DNA of 42,489 bases from Vulcanimicrobiota bacterium (GTDB taxonomy: Bacteria; Vulcanimicrobiota; Vulcanimicrobiia; Vulcanimicrobiales; Vulcanimicrobiaceae), in contig DAHUYK010000103.1 in NCBI GenBank assembly GCA_027315245.1, forward strand, positions 1-42,489, read 5' to 3'. Shown here piece by piece: positions 1 through 42,489 of this stretch (its first letter is position 1; every line of letters begins with the position of its first letter). The notes beneath the pieces are model-generated. The model saw only the letters and a list, made by a program, of their open reading frames with translations. It was not told where the DNA came from and made no database searches. Both the position numbers and the translations under genes were made by a program.

Positions 1-437
1 GCAAGTGCCGTTGTCCCCGGGTTGAGTATCCCCGCAACGCTCCCGTCGTCGATTGATTGCGTTTGAAGGTGCCCATCGTCGCGGTACGAGTACGTGAATA
101 GCCCCGCCTGCGTGAGCGCTGAAGAACCCACGTCGATGCTCTCTTCACTTCCGTCAGCATAGTAGTGATGGGTAAGAGTTGCCGGAGAAGTGACGCCGCC
201 CCCGGTGGGATCCTGAGCCGTGGTGAGACGACCATCGGCGTCGTAGCCGTACGCCTGCGTTCCAAACGTCGACGACGTGATCGCGACGGTGCGGCCATCG
301 GGATCATAGCTCATCGTGCGACTCGGGGTCGCGTCACTGAAATGCGTCGACGCTTCGGCGCCTCGGGCGTCATAGGTAAACGTCTGGCACTCGCTCAGGG
401 CATTGCACCCCCGTCCGCACCCACCTGAGAAATATCC
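1..437 (-). pseudogene. RHS/YD-repeat protein fragment, runs off the window edge
   Basis: The minus-strand frame is open from inside the window to base 1. It encodes typical RHS/YD repeats: FTYDARG, then MSYDPDGRTVAI, then YGYDADGRL, HHYYADGSEE and FTYSYRDDGHLQTQSIDDGS. Such repeats build the beta-cage shell of secreted or surface polymorphic toxins and of wall-associated proteins. The repeat-like sequence fades out near 437. The first in-frame ATG inside the repeats is at 314. An ATG at 653 is also in frame, but it would prefix an arginine- and cysteine-rich stretch unlike RHS and would overlap the neighbouring genes. I therefore read this as a 5'-truncated remnant or a frameshifted copy. 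The C-terminal part lies outside the window. The family is fairly certain; gene status is not. Confidence 0.6.
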
Positions 438-456
438 GGCGAAAGCTGCGTAGCGC

Positions 457-630
457 TTAACGTCTGTTTCGAAAGATCTGCGCGGATTTTTCTCCGGAGG
501 CGAGGCGAAACGGTGTCTCCGCGAGCGGCGGCTGCTGCAGCTGCTGCAGGTCGGTATCTTCGACGGCGAGGCTGAAGCGCAGGCGCCAGGCGCCGAGCGT
601 AAGCGAAAAGTGGGTGCCCATGATCTCCAT
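457..630 (-). CDS. Small hypothetical protein (57 aa) coupled to the ABC permease
   Basis: The ATG at 630 lies one base after the permease stop codon (632-634), as expected for a translationally coupled last gene of the ABC operon. The product starts MEIMGTHFSLTLGAWRLRFS and continues with a glutamine/leucine run (LQQLQQPPLAETP). It has no signal peptide or membrane segment, and I recognise no family. The reading frame also overlaps the upstream open frame of the RHS fragment, so the junction may be scarred by rearrangement. The position supports it being expressed; the function is unknown. Confidence 0.4.
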   Translation of the reverse strand: MEIMGTHFSLTLGAWRLRFSLAVEDTDLQQLQQPPLAETPFRLASGEKSAQIFRNRR

Positions 631-631
631 G

Positions 632-1681
632 CTATGCCTCCAGCCGCCGCCATTGGAAGAGTGAGAGCGCCGAGTACAAGATGACCAAGCCCAGGAGCAT
701 CGCCGCACGAACGGTCGCCGACGATCCCAAGAAGCCGTACATGTAGCCGAACGCGGGGTCCGCGTCGCCGGGAGCCGTGCTGCCGGAGAGATGGATGTAC
801 GTGATCGGATTAAGCAGCATGAGCCAGCTCAAGACGACGCCGAGGTAGTGAAAGAGCGGCATCTCGGCCGATGCGAGCCCGAACGCGATGCCCGGCAGGA
901 TGAGCGCGGCGAGCCAGCCGAGCCCGATCACTGCGCCCCAGCCGCGCTTGAGCGACGCCGAAACCGCCGTCAAGAGCGCGTACCATGCGAACGGCGCGAG
1001 CACGCAGAGCGCGAGCACCGGCCACGTTTGCGCGTCGACGACGAACCGCGGCAGCTCGAAGAGCGCGGTGCAAACGACGAGAAAGACGATCGTCAGCGCC
1101 ATCGACGCGAGCATGCCGATCGCATCGACGCCGAACATGCCCAGCGCCATCCGCTCGCGAGAGAGGGGCTTCGTCCACACGACCTCGAGATGATTCGTGT
1201 TCTCCTTTGCCAGCGGCCCAGAGAGCGTCGTTGCGATGATGAACGCCACGAGCGCTGCAACCGCGAAGAGCGTGCGAATCGACATGGGCTCGTCGGTGTC
1301 GACGACGACGGTTCCGCCGTGCGGCGACGAACGGATCGAGTGCACGCCGATGCTGCCGATTTGCACATTGTGCGTCTGGTCGGTCTGGACGCCCTCGCCG
1401 GAAACCGTCACGGTCTTCCCCTTCCAGCCGTTGTCGACGATGACGATGTGATCGTGGTCCGAAGGCACGTCGATCGTCGTCTGCATCGCGCCGTCGGCGA
1501 GGCGTTCGTGCGCGATGCGAGTCCCCGGCTTGTTCGATTCGTTAACGATCCAGGTTTGCGTCCTTCCGATCTCCGCGCTGACCGCGATGCGCGCGATCAT
1601 GGCGAAGAGAAAGAACACGCCCAAAATGATCGCAAGCACGAGCAGAACCTTGCGGACGCGCAGCCATTCGACGTAGTACAT
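632..1681 (-). CDS. ABC-2 type transporter permease subunit
   Basis: A 349-residue polytopic protein. It starts with a short cytoplasmic N-terminus (MYYVEWLRVRK) and a first membrane helix around residues 12-33. An extracytoplasmic domain of about 100 residues follows, then five or so further helices in the C-terminal half (for example LFAVAALVAFIIATTLSG). This layout is that of ABC-2 family export permeases paired with YtrB/BcrA-like ATPases. The gene begins 2 bp after the ATPase stop codon, so the two are cotranscribed. The substrate cannot be read from sequence; relatives handle antibiotics, lantibiotics, sodium or lipids. The GntR gene at the head of the operon suggests induction by envelope or antibiotic stress (inference). 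Confidence 0.85.
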   Translation of the reverse strand: MYYVEWLRVRKVLLVLAIILGVFFLFAMIARIAVSAEIGRTQTWIVNESNKPGTRIAHERLADGAMQTTIDVPSDHDHIVIVDNGWKGKTVTVSGEGVQTDQTHNVQIGSIGVHSIRSSPHGGTVVVDTDEPMSIRTLFAVAALVAFIIATTLSGPLAKENTNHLEVVWTKPLSRERMALGMFGVDAIGMLASMALTIVFLVVCTALFELPRFVVDAQTWPVLALCVLAPFAWYALLTAVSASLKRGWGAVIGLGWLAALILPGIAFGLASAEMPLFHYLGVVLSWLMLLNPITYIHLSGSTAPGDADPAFGYMYGFLGSSATVRAAMLLGLVILYSALSLFQWRRLEA

Positions 1682-1683
1682 GA

Positions 1684-2586
1684 TTACGAACCCTCCACGA
1701 CGCCGGCATGGGCCGACGCCGGAGCAACGGCGTAGAGAAAGATGTCTTCGAGGTTGAGATCGATGATGCGCACACCCGTACCGCCGGCAGCCTCGAGCTG
1801 CGCGGCGATCTCAGGAGCGCCGTCGAGCGCGGTGACACGCACGATGCGCCCGCTGCGATCGATGCGGCCGACGCGCTTGTCGTTGGCGAGACCGTTGAGC
1901 GAGAACTGCTCGCTCGGGAAGATCGCTTCGACGATTTTGCGATCGGCTTTAAGATCGTCGATCGCGCCTTCGAGCGCCAGCCGGCCACGGTCGAGCACGG
2001 CGATGCGTTCGGCGGCGCGCTCGACCTGGCCGATCTGGTGCGAAGAGAAGAGCACGGTCGCACCGCGTGCCGCCTCGTTCACCATAAGGTTGAGTACGTG
2101 GCGCTGATTGACGGGATCGAGGCCGCTCGTCGGTTCGTCGAGCACGAGGAGATCCGCTTCGTGTGCGAACGCGTTGGCGACGGCGACCGCCGTCTTCATG
2201 CCTTTGGAGAGCGAGCGCACGCGCTTGTTGCGGTCGATGCCGAACATCGCCAGCAGCTCGTAGGCGCGCCCCCGCTTGAAGCGCGTGAACGCGCGCTCGT
2301 TCATCTCGACGACTTCGCTTACGCGCATCCAGTCGTAGAGCACGTCGCGCTCGGGCAAGTACACCATGCGCTCGAACAACGCCGGCGCAAGCGGTTTGCC
2401 GTCGTACGTCACGCTGCCGCCGCTCGACGCTGCGAGCCCAAGCATGCACTTGAACGTCGTCGTTTTGCCCGCGCCGTTGGGGCCGAGCAATCCGAAGATG
2501 GTGCCGCTCGGAATTTCGACCGAAAGGTCGTTCACTGCGACGAACGTGCCATAGCGTTTGCTCAAGTGCGAAATCGTTAGGTTCAT
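1684..2586 (-). CDS. ABC transporter ATP-binding protein (YtrB/BcrA type)
   Basis: A 300-residue cytoplasmic ATPase that powers the ABC-2 permease downstream. Walker A is GPNGAGKT at about residues 35-42. The signature is the LSKGM variant near 126-130 and Walker B is LLVLDEP near 146-152. An H-loop histidine follows in FSSHQ. The Q-loop region reads VYLPERDVLYDWM with E in place of Q, as is common in this exporter subfamily. About 90 extra residues after the NBD are typical of BcrA-like proteins. The start overlaps the GntR stop by 4 bp (ATGA), showing coupling. Confidence 0.93.
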   Translation of the reverse strand: MNLTISHLSKRYGTFVAVNDLSVEIPSGTIFGLLGPNGAGKTTTFKCMLGLAASSGGSVTYDGKPLAPALFERMVYLPERDVLYDWMRVSEVVEMNERAFTRFKRGRAYELLAMFGIDRNKRVRSLSKGMKTAVAVANAFAHEADLLVLDEPTSGLDPVNQRHVLNLMVNEAARGATVLFSSHQIGQVERAAERIAVLDRGRLALEGAIDDLKADRKIVEAIFPSEQFSLNGLANDKRVGRIDRSGRIVRVTALDGAPEIAAQLEAAGGTGVRIIDLNLEDIFLYAVAPASAHAGVVEGS

Positions 2587-2981
2587 CTCTCCTCCGGAAA
2601 CCAGCGGTCGAGCACCGCGTCGATGAGGCGGCGCACGTCTTCACGTGTAAGACCCATTGCCTTTGCTTCGCGTACGCTCGTCTCGACGGCGCGGCGCGTC
2701 ACGTCGCTTGCAGCGGCCTTCGTCGCGGTCGCGGCACCGTCGCCTTTGACGAATGATCCGCGGCCGGGCGCCGTTTCGATGACGCCGTCGCGCTCCAGGT
2801 CGCGGTACGCGCGCGCCACCGTGTTCGGGTTGACGGTGAGGTCGAGTGCGAGCTGCTTGACGGTCGGCAGCTGCTCGCCGTTCTGCAGGACGCCCAACGC
2901 CGCCGAGCGCTTGATCTGCTCGACGATCTGCTGGTAGATCGGCACGCCGCTGCGCGGATCGACGGTGAGCACGGCAGGCAC
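2583..2981 (-). CDS. GntR family transcriptional regulator, YtrA subfamily
   Basis: A 132-residue regulator with an N-terminal winged-helix domain: SGVPIYQQIVEQIK, then EQLPTVKQLALDLTVNPNTV as the helix-turn-helix, then GVIETAPGRGSFV as the wing. A short C-terminal helical tail ends in LIDAVLDRWFPEE instead of a large effector domain, which defines the YtrA type. Such proteins repress adjacent ABC operons. The GTG start at 2981 has a GGAG about 7 bp upstream. The 4-bp overlap with the ATPase gene and the palindrome over the upstream promoter make autorepression of the operon the simplest model. Confidence 0.9.
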   Translation of the reverse strand: MPAVLTVDPRSGVPIYQQIVEQIKRSAALGVLQNGEQLPTVKQLALDLTVNPNTVARAYRDLERDGVIETAPGRGSFVKGDGAATATKAAASDVTRRAVETSVREAKAMGLTREDVRRLIDAVLDRWFPEER

Positions 2982-2999
2982 GGTGGGACTCCGAAACCC

Positions 3000-3113
3000 C
3001 TAGAGCCTCGGGCCCCAGCCTTGGAAGAACGGGTCCTCACGCGGAAGGGCGATCGGGGCGCGGCGCTCCGTGGCATTGAAATCGGGACGGGGGCTAACAT
3101 AGGTGGCGTACAT
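3000..3113 (-). CDS. 37-aa leader ORF of the GntR-ABC operon
   Basis: The ATG at 3113 is preceded by AAGGAG with ideal spacing and lies about 28 bp after the predicted transcription start. It encodes a 37-residue peptide with no signal sequence, rich in Pro/Arg and ending FFQGWGPRL. The stop at 3000-3002 is 18 bp before the GntR start. The strong Shine-Dalgarno sequence and its place between operator and regulator argue that it is translated. It may act as a small functional peptide or a leader that couples translation. No family is recognised. Confidence 0.5.
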   Translation of the reverse strand: MYATYVSPRPDFNATERRAPIALPREDPFFQGWGPRL

Positions 3114-3138
3114 GGCGGCTCCTTGTTCTAGTTGAATG

Positions 3139-3177
3139 TTGTACTAGTACAATAGTACAAGTCCCATCTGCCGTCAA
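3139..3177 (-). promoter_or_regulatory. Promoter with overlapping GntR operator
   Basis: On the minus strand a -35 box TTGACG (3177-3172) is followed after 17 bp by TATTGT (3154-3149) as the -10. A perfect 14-bp palindrome TTGTACTAGTACAA (3139-3152) and an overlapping half-site GTACAATAGTAC (3147-3158) cover the -10 and start site. This is where a YtrA-type repressor encoded immediately downstream would be expected to bind. Confidence 0.65.
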
Positions 3178-3222
3178 GGGGTGCCGCGAAAAAATTACCG
3201 CGAGGGCAGTCCGGGACCCCTC

Positions 3223-4596
3223 CTAGCCTTGGCCCTCGAATAGGCGCAGCTCGCGGCTCGTCAGCGCGCCAAAGCGCGGGTCGTTGGCCACGAGGGTACG
3301 GTCGGCGAGGCTCATGCGATCGACGAGCCTGCGGAGTACGATGCCCCGCTCGCCGACCACCGCAAGCGCCAAGGCCAAGTCCTCCGGGCGTACCGCGCCG
3401 GTGCGAGCGACGCTCAGTTCGGATCGCGCGGTACGCAGACGGCCCAACCGCGCGTACGTGTACGCAAGCAGAGCAGCGGCTTCAGGACGGCACCCACGGC
3501 AAGAGCGCGCATAGCGCGAAAAACTCGCAACGGCCGCTTGGTACTGCCCCTGCGCTTCCTGCGCGAGGCCGAGGGTGATGAACAGCCCGTATCGCGCCGG
3601 CGCAACGGCAAGTCCTTCGCGCGCCTCGCGTATCGCCTCGCCGTAGCGATGCTGCAGATAGGCGACGGAGGCAATCCACGAGGTCGCTGCGACCGAGAGC
3701 GGATTCAGACGCTGTGCAGTCTGCAGTTCCTTTTGCGCCTCGCCGATGCGACCCACCGAGAGCAGCGCGATGCCGTACCACTCATGGGCATTGGCGTCAC
3801 GAGGAGCGAATGCAACGGCCCTCGGCAGGTACGAGAGCGCGGCATCCACGCGCTCTGCGTCGAGCGCGAGCAGTCCCAGAACGGCATACGCGCGCCCGCA
3901 TTCGGGTTCGAGGGAGAGCGCGCGGCGCACGTCGGCATTCGCGCGTCTGCGATTCTCGCTGCTGCTCGCAGGGCCGTACCCATAATCGGCGAGCAGCGCG
4001 TACGCGCTCGCGCGGCCGGCGTAGTCCCGCGCGTTTTCAGGAGCGGCTGCGATGCCGCGCGTGAAGAACACGACGCTCCGCTCGATCGAGAAGCGCGTGC
4101 GCATCGCGAGCATGAAGTTGCCCATCGCAAAGAGGCGCGCCTCGGCCGACATCGCCGGCGATGCAGCTTCGTGCGACACGCCGTACGCCCAAGCACCCGC
4201 CGCAAAGACGAGCAGCGCAGCGAGCGCGGCCGCAACGGCGCGCCCGTGATGCATCTTCGCAGGTCGCATCGGCACGCTGCTCGCCTCGATGCGGCGAACG
4301 GGCGCGGTAAAGCGATAGCCGCGCCGCGCGAGCGTCTCGATGGAAAGCTCGCAGCGGTGCGTGCGCAGCAACTTGCGCAGCACGTAAACGTTCTGCGTGA
4401 GATTCGCTTCCTCGACGTACCCCTCGGGCCAGATACGCTGGATGAGGCTGCGCTTCGACAGCACCTCGCCGGCACGTTCCACGAGGGCAAGCAGCGTCTC
4501 CACGACCTTGGGGCCAAGCGCAACCGGCGTGCCGTCGACGTAGAGCAGCAGGCGCTGCGCATCGAGCCGGAACGGACCGAACTCGTAGACGACCAT
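3223..4596 (-). CDS. ToxR/CadC-like winged-helix regulator with membrane segment and TPR repeats
   Basis: The N-terminal ~100 residues are an OmpR/PhoB-type winged helix (MVVYEFGPFRLD..., then LGPKVVETLLALVERAGEVL, then the wing ETLARRGYRFTAPV). A single membrane helix follows at about 125-145 (AVAAALAALLVFAAGAWAYG). The C-terminal ~300 residues form repeated helical pairs of TPR type (for example YAVLGLLALDAERVDAALSY, ALLSVGRIGEAQKELQTA). This is the CadC/ToxR layout, in which an outer sensor domain controls an inner DNA-binding domain. I chose ATG 4596 because family members start MxxYxFGPFRLD. A TTG at 4728 would add 44 low-complexity residues without an evident ribosome-binding site. The gene diverges from the next membrane protein. 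Confidence 0.82.
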   Translation of the reverse strand: MVVYEFGPFRLDAQRLLLYVDGTPVALGPKVVETLLALVERAGEVLSKRSLIQRIWPEGYVEEANLTQNVYVLRKLLRTHRCELSIETLARRGYRFTAPVRRIEASSVPMRPAKMHHGRAVAAALAALLVFAAGAWAYGVSHEAASPAMSAEARLFAMGNFMLAMRTRFSIERSVVFFTRGIAAAPENARDYAGRASAYALLADYGYGPASSSENRRRANADVRRALSLEPECGRAYAVLGLLALDAERVDAALSYLPRAVAFAPRDANAHEWYGIALLSVGRIGEAQKELQTAQRLNPLSVAATSWIASVAYLQHRYGEAIREAREGLAVAPARYGLFITLGLAQEAQGQYQAAVASFSRYARSCRGCRPEAAALLAYTYARLGRLRTARSELSVARTGAVRPEDLALALAVVGERGIVLRRLVDRMSLADRTLVANDPRFGALTSRELRLFEGQG

Positions 4597-4748
4597 AGCA
4601 GGAGCAGGATTCGCTCCGCTGCCTCCGGACGACTCCTTGTCCGCGGCGAGGGCCGGGACGGTGACTTCCGGCCCAATTCGATCGGGCAACGGAGGGCGAG
4701 GAGGGGACTGGCCTGCGAACGCGCCCAATAACGCCGCTCGGCCTTGCC

Positions 4749-5603
4749 ATGAACACGCGACACCTGTTTCAGTATGGCCGCGCTACGGCGTGGCTCTCCG
4801 CCAATGCAGTCGTCATCGGCGTTGCACTCGTCTTCCTCGTGCTCTTCGCGGCTTTTCTGCGCGTGACGCTGCGTCCCGGCGAAGCGGGGACGGCGCTCTT
4901 CGCCTCCGTCGTCGCATCGATCGCGGCCTTTACCATTGCGGCGCTCGGCGTCCTTGCCGCAGCGCGACGCGTCCGCGCGGCAACGACTGCGACGTCGATC
5001 GAGGTCGCAGCGATCCGCGTACAAGCCGAGTCCGATCTTGCGGCCGCACGCGAGCGCGCCGAATCCTCGATCCGCGCCGCTCAGGACGCCGTGCAGAGCG
5101 AAACTGATAACGCGGCGTTCTTCGAACGACTGCGCTTTACGCAGATGCTGCTTGACGGACGCGACGTGCGCGAACCGGCCGAGTGGCTCGATAACCTTTT
5201 TTTGACCAACCGTGGCGACATTCGCAAGATCCGCGACGAGATCAAGCGTGACCTTGTCTTCGGAAACATCGACGCAACGCGCAACGCACTCGCCATCTAC
5301 GGTGCGGTCGCGGCAATCGCCGAGTACTTTTACTCAAACCTCGTCGTGCCCGAGATCATCATGTCGCGTATGGCCGTGCGCGCGCAGCTTGCCGGCTTCT
5401 ACTTCGGCCCCGCCTTTAGCGCGCTCGGGACGATCAACCGCACCGCGTCGCAGGGCGTGCAACGATTCCTCAACGACACGAAAGCGTACACGAAGAAGAA
5501 CGAGCCGTGGCTCGAGCAGCTCGTGCCGGAGTTCTACGCGGAGAGCGAGTCCGAGAAGGGCGCCGCGTTTCCCGTCAGCGCCAGCAGCTCCGCCGGCAGC
5601 TAA
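4749..5603 (+). CDS. Membrane-anchored coiled-coil protein of unknown function
   Basis: A 284-residue protein with two N-terminal membrane helices (about 18-40 and 48-72). An alanine/arginine/glutamate-rich coiled coil follows at about 75-120 (EVAAIRVQAESDLAAARERA). A cytoplasmic helical domain contains RDVREPAEWLDNLF and a conserved-looking LAIYGAVAAIAEYFYSNLV. The layout resembles DUF4760-like proteins, but I would not assign that firmly. It is divergent from the ToxR-like regulator across about 150 bp, so it may be a target. The 3' end overlaps the convergent PaiB-like gene by 4 bp. Confidence 0.7.
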   Translation: MNTRHLFQYGRATAWLSANAVVIGVALVFLVLFAAFLRVTLRPGEAGTALFASVVASIAAFTIAALGVLAAARRVRAATTATSIEVAAIRVQAESDLAAARERAESSIRAAQDAVQSETDNAAFFERLRFTQMLLDGRDVREPAEWLDNLFLTNRGDIRKIRDEIKRDLVFGNIDATRNALAIYGAVAAIAEYFYSNLVVPEIIMSRMAVRAQLAGFYFGPAFSALGTINRTASQGVQRFLNDTKAYTKKNEPWLEQLVPEFYAESESEKGAAFPVSASSSAGS

Positions 5604-6202
5604 GCGCGCTCCATCGCGTCAGCGAGTGCTCCTCGGCCGTCCGCGCGAAGCGCGGCGATCGCGCCGCGCCGGTCGCCGGTCGTACGATTCTGCGACAGCT
5701 TATAGGCCGCTTCAAACCGTGTCACCGGAACTTCGAACGCGACGATTGCCGCGAGGAACGCTTCGAGACGTTCGCTCGAGAGCTCGTGCAGAGCCCAGGG
5801 GTTTTGCGCGCCTGCCTCGTGCCGGCGGCTGAGCGCGGCGAGCAGATCGAGCGTTCGCTCTCGATCCTCCGTGAGGCGCGGCACGCCGTACGCGTGCACG
5901 GCGATGTAGTTCCATGTGGGAACGTTGTCGCGACTTTCGTACCAACGTGGCGAAACGTACGCGTGCGGTCCCAGAAAGGCGACGAGCGCCTGCGCTCCTT
6001 CGATACTGCTCCAGTGCGGATTCGCACGAGCCATGTGCGCGCGCAGGACGATCTGAGCATCGACACGCTCCACGAGAAAAGGCAGATGCGTCGCGCAAGG
6101 TGCGCCCTGCACCGTGGTCACGAGCGTTCCGAAGGGATGCTCGGCAATGAATCGCTGCAGTTCGGCTTCGTCGTCGACGCGAAACGGAGGTGGAACGTAC
6201 AT
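5600..6202 (-). CDS. FMN-binding PaiB-like protein
   Basis: A 200-residue protein matching the PaiB / FMN-binding negative transcriptional regulator family: MYVPPPFRVDD at the start, then HPFGTLVTT, ATHLPFLVE, the diagnostic AHMARANPHW, AYVSPRWYES and VPTWNYIAVHAYG. Near the C-terminus it has AYKLSQNRTTGDRRG, where family members carry KLSQN. The family folds as a split-barrel flavoprotein. In Bacillus PaiB influences sporulation and protease genes, but most homologues are uncharacterised and an oxidoreductase role is equally possible. It stands alone on the minus strand, 52 bp from the dehydrogenase gene. Confidence 0.88.
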   Translation of the reverse strand: MYVPPPFRVDDEAELQRFIAEHPFGTLVTTVQGAPCATHLPFLVERVDAQIVLRAHMARANPHWSSIEGAQALVAFLGPHAYVSPRWYESRDNVPTWNYIAVHAYGVPRLTEDRERTLDLLAALSRRHEAGAQNPWALHELSSERLEAFLAAIVAFEVPVTRFEAAYKLSQNRTTGDRRGAIAALRADGRGALADAMERA

Positions 6203-6254
6203 CGATCATTGGCTTATCGGCCTGGGCTCGCCGGTTCCTGGCTCCTCGCCGCCT

Positions 6255-7265
6255 CTACGCCGTCGCAAGCACCATTCTGAAGCGCGCAGCGCCGCTCATC
6301 ATGCGATCGTACGCATCTTGCGCGCGCTCGAGGGGCATCGTTTCGATGTGCGCGCGAACGCCGGTGAGCACGCTGAACGCCATCGTGTCCTCCGAATCGA
6401 AGCACGTTCCCGACGCCCACGCCTTGATCGAATGCCGGCCCCCGATCATCGCCGTAGTTCTCACCGCGAGCGGCTCCGCTGAAGCGCCGACGACGAGCAG
6501 CTGCCCATCGACGCCGAGGCCTTCGAGGGCCGGCTCCATTGCCGCTGCAGCCATGACCGTCGACAGAACGACCGTCGCGCCGCCAAGCTCGCGAAGCTCC
6601 GCGCCGACGTCGACCGAACGGCTGTCGAGGTAGTGCGCCGCGCCGAGGCGATGCGCGAGCTCTGCTTTATCGTCGCCGCGCGCAATGGCAACAGTGCGGA
6701 ATCCCATTTTGGCGGCGTACTGCACGCCGAGATGACCGAGCCCGCCGATGCCGAGGATCGCCACGAGATCCCCCGCTTTCGCTCTGCTATGGCGCAGCGC
6801 GTTGAAGGTCGTGACGCCCGCGCACATCAAGGGCGCGGCGTCGATCGCGGAGAGTTCATCTGGAATGCGCGCGAGCGCAACCGCCGGTACGATCGCGTAC
6901 TCGGCGTATCCGCCATCGTAGGCGATGCCCGGAACTTGTAGGCAGCGGCAGGTGATGAAGTCACCCCGCCTGCAGCGATCGCATACTCCGCAGTGTCCAC
7001 CGTGCCATCCCACGCCGACGCGATCGCCGAGCTTCCAGCCCGATACGCCGTCGCCGAGCGCGTCGATCGTTCCGGCGATCTCGTGTCCCGGAGCGCTGGG
7101 ATAGGCGACCCCCGGCCACGTCGCGTTCACGACGAGCGCGTCGCTGTGACAGATGCCGCACGCCTCGACCCGAATCCGCACCGTACCAGGCGTTGGTTGG
7201 GGGATGTCGCGCGAGACGAGCTCGAGGCGGTGCGCTTGCGCGGACGGGACGACGGCGGCTCGCAT
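6255..7265 (-). CDS. Zinc-dependent alcohol dehydrogenase
   Basis: A medium-chain dehydrogenase of about 337 residues that oxidises alcohols or reduces aldehydes with NAD(P). Catalytic zinc ligands are visible in ACGICHSD, the GHE motif and AAPLMCAG. The structural zinc site CGVCDRCRRGDFITC has all four cysteines. The Rossmann nucleotide site is ILGIGGLGHLGVQ. The family start MRAAVV corresponds to ATG 7265. An ATG at 7271 adds two residues and a TTG at 7304 would run into the palindrome. The gene is divergent from the membrane protein/GntR pair and shares its regulatory gap. Confidence 0.92.
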   Translation of the reverse strand: MRAAVVPSAQAHRLELVSRDIPQPTPGTVRIRVEACGICHSDALVVNATWPGVAYPSAPGHEIAGTIDALGDGVSGWKLGDRVGVGWHGGHCGVCDRCRRGDFITCRCLQVPGIAYDGGYAEYAIVPAVALARIPDELSAIDAAPLMCAGVTTFNALRHSRAKAGDLVAILGIGGLGHLGVQYAAKMGFRTVAIARGDDKAELAHRLGAAHYLDSRSVDVGAELRELGGATVVLSTVMAAAAMEPALEGLGVDGQLLVVGASAEPLAVRTTAMIGGRHSIKAWASGTCFDSEDTMAFSVLTGVRAHIETMPLERAQDAYDRMMSGAARFRMVLATA

Positions 7266-7295
7266 GGTCATACGCTGCGCTTTTGTCTTATCACG

Positions 7296-7321
7296 TTGAC
7301 ACAAACTCTACTTTGTGTTAA
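7296..7321. promoter_or_regulatory. Inverted repeat operator between divergent genes
   Basis: TTGACACAAA (7296-7305) and TTTGTGTTAA (7312-7321) are inverted copies with 9 of 10 matches around a 6-bp spacer. The left arm also supplies a perfect TTGACA -35 box for plus-strand transcription. That would place the -10 (TAACGT, 7319-7324) only about 10 bp before the ATG at 7334, giving a nearly leaderless mRNA. The site is midway between the alcohol dehydrogenase gene and the membrane protein/GntR operon and could control both. Confidence 0.6.
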
Positions 7322-7333
7322 CGTCTTAGTACG

Positions 7334-8053
7334 ATGTCCACTCATGCTTCGTCTCCTGTGCTGTTCGTCTTTGCCTTCGCACTCTTCGCGGTCTGCGTGT
7401 ACGTCTTCACCGCCACGCGCCTGTCGCCCGACGACCACAGTTCGGCCAACGCACGCTACGCCGTGGCGGCTTTTTCTTTGCTGCTCGGTGTGCTCGCCAT
7501 GGTCCGCCTGCTCGCTCCGGTCGTTACCTACAGCTTACTCTGCCTCGGCATCACGAGCATCTACGCCTTCGACCTCGTCCGAGAGGAGCGCCTGCGCACC
7601 GTTCGCGTTGCGTCCCTTGCGCCCCGCGGCCGCCTCGATACAGTCCCCGCAATCTGGATTGGGATTGCCATCGCGTCGACCCTCATGCTCGTCCCATACT
7701 TTTTGCTCGGAGAAGAGGTCGTCGCTGCAAGCATCGTTACCGCCTGTGCGATCGCCATGGCGACCATCGCGTATCGCATCCTCGGTGCGCCCATGCTCCT
7801 GTGCGGCGGTGACGCCGCCGCCGAACGTCTACGCGACCGCGCGCGCCGCTCAACCCGTGTCGGCCTCACGTGCGTCGTCGCGATCGGGACGGTCTTCGTC
7901 TTCATCAGCTTCGTCAACGGCCGCCTTGCGTTCGTCACACCTGCGCAGCAAGCGCTCAACATCGCCGCGCCCGCGCTTTGGGCAGCGTTATGGATGTGGC
8001 AGAGCCTGCGCGTGCGCCGGTTGGATGCAGGCGCCAGCGCAGGCTGCGCGTGA
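7334..8053 (+). CDS. Polytopic membrane protein upstream of a GntR regulator
   Basis: A 239-residue protein made almost entirely of hydrophobic segments, about seven membrane helices (for example LFVFAFALFAVCVYVF, AVAAFSLLLGVLAMVRLLAP, AIWIGIAIASTLMLVPYFLL, VAIGTVFVFISFV). I recognise no family signature or catalytic motif. Its stop overlaps the GTG start of the GntR gene (GTGA at 8050-8053), so the regulator is translated with it. This pairing mirrors YtrA-type operons in which the regulator controls a membrane system. No Shine-Dalgarno sequence is visible before the ATG. Confidence 0.7.
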   Translation: MSTHASSPVLFVFAFALFAVCVYVFTATRLSPDDHSSANARYAVAAFSLLLGVLAMVRLLAPVVTYSLLCLGITSIYAFDLVREERLRTVRVASLAPRGRLDTVPAIWIGIAIASTLMLVPYFLLGEEVVAASIVTACAIAMATIAYRILGAPMLLCGGDAAAERLRDRARRSTRVGLTCVVAIGTVFVFISFVNGRLAFVTPAQQALNIAAPALWAALWMWQSLRVRRLDAGASAGCA

Positions 8054-8430
8054 AGGAGCTTTTCCTCGCCGTCGATCCCAGCCTCGACGCCGCGCCGTTT
8101 CAGCAGATACTCGAACAGATACGCGCGTTCATCGAACGGGGCGAGTTGCAAGCCGGCGATCCGCTTCCGACGGTTCGGCAACTCGCCGGCGATCTGGGCG
8201 TCGCTCCGAATACGGTAGCGCGGGCTTATGCGGAGCTGCAGGCCGAGGGATGGCTAACGGGCGACGGACGACGCGGCACGCACGTCGCACCACACGCGCC
8301 GGCCGCCGACGGGCGCAGCCGAGCGCGGCTCCTGCGTGAGGCCGTCGCGCAGTTCGTCGCAACGCTCTCGCACCGCGGTTACTCCGCCGACGAAGTCTCG
8401 TCGGCGCTGGAGCGATTCGTCAAGCCGTGA
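8050..8430 (+). CDS. GntR family transcriptional regulator, YtrA subfamily
   Basis: A 126-residue regulator starting at GTG 8050. The winged helix shows FQQILEQIRAFIERGELQAG, then DPLPTVRQLAGDLGVAPNTV (recognition helix) and GWLTGDGRRGTHVA (wing). A short helical tail with LSHRGYSADEVSSALERF follows, the same plan as the GntR protein at 2.6-3.0 kb. Small size and the absence of an effector domain place it in the YtrA group. It is translationally coupled to the membrane protein. The likely operator is the inverted repeat at 7296-7321. Confidence 0.88.
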   Translation: MKELFLAVDPSLDAAPFQQILEQIRAFIERGELQAGDPLPTVRQLAGDLGVAPNTVARAYAELQAEGWLTGDGRRGTHVAPHAPAADGRSRARLLREAVAQFVATLSHRGYSADEVSSALERFVKP

Positions 8431-8466
8431 CCTCTACTGCATCGTCGCTGCCAGAGCCGGCAGGAC

Positions 8467-8518
8467 TTGATAGCAATGCATCCGGAGTAGTATAGTATCC
8501 CGAAGGGAATACTATACT
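8467..8518 (+). promoter_or_regulatory. Promoter embedded in a long palindrome
   Basis: A -35 box TTGATA (8467-8472), an 18-bp spacer and a -10 TATAGT (8491-8496) lie before the winged-helix gene. The -10 sits inside the left arm of an inverted repeat, AGTATAGTAT (8489-8498) against ATACTATACT (8509-8518), whose spacer has its own CCC-GAA-GGG symmetry. The right arm ends directly at the ATG (8519). The GAAGGG in the spacer is the only Shine-Dalgarno candidate. A repressor bound here would block both the promoter and, as an RNA hairpin, the translation start. Confidence 0.7.
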
Positions 8519-8887
8519 ATGCCAGCCGGTACACCAGTCTATGAAGAGCCATCGGGGCATCTCCCCGCCCCGCTGGTATTTGGAACGCGGATGCGGACCG
8601 CTCTCCTCATGCTCGTCGCCGTTCTCGAGCAGACGTACCCGGCGGAGATCAGCCGGTATCTCGGATCGACGATCCCGGCCGTCCAGCGCACGCTCGACAA
8701 GCTTGAGGATGAGGGCCTGGTCGCAACGCGCCAGCTCACGGTACGGAACGTCAGGCTCAATCCTAACTATCCCGCCTTTCGTGAGCTCCGGGCGCTCTTG
8801 TTGCGTCTCGCGGAGGGCTATGTGCAATATCAAATCGTCAAGGAATCACGGAGAACGAGGCCGCGCCGAAGAGACAAGCCGCTGTGA
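8519..8887 (+). CDS. Winged-helix regulator paired with a nucleotidyltransferase
   Basis: A 122-residue protein with a winged-helix core of MarR/ArsR-like type: RTALLMLVAVLEQTYPAEIS, then RYLGSTIPAVQRTLDKLEDE as helix-turn-helix, then GLVATRQLTVRNVRLNP as wing. The tail is basic (RRTRPRRRDK). The last codons overlap the GTG of the nucleotidyltransferase gene (GTGA). A small wHTH protein in front of an MNT-fold protein is the layout of AbiEi/AbiEii-like and other nucleotidyltransferase toxin-antitoxin pairs. Autorepression through the palindrome at 8489-8518 is the natural expectation. The fold call is confident; the role is inference. Confidence 0.75.
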   Translation: MPAGTPVYEEPSGHLPAPLVFGTRMRTALLMLVAVLEQTYPAEISRYLGSTIPAVQRTLDKLEDEGLVATRQLTVRNVRLNPNYPAFRELRALLLRLAEGYVQYQIVKESRRTRPRRRDKPL

Positions 8888-9438
8888 TAACGCGCGCAAG
8901 CACGCTCACCGATGTCTGCTTCGCTGTGGCGCAGACGCTCGAGGCACACGGCATCAACGCCGTCCTCACCGGCGGCAGCGCAGCCGCAGTGTACGCGCCG
9001 CACGCCTATACCTCGCACGATGCAGACTTCATCCTCCAGGAAGATGCGCCGCTCGGCGACGTCGCCGGCGCGCTTCTTTCGATCGGTTTTACGCGTGACG
9101 GAAAGTCACGCATTTTCGTGCACTCCGACACGCGATTCACGGTTGACTTTCCACGTGGTCCGCTTGCCGCCGGCGGCGACTATGTCCGAGCAACCGCAAC
9201 GCTTACGTACGCCGGCATGACCTTGCGAATTCTTTCGCCCACCGATTGTGTGCGTGACCGCCTAGCGCACTTTTACCACTGGAAGGACTTTACCGCGCTC
9301 AAGGCTGCCGTTGCCGTAGCCGCAGCGAACATTGACGGTATCAATATGGATATATTGCATTCCTGGTCTGAGCGCGAAGACAATCTCGCTAACTTCACTG
9401 AGTTTGAGCGACGCTTACGACGAGCACGCGGTGCATAG
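8884..9438 (+). CDS. Nucleotidyltransferase-fold protein (DUF6036/AbiEii-like)
   Basis: A 184-residue protein with the polymerase-beta-like nucleotidyltransferase signature. A helix is followed by VLTGGSAAAVYAP (GGS motif), then SHDADFIL (D-x-D metal site), and later a third acidic strand, FTVDFPRG. The C-terminal half has SPTDCVRDRLAHFYHWKD, a pattern seen in single-domain MNT proteins that modify tRNA or partner proteins. All three acidic positions appear intact. The GTG start at 8884 overlaps the wHTH stop. GC looks a little below that of the flanks. It could be the toxin of a two-gene module or a stand-alone modifying enzyme. Confidence 0.75.
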   Translation: MITRASTLTDVCFAVAQTLEAHGINAVLTGGSAAAVYAPHAYTSHDADFILQEDAPLGDVAGALLSIGFTRDGKSRIFVHSDTRFTVDFPRGPLAAGGDYVRATATLTYAGMTLRILSPTDCVRDRLAHFYHWKDFTALKAAVAVAAANIDGINMDILHSWSEREDNLANFTEFERRLRRARGA

Positions 9439-9476
9439 ACGGCGCATCGCGGATGCTCGCAGGCCGACGGCGTGCC

Positions 9477-11033
9477 TCATGCGCCGTCCTTTATTCGGGC
9501 GATGAGGTGCTCGCCGACGCGAATGGCATTCGCCATCGCGGTAAGTCCTGGGTTGACGGCACCGATGCTCGGAAAGAAGCTCGTGTCGACGACGTAGAGG
9601 TTGTCGAGCTCGTGAGTTTTACAGTTGAGATCGAGCACCGACGTCGCTGGATCGGTGCCGAAACGGCACGTGCCGACTTGGTGTGCAACGCCTGCGATCG
9701 GAACGTCTTGCTGAAAGTAGTAGTCGCGCCGCAGCATGCTATGAGCGCGCATGCCGATCTGGCCGAGGACGCTCTCCAAGCGCGCAAACAAGCGTGCAAA
9801 CTCCGAGCGGTTCGTTTGCGTGTACGACAGCTGAGTCATGCCGTCGGTTCCGAGCGTTATACGGTTCCCGGGCAGCGGTAAGTCTTCGGTCGTGAGCCAG
9901 AAGTCAACGGAATGCTTCGAAAGCTCTTCGAGTGTGAACTCGGGCGCGAGCGCGGTCTCGTGCGGCCGCTCGCCGCGATACATCGGCGGCAACGATTTGC
10001 CCACCATCTGAACGTTGCCCATCGGATAGTCGTAGCCGCTCTCGCCGAAATAGAAGTCGTTGAGGCCGAGCGTCTTCTGATAAGTCGTCGGGTTCGGCTC
10101 AAGGGAGACGGCCATCACGGCCGCGCAGTTGTGAAACATGTAGTTGCGCCCAACCTGATCGGAGCCGTTTGCGAGCCCGTGCGGATGCTTGTCGTTCGCG
10201 GAAGCCAGGAGCAGTCGCGCCGAGTTCGCGGCGCCCGCGCAGACAACGACGATCGGCGCACTATACTCCTCCCGAGCGCCATCGCGATTCACGATCACCT
10301 TCGTCACGCTTGCGCCGCTGCCGTCGGTTTCGAGCTTCACGACTTCGGCGCGCACGAGGAGCGTGACGTTCGGCAACCCGAGAATCGGGCGCACCGCAAG
10401 CACGTCCGCGTCGGACTTCGCATGCACCAAACACGGATAACCGTCGCACCAAAGGCAGCGAATGCAGTTGCTGCGCGGCCGATCCGCTTCGTCGAGCAAG
10501 ATGCCGCAAGGAGCGTGAAACGGATGATAACCGGCGGCACGAAGATCGGTCGCCAACTGCTCGATGCGTGGCTCGTGGGAAACCGCTGGCCACGGGTACG
10601 GCTTGCTCACGAAACCCTCCGTCGGGTCCTCGCCGTGATTCCCATGTACCTGATAGAGCCACTCCGCCTTCGTGTAATACGGCTCGAAGTCGCCGTAGTC
10701 CAGAGGCCATGCGGGCGAAATGCCGTCCACGTGGTGGATTTCTCCGAAATCTTGCGGGCGCAGACGATAGAGCGAGGCACCGTACACCTTCGTCGCACCA
10801 CCCACGAAGTAATGAACCTGCGGCGCAAACGTCTTGCCTGCACCGTCGCGCCACGTTTCCGTCGAAATATAACGATTCTTGACGAAGACCTCGCTCGGGT
10901 CCCAGTTCTCCGTCTCGCGCGGCAAAAAATCGCCGCGCTCGAGTAAGAGCAGACGCAGGCCCGCGCTTGCCAGCGTATGCGCGAGGGTTCCGCCGCCCGC
11001 ACCGGTTCCGATAATGATAACGTCGTATGCCAT
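9477..11033 (-). CDS. GMC family FAD-dependent oxidoreductase
   Basis: A 518-residue flavoprotein beginning with the FAD-binding Rossmann motif VIIIGTGAGGGTLAHTLASAG and the acidic strand end LLLLERGD. The GMC pattern continues with FVGGATKVYGASLYRLR, a Cys-rich stretch NCIRCLWCDGYPC, and VVVCAGAANSARLLL. The C-terminal active-site region has HQVGTCRFGTDPATS and GAVNPGLTAMANAIRVGEHL, where GMC enzymes place the catalytic His and the His/Asn pair. The substrate (polyol, sugar, choline or sterol-like alcohol) cannot be decided. No gluconate-dehydrogenase-type gamma or cytochrome c subunit lies next to it, so the electron acceptor is unknown. Confidence 0.93.
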   Translation of the reverse strand: MAYDVIIIGTGAGGGTLAHTLASAGLRLLLLERGDFLPRETENWDPSEVFVKNRYISTETWRDGAGKTFAPQVHYFVGGATKVYGASLYRLRPQDFGEIHHVDGISPAWPLDYGDFEPYYTKAEWLYQVHGNHGEDPTEGFVSKPYPWPAVSHEPRIEQLATDLRAAGYHPFHAPCGILLDEADRPRSNCIRCLWCDGYPCLVHAKSDADVLAVRPILGLPNVTLLVRAEVVKLETDGSGASVTKVIVNRDGAREEYSAPIVVVCAGAANSARLLLASANDKHPHGLANGSDQVGRNYMFHNCAAVMAVSLEPNPTTYQKTLGLNDFYFGESGYDYPMGNVQMVGKSLPPMYRGERPHETALAPEFTLEELSKHSVDFWLTTEDLPLPGNRITLGTDGMTQLSYTQTNRSEFARLFARLESVLGQIGMRAHSMLRRDYYFQQDVPIAGVAHQVGTCRFGTDPATSVLDLNCKTHELDNLYVVDTSFFPSIGAVNPGLTAMANAIRVGEHLIARIKDGA

Positions 11034-11626
11034 TCGCGTCTTCGGTTCGACGTCGCTTCGAAAATGTGTTCTTTTCCAGGGCAGGCCGCGTGTCAGCCGG
11101 AATCACTCTGAGGCCACTGCGTGCCGATGAAGAGCGTGCCAACGGTGCCGGCGGAGTCAAGACCGTAGGCGTAATACAGCACGACGCCGCCAGAGTATGT
11201 GAGCCTATAGACCAACGCGAGTGCGCCAAGCACTGAGCTGCGTCCGAGAAAGGACCACTGAGGCTTACCGAGCTCTCCAATCTCCGTCGAGAGCGTATGA
11301 ACGAACGAATGCGTAAAGCGCGCGCCGAGCGGGGCCGAAAGCTTCGCGCACTTGCATCCTCCGCGCGATCCTGTTGTGGAATTACGGCGATGGCTTCCGC
11401 CGTGGCAATTTGCGGCGTAGGCCTGGTCATATCGGCGACGGTGTCACCGCATGATGGCGCCATGGCATCGATCCGCGACGCCGCCGTACTTTCCAAGCCC
11501 TGCGTCTGCGCCACGTTAGCGGTGGGCAATGGCTCTTGAGCGGTTTCTGGTGCACGAAATTCGAGTTAGAGATGGCAGCTTACTGCTTCATCTCATTGCG
11601 ATTGCGTGAAGCACGCAGTCGCCCTT
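11034..11626. other. 593-bp gap without an intact gene
   Basis: Between the GMC start and the Abi-like stop no frame has the length, start signal and composition of a normal gene. The left half carries a decayed minus-strand coding remnant (separate entry). The right half (about 11320-11620) holds only short overlapping frames on both strands. The region borders the lower-GC Abi gene and is probably accessory DNA in decay. Confidence 0.5.
11093..11317 (-). pseudogene. 5'-truncated coding remnant of unknown family
   Basis: One minus-strand frame ending with TGA at 11093-11095 reads like real protein: FTHSFVHTLSTEIGELG, then KPQWSFLGRSSVLGALALV, YRLTYSGGVVLYYAYGLDS and GTVGTLFIGTQWPQ. The frame is open up to a stop near 11444, but it contains no ATG or GTG before the middle of the conserved-looking part. 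The upstream residues (about 11320-11440) are Arg/Cys-rich and not protein-like. I read it as the C-terminal piece of a gene that has lost its start. The family is not recognised. Confidence 0.35.
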
Positions 11627-12295
11627 CTAGTACACTTCTCGCCTCGGAAGCACCGCCAGAACTCGGCTATGAAAATCCATCCACTTGGAAAGGTCGCTGT
11701 TCAACCACGATGCTACCCTTAGCAGCGTTCGATAGTCTGCAAGCAGATCCCGTTGAAAAATCGGCTCGTGGTGCGCGATTCGATTTCTGAGCCCTCGCAA
11801 GAAATCTATCTGACCGCTGATGCTTGAACGCTTGGGCGACTTCCCCGTGACAGCGGCATAATTGGGAAAGGCCTTGTTCAAGGCTGGCGTCCAAATTTGA
11901 TGCTCGTATCGGCCCGCGAGCAGCGTTGTCCAGAAGCCGAAGTGGAGTGCAGCTACGATGTGCGGTGCATCGGAAGGTAACTTATGGTTGGTAAGTGCTT
12001 CTTTTGCATCCACGATTGACTTAGTAATCTCTGGGCTCACGAGGAACGTTGGCTCATCATACCAGGCTGCACCAAAGGCGAAGGTTAGCTCCCGATGAAA
12101 CGCATTACGCAACGCGACCTCGAGCACCTGAATGGGGCCAAAGAATGCTGAACTGAGCGTGGTGTTGTAGACATGAAGCTTTATTGCGGATTCAAGATTG
12201 CCGTCAGTCGCGCCGAGGTACGTTGTAAGCCGGTCCGTGCTAAGGCATGCCTCAATCTGAGGCAGAGTCGCAGCGTTATACTGAAATATTGACAA
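11627..12295 (-). CDS. Abi-like protein (Abi_2 / HEPN family)
   Basis: A 222-residue protein resembling the Abi_2 (AbiD/AbiF-like) family linked to abortive phage infection. It has an N-terminal helical region (LPQIEACLSTDRLTTYL), then FFGPIQVLEVALRNAFHREL, then the HEPN-type motif LRNRIAHHEPIF near residues 170-181, an R-x4-6-H RNase signature. The start appears to be TTG at 12295 with no obvious Shine-Dalgarno sequence. Base composition is visibly lower in GC than the neighbours, and the gene sits 3' of tRNA-Leu, a common integration target. Both suggest horizontal acquisition. Phage defence is inferred from family only. Confidence 0.82.
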   Translation of the reverse strand: MSIFQYNAATLPQIEACLSTDRLTTYLGATDGNLESAIKLHVYNTTLSSAFFGPIQVLEVALRNAFHRELTFAFGAAWYDEPTFLVSPEITKSIVDAKEALTNHKLPSDAPHIVAALHFGFWTTLLAGRYEHQIWTPALNKAFPNYAAVTGKSPKRSSISGQIDFLRGLRNRIAHHEPIFQRDLLADYRTLLRVASWLNSDLSKWMDFHSRVLAVLPRREVY

Positions 12296-12329
12296 GAAGC
12301 ACCCGCCTAATGTATCATGCGTGCGTACG

Positions 12330-12378
12330 CCCCGGAGCCGCCTCTGCGAAAGTATGCGTCCGGGGTAAGCCTTTTTTT
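12330..12378 (+). other. Hairpin plus T-tract between Abi gene and tRNA
   Basis: CCCCGGA (12330-12336) pairs perfectly with TCCGGGG (12359-12365), and a run of seven T follows at 12372-12378. This is weakly terminator-like on the plus strand, though no plus-strand gene precedes it. The loop is long (22 nt). It lies in the leader region of the Abi-like gene and might instead be part of that gene's control region or an island boundary. A 12-bp perfect palindrome CAAATCGATTTG lies nearby at 12432-12443. Confidence 0.3.
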
Positions 12379-12463
12379 AGGGCATGTTTGATCGGACCTG
12401 TGGCCTGCTACTCTCGGCCCTTATATCATCACAAATCGATTTGCGGTGAGCGCAGTCGGCTAC

Positions 12464-12547
12464 TGCCCAGAAAGGGACTCGAACCCCCACGATGTTGCCA
12501 CCACTGGTACCTGAAACCAGCGCGTCTACCAATTCCGCCATCTGGGC
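12464..12547 (-). tRNA. tRNA-Leu (anticodon CAG)
   Basis: On the minus strand the acceptor arms GCCCAGA and TCTGGGC pair, with discriminator A at 12464. The D-arm contains GGCGGAATTGGTAGACGC, typical of leucine tRNAs. The anticodon stem CTGGT/ACCAG holds loop TTCAGGT with anticodon CAG. A long variable arm follows (TGGTGGCAACATCG), and the T-arm has GGGGGTTCGAGTCCC. The class II variable arm confirms Leu. The CCA end is not encoded (GTA follows). Its 3' end points toward the Abi-like gene. Confidence 0.95.
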
Positions 12548-12645
12548 GCAGTACCGCGAGGGCCTCGGTTTCGCGCCGCCGGGCATCCGCCCTTCCGGGG
12601 TGCGTTGAGCAGGGCGGCTGGAACGTTGCGTCCCAAACCCTCCCC

Positions 12646-12738
12646 ATGGCTTTGGTCGTCGTGCATGACGCGCAGCGTGTCGAGATGACGCTGCTCAACG
12701 GAAGGCAGTTCGAAGCACAACTCGTAGTGACTCCGTGA
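12646..12738 (+). CDS. Possible 30-aa ORF coupled to the MFS gene
   Basis: An ATG at 12646 opens a 30-codon frame (MALVVVHDAQRVEMTLLNGR...) whose TGA overlaps the GTG of the MFS gene in a GTGA junction. Coupling is suggestive, but no Shine-Dalgarno sequence precedes the ATG (only a C-rich tract), and the peptide matches no family I know. It may be a leader peptide or chance. Confidence 0.22.
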   Translation: MALVVVHDAQRVEMTLLNGRQFEAQLVVTP

Positions 12739-13889
12739 GACGCCTCATACCGATCCTCGGTATCACGTTCGTCGACATCATCGGCTTTTCGATGCTCATC
12801 CCGATGCTGCCGTACTTCGTCACGCACTTCGGCGCGTCGGCCTTCGTCGTGGGGCTGCTCTTCGCGGTCTTCCAGCTCTGTCAGCTGCTCTCGGCACCGC
12901 TATGGGGCAATCTTTCGGACCGCATCGGACGTAAGTTCGTGCTCGTGACGAGCCAAATCGGCGCGACGATCGGCTGGACGATGCTCGCCTTCTCACCGAA
13001 CATCGTATGGGTCTTCATCGCGCGCGTCGTCGAGGGCGTCTCCGGCGGTAACATCGGCATCACGCAAGCGTACGTCGCCGATCTCGTCGAAGCGCGCCAG
13101 CGCGCGCGCGCCTTCGCGCTCATCGGGGCAACCTTCGGCGCGGGGATGGTCTTCGGACCGGTCATCGGCGGCGTGCTCTTTGCAAAGTACGGGTTCAAGG
13201 CACCGTTCCTCGCCGCCGCCGCTCTCCAGGCCCTCACGTTGCTGCTGACGCTGCTCCTCGTTCCCGAATCGCGAAAGCGCGAGGACCGCGAATACGCCCA
13301 ACTGCGCCAAGTGCTCGGGTCCTTTCGCAACCCCGCCGTCGCGCGCGCGCTCGTGCAGCGCCTCGCGCTCTCACTGGGATTGTACGGCTGGTACGCGGTC
13401 ATCGCGCTCTACCTGCAGCGTCAGCTCGGCTTTACGCTCACGCGCACGGATTTTTTCTTCGCAGGATTTGCCATGCTGAGCGTTCTGATGAACGCGGTCG
13501 TCGTTGGAAGGATCTCGCAGCGCGCCGGAGACCGGCGTATGTCGAACATCGGCTTGCTCAGCCTCTTCGCCGGCTTCGTGCTCCTCGTGTTCGTGCACGG
13601 CATCGCGCTCCTCGTCGTCTCGATCGCGCTCTTCTCGTTTGGGTCGGCGCTCGCTCAGAACGGCATCACCGCTCTCATCAGCAACTCCGTGACCGATCGC
13701 GAACAAGGAGCGGTGCTGAGCACCGGCTCGTCGCTCGACTCGCTCTCAGGGGTCATTGCCCCGCCGCTCTCGACGGGGATCCTCGGCGCCGTTGGACCGA
13801 GCTTTTCAAGCGCGCCGTCGTCGCTCTTCGTCCTCGTCGCGCTCGGCATCGGGATCGTTGCGATGCGCCGCGAACCGCGCGCAGGCTAG
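12735..13889 (+). CDS. MFS transporter, TetA/multidrug-like
   Basis: A 384-residue protein with about 12 membrane helices. It opens RRLIPILGITFVDIIGFSML, as in tetracycline/H+ antiporter relatives. The loop 2-3 motif A is GNLSDRIGRK, and a second-half counterpart GRISQRAGDRR is visible. Helix 5 has GATFGAGMVFGPVIGG, close to the antiporter motif C. These features point to a proton-driven drug or metabolite exporter of the DHA1 group; the substrate is unknown. The start is GTG 12735, overlapping the short upstream ORF. The 3' end overlaps the Ku gene by 4 bp (convergent). Confidence 0.9.
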   Translation: MRRLIPILGITFVDIIGFSMLIPMLPYFVTHFGASAFVVGLLFAVFQLCQLLSAPLWGNLSDRIGRKFVLVTSQIGATIGWTMLAFSPNIVWVFIARVVEGVSGGNIGITQAYVADLVEARQRARAFALIGATFGAGMVFGPVIGGVLFAKYGFKAPFLAAAALQALTLLLTLLLVPESRKREDREYAQLRQVLGSFRNPAVARALVQRLALSLGLYGWYAVIALYLQRQLGFTLTRTDFFFAGFAMLSVLMNAVVVGRISQRAGDRRMSNIGLLSLFAGFVLLVFVHGIALLVVSIALFSFGSALAQNGITALISNSVTDREQGAVLSTGSSLDSLSGVIAPPLSTGILGAVGPSFSSAPSSLFVLVALGIGIVAMRREPRAG

Positions 13890-14707
13890 GCGGCGCCGCG
13901 CTTGCGGCGCGGTTTGCTCTCCTTCTCCGACGTGCCGCGCTCTTTGAGGCTGCGCTCGAGCACGTCCATGAGGTTGACGACCTTCCCGCGCGCCGGTGCA
14001 GCCTTCTTCGCTCGCGGCAGCTCCTTGCCCGAGACGCGCGCATCGATGATGGCGAGCAGCTCCTCGCGATAGCGGTTCGGAAACTTCTCGGGCTCGAATT
14101 CGTCGACGCTCATCGAATCGACGAGCATCTTCGCCATCTTCAGCTCCGCGGGCGGCAGCTTTTCGTTGCCGGGAAGATCCAGATCGGAACGATCGACGAT
14201 CTCCGTTCCCCAACGCATGAGATCGAGCACGAGCGCTTCGCCCGATGGTTTGACCGCCGCGAGGTACTCCCTCGTGCGGATGACGACGCGCGCCACGGCG
14301 ACGCGCGCGGTCTGATCGAGCGTCTCGCGCAGAAGCGCATACGCATGGCGTCCCTGCTTCGTCGGCTCCAAATAGTAGGGCTGCTCGAAGTACATCGGAT
14401 CGATCTTCTCGATCTCCACGAACTCGAGGATGTCGATCGTATTCGTCACCTTGGGATCGATGCGTTCGAAGTCGGCATCGGTGAGCACGACGTGCTCGCC
14501 TTTCTCGTATTCGTAGCCCTTCACGATCTCGTCCCACGGCACCGGCTTGCCGTCGACGCTGCAAACGCGCTCGAACTTGATGCGCCCCTCGTCCTTCTTG
14601 TGCAGCATGTGAAACGACAGCTCGTTCGTGCGAACCGCGCCGGTGAGTTTCACCGGAATCGTCACGAGACCGAAGGAAAGAGAGCCGGACCAAATCGCGC
14701 GGGCCAT
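13886..14707 (-). CDS. ku: Non-homologous end-joining protein Ku
   Basis: A bacterial Ku homodimer subunit that binds DNA ends and recruits LigD. The start MARAIWSGSLSFGLVTIPVK is diagnostic; then LHKKDEGRIKF, the Ku-core YEYEKGEHVVLTDADFE, YYLEPTKQGRHAYALL and a conserved-looking RTREYLAAVKPSGEAL. The protein ends in a short lysine/arginine-rich tail (KPRRKRG), as in many Ku proteins where the tail aids DNA binding. ATG 14707 has a strong GGAGG sequence 5 bp upstream, so the 14719 alternative is rejected. It follows the polymerase gene by 2 bp, the third gene of a repair operon. Confidence 0.97.
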   Translation of the reverse strand: MARAIWSGSLSFGLVTIPVKLTGAVRTNELSFHMLHKKDEGRIKFERVCSVDGKPVPWDEIVKGYEYEKGEHVVLTDADFERIDPKVTNTIDILEFVEIEKIDPMYFEQPYYLEPTKQGRHAYALLRETLDQTARVAVARVVIRTREYLAAVKPSGEALVLDLMRWGTEIVDRSDLDLPGNEKLPPAELKMAKMLVDSMSVDEFEPEKFPNRYREELLAIIDARVSGKELPRAKKAAPARGKVVNLMDVLERSLKERGTSEKESKPRRKRGAA

Positions 14708-14709
14708 TG

Positions 14710-15666
14710 TTACCTCCAACGTTTGCGGACGCGCTCGATGCTTGCAGCGAGCCTTGCCCGCTTCCAGCTACGCCCGCTCCACCGGTCTCCCTCCCGCTTA
14801 AGCGCCTTGGGGACCGTGCGAATCGTATATTTCCCAAAGGCGTCGGCCGGAACCGTCGTCCGCGAGCGCGCAAATGCCTCGACCTCGCTCCAATCCAGCG
14901 GCCACGACGCCGGCGCGCCGTCCCTCGCGCGCGCCGAAAACGGAGCGACGAGCGTCTTGCCGTGCCCGACCTGCACGTAATCGATGTAAACGGCGCCCTC
15001 GCGGCGCTTCGCGATCCTGCGCTCGAGCGTCACGAGTTCGCCGCAGGCTCCGGCCACGTGCCGCGCCGCGAGCTCTGCGAAGACCTTCGCCTGGTCGTAC
15101 GTATGTCCGCGCTCAAGCGGAACGACGACGTGCAGACCCATACCGCCCGACGTTTTCACGAGGGGCGCGAGGCCGACGCTCACGAGCGCTTCCCGCAGTG
15201 TGAGGGCGACCGTCGCCAACGTCTTGAGCGTGCACGCTTCATCGGGGTCGAGATCGAAGAGCACGAAGTCCGGCTCGTCGAGCGAGCCGACGTGCGACGT
15301 CCAAATGTGCAGCACGACTGCCGCGAGGTTTGCCAGGTAGATGAGCGTCGGTGCGTCGTTGCACAGAACGTACGTGATCTTTGCGCGTCGCCCCCCGGGG
15401 CTCGCAAGGGTCTCGCGCCGCACCCATGCCGGCATCCCCTGCGGCGCGTTCTTTTCAAAGAACGAGCTCGCGCCGATGCCGTTCGGAAAGCGCTCGAGCG
15501 TCAGCGGCCGGTTCTCCAGGTAGGGCAGCATTGCGCTCGCGACCGCGCTGTAGTAGCCGATGAGATCGCCTTTCGTGTAGCCGTCCTGCGGCCAGAGCAC
15601 TTTGTCGAGATTCGAGAGCGAAAGCGTGCGATTCTCGACCCGAACATCGGTGCGCTTCTCGGCCAT
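14710..15666 (-). CDS. ligD: LigD polymerase/primase domain protein (stand-alone)
   Basis: A 318-residue AEP-family polymerase that fills gaps at broken ends during NHEJ. Visible motifs: LDKVLWPQDGYTKGDLIGYY near the start, RPLTLERFPNGI, the metal-binding FDLDPDE (DxD), VKTSGGMGLHV (S-G-G-x-G-L-H) and VYIDYVQ with the third acidic residue. It matches the polymerase domain of LigD but is a separate gene, not fused to the ligase. The start is ATG 15666, one base pair step after the ligase stop; a longer upstream frame lies inside the ligase gene and is not protein-like. Confidence 0.94.
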   Translation of the reverse strand: MAEKRTDVRVENRTLSLSNLDKVLWPQDGYTKGDLIGYYSAVASAMLPYLENRPLTLERFPNGIGASSFFEKNAPQGMPAWVRRETLASPGGRRAKITYVLCNDAPTLIYLANLAAVVLHIWTSHVGSLDEPDFVLFDLDPDEACTLKTLATVALTLREALVSVGLAPLVKTSGGMGLHVVVPLERGHTYDQAKVFAELAARHVAGACGELVTLERRIAKRREGAVYIDYVQVGHGKTLVAPFSARARDGAPASWPLDWSEVEAFARSRTTVPADAFGKYTIRTVPKALKREGDRWSGRSWKRARLAASIERVRKRWR

Positions 15667-15668
15667 CG

Positions 15669-17252
15669 CTACTGCGCAAGCTCCCGTACGACGTCCCGCG
15701 CGCGCTTGTCGGCGCGAAGGCCGAGAAATGCAGCTTGCCGCACGAGGCCGTCGCGCGTCCATTCCGCGAAGCGCACTTGCGCGACGAGTTCCGGCTCGAC
15801 GTAGTGAGCGCCGCGCAGGACGTTCCCTTGCGCGAACGGCGACGTCTTGCGGGAAAGACGTTTTAACTGCGTCATGAGTTCCCGAAGGAGGCTCTCGTTG
15901 AACCCTGTGCCGACGTTGCCGGCATACGCAAGCTTCTTCCTCTCGTACACGCCGAGCAGCAAGGAGCCAAAGCCGGTACGCGTGCCTTGCGGATCGGTCC
16001 ATCCGCCGACGACGAACTCCTGCTCGAGATGCGCTTTCACCTTGAGCCAGTCGCGAGTGCGCCGCTCCTGATACGCCGAATCACGACGCTTTGCGACGAT
16101 CCCTTCGAGCCCACGTTTGCGAACCTGTTCGAAGAACGCCTTACCCTTGCCCGTAATGTGCTTGGAGTAGAGAACGAGCTGCTCGTCGGTGATGAGCTGT
16201 GCGAGCAGCGTCTTGCGTTCTTCGAGCGGTTCGTGACGGAGGTCGCGGCCGTCGGCATAGATGAGGTCGAACGCGACGTACGTCAACCGCGCACGCGTTT
16301 TTGCTGCCTCCTGCAATCCCTGAAAGCTCGAGCGCCCCTCCTTGTCGATAAAACATATTTCGCCGTCGATGACGATCGGAACGCTCGTAAACGCCTGCGC
16401 GAGCCCTTCCATCTGAGGGAAGCGTTTGAGGAGGTCGAGACCGTTGCGTGACGTGAGCGTCAGCATACCCTTTTCATCGATGCTGCAGAGCGCGCGATAG
16501 CCGTCCCACTTGATTTCGAACAGCCACTCGTCATCGTCGAAAGGCTTGGCGACAAGCGTTGCCAGCATGGTGGACTTCAGCACCGGGATGCGCTCCCGCT
16601 TCGCTGTCGCTCGCGGTGCGGCGGCGCGGCCGGCGCGCGGCTTTGATTGCCATGTTTTCGCCGCCGGATCGCGCCCGACTTCGTCGACGGTCTTGCCGCT
16701 CTTCACCGAGCGCGCGTGGCGCGCGATGTCCCACGCCGCCTTCGCATACTCGTCCTTGTCCTTGAAGAGCAACCACGGTTCGCCGCTCTCTCCCTCGCGC
16801 GGCTTGATGCGCACGAGCGTGAAGAGTCCCTTGAGCTTTTCGCCCTGCATGACGAACTTGAGTTTGCCGCCCGCAATCTCTTTGGCGGCGTCGGTGCCTT
16901 CGGCAAGGGCGTACGTGCCCTCGTCCCACACGATGACGTTGCCGCCGCCGTACTGCCCTTTGGGGATCGTCCCTTCGAACTCTCGGTATGAGAGCGGGTG
17001 ATCCTCGACGTGCATCGCAAGCCGCCGCTCGCCCGGAACGAGCGTGGGGCCCTTGGGAATCGCCCACGATGCGAGCGTACCGCCGGCTTCAAGCCGGAAA
17101 TCCCAGTGGAGGCGCGATGCGTGATGCATCTGCACGACGAAGCGCGCGCGCTGGCTCTTGCGTGCTTGCGAACCCTGCGGCTCCGGCGTCCGTGCAAAGT
17201 CGCGCTTCGCGCGATAGGCCTCCAGCGAGCCAGAGCTGCGTTTTTTCACCAT
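15669..17252 (-). CDS. ligD: LigD 3'-phosphoesterase + ATP-dependent DNA ligase
   Basis: A 527-residue two-domain repair enzyme. Residues about 35-150 are the phosphoesterase domain (MHHASRLHWDFRLE, then EDHPLSYREFEGTIPKGQYG) that trims 3' ends. After a basic linker, about 225-520 form the ligase. Nucleotidyl motif I is EIKWDGYRA with Lys about 248, followed by SRNGLDL, IDGEICFID, FDLIYADGRDL, EGIVAKRRDSAY and DWLKVK, and an OB-fold tail. The domain order is PE-ligase with the polymerase in the next gene. I chose ATG 17252; ATG 17279 would add nine residues. It is first in the NHEJ operon and divergent from the DUF255 gene with under 40 bp between starts. Confidence 0.95.
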   Translation of the reverse strand: MVKKRSSGSLEAYRAKRDFARTPEPQGSQARKSQRARFVVQMHHASRLHWDFRLEAGGTLASWAIPKGPTLVPGERRLAMHVEDHPLSYREFEGTIPKGQYGGGNVIVWDEGTYALAEGTDAAKEIAGGKLKFVMQGEKLKGLFTLVRIKPREGESGEPWLLFKDKDEYAKAAWDIARHARSVKSGKTVDEVGRDPAAKTWQSKPRAGRAAAPRATAKRERIPVLKSTMLATLVAKPFDDDEWLFEIKWDGYRALCSIDEKGMLTLTSRNGLDLLKRFPQMEGLAQAFTSVPIVIDGEICFIDKEGRSSFQGLQEAAKTRARLTYVAFDLIYADGRDLRHEPLEERKTLLAQLITDEQLVLYSKHITGKGKAFFEQVRKRGLEGIVAKRRDSAYQERRTRDWLKVKAHLEQEFVVGGWTDPQGTRTGFGSLLLGVYERKKLAYAGNVGTGFNESLLRELMTQLKRLSRKTSPFAQGNVLRGAHYVEPELVAQVRFAEWTRDGLVRQAAFLGLRADKRARDVVRELAQ

Positions 17253-17288
17253 GCTTTTCTTCCCACGGGTGCGAAGCATTTTCTCGTT

Positions 17289-19106
17289 ATGTCCGAGTTT
17301 CGCTTTTCGCCCCGGCCGAACCGAGCGCAGGAGATTCCATGGGTCGCGTGGAGCCCGGATGCCTTTGAACGCGCGGAACGCGAAGGGAGACCGATACTCC
17401 TCTCGATCTCGGCCGTCTGGTGTCATTGGTGCCATGTGATGGACGAGACGACGTACTCCGACGATGCGGTGATTGCTGCCGTTCGCGAGCACTTCGTTCC
17501 GGTTCGCGTCGACAACGACGAGCGGCCCGACATCAACGCGCGGTACAACATGGGCGGCTGGCCGACGACCGCATTCCTCGCCGCCGATGGAACGACGCTC
17601 ACCGGCGCGACGTACCTGCCTCCCGATCGCATGGAGCACGTGCTGCGCGAGGTCGCGACCTGGTACGCAAAGCATCGCACCGAGATTCCGGCGCTCGCAC
17701 AAGCACGCCCAACTGCAAGCGCCGTCCAGGGACCGGCGGAAGCGGACGATTTCGCCGGCGAGCGCATCGTCACTGCGATTGCCTCGACCTTCGATCAGGA
17801 GTACGGCGGCTTCGGCGATGCGCCGAAGTTTCCACAGCCGGAGCTTCTGGAGACGCTGCTCGCCTATGCGCAAGCGAACGACGACGACCGGCTGCGCCGC
17901 ATGGTCGTGCGAACGCTGCTCGCGATGGCACGGGGCGGCATGTACGATCGCGTCGAGGGTGGATTCTTTCGTTACTCGACGACGCGTGACTGGTCGATCC
18001 CGCATTTCGAAAAGATGGCCGAAGACCACGCAGGGCTGATACGCGCGCTCGCGCTGTTGCTGGAACGCGCGCCCCATGCGGAGCTGCGGGAGACCCTCAC
18101 GTCCGCCGTCGGCTACGTCATGACGGTACTACGCGATGCGCGCACCGGGTTCTTCGGCGGCAGTCAGGACGCCGACGAGGCATACTACGGGCTGCCGCTC
18201 GACGATCGCCGAGCGCGTGAAGCACCGTACGTCGACCGTACGCTCTACACGGATCGCAATGCGGCGCTTGCCGGCGCGCTGGCACTCGCGAGTGCCACGC
18301 TCGACGACGATGCCTGCGCCGACGCCGCACTGCTCGTCCTCGACGGGATGGCAGCGTCGATGCGCGACGTGGACGGCCTCCTCTATCACGTGCGGAGAAC
18401 CGGCCGCGAACCGTCGATTCGCGGGTTGCTCGCAGACCACTGCGCATATCTGCGAGCGTTGCTCGACGCGCACGAAGTCAGCGGCGAGGCCCGGTTTCTC
18501 GAGCGCGCCGAGGCGATCGCATCGCTCGTCATCGAACGCTTCGGCGCCGAGCATGGCGGCTTTTACGACCGCGCCGACGTCGAAGCGCCCCTCGGAAGGC
18601 TGGCGTTGCCCGATCGCCCGATCGTCGAAAACGCACTCTTGGCAGAGTCGTTTCTTCGCCTCGAGGAGCTCCGCGCGCAAAGCGGCGATCGAGCCGTCGC
18701 CGAACGTGCGCTGGCCGTCTACGCGTCGTCGTCGCTCCGCATGGGGTCGTTTGCGGCCGCATACGCCCGGGCGCTCCTGCGCCTGCGCTCTTCCGGCGTC
18801 TGTGTGCGAATCGTCGGCACACCCGCGCAAGGTGCCGAGCTCCGCCGCGTCGCGCGCCGGCTTCCCTCGCCGTTCGTCGCAATACGCACGATCGCGGTGC
18901 AGCGCGCGTACGAGTTGGAACTTCCAGCCGAACCGGCACCCCGCGCGTACGTGTGTAGTGGCCGCGCGTGCGGCGCGCCCGTCGAGAGCGCCGCGGACCT
19001 GCGGGCCTCTTACGATGCGCTAGCGCACGAACGTCTGCCAATACCAACATCCCCAAAGACCGGCGAGCACGCTCCAGGCGATGAGCGCCATCCCCCAGCG
19101 CGGTAA
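17289..19106 (+). CDS. DUF255 thioredoxin-domain protein (YyaL/SPATA20 family)
   Basis: A 605-residue protein. The N-terminal ~170 residues are a thioredoxin-like domain with PWVAWSPDAFERAEREGRPI and the CxxC site AVWCHWCHVMDETTYSD. The rest is an (alpha/alpha)6-barrel-like domain with KFPQPELLETLL, GGMYDRVEGGFFRYS, the family-typical WSIPHFEKMAEDHAGL and GGFYDRADVEAPLG. It matches the conserved YyaL/SPATA20 family, whose biochemical role is not settled. ATG 17289 was chosen because upstream sequence encodes the divergent ligase. The last 87 bp overlap the convergent membrane-protein gene. Confidence 0.92.
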   Translation: MSEFRFSPRPNRAQEIPWVAWSPDAFERAEREGRPILLSISAVWCHWCHVMDETTYSDDAVIAAVREHFVPVRVDNDERPDINARYNMGGWPTTAFLAADGTTLTGATYLPPDRMEHVLREVATWYAKHRTEIPALAQARPTASAVQGPAEADDFAGERIVTAIASTFDQEYGGFGDAPKFPQPELLETLLAYAQANDDDRLRRMVVRTLLAMARGGMYDRVEGGFFRYSTTRDWSIPHFEKMAEDHAGLIRALALLLERAPHAELRETLTSAVGYVMTVLRDARTGFFGGSQDADEAYYGLPLDDRRAREAPYVDRTLYTDRNAALAGALALASATLDDDACADAALLVLDGMAASMRDVDGLLYHVRRTGREPSIRGLLADHCAYLRALLDAHEVSGEARFLERAEAIASLVIERFGAEHGGFYDRADVEAPLGRLALPDRPIVENALLAESFLRLEELRAQSGDRAVAERALAVYASSSLRMGSFAAAYARALLRLRSSGVCVRIVGTPAQGAELRRVARRLPSPFVAIRTIAVQRAYELELPAEPAPRAYVCSGRACGAPVESAADLRASYDALAHERLPIPTSPKTGEHAPGDERHPPAR

Positions 19107-20165
19107 GCGATCGCGCGAGCCAAGCATCATGAGCGCCAGGAGAAACGGCTCGAAGTCGAGCGCGTGACGCATCCCGAACTGCGCGAACCCGTTGACGTAG
19201 TAGAGAGCGTTTGGGCCGGCGACAAGCAATGCCGCAATCCAAAGCGCAACCACGAGACGCGCCGGACGGCGCGCGCGCAACGCGAGAAGAAGTGCGGGGC
19301 TCGTCCAGGTGAGCGCGACGCCGCTCAAGCTCGGCACGATCCACGGATAGCGCGAGACGAAGGCAGGACTCTGAACGAAGAACGACCAGAGTTCGTATGG
19401 GAGATACGCGAGCCGGAACGGTGAGCCGGTCGGGAATCCCGCACTATCCTGGTGATACCACACCGTGTAGCCGATATCGGTCCACGTTCCCCATCGCATC
19501 TCGTTGTAGAGAACCCACAGGGCGCCTACCGGCACGAGGACTGCAAGCATGGCACCGACCGCGCGGCGGCGCCGTTCCGGCGGCGTGTCGCTCAGAACGA
19601 GATAAGCGTACACCGGGATGGCAAGCACGAGCGAAAACCGCGACTCGAAGGCGCACGCGCCCCACAGCATGACGAGCCAGGCACGCCGCCGTCCGTTCAG
19701 TTCGACGAGCGCGAGCAGCGTAAAGCAAACGGCGCAGACGTGAGCGAGAAACCACACGTCTCCGAGCATGCCGCACCAGAGAAGATCCGTGCCGGCGAGA
19801 AGAAACGCGCAGAGCCATGCGTTCGTGCTCCGCGCAATGCCGAGACGTTCGCCGAGCTCCCATGCAGCACCGGCGGCGATCCCCGTGATGATGATGGAGA
19901 GCAGCGTCTGATCGGTGACGTGCGCGACGGCAACGAACGGCAGCATGAGGAGCGCCGGCAGCGGCGCCTCGATGACGTAGTACAGCCCGTCGTACCGCAG
20001 CGCGTCGATGAAGGGGCCGGGCCAGTGAATCCATACGTGCCCTGCGAGAAGCGCCTGCGCGAGCAGCGTGTAGTTGTCGTACGCCGAGACGCGCCCAAGC
20101 GACGCGATCGCCGTGACGAGAAGGGCGGCGCAGCCTGCGAGTACGCAGCGAGGGATGCGCATCAC
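19020..20165 (-). CDS. Polytopic membrane protein, GT39/PMT-like
   Basis: A 381-residue integral membrane protein with about nine to ten helices. An extracytoplasmic loop after helix 1 (GRVSAYDNYTLLAQALLAG) and a second acidic loop (FIDALRYDGLYYVIEAPLPA) resemble the first loops of dolichyl- or polyprenyl-phosphate-mannose glycosyltransferases. The fold similarity is by topology and loop pattern, so the exact family is unsure. Its ATG overlaps the stop of the DUF2723 gene (ATGA), so the two are a unit and may act on the same cell-surface substrate. The 3' end overlaps the convergent DUF255 gene by 87 bp. Confidence 0.65.
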   Translation of the reverse strand: MMRIPRCVLAGCAALLVTAIASLGRVSAYDNYTLLAQALLAGHVWIHWPGPFIDALRYDGLYYVIEAPLPALLMLPFVAVAHVTDQTLLSIIITGIAAGAAWELGERLGIARSTNAWLCAFLLAGTDLLWCGMLGDVWFLAHVCAVCFTLLALVELNGRRRAWLVMLWGACAFESRFSLVLAIPVYAYLVLSDTPPERRRRAVGAMLAVLVPVGALWVLYNEMRWGTWTDIGYTVWYHQDSAGFPTGSPFRLAYLPYELWSFFVQSPAFVSRYPWIVPSLSGVALTWTSPALLLALRARRPARLVVALWIAALLVAGPNALYYVNGFAQFGMRHALDFEPFLLALMMLGSRDRLPRWGMALIAWSVLAGLWGCWYWQTFVR

Positions 20166-21634
20166 GGCACCAGCGCAAAGACAGGCGAGTGCGGAGCGAC
20201 TTCAACGAGACGGTATCCGGCGAGGCCGCCCGCGTTCGACGGCCCGATGACGAACGCCGGCCGGGTACGCGGCCACCGAGGCAAGTACGGCCCCAGATCG
20301 CCCACCCACGCGACGGCAATGGAGCGAGAGCCGAGCGAGTGCTCGACGTACGCGGCGTACGCGAGCGGCGGCGCGTCGAGCCAACTCGCCACGAGGATCG
20401 CATCGTCCGGCGTCTGACGCTGAACCGCCGCGATGACCGCTCGCGCACGTTCGTCGCCCGCTTGCGCAAAGATCCACCGATTCTGCACGACGAGCAGCAA
20501 CGCCAACGCCGCGCAGGCGCTCGCCGCGAGGATCCGCACGCGCGGCACGCTTCGTGCAACGTATGAAAAGGCGTCCCCCGCGAAGACGGCCGCAACGAAG
20601 TATGACTCGATGAAGTAACGTCGCGGATCAGACTCGGCCGGAAAACTCGCACCAAAGATGACGCACGGAAGCGCGAAAAGCACGAGCGCGGCAGCGCGAG
20701 CGCGGTCGCGTTTCCATGCGACGGCGATTCCGAGCAATGCGGCCGCTGCGCCGAAGGGCGTCAACTCCGCGAGCAGCTCCGAGACGTAGAGCGGAAAGCC
20801 GGCGCCGTGCGGATTCCCAGCGGCGATCGACGCCAGTACGGAAGCGATATTGAAGTCGCCTCCGCCGGCGAGTGCAGCGAAGCCGTGCAACGCCGCAGGG
20901 TGATCGTAATCCCAAAACGGCGCGCCGTGCGGCAGGCCTAGCGCGCGCTCGGCCACCAAACCGCGTGCGCTGACCGTGGCGCTGCGCAGCGGCAGATAGA
21001 GATACCAGACCGCGGCGGAGCAAGCGCCGAGTAGCGCTGCACGCGCAACGCCGGCGACCGGGAACGGACCGCGACGCATGACCACTGCAAACGCGATCGC
21101 AGGCACCGCGAGGAGCAGTACGGGGTGCACGGCCAAGCCGATGCCCCATGCAATCGCCGCCGCGTACAGGGCAGCCTGCGTTCCACCGCGGTACCAGCGC
21201 AGCGTGAAGAAGATCGTCGCCGCGAAGGCACATGCCGCAAGCGCATGCACTTCCGCGCGCGTACCGCGAGTCCAGACGATCGCACCGAACGCAAAAAGCC
21301 ATGCAGCAGCGGCTCCCACCCATGCGTTCCCGCCGTCGTCTTCCACCGTGCGAGCCACGAAGTAGGCTGTGGCGGCCATTGCGCACGCGCTCATGATGCT
21401 CATGCGGAACGCGACGCTGCCAATGGCAAAGACGTGCGAGAACACGTAACCCAAGAGCACGTACGCGGGGAAGGCCGTTGGATGCGCGATCCCGAGGATC
21501 CACGGAACCGTGTCCATCTCGCCGGTGTCCCAGAACCAGACGTCGCGCCGGGCGCTCACAACGTAGATGCAGAGCGGGATCGCCCAGGCGGCGATGCGCG
21601 GAACCCATGCGGCGACGGCGCTGCCGCTGCGCAT
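20162..21634 (-). CDS. DUF2723 (TMEM260-like) membrane protein
   Basis: A 490-residue protein with about 11 membrane helices. The first extracytoplasmic loop has FWDTGEMDTVPWILGIAHPT followed by AFPAYVLLGYVFSHV, the hallmark of DUF2723, a GT-C-fold family related to protein O-mannosyltransferases. A C-terminal soluble part (about 420-490) follows the last helix, with AILVASWLDAPPLAYAAYV. It is probably a polyprenyl-phosphate-sugar-dependent glycosyltransferase acting at the outer face of the membrane. It starts immediately after the preceding gene's TAA and overlaps the next gene by 4 bp. Confidence 0.82.
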   Translation of the reverse strand: MRSGSAVAAWVPRIAAWAIPLCIYVVSARRDVWFWDTGEMDTVPWILGIAHPTAFPAYVLLGYVFSHVFAIGSVAFRMSIMSACAMAATAYFVARTVEDDGGNAWVGAAAAWLFAFGAIVWTRGTRAEVHALAACAFAATIFFTLRWYRGGTQAALYAAAIAWGIGLAVHPVLLLAVPAIAFAVVMRRGPFPVAGVARAALLGACSAAVWYLYLPLRSATVSARGLVAERALGLPHGAPFWDYDHPAALHGFAALAGGGDFNIASVLASIAAGNPHGAGFPLYVSELLAELTPFGAAAALLGIAVAWKRDRARAAALVLFALPCVIFGASFPAESDPRRYFIESYFVAAVFAGDAFSYVARSVPRVRILAASACAALALLLVVQNRWIFAQAGDERARAVIAAVQRQTPDDAILVASWLDAPPLAYAAYVEHSLGSRSIAVAWVGDLGPYLPRWPRTRPAFVIGPSNAGGLAGYRLVEVAPHSPVFALVP

Positions 21635-22276
21635 TTACAAAAATGTCGAGCGGGGGAGCGCGGCCGGAAAGCTGTAGTCCGAAAAGACGATGCGTTCGCG
21701 CGCTATCGTGCCATTCACCACCGCGTTCACCGAGGCGACCATCGGGACCCAGTGTCCGTTTACGCCTCCAAACGCAATGCGGCCAGTTCCGCTTCCGAAG
21801 GCACCGGTCGTATGAAAATCGATGAACCGCGGCAAATATGTCTTTCCGTCGAGGGTCAGCCGGTCGACGACGAAGCCGCCGCTCTCGCGCACGAGCGGGT
21901 CTGTCTCGTAGATGTAGTCGAGGTGCTTGCCGTCGCGGCGCGTCTCTAGAAAGAGCATCTGGTACGCATCGGGACGCGGCGCCAGCACGCTGACCGCATA
22001 GGGATTGGGATGCTGCGATATGCGCACGCGCTTATGCGGCACGACGGTTCCGTTGACCGCAATCGTCTCGTCGCGCACGCTGTCGCCGCTTCGATAGACG
22101 CGATGCCGCTGTTCGATATCGGTGGGTCCTGCCTGCGAAACGCTATACGTAAAGATGATGGCCTTCGGCGGCCTTATCGCCGCGAGCGCCATCGCATAGC
22201 GATCGAGAACGACCTGCGAATCGATTGGAGACGGCATGGCGGCAAGCAGAAGCGCGACGGCGACGATGAACCTCAT
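21635..22276 (-). CDS. Secreted protein of unknown function
   Basis: A 213-residue protein with an N-terminal signal peptide (MRFIVAVALLLAAMPSPIDSQ). The mature part is beta-rich: IIFTYSVSQAGPTDIEQRHR, KRVRISQHPNPYAVSVLAPR, YIYETDPLVRESGGFVVDRL and a C-terminal IVFSDYSFPAALPRS. The strand pattern recalls LolA/outer-membrane-lipoprotein-sorting folds, but no motif settles it. It overlaps the alaS stop by 4 bp, and its own stop abuts the start of the DUF2723 gene, so it is part of that operon and acts in the periplasm or at the surface (inference). Confidence 0.7.
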   Translation of the reverse strand: MRFIVAVALLLAAMPSPIDSQVVLDRYAMALAAIRPPKAIIFTYSVSQAGPTDIEQRHRVYRSGDSVRDETIAVNGTVVPHKRVRISQHPNPYAVSVLAPRPDAYQMLFLETRRDGKHLDYIYETDPLVRESGGFVVDRLTLDGKTYLPRFIDFHTTGAFGSGTGRIAFGGVNGHWVPMVASVNAVVNGTIARERIVFSDYSFPAALPRSTFL

Positions 22277-24909
22277 GCGAGCACGGCCTCGCGTATCGCT
22301 TGCACCGCAGCGGAGGCGCCCTGCGCGTCGCGGCCGCCGCCTTGGGCCTGCGCCGCCTGTCCGCCTCCCTTGCCGCCCACGAACGGCGCCGCCAGTTTGA
22401 CGAGATTTCCCGCATGCACGCCCTGGCGCACCTGATCGTCGCTCGCTGACACGAAGAGACTTACCGTTCCGTCGTCGACTCCGGCGAGAGCGATGACGCC
22501 GCTCGGCAACCGCTGGCGTATTGCCTGGCTCAAATGGCGCAGCGCCTCGGGCGTTGCGGCCGGTACGACGGCGCCGACGAACGTTCGCTCGCCGCGGCGC
22601 TCCGCGCGCTGCGCATACGACTGTGCATCGGAGGAAGCAAGGCGCGCGTGCAGTTGCCCCACCGCGTTCTGAAGCTCCCTCACCTCACGCTGCAGCTTTG
22701 CGACGCGCTCTCGTACGTCGTCCGGCGTCGTCGCGAGCGACGCGGCGAGTTCGCCGACGAGTTCTTGCTGATGCTGCACAAACGATTCCGCCGCCTCGGA
22801 AACGCACGATTCGATGCGCCGAATACCGCTGCCGATCGAGAACTCGCTCAGAATGACGAACAGCCCGAGTTCCCCGGTCGAATGTGAGTGCGTTCCACCG
22901 CAGAACTCGATCGACGGGCCCGCCTGGACGACGCGAACGCGCTCACCGTACTTCTCGCCGTGCATCCATACGGCGCCCGTCTTTCGCGCCTCGTCGATGG
23001 GCAGTTCTCTGGTCACGAGTGCCGAATCCTCTCGGATCATCACGTTCACCCTGCGCGCAACGGCGGCTCGTTGCTCGGGCGTGAGCGCGCCGGCGGGCCA
23101 GCGAAAATCGAAGCGCATGCGATCGGTTCCCACCCATGAGCCGGCTTGGGCAACGTCATCCCCCAGTTCGTCCTTGAGCGCGCGCTGCAGCAAGTGCGCC
23201 GAGGTGTGGTGGCGGCGAATCTCGCGGCGCCACCATTCGTGTACGGTGGTTTCGACGCGATCGCCCACGGCAAGCGTTCCGGAGCGCAGCGTTCCATGGT
23301 GCGCGACCGCTTCGCCGAGATACTGCGCATCGTCCACGTCGAAAATAGCATCGCCGCAGCGAATCGTGCCGCGATCGCCGATCTGGCCTCCGCGTTCAGC
23401 GTAGAACGACGTGCGATCGAGCACCACCGCGCCCGCCTCGCCCGCATTGAGCCGAGCGATGGAAGTATCGCCGCGTAGAAGCGCCACGATCTCGCCCGCG
23501 CTGCCAAGCCCCCCGTAGCCGGTGAACGTCGTCACGATCGCGGGAAGGTCGGCAAGCGTCACGACGGCACGCTTGCGTTCCGCGTCGCTCCGCGCGCGCT
23601 CGCGTTGCGCCTGCATCGCCGTTTCGAAGCCGGCCTCGTCGACGCGCAGCCTCCGCTCGGCGGCGATCTCGCGCGTCAACTCCATCGGAAATCCGTAGGT
23701 ATCGTGGAGCTCGAAGACGTCGGCGCCAGAGAGCATCGGCTCCCCGGCACGCAGCGTGCGTTCCATGCGCTCTTCCAGCATCGCAGTGCCCCGTTCGAGC
23801 GTGCGCTCGAACGTCGCTTCTTCTTGCGAAAGCACCCGTTCGATTCGCGCCCGGTGCTCGCGCAGCTCCGCGTATTCGGCTTCGAGCGTGGCGACGACTG
23901 CCGGTACGAGCTTCGTCAAGAAGCCGTGCGGATAGCCCATCATACGCCCGTTTCGCACGGCGCGACGAATGAGGAAGCGCAACACGTAGCCGCGATCGGT
24001 GTTCGATGGAAAGACACCGTCGTTGATGAGAAATGTCACCGCGCGCGCGTGATCCGCAATGATATTTTTTCGAACGATGCTCTCGGTGTCATTCCGAGCG
24101 TCGGCCCGGCGAGGCGAGCTAGCAGGAGCGACACGGGGCATCGCCGCGATGATATCCGTGAACAAGTCCGTTTCGTACATCGACGTCTTGCCGTTGCGAA
24201 TCGCGAGCATGCGCTCGAGTCCGGCCCCCGTGTCGATAGCTTTTCGCGGCAACTCCGAGACGCGGCCGTCGGCACCGCGGTTGAACTGCTGAAAGACGAC
24301 GTTCCAGAACTCGACGAAACGATTGCCCTTGTTGGGCGCGTCGTCGCCCGCTCCCGAGGCATTCTGCGGCCCGCTGTCATAGAAGAGTTCGGTCGACGGC
24401 CCGCACGGTCCGGTCGGCCCCATCGTCCAGAAGTTCTCTTCATCCCAGCGTGAAACGCGCTGCGCATCGACGCCGATCTCGTCGCACCAGATGCGTTCCG
24501 CCTCGTCGTCGCCGGTATGGATCGTGACGTGAATCTTCTCGGGATCGAGGCCGAGCCAGCGCTTCGACGTCGAAAACTCCCAGGCAAACGCGATGGCTTC
24601 AGGCTTATAGTAATCGCCGAAGCTGAAGTTCCCGAGCATCTCGAGAAAGGTGCCGTGGCGACCGGTGCGCCCGACGTTCTCGATATCGCTCTTCGCACCG
24701 GCGACGCGCAGGCAGCGCTGCACCGTGACGGCGCGCGGTGCCGGCGCCGCGCGCTCGCCGAGGAAGACGGGTACGAACTGTTCCATTCCGGCGATCGTGA
24801 ACAGCGTCGTCGACATCGCGTCGGGAATGAGGCTGGCCGAGGGCACGCGCGCGTGCCCCTTGGATACGAAGAAGTCGACGAAGGCCTGCCGCAGCTCCTG
24901 GCTTTTCAT
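22273..24909 (-). CDS. alaS: Alanyl-tRNA synthetase
   Basis: A full-length 878-residue AlaRS that charges tRNA-Ala and edits Ser/Gly mischarging. The catalytic core begins MKSQELRQAFVDFFVSKGHA and contains GRTGRHGTFLEMLGNFSFGD (motif 2 region). The editing-domain zinc site shows HHTSAHLLQRAL and FCGGTHSHSTGELG. A C-terminal coiled coil and DHHA1-type domain follow, with a Gly-rich GGKGGGQAAQAQGGG. A non-canonical stretch of about 16 residues (APASSPRRADARNDTE) just before the conserved IIADHARAVTFLI is encoded by a REP-like palindrome (separate entry). The ATG at 24909 has no clear Shine-Dalgarno sequence. Confidence 0.97.
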   Translation of the reverse strand: MKSQELRQAFVDFFVSKGHARVPSASLIPDAMSTTLFTIAGMEQFVPVFLGERAAPAPRAVTVQRCLRVAGAKSDIENVGRTGRHGTFLEMLGNFSFGDYYKPEAIAFAWEFSTSKRWLGLDPEKIHVTIHTGDDEAERIWCDEIGVDAQRVSRWDEENFWTMGPTGPCGPSTELFYDSGPQNASGAGDDAPNKGNRFVEFWNVVFQQFNRGADGRVSELPRKAIDTGAGLERMLAIRNGKTSMYETDLFTDIIAAMPRVAPASSPRRADARNDTESIVRKNIIADHARAVTFLINDGVFPSNTDRGYVLRFLIRRAVRNGRMMGYPHGFLTKLVPAVVATLEAEYAELREHRARIERVLSQEEATFERTLERGTAMLEERMERTLRAGEPMLSGADVFELHDTYGFPMELTREIAAERRLRVDEAGFETAMQAQRERARSDAERKRAVVTLADLPAIVTTFTGYGGLGSAGEIVALLRGDTSIARLNAGEAGAVVLDRTSFYAERGGQIGDRGTIRCGDAIFDVDDAQYLGEAVAHHGTLRSGTLAVGDRVETTVHEWWRREIRRHHTSAHLLQRALKDELGDDVAQAGSWVGTDRMRFDFRWPAGALTPEQRAAVARRVNVMIREDSALVTRELPIDEARKTGAVWMHGEKYGERVRVVQAGPSIEFCGGTHSHSTGELGLFVILSEFSIGSGIRRIESCVSEAAESFVQHQQELVGELAASLATTPDDVRERVAKLQREVRELQNAVGQLHARLASSDAQSYAQRAERRGERTFVGAVVPAATPEALRHLSQAIRQRLPSGVIALAGVDDGTVSLFVSASDDQVRQGVHAGNLVKLAAPFVGGKGGGQAAQAQGGGRDAQGASAAVQAIREAVLA
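24086..24134. repeat. REP-like palindromic element inside alaS
   Basis: The 49-bp segment is bounded by GTGTC (24086-24090) and GACAC (24130-24134), and its left end reads GTGTCATTCCGAGCG. This resembles the start of dispersed REP-type elements seen between genes in many GC-rich bacteria. It is in frame within alaS and accounts for an unusual Arg/Ala/Ser-rich loop. Whether it is a true dispersed repeat needs a genome-wide count. Confidence 0.4.
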
Positions 24910-24968
24910 GGGTTTGAGAGCGAACGTTAGAGCCCTCTTGCGGCGCGACCTTCGCCAGCGTGGTTCTT

Positions 24969-25580
24969 CTACCGCGCGATAGGCAGGTGATATGCCGCCG
25001 CGAGGTCGTGCATTGCCGTCGTCAGAATCGCATGGTACTGTGCATCGGCGGCTAGGCCGTACTTGGCATCGATATCGTGCATGACGGCAACATGGACGGG
25101 GTGCGAGACCGCGCGATCGAGCATGACCTCGACGTTGAAACCGTTTCCGGTCTGACCGGCTTCCCAGAGCGCACGTGCAAGCGCGGCTCCGTTATTCGGG
25201 TTCGGATTCGGCGTCGACGGGAGCGCAATGCCTTTCGCCTTGACGATACGCAACGAATCGGCGACGACAAAGTCGAACGTCTTGACGAACTGCCCGATCT
25301 GCTCGCGGCCGTACTGCGCCGTGAGCTTCTTGAGTTCGGCGTTGAAGAGCGGGCCCGTGAGCCTGCGCAGGAGAGTGACGGTGTCGAAGTGCTGCGGGCC
25401 ACCGCCTGCTTCGATCATCGACAGTGTCACCGGGAGAGCGGGTGACCCCGTATAGACGCAGCACGAGCCGGAGAAGCGGGTCGGCTGGTCGACGAGGCCG
25501 TGCATGAGCGACGCGGAGGCGATTCCTCCACCGAACGCTGCAAGAGAGAAGAGCATCGCGAGCGATCGCAAGTTCCTCAA
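24969..25580 (-). CDS. Secreted protein downstream of ECF sigma/anti-sigma
   Basis: A 203-residue protein with a signal peptide (MRNLRSLAMLFSLAAFGGGI...). The mature part starts with a cysteine pair (GSCCVYTG) and is mostly helical (LLRRLTGPLFNAELKKLTAQ, FVKTFDFVVADSLRIVKAKG). A Pro/Asn stretch (PSTPNPNPNNG) and several histidines follow (SHPVHVAVMHDIDAKYG, ILTTAMHDLAAAYHL). I do not recognise the family; the histidines could bind metal or heme. It follows the anti-sigma gene by 85 bp and is a plausible regulon member or sensor partner of that pair (inference). Confidence 0.6.
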   Translation of the reverse strand: MRNLRSLAMLFSLAAFGGGIASASLMHGLVDQPTRFSGSCCVYTGSPALPVTLSMIEAGGGPQHFDTVTLLRRLTGPLFNAELKKLTAQYGREQIGQFVKTFDFVVADSLRIVKAKGIALPSTPNPNPNNGAALARALWEAGQTGNGFNVEVMLDRAVSHPVHVAVMHDIDAKYGLAADAQYHAILTTAMHDLAAAYHLPIAR

Positions 25581-25665
25581 CTGATTTTCCTTTCGTACGA
25601 GACGAGCAGTGCTGATTTTGCTCTACTGGAACGCACGAGCAGGCTCTTTGGATTGCGCGCGTTGT

Positions 25666-26316
25666 CTACAGGCGCACGAAAACCACGGGCTTGGTCGTCG
25701 GCTGGGGCGACCCGCCCGCGGGCTCGACGCTGATTGCGACGGCAGCGAGCGTGGCGGTATCCATCGCGACGTTGACCGTCGAAGACGTAGCCGGGAAGGT
25801 GACGGAGGGCGAGACCCTGCGCGCTCCGCGGGCGAGCGTCCAAACTTGGTAGACGCGGCCCGCCGGCAGCGGCGCGAGGCGTTGTGCGATCGTGATGCGG
25901 TCCTTTTTCACATAGAGCACACCGTCCGCAAATGCGTAGCGCCGTACGATGCCCGTACCGGGGTGCGTCGTCCAAGGGTGCCATGCAAACGCTGCGACCC
26001 CGAGCAATGCCAGCGCTATGCAGGCTGCGATTGCGGCTAGCGGACGCGTCCTCAGCTTCGCAATGCGATTTTGGGGTCGAACCCTCTGCATGATCCGTTC
26101 TTTGAGCAGCGGGCTTACTTGGGGGCCCTCCTCGCCCGTCTCGCACGCCTGTACCGAGTACGCCAGCGCGGTCACGGCCGAGAGAAGCTCGCGATACTCC
26201 GTCGTGCACTCGTCGCATCCATGCAAGTGTTCGGTAACGCCGGCGACGTCTACAACGGGCAGCGTGCCGAGCGCGTAAGCCGCGACCTTCTCCAGCATCG
26301 CGTCATGAGGCGTCAT
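25666..26316 (-). CDS. Anti-sigma factor, RskA-like with zinc-finger domain
   Basis: A 216-residue membrane anti-sigma factor. The N-terminal anti-sigma domain has the H-x3-C-x2-C zinc motif in EHLHGCDECTTEY (about residues 29-37), which sequesters the cognate ECF sigma. One membrane helix follows (PLAAIAACIALALLGVAAFAW, about 93-113). The C-terminal extracytoplasmic domain is of RskA type, with ITIAQRLAPLPAGRVYQVW and VAISVEPAGGSPQPT near the end. The start overlaps the sigma stop by 4 bp (ATGA), the usual coupling of sigma and anti-sigma. The signal it senses is unknown. Confidence 0.92.
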   Translation of the reverse strand: MTPHDAMLEKVAAYALGTLPVVDVAGVTEHLHGCDECTTEYRELLSAVTALAYSVQACETGEEGPQVSPLLKERIMQRVRPQNRIAKLRTRPLAAIAACIALALLGVAAFAWHPWTTHPGTGIVRRYAFADGVLYVKKDRITIAQRLAPLPAGRVYQVWTLARGARRVSPSVTFPATSSTVNVAMDTATLAAVAISVEPAGGSPQPTTKPVVFVRL

Positions 26317-26873
26317 CGTATGCCAACCTCTTGCAGTTCAGCTCTGAGCTTTCGCAGCCCCGCTCGGATGCGCGTCTTTACCGTGCCGAGCGGCACGCCC
26401 GAACGGCGAGCGATCTGGTCGTGGGAAAGACCATCGAAGAATCCTAGCTCGATTGGCTCGCGCTGCTCCTGCGGTATACGAGCGAGCGCACTGCGAACAT
26501 TGCGGCTCTCGAGCTTGCGCATTACGTAGTCATCGAGCGCATCTTGCGCAGAGGGCATCGCCGGAATCTCGCCCTGCACAACGAACGCACCGCCGCGCAA
26601 TACGTCGATGCCGCGGTTGCGCGCAACACGCGCAATCCACGCGCCGAAGTTACCGCCGCGAAAGGCTGTCGGATCGCTCCAAATCTTTAGGAATACGGAC
26701 TGCGTCACGTCTTCGGCGCCCCTAACATCCGAAAGAACTCGCAGCGCGATGCCGTACACGAGGCGATGATACTGATCGTAGAGCGCCTCGAACGCAGCCG
26801 CGTCGCGGCATCGAATGCGCTCTACGAGCGCCGCCTCATCCACCCTCCACCATTCGCCGCACACGTTCCGCAA
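26313..26873 (-). CDS. ECF RNA polymerase sigma factor (SigK-like)
   Basis: A sigma-70 family ECF protein of up to 186 residues. Region 2 shows AAFEALYDQYHRLVYGIALR, then EDVTQSVFLKIWSDPTAF and FGAWIARVARNRGIDVLR. Region 4 shows IPQEQREPIELGFFDGLSHD followed by the helix-turn-helix IARRSGVPLGTVKTRIRAGL. The extreme N-terminus is uncertain: TTG 26873, GTG 26864 and GTG 26843 are all in frame, and the last gives MDEAALVERI, a more family-like start. It lies 42 bp after the SigB-like gene and is coupled to its anti-sigma. It probably controls envelope or oxidative stress genes (inference). Confidence 0.93.
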   Translation of the reverse strand: MRNVCGEWWRVDEAALVERIRCRDAAAFEALYDQYHRLVYGIALRVLSDVRGAEDVTQSVFLKIWSDPTAFRGGNFGAWIARVARNRGIDVLRGGAFVVQGEIPAMPSAQDALDDYVMRKLESRNVRSALARIPQEQREPIELGFFDGLSHDQIARRSGVPLGTVKTRIRAGLRKLRAELQEVGIR

Positions 26874-26915
26874 AGCTTCCCCTTCGCAAAACGCGCGAGC
26901 CCTCGCTTTGGATTG

Positions 26916-27722
26916 CTACTCTTTGAGGACCGAGCGCAGCTTGTCGAGTGCCTTCGCTTGCAGCCGGGAGACGTGCATTTGCGACACGTTGAGCCGTTGC
27001 GCGATCTCCGTCTGCGAGACGGATTCGAAGAAGCGCAAGTAGATGATGACGCGCTCGCGGCCCGACAGCACGGCAAAGGCTCGCTCGAGGTTTGCACGAT
27101 CTTCGAGCAGTTCGAGACCGGAGTCGTTCGCGCCGACGGTATCGGCGAGGGTCTGGGAGCGGCGGTCGCCGTCGCCGGAGATCTCGGAATCGAGCGAGAG
27201 CAGGTTGTAGGCTTGCCCCAACTCCTGCGCTTCGAGAATCTCTTCTTCGCTTGCCTCCAAGTGCGCGGAGAGTTCCGCCACGGTCGGACTGCGGCCGAGC
27301 TGCACGGCAAGCTTCTCGCTAGCACGGTTCACGGCCAAGTTCAGCTCCTGCAAACGGCGCGGAACCTTCACCGCCCACCCTTTATCGCGGAAATATCGTT
27401 TGATCTCGCCGACGATCGTCGGCGTCGCGTACGTCGTGAACTCGACGCCGCGGTCGAGTTGAAACCGGTCGATCGCCTTGAGCAGTCCAACGGTTCCCAC
27501 CTGCACGAGATCGTCGATCGGTTCGCCGCGATTTGCGAACTTCAGCGCCAGAAAGCGTACGAGGTTGAGGTGCGCGACCACGAGGTCGTTGCGCAGGCTT
27601 TCGTACGCGGGATCGAGGTTTTCCGGTTCCGCTTCGTGTCGTTGACGCACCTGTTCGAAGCGACCAAAGAGCCTTCGAGTCCGCTCCCGTGTGGACCGAG
27701 AGGCGTGGTTGCGCTCGGGCAC
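26916..27722 (-). CDS. SigB/SigF-type RNA polymerase sigma factor
   Basis: A 268-residue group 3 sigma factor. Region 2 is visible as NLVRFLALKFANRGEPIDDL, VQVGTVGLLKAIDRFQLDRG and TYATPTIVGEIKRYFRDKGW. Region 3 follows as VPRRLQELNLAVNRASEKL. Region 4 has VLSGRERVIIYLRFFESVSQ and the helix-turn-helix TEIAQRLNVSQMHVSRLQAK. This is the stress/sporulation sigma architecture controlled by RsbW/SpoIIAB-type partners. The GTG start at 27722 lies 1 bp after the RsbW-like stop. The STAS, RsbW-like and sigma genes run in that order, as in sigB/spoIIA operons. Confidence 0.94.
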   Translation of the reverse strand: MPERNHASRSTRERTRRLFGRFEQVRQRHEAEPENLDPAYESLRNDLVVAHLNLVRFLALKFANRGEPIDDLVQVGTVGLLKAIDRFQLDRGVEFTTYATPTIVGEIKRYFRDKGWAVKVPRRLQELNLAVNRASEKLAVQLGRSPTVAELSAHLEASEEEILEAQELGQAYNLLSLDSEISGDGDRRSQTLADTVGANDSGLELLEDRANLERAFAVLSGRERVIIYLRFFESVSQTEIAQRLNVSQMHVSRLQAKALDKLRSVLKE

Positions 27723-27723
27723 G

Positions 27724-28140
27724 TTAGGACGGCGAGCGTTTGAACATGACGAGATCTGCTTCCCCTGCGCCGCGCGGCTCGTGCTCGACCGAATCCATGA
27801 GCGCCCGAATGAGGAAAATGCCGAGATTCCCGGCAGCCGCCTCGTCGGCAGTTGGTTCGTTAACCGGTTCAGGCGTGGGCAGACCGAAGTTTCGCACCCT
27901 GATACGCAATCCGTCCGGGACGCTTTCGCAGATCACGTCGATGCGATCGCCGCCGCGAGCGATCGCGTGCACGAGGGCCTCGGCAACCGCAAGTTTGACG
28001 TCTTCGATTTCCTCTATCGAAAACTGCAACCGCGACGCGACCGCGGAGACGGCGAGACGGGCGATCGACACCCATTCTGCCTTGGCGGGAATGCGCAACT
28101 CGACGACGTCCTCCGCCGCCCGGTGCGCCGGCGCGTTCAT
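27724..28140 (-). CDS. RsbW/SpoIIAB-like anti-sigma factor with altered ATPase residues
   Basis: A 138-residue HATPase_c (Bergerat-fold) protein placed between STAS and sigma genes, so it should bind the SigB-like sigma. The fold is clear from IEEIEDVKLAVAEALVHAI (N box), LRIRVRNFG (G1 region) and GNLGIFLIRALMDSVEH (G2 region). Two residues differ from working kinases. The N-box Asn that coordinates Mg-ATP is His in EALVHA, and the G1 Asp that contacts adenine is Asn in VRNFG. Kinase activity may be weak or lost while sigma and antagonist binding remain (inference). It overlaps the STAS gene by 4 bp. Confidence 0.88.
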   Translation of the reverse strand: MNAPAHRAAEDVVELRIPAKAEWVSIARLAVSAVASRLQFSIEEIEDVKLAVAEALVHAIARGGDRIDVICESVPDGLRIRVRNFGLPTPEPVNEPTADEAAAGNLGIFLIRALMDSVEHEPRGAGEADLVMFKRSPS

Positions 28141-28481
28141 ACAAGCGCTCGAAGAGCCGCATCCTCGTTGTCAAAGATGCCGAAGATCATGACGAGTCCC
28201 GTAATATCGAATATCTTTTTGATCTGCGGGTTTGTGCAGACGAGATTGACCGAGCCGCCGTGTTCGCGTACGCGCTTGAGCCCGCCGATGAGGACACCGA
28301 GCCCCGTTGAATCGATGTACCGCACTTTCTCGAGATTGATGACCAGGTTATACACGCCGCGATCGATGAGGTTTCCGATAGCATCCTTGAGCTTCGGAGA
28401 GGTATAGACGTCGATCTCGCCCGAGAGGTCGACTACGGACGAATCTCCCTTCGCCTCACGCACGTTCACCTTGATGTCCAA
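28137..28481 (-). CDS. STAS-domain anti-sigma factor antagonist (RsbV/SpoIIAA-like)
   Basis: A single STAS domain: VVDLSGEIDVYTSPKLKDAI, VINLEKVRYIDSTGLGVLIG, GGSVNLVCTNPQIKKIFDIT. The DSTG motif keeps the serine/threonine phospho-acceptor site used by RsbW-type kinases. In its unphosphorylated form the family frees sigma from the anti-sigma. The start is debatable. ATG 28499 overlaps the YtxH stop but lacks a ribosome-binding site. TTG 28481 has AGGAG exactly 7 bp upstream, formed by the overlap region itself, so I prefer it (114 aa). It overlaps the RsbW-like gene by 4 bp. Confidence 0.92.
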   Translation of the reverse strand: MDIKVNVREAKGDSSVVDLSGEIDVYTSPKLKDAIGNLIDRGVYNLVINLEKVRYIDSTGLGVLIGGLKRVREHGGSVNLVCTNPQIKKIFDITGLVMIFGIFDNEDAALRALV

Positions 28482-28491
28482 CGGTTCGCTC

Positions 28492-28806
28492 CTATTCATC
28501 TGGGTTAAAGTGTACCTCGTCGTAACCCGAACGAGCGTCATCGGTAACGGTGCGCCCTCGCTCGTAGAGATCGTTTGCGTTGGCTTGCCACTGTGCCGCA
28601 GCGTCGGCAACGCGATCGCGCACGTCGTTGACTTTTGTGCGCAGATCCTCGGTCGCGTCTTTGGCAAAGTTCGACGCCTCCTTGGCCTTGCCGAGAAGCA
28701 TGTCGCGCGCGTCCTCTCGCGTGAGCGCAAGCGCAACCGCGGCGCCGATGGCGGCGCCGACGAAAAACCCACCGAAAAAGCCGCTGCCGCGGCGTTCATT
28801 TGCCAT
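28492..28806 (-). CDS. YtxH domain-containing protein
   Basis: A 104-residue protein with the YtxH pattern: a glycine-rich membrane helix at about 8-28 (GSGFFGGFFVGAAIGAAVAL) followed by a charged amphipathic coiled-coil tail (KAKEASNFAKDATEDLRTKV). In Firmicutes such proteins are general-stress or envelope proteins. It sits 6 bp after the DUF948 gene, and its stop overlaps the alternative ATG of the STAS gene. It therefore belongs to the stress operon. Confidence 0.85.
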   Translation of the reverse strand: MANERRGSGFFGGFFVGAAIGAAVALALTREDARDMLLGKAKEASNFAKDATEDLRTKVNDVRDRVADAAAQWQANANDLYERGRTVTDDARSGYDEVHFNPDE

Positions 28807-28812
28807 GATGTG

Positions 28813-29217
28813 CTAACTCCTCGGAGTCGCGTCCTTCGCACTCTTTCCCGTAACCAAACGTCGCAAACCAGCGCTCAAGCCGCCCAGCGTCGCCCCGACG
28901 TTGACGATCGCGGGAGAGACAGCCTCGCGGACGAGCGAGGTAGCGCTGGAGACGGAGCCGGCGATGCTTTCGAGCGCACCTACGGCCCTGCCCAGCTTTG
29001 CAAGCGTCTCGTCTGCCGTTGCCGAGATGCCTTCCACATGGCCGAGCGCCTCGACGATGGGTGCGCCGACGCCGGCGATCTGCCTATCCACTTCGTCGAG
29101 GGTCTTGCGCAGGCGCGCCAAAAGCCTCGCAAGCGCCAGCATCGCGACGAAGATCCCCAACCCCACGAGCAAGGCCCCGAGACCGGCGCCGATGTCGAGA
29201 ATGCTTGGCCAGTCCAT
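28813..29217 (-). CDS. DUF948-like membrane-anchored coiled-coil protein
   Basis: A 134-residue protein with an N-terminal membrane helix (about 5-32, ILDIGAGLGALLVGLGIFVA) and a long heptad-rich tail (LLARLRKTLDEVDRQIAGVG, VEGISATADETLAKLGRAVG). This resembles DUF948 proteins, which in many genomes lie next to YtxH genes, as here. The function is unknown; an envelope-stress or structural role is plausible. The ATG at 29217 is 1 bp after the cysteine desulfurase stop. Confidence 0.78.
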   Translation of the reverse strand: MDWPSILDIGAGLGALLVGLGIFVAMLALARLLARLRKTLDEVDRQIAGVGAPIVEALGHVEGISATADETLAKLGRAVGALESIAGSVSSATSLVREAVSPAIVNVGATLGGLSAGLRRLVTGKSAKDATPRS

Positions 29218-29218
29218 G

Positions 29219-30352
29219 TCAAGTCCGGCGCAGTTCGGAGACGGCGTTGGGGATGACCTGCAGGACGCGGTCGATCTCGATCTCGGTCGTCCATGGTGCC
29301 AGCGAGATTCGTATTGCCGCGGAGGGGTCTGCGGTGCCGAGCGCCGCGATCACATGACTCGGCGCGGCAACTCCCGAGGTGCACGCGCTCCCTGGGGAGA
29401 CGGCAATGCCCTCGAGGTCGAGGCGAGCGGCGAGCAGGTCGGCGCGTACTCCGGAGAACGAAAGATTCGTGAGGTCAGGCAACCGCGGCTCGGAGCCGTT
29501 GACGCGGCTGAGCGGCACCTTCGCGAGGAGGCCCCTCTCCAGGCGATCGCGCAGCCGGCGAACGTGCTCCGTAGAACGCTCGACTTCGGCGTACGCCGCT
29601 TCGAGTGCGGCCGCCGTCCCGGTTGCAGCGGCAACGTCCTCCGTTCCGGCTCGTCTGCCCCGCTCTTGCCCTCCGCCCGGAACGAGCGGCACTAAAGGGG
29701 TACCCTCCCGTACATAGAGGAGCCCGAAGCCTTTGGGCCCTCCGAACTTATGCGCGGCCAGCGCAAGCGAGTCGACGCGCAGCGCGCCCACGTCGAGCGG
29801 CAACCAGCCGGCAGCGGCGATCGCATCGGTGTGAAATGCCGCGTTCCGCTCGTGCGAGATCTCTGCAAGCCGCTCAATTGGCGCGATCGTACCTATCTCG
29901 TTGTTGGCGTACATGACGGTTGCCAATGCCGTATCGTCTCGCATGGCCGCGGCGAACGCGTCGACGTCGAGCGCGCCGTGGCGATCGACGGAAAGCGTGG
30001 TTATTTCGTATCCTCTCTCCGCGAGCGCGTTCATGGCGCCGAGCACGGCTGCATGCTCGGTAGCACAAGAAAGCACGTGCTTTCCGGAGCGCGCTGCAGC
30101 AAGCCCTACGATGGCCAGCGCATCGGACTCTGAGCCGCCGCCGGTGAAGACGATCTCGCTGCGCTTCGAGCGCAGTACGCGCGCGATGCGCTCGCGTGCC
30201 TCCTCGAGCGCCGCGCGGGCAGCGCGTCCTTCGCGGTGCAGAGAACTGGCATTATATGCCGGCCCCTCCAGGAAGGGGCGCATGGCCTCCAGCGCTTGCA
30301 CGCGCAGCGGCACGGTCGCTGCATAGTCGAGGTAAATTCGAGTTTGCGTCAC
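29219..30352 (-). CDS. Cysteine desulfurase (NifS/IscS class V aminotransferase)
   Basis: A 377-residue PLP enzyme that removes sulfur from cysteine for Fe-S cluster or thio-nucleoside synthesis. Start: VTQTRIYLDYAATVPLRVQA. Visible motifs: FTGGGSESDALAIVGLA, CATEHAAVLGAMNALAERG, VMYANNEIGTIAPI, the PLP-lysine site LALAAHKFGGPKGFG, and the catalytic cysteine loop SPGSACTSGVAAPSHV. GTG 30352 with GGAAAG upstream is preferred; the frame continues to 30475 but crosses a terminator hairpin. No iscU or tRNA thiolase gene is adjacent in the window. It heads the gene row leading into the stress-sigma module. Confidence 0.94.
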   Translation of the reverse strand: MTQTRIYLDYAATVPLRVQALEAMRPFLEGPAYNASSLHREGRAARAALEEARERIARVLRSKRSEIVFTGGGSESDALAIVGLAAARSGKHVLSCATEHAAVLGAMNALAERGYEITTLSVDRHGALDVDAFAAAMRDDTALATVMYANNEIGTIAPIERLAEISHERNAAFHTDAIAAAGWLPLDVGALRVDSLALAAHKFGGPKGFGLLYVREGTPLVPLVPGGGQERGRRAGTEDVAAATGTAAALEAAYAEVERSTEHVRRLRDRLERGLLAKVPLSRVNGSEPRLPDLTNLSFSGVRADLLAARLDLEGIAVSPGSACTSGVAAPSHVIAALGTADPSAAIRISLAPWTTEIEIDRVLQVIPNAVSELRRT

Positions 30353-30430
30353 AGGGCTTTCCAAGGGGCGTCGTCTACGATGCGGTTGTGCGAAGCTCCA
30401 TTGCACACTCCGAGAAGTAGCAACGGGAAC

Positions 30431-30465
30431 AGCCGGTCCGACTCTGTCGGGCCGGCTCTTTTTTT
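30431..30465 (+). terminator. Rho-independent terminator on the plus strand
   Basis: A 12-bp stem (AGCCGGTCCGAC / GTCGGGCCGGCT, one G-T pair) closes a TCT loop and is followed by CTTTTTTT. Polarity is plus strand only; the other strand has no T-tract. Both flanking genes are on the minus strand, so the transcript it ends is not explained by any annotated gene. Confidence 0.8.
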
Positions 30466-30496
30466 CTGGGTGCATGCTTGCGACAAGCGTCGCACA

Positions 30497-31747
30497 TCAC
30501 TCGCGCCGCTCGTTTTTTGGCGGTTCGAAATACACGCGCCCGATCAGGTTCTCGGGTAAGAAGGTCTGCTGCACGGCGTAGTCGTCGTGCGAGTAATGAT
30601 ACTCTCGTCCATACCCGAGGTCGCGCATGAGCCCCGTGGGAGCGTTGCGTAAGTGCAACGGCACGGGCTCGTTTCGCGAATCGCGCACGTCCTGCAGAGC
30701 GGCCGCGTACGCGCCACCGACGCTGTTGCTCTTGGGTGCCGTCGCGAGGTACAGCGTCGCGTGTGCGAGCGGGTAGAACCCTTCGGGCATTCCGACGAAG
30801 TGCACCGCCTGCTGCGCTGCGACGGCGACGGCAATGCCGCGCGAGTCGGCGAGCCCAACGTCTTCGGAGGCTAAGATCACGAGCCGCCGGGCGATGAACA
30901 ACGGGTCTTCGCCGCCCTCGATCATTCGCGCGAGCCAGTAGACCGACGCGTCAGGATCGCTGCCACGGATGGATTTGATGAAGGCGGAGATCGTGTCGTA
31001 GTGTGCGTCTCCTCCCTTGTCGTACGTCGACGCTCGGCGCTGCATGGCCTCGAGAATCTCTGCACGTGCGATCGCGTGCGGCGTTCCCATATGGGACGCC
31101 GCCGCGAACTCAAGTGCGTTGAGCGCGGCGCGAGCGTCGCCGTTGGAGAGCCCGACGAGCGCTGCTCGCGCATCGTCGTCGAGCGTAAGGTTCTGCTCGC
31201 CCAAACCACGCTCGCGGTCCGAAAGGGCCCGGTCGACGATCGTACCAACCTGCTCGTCACTCAGCGAGGACAGCACGAAGACGCGTGCACGCGAAAGGAG
31301 CGCCGAGTTCACCTCGAAGGACGGGTTTTCGGTCGTGGCGCCGATGAGCGTGACGGTTCCGTCCTCGACGTACGGCAGGATCGCATCCTGCTGCGCCTTA
31401 TTGAAGCGATGAATTTCGTCGATGAAGAGCACGCTGCGCTTACCGAGCCTGCGCAGTCCTTGTGCCTGCGCGACGACCCGCCGGAGATCGGCAACGCCGG
31501 CACTGACTGCGGAAAGGTGCGTGAACTCGCTCTTCGTCGCGGCGGCGACGATCTCGGCGAGCGTCGTTTTTCCCGTCCCCGGAGGGCCCCAGAGAATCAT
31601 CGACGGCGCCGCGTCGCGCTCGATGGCGCGGCGCAGCGGCCGATCCGGGCCGACGATCTCTTGCTGTCCGACGAACTCGTCGAGCGTGCGCGGCCGCATG
31701 CGCGCCGCCAGCGGCACGCTCGAGCGCGGAGGCTCGAAGAGGCTCAC
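30497..31747 (-). CDS. rarA: Replication-associated recombination protein A (RarA/MgsA AAA+ ATPase)
   Basis: A 416-residue clamp-loader-like ATPase active at stalled replication forks. Start: PLAARMRPRTLDEFVGQQEI. Walker A is WGPPGTGKTTLAEIV, Walker B is VLFIDEIHRFNKAQQDA, sensor 1 is LIGATTENPSFEVNSALLSR and sensor 2 is LSNGDARAALNALE. The C-terminal half carries the RarA-specific tetramerisation domain with DAHYDTISAFIKSIRGSDPD, ASVYWLARMIEGGEDPLFIA and the ending YHYSHDDY. Length is normal for the family. It overlaps the LptA-like gene stop by 4 bp. Confidence 0.96.
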   Translation of the reverse strand: MSLFEPPRSSVPLAARMRPRTLDEFVGQQEIVGPDRPLRRAIERDAAPSMILWGPPGTGKTTLAEIVAAATKSEFTHLSAVSAGVADLRRVVAQAQGLRRLGKRSVLFIDEIHRFNKAQQDAILPYVEDGTVTLIGATTENPSFEVNSALLSRARVFVLSSLSDEQVGTIVDRALSDRERGLGEQNLTLDDDARAALVGLSNGDARAALNALEFAAASHMGTPHAIARAEILEAMQRRASTYDKGGDAHYDTISAFIKSIRGSDPDASVYWLARMIEGGEDPLFIARRLVILASEDVGLADSRGIAVAVAAQQAVHFVGMPEGFYPLAHATLYLATAPKSNSVGGAYAAALQDVRDSRNEPVPLHLRNAPTGLMRDLGYGREYHYSHDDYAVQQTFLPENLIGRVYFEPPKNERRE

Positions 31748-32406
31748 GGTGCCGGCGTCGGCAGCCCTGGAATACGGATGGGTTTCGGCGTGGCGATGTG
31801 CGGCTGCACCGTACTCGGGAACTGCATCGTGACGTTTCCTTGTGCGTGTGCGACACCGGTGATCGTGTTGTAGGCGATGTGCTCCGCAACGACGTTGCGG
31901 TCTCCCTGCGCGACGCGGGCGTTTCCGGAGAGGTAGAGCATGTGGCTGGCGTCGTTGAGCATGCCGCGATCGGCGTCGACCGTGGTAGGCCCCTGCACGT
32001 AATGTACGTGTCCGACGGCATCGTAGACGCGCGACTTGCCGTCGATATGCACGGTGTCGGCACTGAGCGTCGACGGTCCGTTCGGGTGGCTGATGCTCGC
32101 GCTCGCAAGCCCGGCGAAGTTTCCGCTCGTATCGTGCATCGTGACGTTACCGTAAAGTGTGACGACTTGCGTCTTGTAGTTGCCGCTGGCGCGGTCTGCC
32201 TCGACGTCGCCGCCCACACGCGTCATGAGCACCTTGCTCGGCGCGCTGAAGTTGCCTGTCTTTTCATTGAAGTCGAGTGACGCCGTGTGGACCGTCCATA
32301 TTCCGACGGCAAACGACGTATGAAGCGCACCCGGTACGGGCGGGGGCGCCGGCGCCGCGCCGACGACGCCCGCGAGCATCGCGAGGATCTGCAGTTTCAT
32401 TCTCAT
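31744..32406 (-). CDS. LptA/OstA-like periplasmic protein
   Basis: A 220-residue protein with a signal peptide (MRMKLQILAMLAGVVGAAPA) and repeated beta-jellyroll strands of OstA/LptA type: VTLYGNVTMHDTSGNFAGLA, ADTVHIDGKSRVYDAVGHV, LYLSGNARVAQGDRNVVAEH, GVAHAQGNVTMQFPST. It ends in a Pro-rich tail (PKPIRIPGLPTPAP). LptA bridges the periplasm for LPS transport, so the family supports a diderm envelope. It lies between the YrdC-like gene and rarA rather than with lptB, so it could be a related protein of the same fold instead of LptA itself. Confidence 0.75.
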   Translation of the reverse strand: MRMKLQILAMLAGVVGAAPAPPPVPGALHTSFAVGIWTVHTASLDFNEKTGNFSAPSKVLMTRVGGDVEADRASGNYKTQVVTLYGNVTMHDTSGNFAGLASASISHPNGPSTLSADTVHIDGKSRVYDAVGHVHYVQGPTTVDADRGMLNDASHMLYLSGNARVAQGDRNVVAEHIAYNTITGVAHAQGNVTMQFPSTVQPHIATPKPIRIPGLPTPAP

Positions 32407-32414
32407 TTCGGACC

Positions 32415-35381
<2,967 letters not shown>

Positions 35382-35436
35382 TACAGGTGGTTACGCGCGT
35401 GCTTCGCGTTGCAGGGTCGAACGCCCCGCCGTTTCT

Positions 35437-35817
35437 TCAGCGGCCGGTGAGGCGAAGCTTGGCCGCCGCAAAGGCCTCTGCCGAGCGATCTCCGGCTGCG
35501 CTCGCCGCGGCGAGTTCCTCGCGCGCCTTGGCGACGTCGATGTCCTCGAAGCGCAGTGCCTCGTCCACGAGGACCGTCACGCCGTCTGGCAGCGCCTGCA
35601 GAAAGCCCTCGCCGGTCGCGCGTTCGAGACGCTCCGTCGAGCCGTCGCGGCGTACGTTCGCGCGCAAAATGCCAGGACGCAGCGCGGCGAGGAGCGGAGC
35701 GTGGCGCGGCAGGATGCCCTCTTCGCCCTCGGTTGTCACGGCAATCACGAGCTCAGCCTCCCCTTCGAAGACGATCTCCGCCGGCGTGATGAGCTTGAAG
35801 GGCACGGTGGAACCCAT
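35437..35817 (-). CDS. atpC: ATP synthase epsilon subunit
   Basis: A 126-residue central-stalk subunit. The N-terminal beta-sandwich shows PFKLITPAEIVFEGEAELVI, VTTEGEEGILPRHAPLLAAL and ERATGEGFLQALPDGVTVLV. The C-terminal helical hairpin has EDIDVAKAREELAAASAAGD. This domain can brake ATP hydrolysis in bacteria. The gene closes the atp cluster 4 bp after atpD, and murA follows by 55 bp. Confidence 0.95.
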   Translation of the reverse strand: MGSTVPFKLITPAEIVFEGEAELVIAVTTEGEEGILPRHAPLLAALRPGILRANVRRDGSTERLERATGEGFLQALPDGVTVLVDEALRFEDIDVAKAREELAAASAAGDRSAEAFAAAKLRLTGR

Positions 35818-35821
35818 GGCG

Positions 35822-37306
<1,485 letters not shown>

Positions 37307-37351
37307 TCACGGTGCGGGAGATAAGGCCATCGTCTTCGAGCCTCGGAGAGC

Positions 37352-37412
37352 GTCCGACTTTTTCGCAAAAGTCACGGACGACGAATTCCTTTGGTGTTGC
37401 GAAAAAGCGGAC
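37352..37412 (-). promoter_or_regulatory. Two mutually exclusive hairpins between atpG and atpD
   Basis: Read on the minus strand, GTCCGCTTTTTCGCAA (37412-37397) pairs with TTGCGAAAAAGTCGGAC (37368-37352) over 16 bp with one bulge and a 28-nt loop. The second arm can instead form its own hairpin, GACTTTT-GCGA-AAAAGTC (37373-37356), closed by a GNRA tetraloop. The two structures compete for the same bases. They lie 60-120 nt upstream of the atpD start in the only large gap of the cluster. Confidence 0.55.
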
Positions 37413-37475
37413 GAGCAGGAGCAATCATGGACGATTGCGACGAGCGTCTCGACGAGGCCGAAGACGATGGCCGAG

Positions 37476-38341
37476 TCACCCAGCAAGCGCCTCCGCGCCC
37501 GCCACGATCTCGAGCAGTTCCTTCGTGATCGCGGCTTGGCGAGCGTTGTTCATCGCAATCGTCGATTCGTCGATCGCTTTGCCCGCGTTGTCGGTCGCGT
37601 TGCTCATCGCAACGAGCTGGGCGGCAAAGAACGCCGCGTCGGTCTCGAGCATCGCCGAGTACAGCGTGAACTCGAGGTACTTCGGCAGCAGCGCCGCGAG
37701 CACGAACTCCGGTGTCGGCAGAAACTCCAGCGCCCCCGACGGCTTCGCCGCGCGCTCCTGGGTTCCGGCCAAATCTTCCTTGAGAATCGGGACGAGGCGA
37801 CGCTGCAGCGGCCGCTGCGACATCGCGGAGACGAGCGTCGAAGAGATGAGAACGATTGCACCGATGTCGCCGCTCGTGAAGTCGCGCGTCACCTCTGCCG
37901 CCACCGCACGCGCCGTTGCGAGTTTGTCGCCGCCTAGCGTCCACGTCCGGTGGTCTGGGTGCCCGATGCGCCGGAGCGCGTTGCGCGCCTTGACGCCCAC
38001 GCTGTAAAACCGCGTGCCGGGATGCTGCGCTGCATACGATTCGCCCAGGCGAATCACGTTGGAGTTGAAGGCGCCGGCTAATCCTTTGTCGGCCGTCATG
38101 AGAATAACGGCGGCGGGGGCGCCTACTCTCCCCTCGCGCATGAACGGGTGGTCGACCGCCGAGACCGCGCCGACGAGATCGGCAAGCATCTCGCTCAACG
38201 TCTGCGCGTACGGACGCGTGCGCTTCTGTGCAGCCTCCGCGCGCCGAATCTTCGCCGCAGCGACTTGTTTCATCGCCTTGGTGATCTGCTGCGTGTTTTT
38301 GAGCGACCGAATTCGGTCGCGCAGTTCGCGAACGGAAGGCA

Positions 38342-38342
<1 letters not shown>
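37476..38342 (-). CDS. atpG: ATP synthase gamma subunit
   Basis: A 288-residue rotor shaft. The N-terminal helix is RELRDRIRSLKNTQQITKAM followed by KQVAAAKIRRAEAAQKRTRP. The central domain has VILMTADKGLAGAFNSNVIR. The C-terminal helix is SNATDNAGKAIDESTIAMNN then ARQAAITKELLEIVAGAEAL. Both coiled-coil halves are complete. Its ATG overlaps the atpA TAA by one base. Confidence 0.97.
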
Positions 38343-39841
<1,499 letters not shown>

Positions 39842-39866
39842 CGTCTCTCTCCCTTCGTCGTGCGTG

Positions 39867-40418
39867 TCACGATGCCGCTGCGCTTTGGAGTTCGCGGGCG
39901 AGTTCCTCGAACCGCCCAGCCACCGTACCGTCGACGACGCGGTCTCCCATCGTTATGCGCATACCGCCGAACAGCGTCGGGTCGACGACCACGCGGACGT
40001 CGAAAGTTCGGCCGTAGAGACGGGCGATACGGCCCTTCACGTCTTCGATCTCTCGAGGCGAGAGCGCTCGCGCCGAAGCAATCGTGAGGGGCTCGGCGCC
40101 GCGGCCGCTCATCTCGAGCACTCGATACTCCTCGACGATCGCCTCGAGCAACACTTCCCTATGTTTACGCACGAGCAGCAGCAGTGCATGCAGCGCAATC
40201 TCGCCGACCCGGTCTTCGAAGACACTCGCGAGCACGCGTTCCTTCGTGTAGCGATCGACCACCGGTGCAACGAAGAACTGCTGCGCCGCGAGGTCTGCGC
40301 GGAATGCGTCGACGATGCCGGAGAGATCCGCTCCGACGGCGTCGACCCGGTTGCGATCGACCGCAAGTCCGTAGATCGCCGTCGCGTAGCGCCGCGCGAG
40401 GGTACGATTTACCGTCAT
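39867..40418 (-). CDS. atpH: ATP synthase delta subunit
   Basis: A 183-residue peripheral-stalk subunit (OSCP). The N-terminal helical bundle begins [20 protein letters not shown] and contains [20 protein letters not shown]. The C-terminal domain has the family pattern [20 protein letters not shown] and [20 protein letters not shown], where OSCP has the GG-x-x-x-x-G-D motif. It overlaps the stop of the b-subunit gene by 4 bp. Confidence 0.95.
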
Positions 40419-40915
40419 CTGCGCACGTGCTCGAGCGACGCAAGAAAGTGTTCGACGATACGGGCGTTTGCTGCACCATCGATGCGACGCTGCGCTTCGC
40501 CGCGGGCGACGCTCAGTGCTCGTGTTATGATCTCGCCGCGCAACCGAAGCCGCGCCGAGTCGCGCAGGCGTTCGAGCTCACCCTCTGCATTGTGAATCGT
40601 GCGCTGTCCTTCGAGGTTCGTCTCGGCGACAAGGGCGTTTCGTTCCCGTTCGGCGTGGCGTTGGGCGCGCGCGCGAATGAGTTCTGCGTCGTGCGCGGCC
40701 GCTTCGATCTCGCCTTTGAGAGCGTCGAGCGCCGCCTTTGCTTCGTCGCGGTGGCGCTCCGCTCGTGCGATCTGCTCGTTGCTTCGCTCCTGTGCCGCGA
40801 GCACCATGGGCTGCAGCACGCGCATCCAGAGATAGACGATGAATGCAATGAAAAGGCCCGCCGAGGCGACCTGACTCCAGATCGCAACCTGCACGTAAAG
40901 GCCGCCTTGGTTCAT
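40415..40915 (-). CDS. atpF: ATP synthase subunit b
   Basis: A 166-residue peripheral-stalk protein. One N-terminal membrane helix (about 9-31, AIWSQVASAGLFIAFIVYLW) is followed by a long charged coiled coil (QIARAERHRDEAKAALDALK, RARAQRHAERERNALVAE). It is one of two consecutive b-type genes. It overlaps its neighbours by 4 bp on both sides. The membrane segment is atypical, so assignment as b rather than b' rests on order and length. Confidence 0.9.
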   Translation of the reverse strand: MNQGGLYVQVAIWSQVASAGLFIAFIVYLWMRVLQPMVLAAQERSNEQIARAERHRDEAKAALDALKGEIEAAAHDAELIRARAQRHAERERNALVAETNLEGQRTIHNAEGELERLRDSARLRLRGEIITRALSVARGEAQRRIDGAANARIVEHFLASLEHVRR

Positions 40916-41346
40916 CGAGCTACCTCGGGAGCAACGCGATCGAACATCATCTGCGCAAGCTCGTTCGCGGCGTGCTCCTCGCCGCCACGTGCTTTGTCGA
41001 TTTCGGCCGCGACGGTACGGGTGGCGACGTCAAGGATCGCCTTCGCTTCGCGTGCGTACGTCGTAGCCAGCTCCGCGGCTTCGTTCGACGCTTGCGCGCG
41101 CGCAACCGCTACGCGCTGCTCCGCTTCACGCCGAGCCGCCTTGCGTATGCCTTCGGCGCGATCGCGCAGCACCTTCACCTCCGCCTGATAGCGTTCGTAG
41201 TCGGAAACGAGACCGTTGATGTGTTCGCGCCGGCGCTTGATCGCTGCAGCGACCGGGCGCAAAAACACCACGTTCAAGATCGCGAAGAAGATCGCGAAGT
41301 TGATGAGCTGGATGACGATGGTCCCGTCGACGGAGAGAAACGACAT
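40912..41346 (-). CDS. ATP synthase subunit b' (second b-type subunit)
   Basis: A 144-residue protein with an N-terminal membrane helix (about 10-30, IVIQLINFAIFFAILNVVFL), then RPVAAAIKRRREHINGLVSD and a coiled coil (AEGIRKAARREAEQRVAVAR). The pattern is that of b/b' subunits. The pair with the next gene indicates a heterodimeric b/b' stator like that of Cyanobacteria, alphaproteobacteria and plastids. It follows atpE by 17 bp. Confidence 0.9.
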   Translation of the reverse strand: MSFLSVDGTIVIQLINFAIFFAILNVVFLRPVAAAIKRRREHINGLVSDYERYQAEVKVLRDRAEGIRKAARREAEQRVAVARAQASNEAAELATTYAREAKAILDVATRTVAAEIDKARGGEEHAANELAQMMFDRVAPEVAR

Positions 41347-41363
41347 GGGTGCGGAGCTGCCTC

Positions 41364-41639
41364 CTACTTCACCAACTCGCCGATGATCGCGGGAACCTTC
41401 GCAACCACGAGCAGAATGTAAAACGCCAGCGCGATCGCAATGAAAGGCACCGCTTCCAGAACGCCGACGCCGAGGAACATGAATGTGTAGATGTTCGAGC
41501 GCGCCTCGGGCTGGCGCGAGATCGCCTCGACCGCTTTTGACGCCACGTTGCCGTCCCCGACGGCCGACCCGAACGCGACGCCCGAGATGATGATCCCGAA
41601 GGCCAGGAGCGCGGAAGCAGCGATGAGTGCTTGTGTCAT
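41364..41639 (-). CDS. atpE: ATP synthase subunit c
   Basis: A 91-residue rotor-ring proteolipid. Helix 1 is about 6-28 (IAASALLAFGIIISGVAFGS), the polar loop is EAISRQPEAR, and helix 2 contains GVGVLEAVPFIAIALAFYIL with the ion-binding glutamate. The Gln in helix 1 and the Glu-Ser/Thr pair that mark Na+-type rings are absent, so proton coupling is likely. ATG 41639 with AGAAAGG upstream gives the family length; the longer frame to 41708 overlaps atpB. Confidence 0.97.
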   Translation of the reverse strand: MTQALIAASALLAFGIIISGVAFGSAVGDGNVASKAVEAISRQPEARSNIYTFMFLGVGVLEAVPFIAIALAFYILLVVAKVPAIIGELVK

Positions 41640-41649
41640 ACGAGCCTTT

Positions 41650-42381
41650 CTAGTGTTCGTCGGCGATCGCAAGCGAGAGATATACGATTGCCAACAGGGT
41701 GAAAACAAATGCTTGAATCGTCCCTACGAAAAAGTTGAAGAACTGGATGAGAAACGGCACGACCGCAACGCCCATCGACAGGTCGAATGCGCCGATGTGA
41801 ATGCGTGCGAGGATGATGGTCGAGATGATGATGAAGAGCAGTTCACCGACGAAGATGTTGAAGAAGAGCCGAGCGGCGAGCGTCACGGGCCGTAGGATCT
41901 CGTCGAGAACGTTCACGGGCAGGAGCGCAGGGAACGGCTTGAGCAGGTGCCCGAGATAGCCGAGCCCTTTGCGCTTGAACGCGACGGTCTGGATCAAAAA
42001 GAAGACGACGAGCACGAGCGGAACGACCGTGTTGAGATCGGCAGTCGGCGACCCGCCGAATGGCAAGTCGAACGCTTTGAAGGGAACCATGCCGAACTGG
42101 TTCAGCAAGAAGATGAAGATGAAGAGCGCCACGAAGAACGGTACGAAGGGCTCGCCTGCCGGCCCCAGGACGCCGGTCACGAGATCGGCGATATAGTTGA
42201 AGACGCCCTCGAAGACGGTATGGCGCTTCGAAAGATACGGGGACCGATAGCTCGCCCCGATCCAGGCGAAAAGGGCGAGCGACAGCAGCATAACGAGCCA
42301 CGTCGTTACGATGGTGTCCGCATGCACGGGCCCGAGCACCGGAAGGCGCCAGAGCAAGTGCTCGCCGATGTGTTCCTGCAC
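41650..42381 (-). CDS. atpB: ATP synthase subunit a
   Basis: A 243-residue stator subunit forming the proton half-channels against the c-ring. It has about five to six membrane helices. The essential arginine lies in LRPVTLAARLFFNIFVGELL, and the last helix has FFVGTIQAFVFTLLAIVYLS with the conserved Gln. N-terminal HADTIVTTWLVMLLSLALFA and the KRHTVFEGVFNYIADLV region are typical. It ends 10 bp before atpE. Confidence 0.97.
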   Translation of the reverse strand: MQEHIGEHLLWRLPVLGPVHADTIVTTWLVMLLSLALFAWIGASYRSPYLSKRHTVFEGVFNYIADLVTGVLGPAGEPFVPFFVALFIFIFLLNQFGMVPFKAFDLPFGGSPTADLNTVVPLVLVVFFLIQTVAFKRKGLGYLGHLLKPFPALLPVNVLDEILRPVTLAARLFFNIFVGELLFIIISTIILARIHIGAFDLSMGVAVVPFLIQFFNFFVGTIQAFVFTLLAIVYLSLAIADEH

Positions 42382-42390
42382 GTTCCTCTA

Positions 42391-42489
42391 TTACAAGACG
42401 GTGACGGCATAGGCCGCCGTCGGGAGAAAGAACCCGGCGAAGTACCACGCCATCGACCACCAGGGTCCCACGGCGGCGAAGGCCACGGG
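42391..42489 (-). CDS. C-terminal end of a membrane protein upstream of atpB (partial)
   Basis: Only the last 32 codons are in the window. They read VAFAAVGPWWSMAWYFAGFF then LPTAAYAVTVL and a TAA stop at 42391-42393. It is hydrophobic with aromatic residues, consistent with a membrane helix ending the protein. Its place 9 bp before atpB suggests an AtpI-like or other accessory protein of the ATP synthase operon, but too little is visible to assign it. Confidence 0.5.
   Translation of the reverse strand, partial: PVAFAAVGPWWSMAWYFAGFFLPTAAYAVTVL

Follow-up and report, generated by a model that had tools for sequence, protein, structure and literature searches.

An RsbW-like anti-sigma factor with an eroded nucleotide site beside an intact STAS acceptor, in a conserved operon of uncultured soil bacteria

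The window analysed here, a stretch of 42,489 nucleotides from a Vulcanimicrobiota bacterium (assembly GCA_027315245.1, contig DAHUYK010000103.1), contains five genes tightly packed on the minus strand, which encode a DUF948-like protein, a YtxH-like protein, a STAS protein, an RsbW-like anti-sigma factor and a SigB/F/G-family sigma factor (Table 1). The end of the YtxH-like gene overlaps the start of the STAS gene, the start of the anti-sigma gene shares 4 bases with the end of the STAS gene, and the GTG start of the sigma gene lies 1 base past the anti-sigma stop. The STAS gene product also scores above the cut-off for ant_ant_sig (TIGR00377). The source assembly comprises 2.1 Mb in 169 contigs with a completeness of 96.1%. 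Its host group consists of uncultured soil bacteria, and the named records among close relatives are mostly Candidatus Eremiobacterota metagenome assemblies.

Table 1. Genes of the putative switch operon and codons discussed in the text (positions in the window)
Feature	Position	Strand	Remarks
SigB/SigF/SigG-family sigma factor	26916..27722	-	268 aa; TIGR02980 287.9 bits, cut-off 234.35
RsbW/SpoIIAB-like anti-sigma factor, nucleotide site eroded	27724..28140	-	138 aa; HATPase_c_2
Asn84 codon (G1 Asp position, SpoIIAB Asp81 by chain numbering)	27889..27891	-	
His58 codon (N-box Mg-binding Asn position, SpoIIAB Asn50)	27967..27969	-	
STAS anti-sigma antagonist (RsbV/SpoIIAA-like)	28137..28499	-	120 aa; STAS E 6.4e-23
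Ser64 codon in DSTG, expected phosphoacceptor of STAS protein	28308..28310	-	
YtxH-like gene	28492..28806	-	PF12732 E 3.2e-4, below cut-off
DUF948-like gene	28813..29217	-	PF06103 E 1.5e-6, below cut-off

The genes upstream of the switch are largely conserved: a YtxH-like homologue is found upstream of the switch operon in 91 of the 112 loci with enough flank, and a DUF948-like homologue in 78 of 82. In B. subtilis, YtxH and DUF948 genes are members of the sigma-B stress regulon. On the other side, the stretch that separates the sigma gene from alaS encodes an ECF sigma factor together with an RskA-like anti-sigma factor (25666-26873, minus strand). This pair is present in two of the six larger loci of the genus that reach alaS. 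It was considered as part of the conserved unit and rejected, with homologues of the ECF sigma factor in 0/81 and of the RskA-like protein in 0/76 loci with enough flank; it is either a recent insertion or has been repeatedly lost. A single RNA gene was found in the window, a tRNA-Leu (CAG) at 12464-12547, also on the minus strand. A SigB/F-type promoter pattern, with a consensus similar to that given for mycobacteria in the accessible text of PMC7693655, had no match in the window where about two were expected by chance, and autoregulation is thus unsupported.

The sequence of the window anti-sigma protein places it in the RsbW/SpoIIAB fold family. It matches HATPase_c_2 (PF13581) with an E-value of 5.9e-18 (65.5 bits, cut-off 27.4), and its closest solved relative by sequence is B. 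subtilis RsbW (6m36, E 3e-14). An AlphaFold2 model built from 70 sequences has a mean pLDDT of 84.9, with residues 91-97, in the ATP-lid region, below 50. A Foldseek search with this model gave the RsbW-RsbV complex (6m36) as top match (E 8.1e-11), followed by SpoIIAB and then by mycobacterial UsfX with RsfB or SigF. Such a fold match is uninformative on ATP binding. The curated kinase models all scored below their cut-offs for the window protein: 78.1 versus 145 bits for NF003144, 73.3 versus 155.05 bits for TIGR01924 and 44.4 versus 135 bits for TIGR01925.

A preliminary description of this DNA had pointed out that the N box, read as EALVHA, lacks its Asn and that VRNFG stands where the G1 Asp motif is expected. 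Both readings were borne out in a MAFFT alignment of 118 relatives, the window protein included. In the N box (E54-A-L-V-H58-A), His58 aligns exactly with SpoIIAB Asn50, and in the G1 motif (V-R-N84-F-G) Asn84 aligns with Asp81, which we take to be the adenine-binding residue. The same description had named a conserved Asn or Asp at neighbouring positions as an argument against its view; the alignment contains none that could rescue either motif. For SpoIIAB, the accessible text of PMC10345196 describes Asn50 as Mg-binding and E46 as the catalytic base. Five further changes touch the nucleotide site of the window protein, namely T57 to V, H62 to R and G105 to N (Val57, Arg62 and Asn105 being the equivalents of SpoIIAB Thr49, His54 and Gly107), and G127 to E and T128 to A, so that the late Gly-Thr reads Glu127-Ala128. 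The catalytic-base position is intact (Glu54, SpoIIAB Glu46), and the partner-contact residues R28, D47 (Asp as in RsbW) and K49 are present. Judged by the curated cut-offs and the two catalytic motifs, the protein fails the kinase-subfamily marks tested. Its kinase activity has likely been lost.

Misalignment as the source of the missing Asn was checked and set aside, since MAFFT places His58 exactly on Asn50. Pairwise BLAST put gaps inside the N box and produced a false His in Brevibacillus fluminis, unlike its full sequence, and all counts were for this reason taken from the MAFFT alignment. The 118 rows comprise 99 from the order and 19 from elsewhere in the phylum; as references, four RsbW proteins of Brevibacillus were aligned with them, as were the SpoIIAB and RsbW chains. 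Within the order, 97 of the 100 genomes with a match were aligned, second copies from G033 and G045 were added, and the partial G011 and G099 were dropped, as was G017, which had just a paralogue. Outside the order, 19 matching genomes were aligned and weaker matches dropped. The G086 row is partial, and G111 and G113 were counted with no STAS or sigma neighbour found, so that they may not be true orthologues.

Across these relatives the nucleotide site is eroded to very different degrees. Asn is found at position 58 in 73 of 117 relatives, and eleven different residues substitute for it (A 21, H 6, S 3, T 3, Y 2, M 2, I 2, C 2, and G, K and R once each). Position 84 is Asp in 99/118, and, in window numbering, G86 is retained in 93/118, G105 in 89/118 and T/S128 in 99/118. 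Altogether 52 of the 118 relatives lack the Asn, the Asp or both, 11 lacking both and 66 retaining both. On a quick tree of STAS and sigma, from which the anti-sigma gene was excluded, the minimum number of changes is 9 for N58, 11 for D84 and 0 for G107, counts that give no direction. The Asn is retained in Brevibacillus and in 12 of 14 sister-family sequences of the same class, which makes an intact ancestor the simplest reading. Coordinated loss of pocket positions was not significant, with 5 to 7 usable independent pairs per site pair.

Within the window's own genus, both sites can be read in seven sequences, which carry, at positions 58 and 84, His/Asn (five), Ser/Asp (one) and Asn/Asn (one); in an eighth row, which is partial, the G1 position is Asn. 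Conservation in close homologues had been proposed as a check of the two substitutions. Both recur in 5/7 of these sequences, and they do not form a fixed lineage signature. Read from the alignment, the His58 and Asn84 substitutions are part of a graded, repeated erosion. Sequencing error or chance is an implausible source for them, given the exact alignment, the further nucleotide-site changes and the recurrence of both within the genus.

Other positions have hardly moved. R28 and D47 are each found in 117/117 relatives and K49 in 116/117; their SpoIIAB equivalents are R20, E39 and K41, of which, in the accessible text of PMC10345196, R20 and K41 contact sigma and E39 and R20 are close to the STAS site. 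Glu54 is invariant (117/117), as is G107, the second G2 glycine in window numbering (118/118, eroded proteins included). That the adjoining STAS partner keeps DSTG, as first described, is confirmed by D63-S64-T65-G66 in the window gene, and the motif is present in 64/64 STAS rows paired with an intact anti-sigma factor and in 50 of the 51 paired with an eroded one. In the sole exception, G026, the STAS row is a fragment and contains an unresolved residue, which leaves the site unreadable; G086, G111 and G113 lack a STAS row and are outside these counts. Within the same loci, STAS is far closer in identity to its window counterpart than the anti-sigma factor is. Median dN/dS values, which are rough because dS is near saturation, were 0.13 for the anti-sigma gene (21 genus pairs), 0.036 for STAS (20) and 0.082 for sigma (21). 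By this sequence measure, the anti-sigma gene is under purifying selection. Its faster evolution relative to its operon neighbours could mean that the gene is decaying or has been repurposed, the sigma factor no longer needing an anti-sigma. However, purifying selection, the fixed partner-contact positions and the conserved gene order and overlap all argue against this, and we hold it to be very improbable.

Since ATP-binding residues have been lost repeatedly and the partner-gripping residues are fixed, the anti-sigma factor probably reads a phosphate switch that another enzyme writes. In the explanation that we favour, and consider fairly probable, this RsbW-type protein would hold the neighbouring sigma factor and read the phosphorylation of the STAS Ser, which it would no longer write itself, another kinase doing so. 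Several findings weigh against this explanation. Residual ATP binding would also explain the invariance of Glu54 and G107, the majority of relatives retain both Asn and Asp, the operon has no linked kinase, and neither the co-loss of pocket positions nor the HATPase association described below is significant.

The invariance of Glu54 and G107 would also be expected if the anti-sigma factor had remained a kinase that uses ATP through an altered site, perhaps weakly or slowly, with His58 helping to hold Mg and Asn84 bonding adenine. The M. tuberculosis protein UsfX reportedly shows unusual nucleotide binding, which we counted in favour of such a kinase. However, the eleven residues that replace the Asn are chemically scattered, so that no single substitute chemistry is apparent, and the Thr49-, His54-, Gly107- and T128-equivalents have also changed in the window protein. 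We regard a surviving kinase of this type as unlikely.

The favoured explanation, with the STAS phosphate written elsewhere, directs attention to the other HATPases of the same genomes. In the window's genome there are 8 HATPase_c_2 matches, 6 SpoIIE-type PP2C domains and 5 STAS domains; four of its proteins fuse PP2C and HATPase, the searches for the two domains having hit identical contigs and frames. Among the other HATPase modules of the genus, read by eye, the N-box Asn is present in 26/26 and the G1 Asp in 24/26; the corresponding counts for six more genomes whose operon copy is eroded are 24/24 and 23/24. The modules read were 26 of 53 non-operon rows for the genus and 24 of 48 for the six genomes, mostly the best-scoring ones, and a few are of the histidine-kinase type. 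As these modules keep the N-box Asn, the erosion appears peculiar to the operon protein and no habit of the genomes. Three HATPases elsewhere depart from the G1 pattern: L209 and L211 (in G083 and G085) are long proteins that retain the N-box Asn and have lost the G1 Asp (IRNHG, VRSPG), and L282 (G010:C48:140956-141285) has an intact N box and His for the G1 Asp (EIRHQG).

Homologues of one intact stand-alone HATPase (G000:C91:2223-2684) occur in 56 of 103 genomes of the order, among them 8/8 of the genus, and a second stand-alone type was found at other locations in further genomes. All 41 stand-alone HATPases read retain the N-box Asn (40 by pattern, one by reading). In a search for a replacement kinase with two query proteins in 97 genomes of the order, at least one of the two types was present in 41 of the 44 genomes with an eroded copy and in 31 of the 53 whose copy is intact, raw counts that lean towards such a replacement. 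The split between the two types in genus g5 is 12 to 4, with neither type in two genomes. The association of site loss with a second stand-alone HATPase was not significant when tested on independent pairs (5 pairs on supported branches, median p 1). That a second kinase enabled the loss is thus compatible with the data, though not proved by them. No kinase was found genetically linked to the operon, and the PP2C-HATPase fusions showed no link to it either.

This lack of a linked kinase would be natural if the STAS protein were free of phosphorylation control, its amount, redox state or a ligand deciding the outcome and its Ser having a structural role. There is a parallel in RsfA of M. smegmatis, which according to the accessible text of PMC7693655 is governed by a disulfide and not by phosphate. 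However, DSTG is found in every readable row, and the genome encodes the six SpoIIE-type PP2C domains mentioned above. We find such freedom from phosphorylation improbable. The preliminary description had suggested that partner switching here may not rely on phosphorylation by the anti-sigma factor itself, or may use an external kinase. The first suggestion is well supported by the repeated loss of the nucleotide site beside fixed partner-binding residues. The second agrees with the acceptor Ser in every readable row, the intact HATPase modules elsewhere in the same genomes and the RsbW1/RsbW2 precedent of M. smegmatis; no specific kinase could be tied to the STAS protein, and the association of site loss with a second HATPase did not reach significance.

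The favoured mechanism, in which the anti-sigma factor reads a phosphate written by another enzyme, would operate as follows. The anti-sigma factor would hold the SigB/F/G-type sigma factor encoded alongside, and the unphosphorylated STAS protein would displace this sigma factor from it. Another GHKL-type serine kinase of the same cell, either an intact HATPase that stands alone or the HATPase half of a PP2C-HATPase fusion, would probably phosphorylate STAS Ser64 and so stop the displacement. A PP2C phosphatase would remove the phosphate and restore it. Glu54 may have been kept because, by analogy with SpoIIAB, it would face the STAS Ser in the docked complex. In a broader form, which we put forward tentatively and consider somewhat doubtful, the anti-sigma factor of the general stress switch in Eremiobacterota would be giving up its kinase role in one lineage after another and be left only to read STAS phosphorylation, with Glu54 sensing the phosphate and with writers that differ by genus.

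A close functional parallel is found in mycobacteria. In the accessible text of PMC7693655, M. smegmatis RsbW1 is a SigF-binding protein that does not phosphorylate RsfB; the phosphorylation is carried out by RsbW2, a separate RsbW homologue with intact N, G1 and G2 motifs, and this division of labour has been shown experimentally; a phosphatase for this split RsbW1/RsbW2/RsfB system is described in the accessible text of PMC10950880. As with RsbW1 and M. tuberculosis UsfX, the anti-sigma gene adjoins a SigF-type sigma gene here, and UsfX is among the nearest folds. In contrast to these systems, the STAS gene lies inside the same operon, the phyla differ, the writer kinase is a predicted one, and intact and eroded versions of one operon gene coexist in one order and even in one genus. 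The window protein likely works like a kinase-less anti-sigma factor of the RsbW1 type. With RsbV-RsbW-SigB of B. subtilis, the locus shares gene order, domain families, the best sequence and fold match, the acceptor motif and the conserved partner-contact positions; however, RsbW is the RsbV kinase and has intact N and G1 residues, both of which are lost here. The three-gene logic and the fold are also those of SpoIIAA-SpoIIAB-SigF, whereas the equivalents of SpoIIAB Asn50, Thr49, His54, Asp81 and Gly107 are replaced in the window protein. Finally, the four PP2C-HATPase fusions of the window's genome are reminiscent of Rv1364c and could both write and erase the STAS phosphate; a difference is that Rv1364c has a STAS domain of its own as well (PMC7693655, accessible text).

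Kinase-less RsbW proteins are already familiar to specialists, and the new part is the graded, repeated erosion inside one conserved operon. Among the papers listed by a literature search, none contained occurrences in Eremiobacterota, which is no proof of absence as subscription papers were mostly outside its scope. In the usual description of partner switching, a single protein is anti-sigma factor and kinase at once; mycobacteria show that the two jobs are separable. Here, the number of nucleotide-site losses in this operon ranges among close relatives from none to one or more, so that a side-by-side comparison of natural intact and eroded orthologues could test whether the kinase was replaced before the pocket was lost. 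If the lineage-by-lineage reading is true, these relatives would line up as natural intermediates of a single transition inside the same conserved operon. The annotation "serine-protein kinase RsbW" is unsafe for such genes. In two more distant members of the phylum, L193 and L194 (in G108 and G110), the N-box Asn is replaced by Lys or Arg and the G1 Asp is retained, which suggests that the erosion extends past this class.
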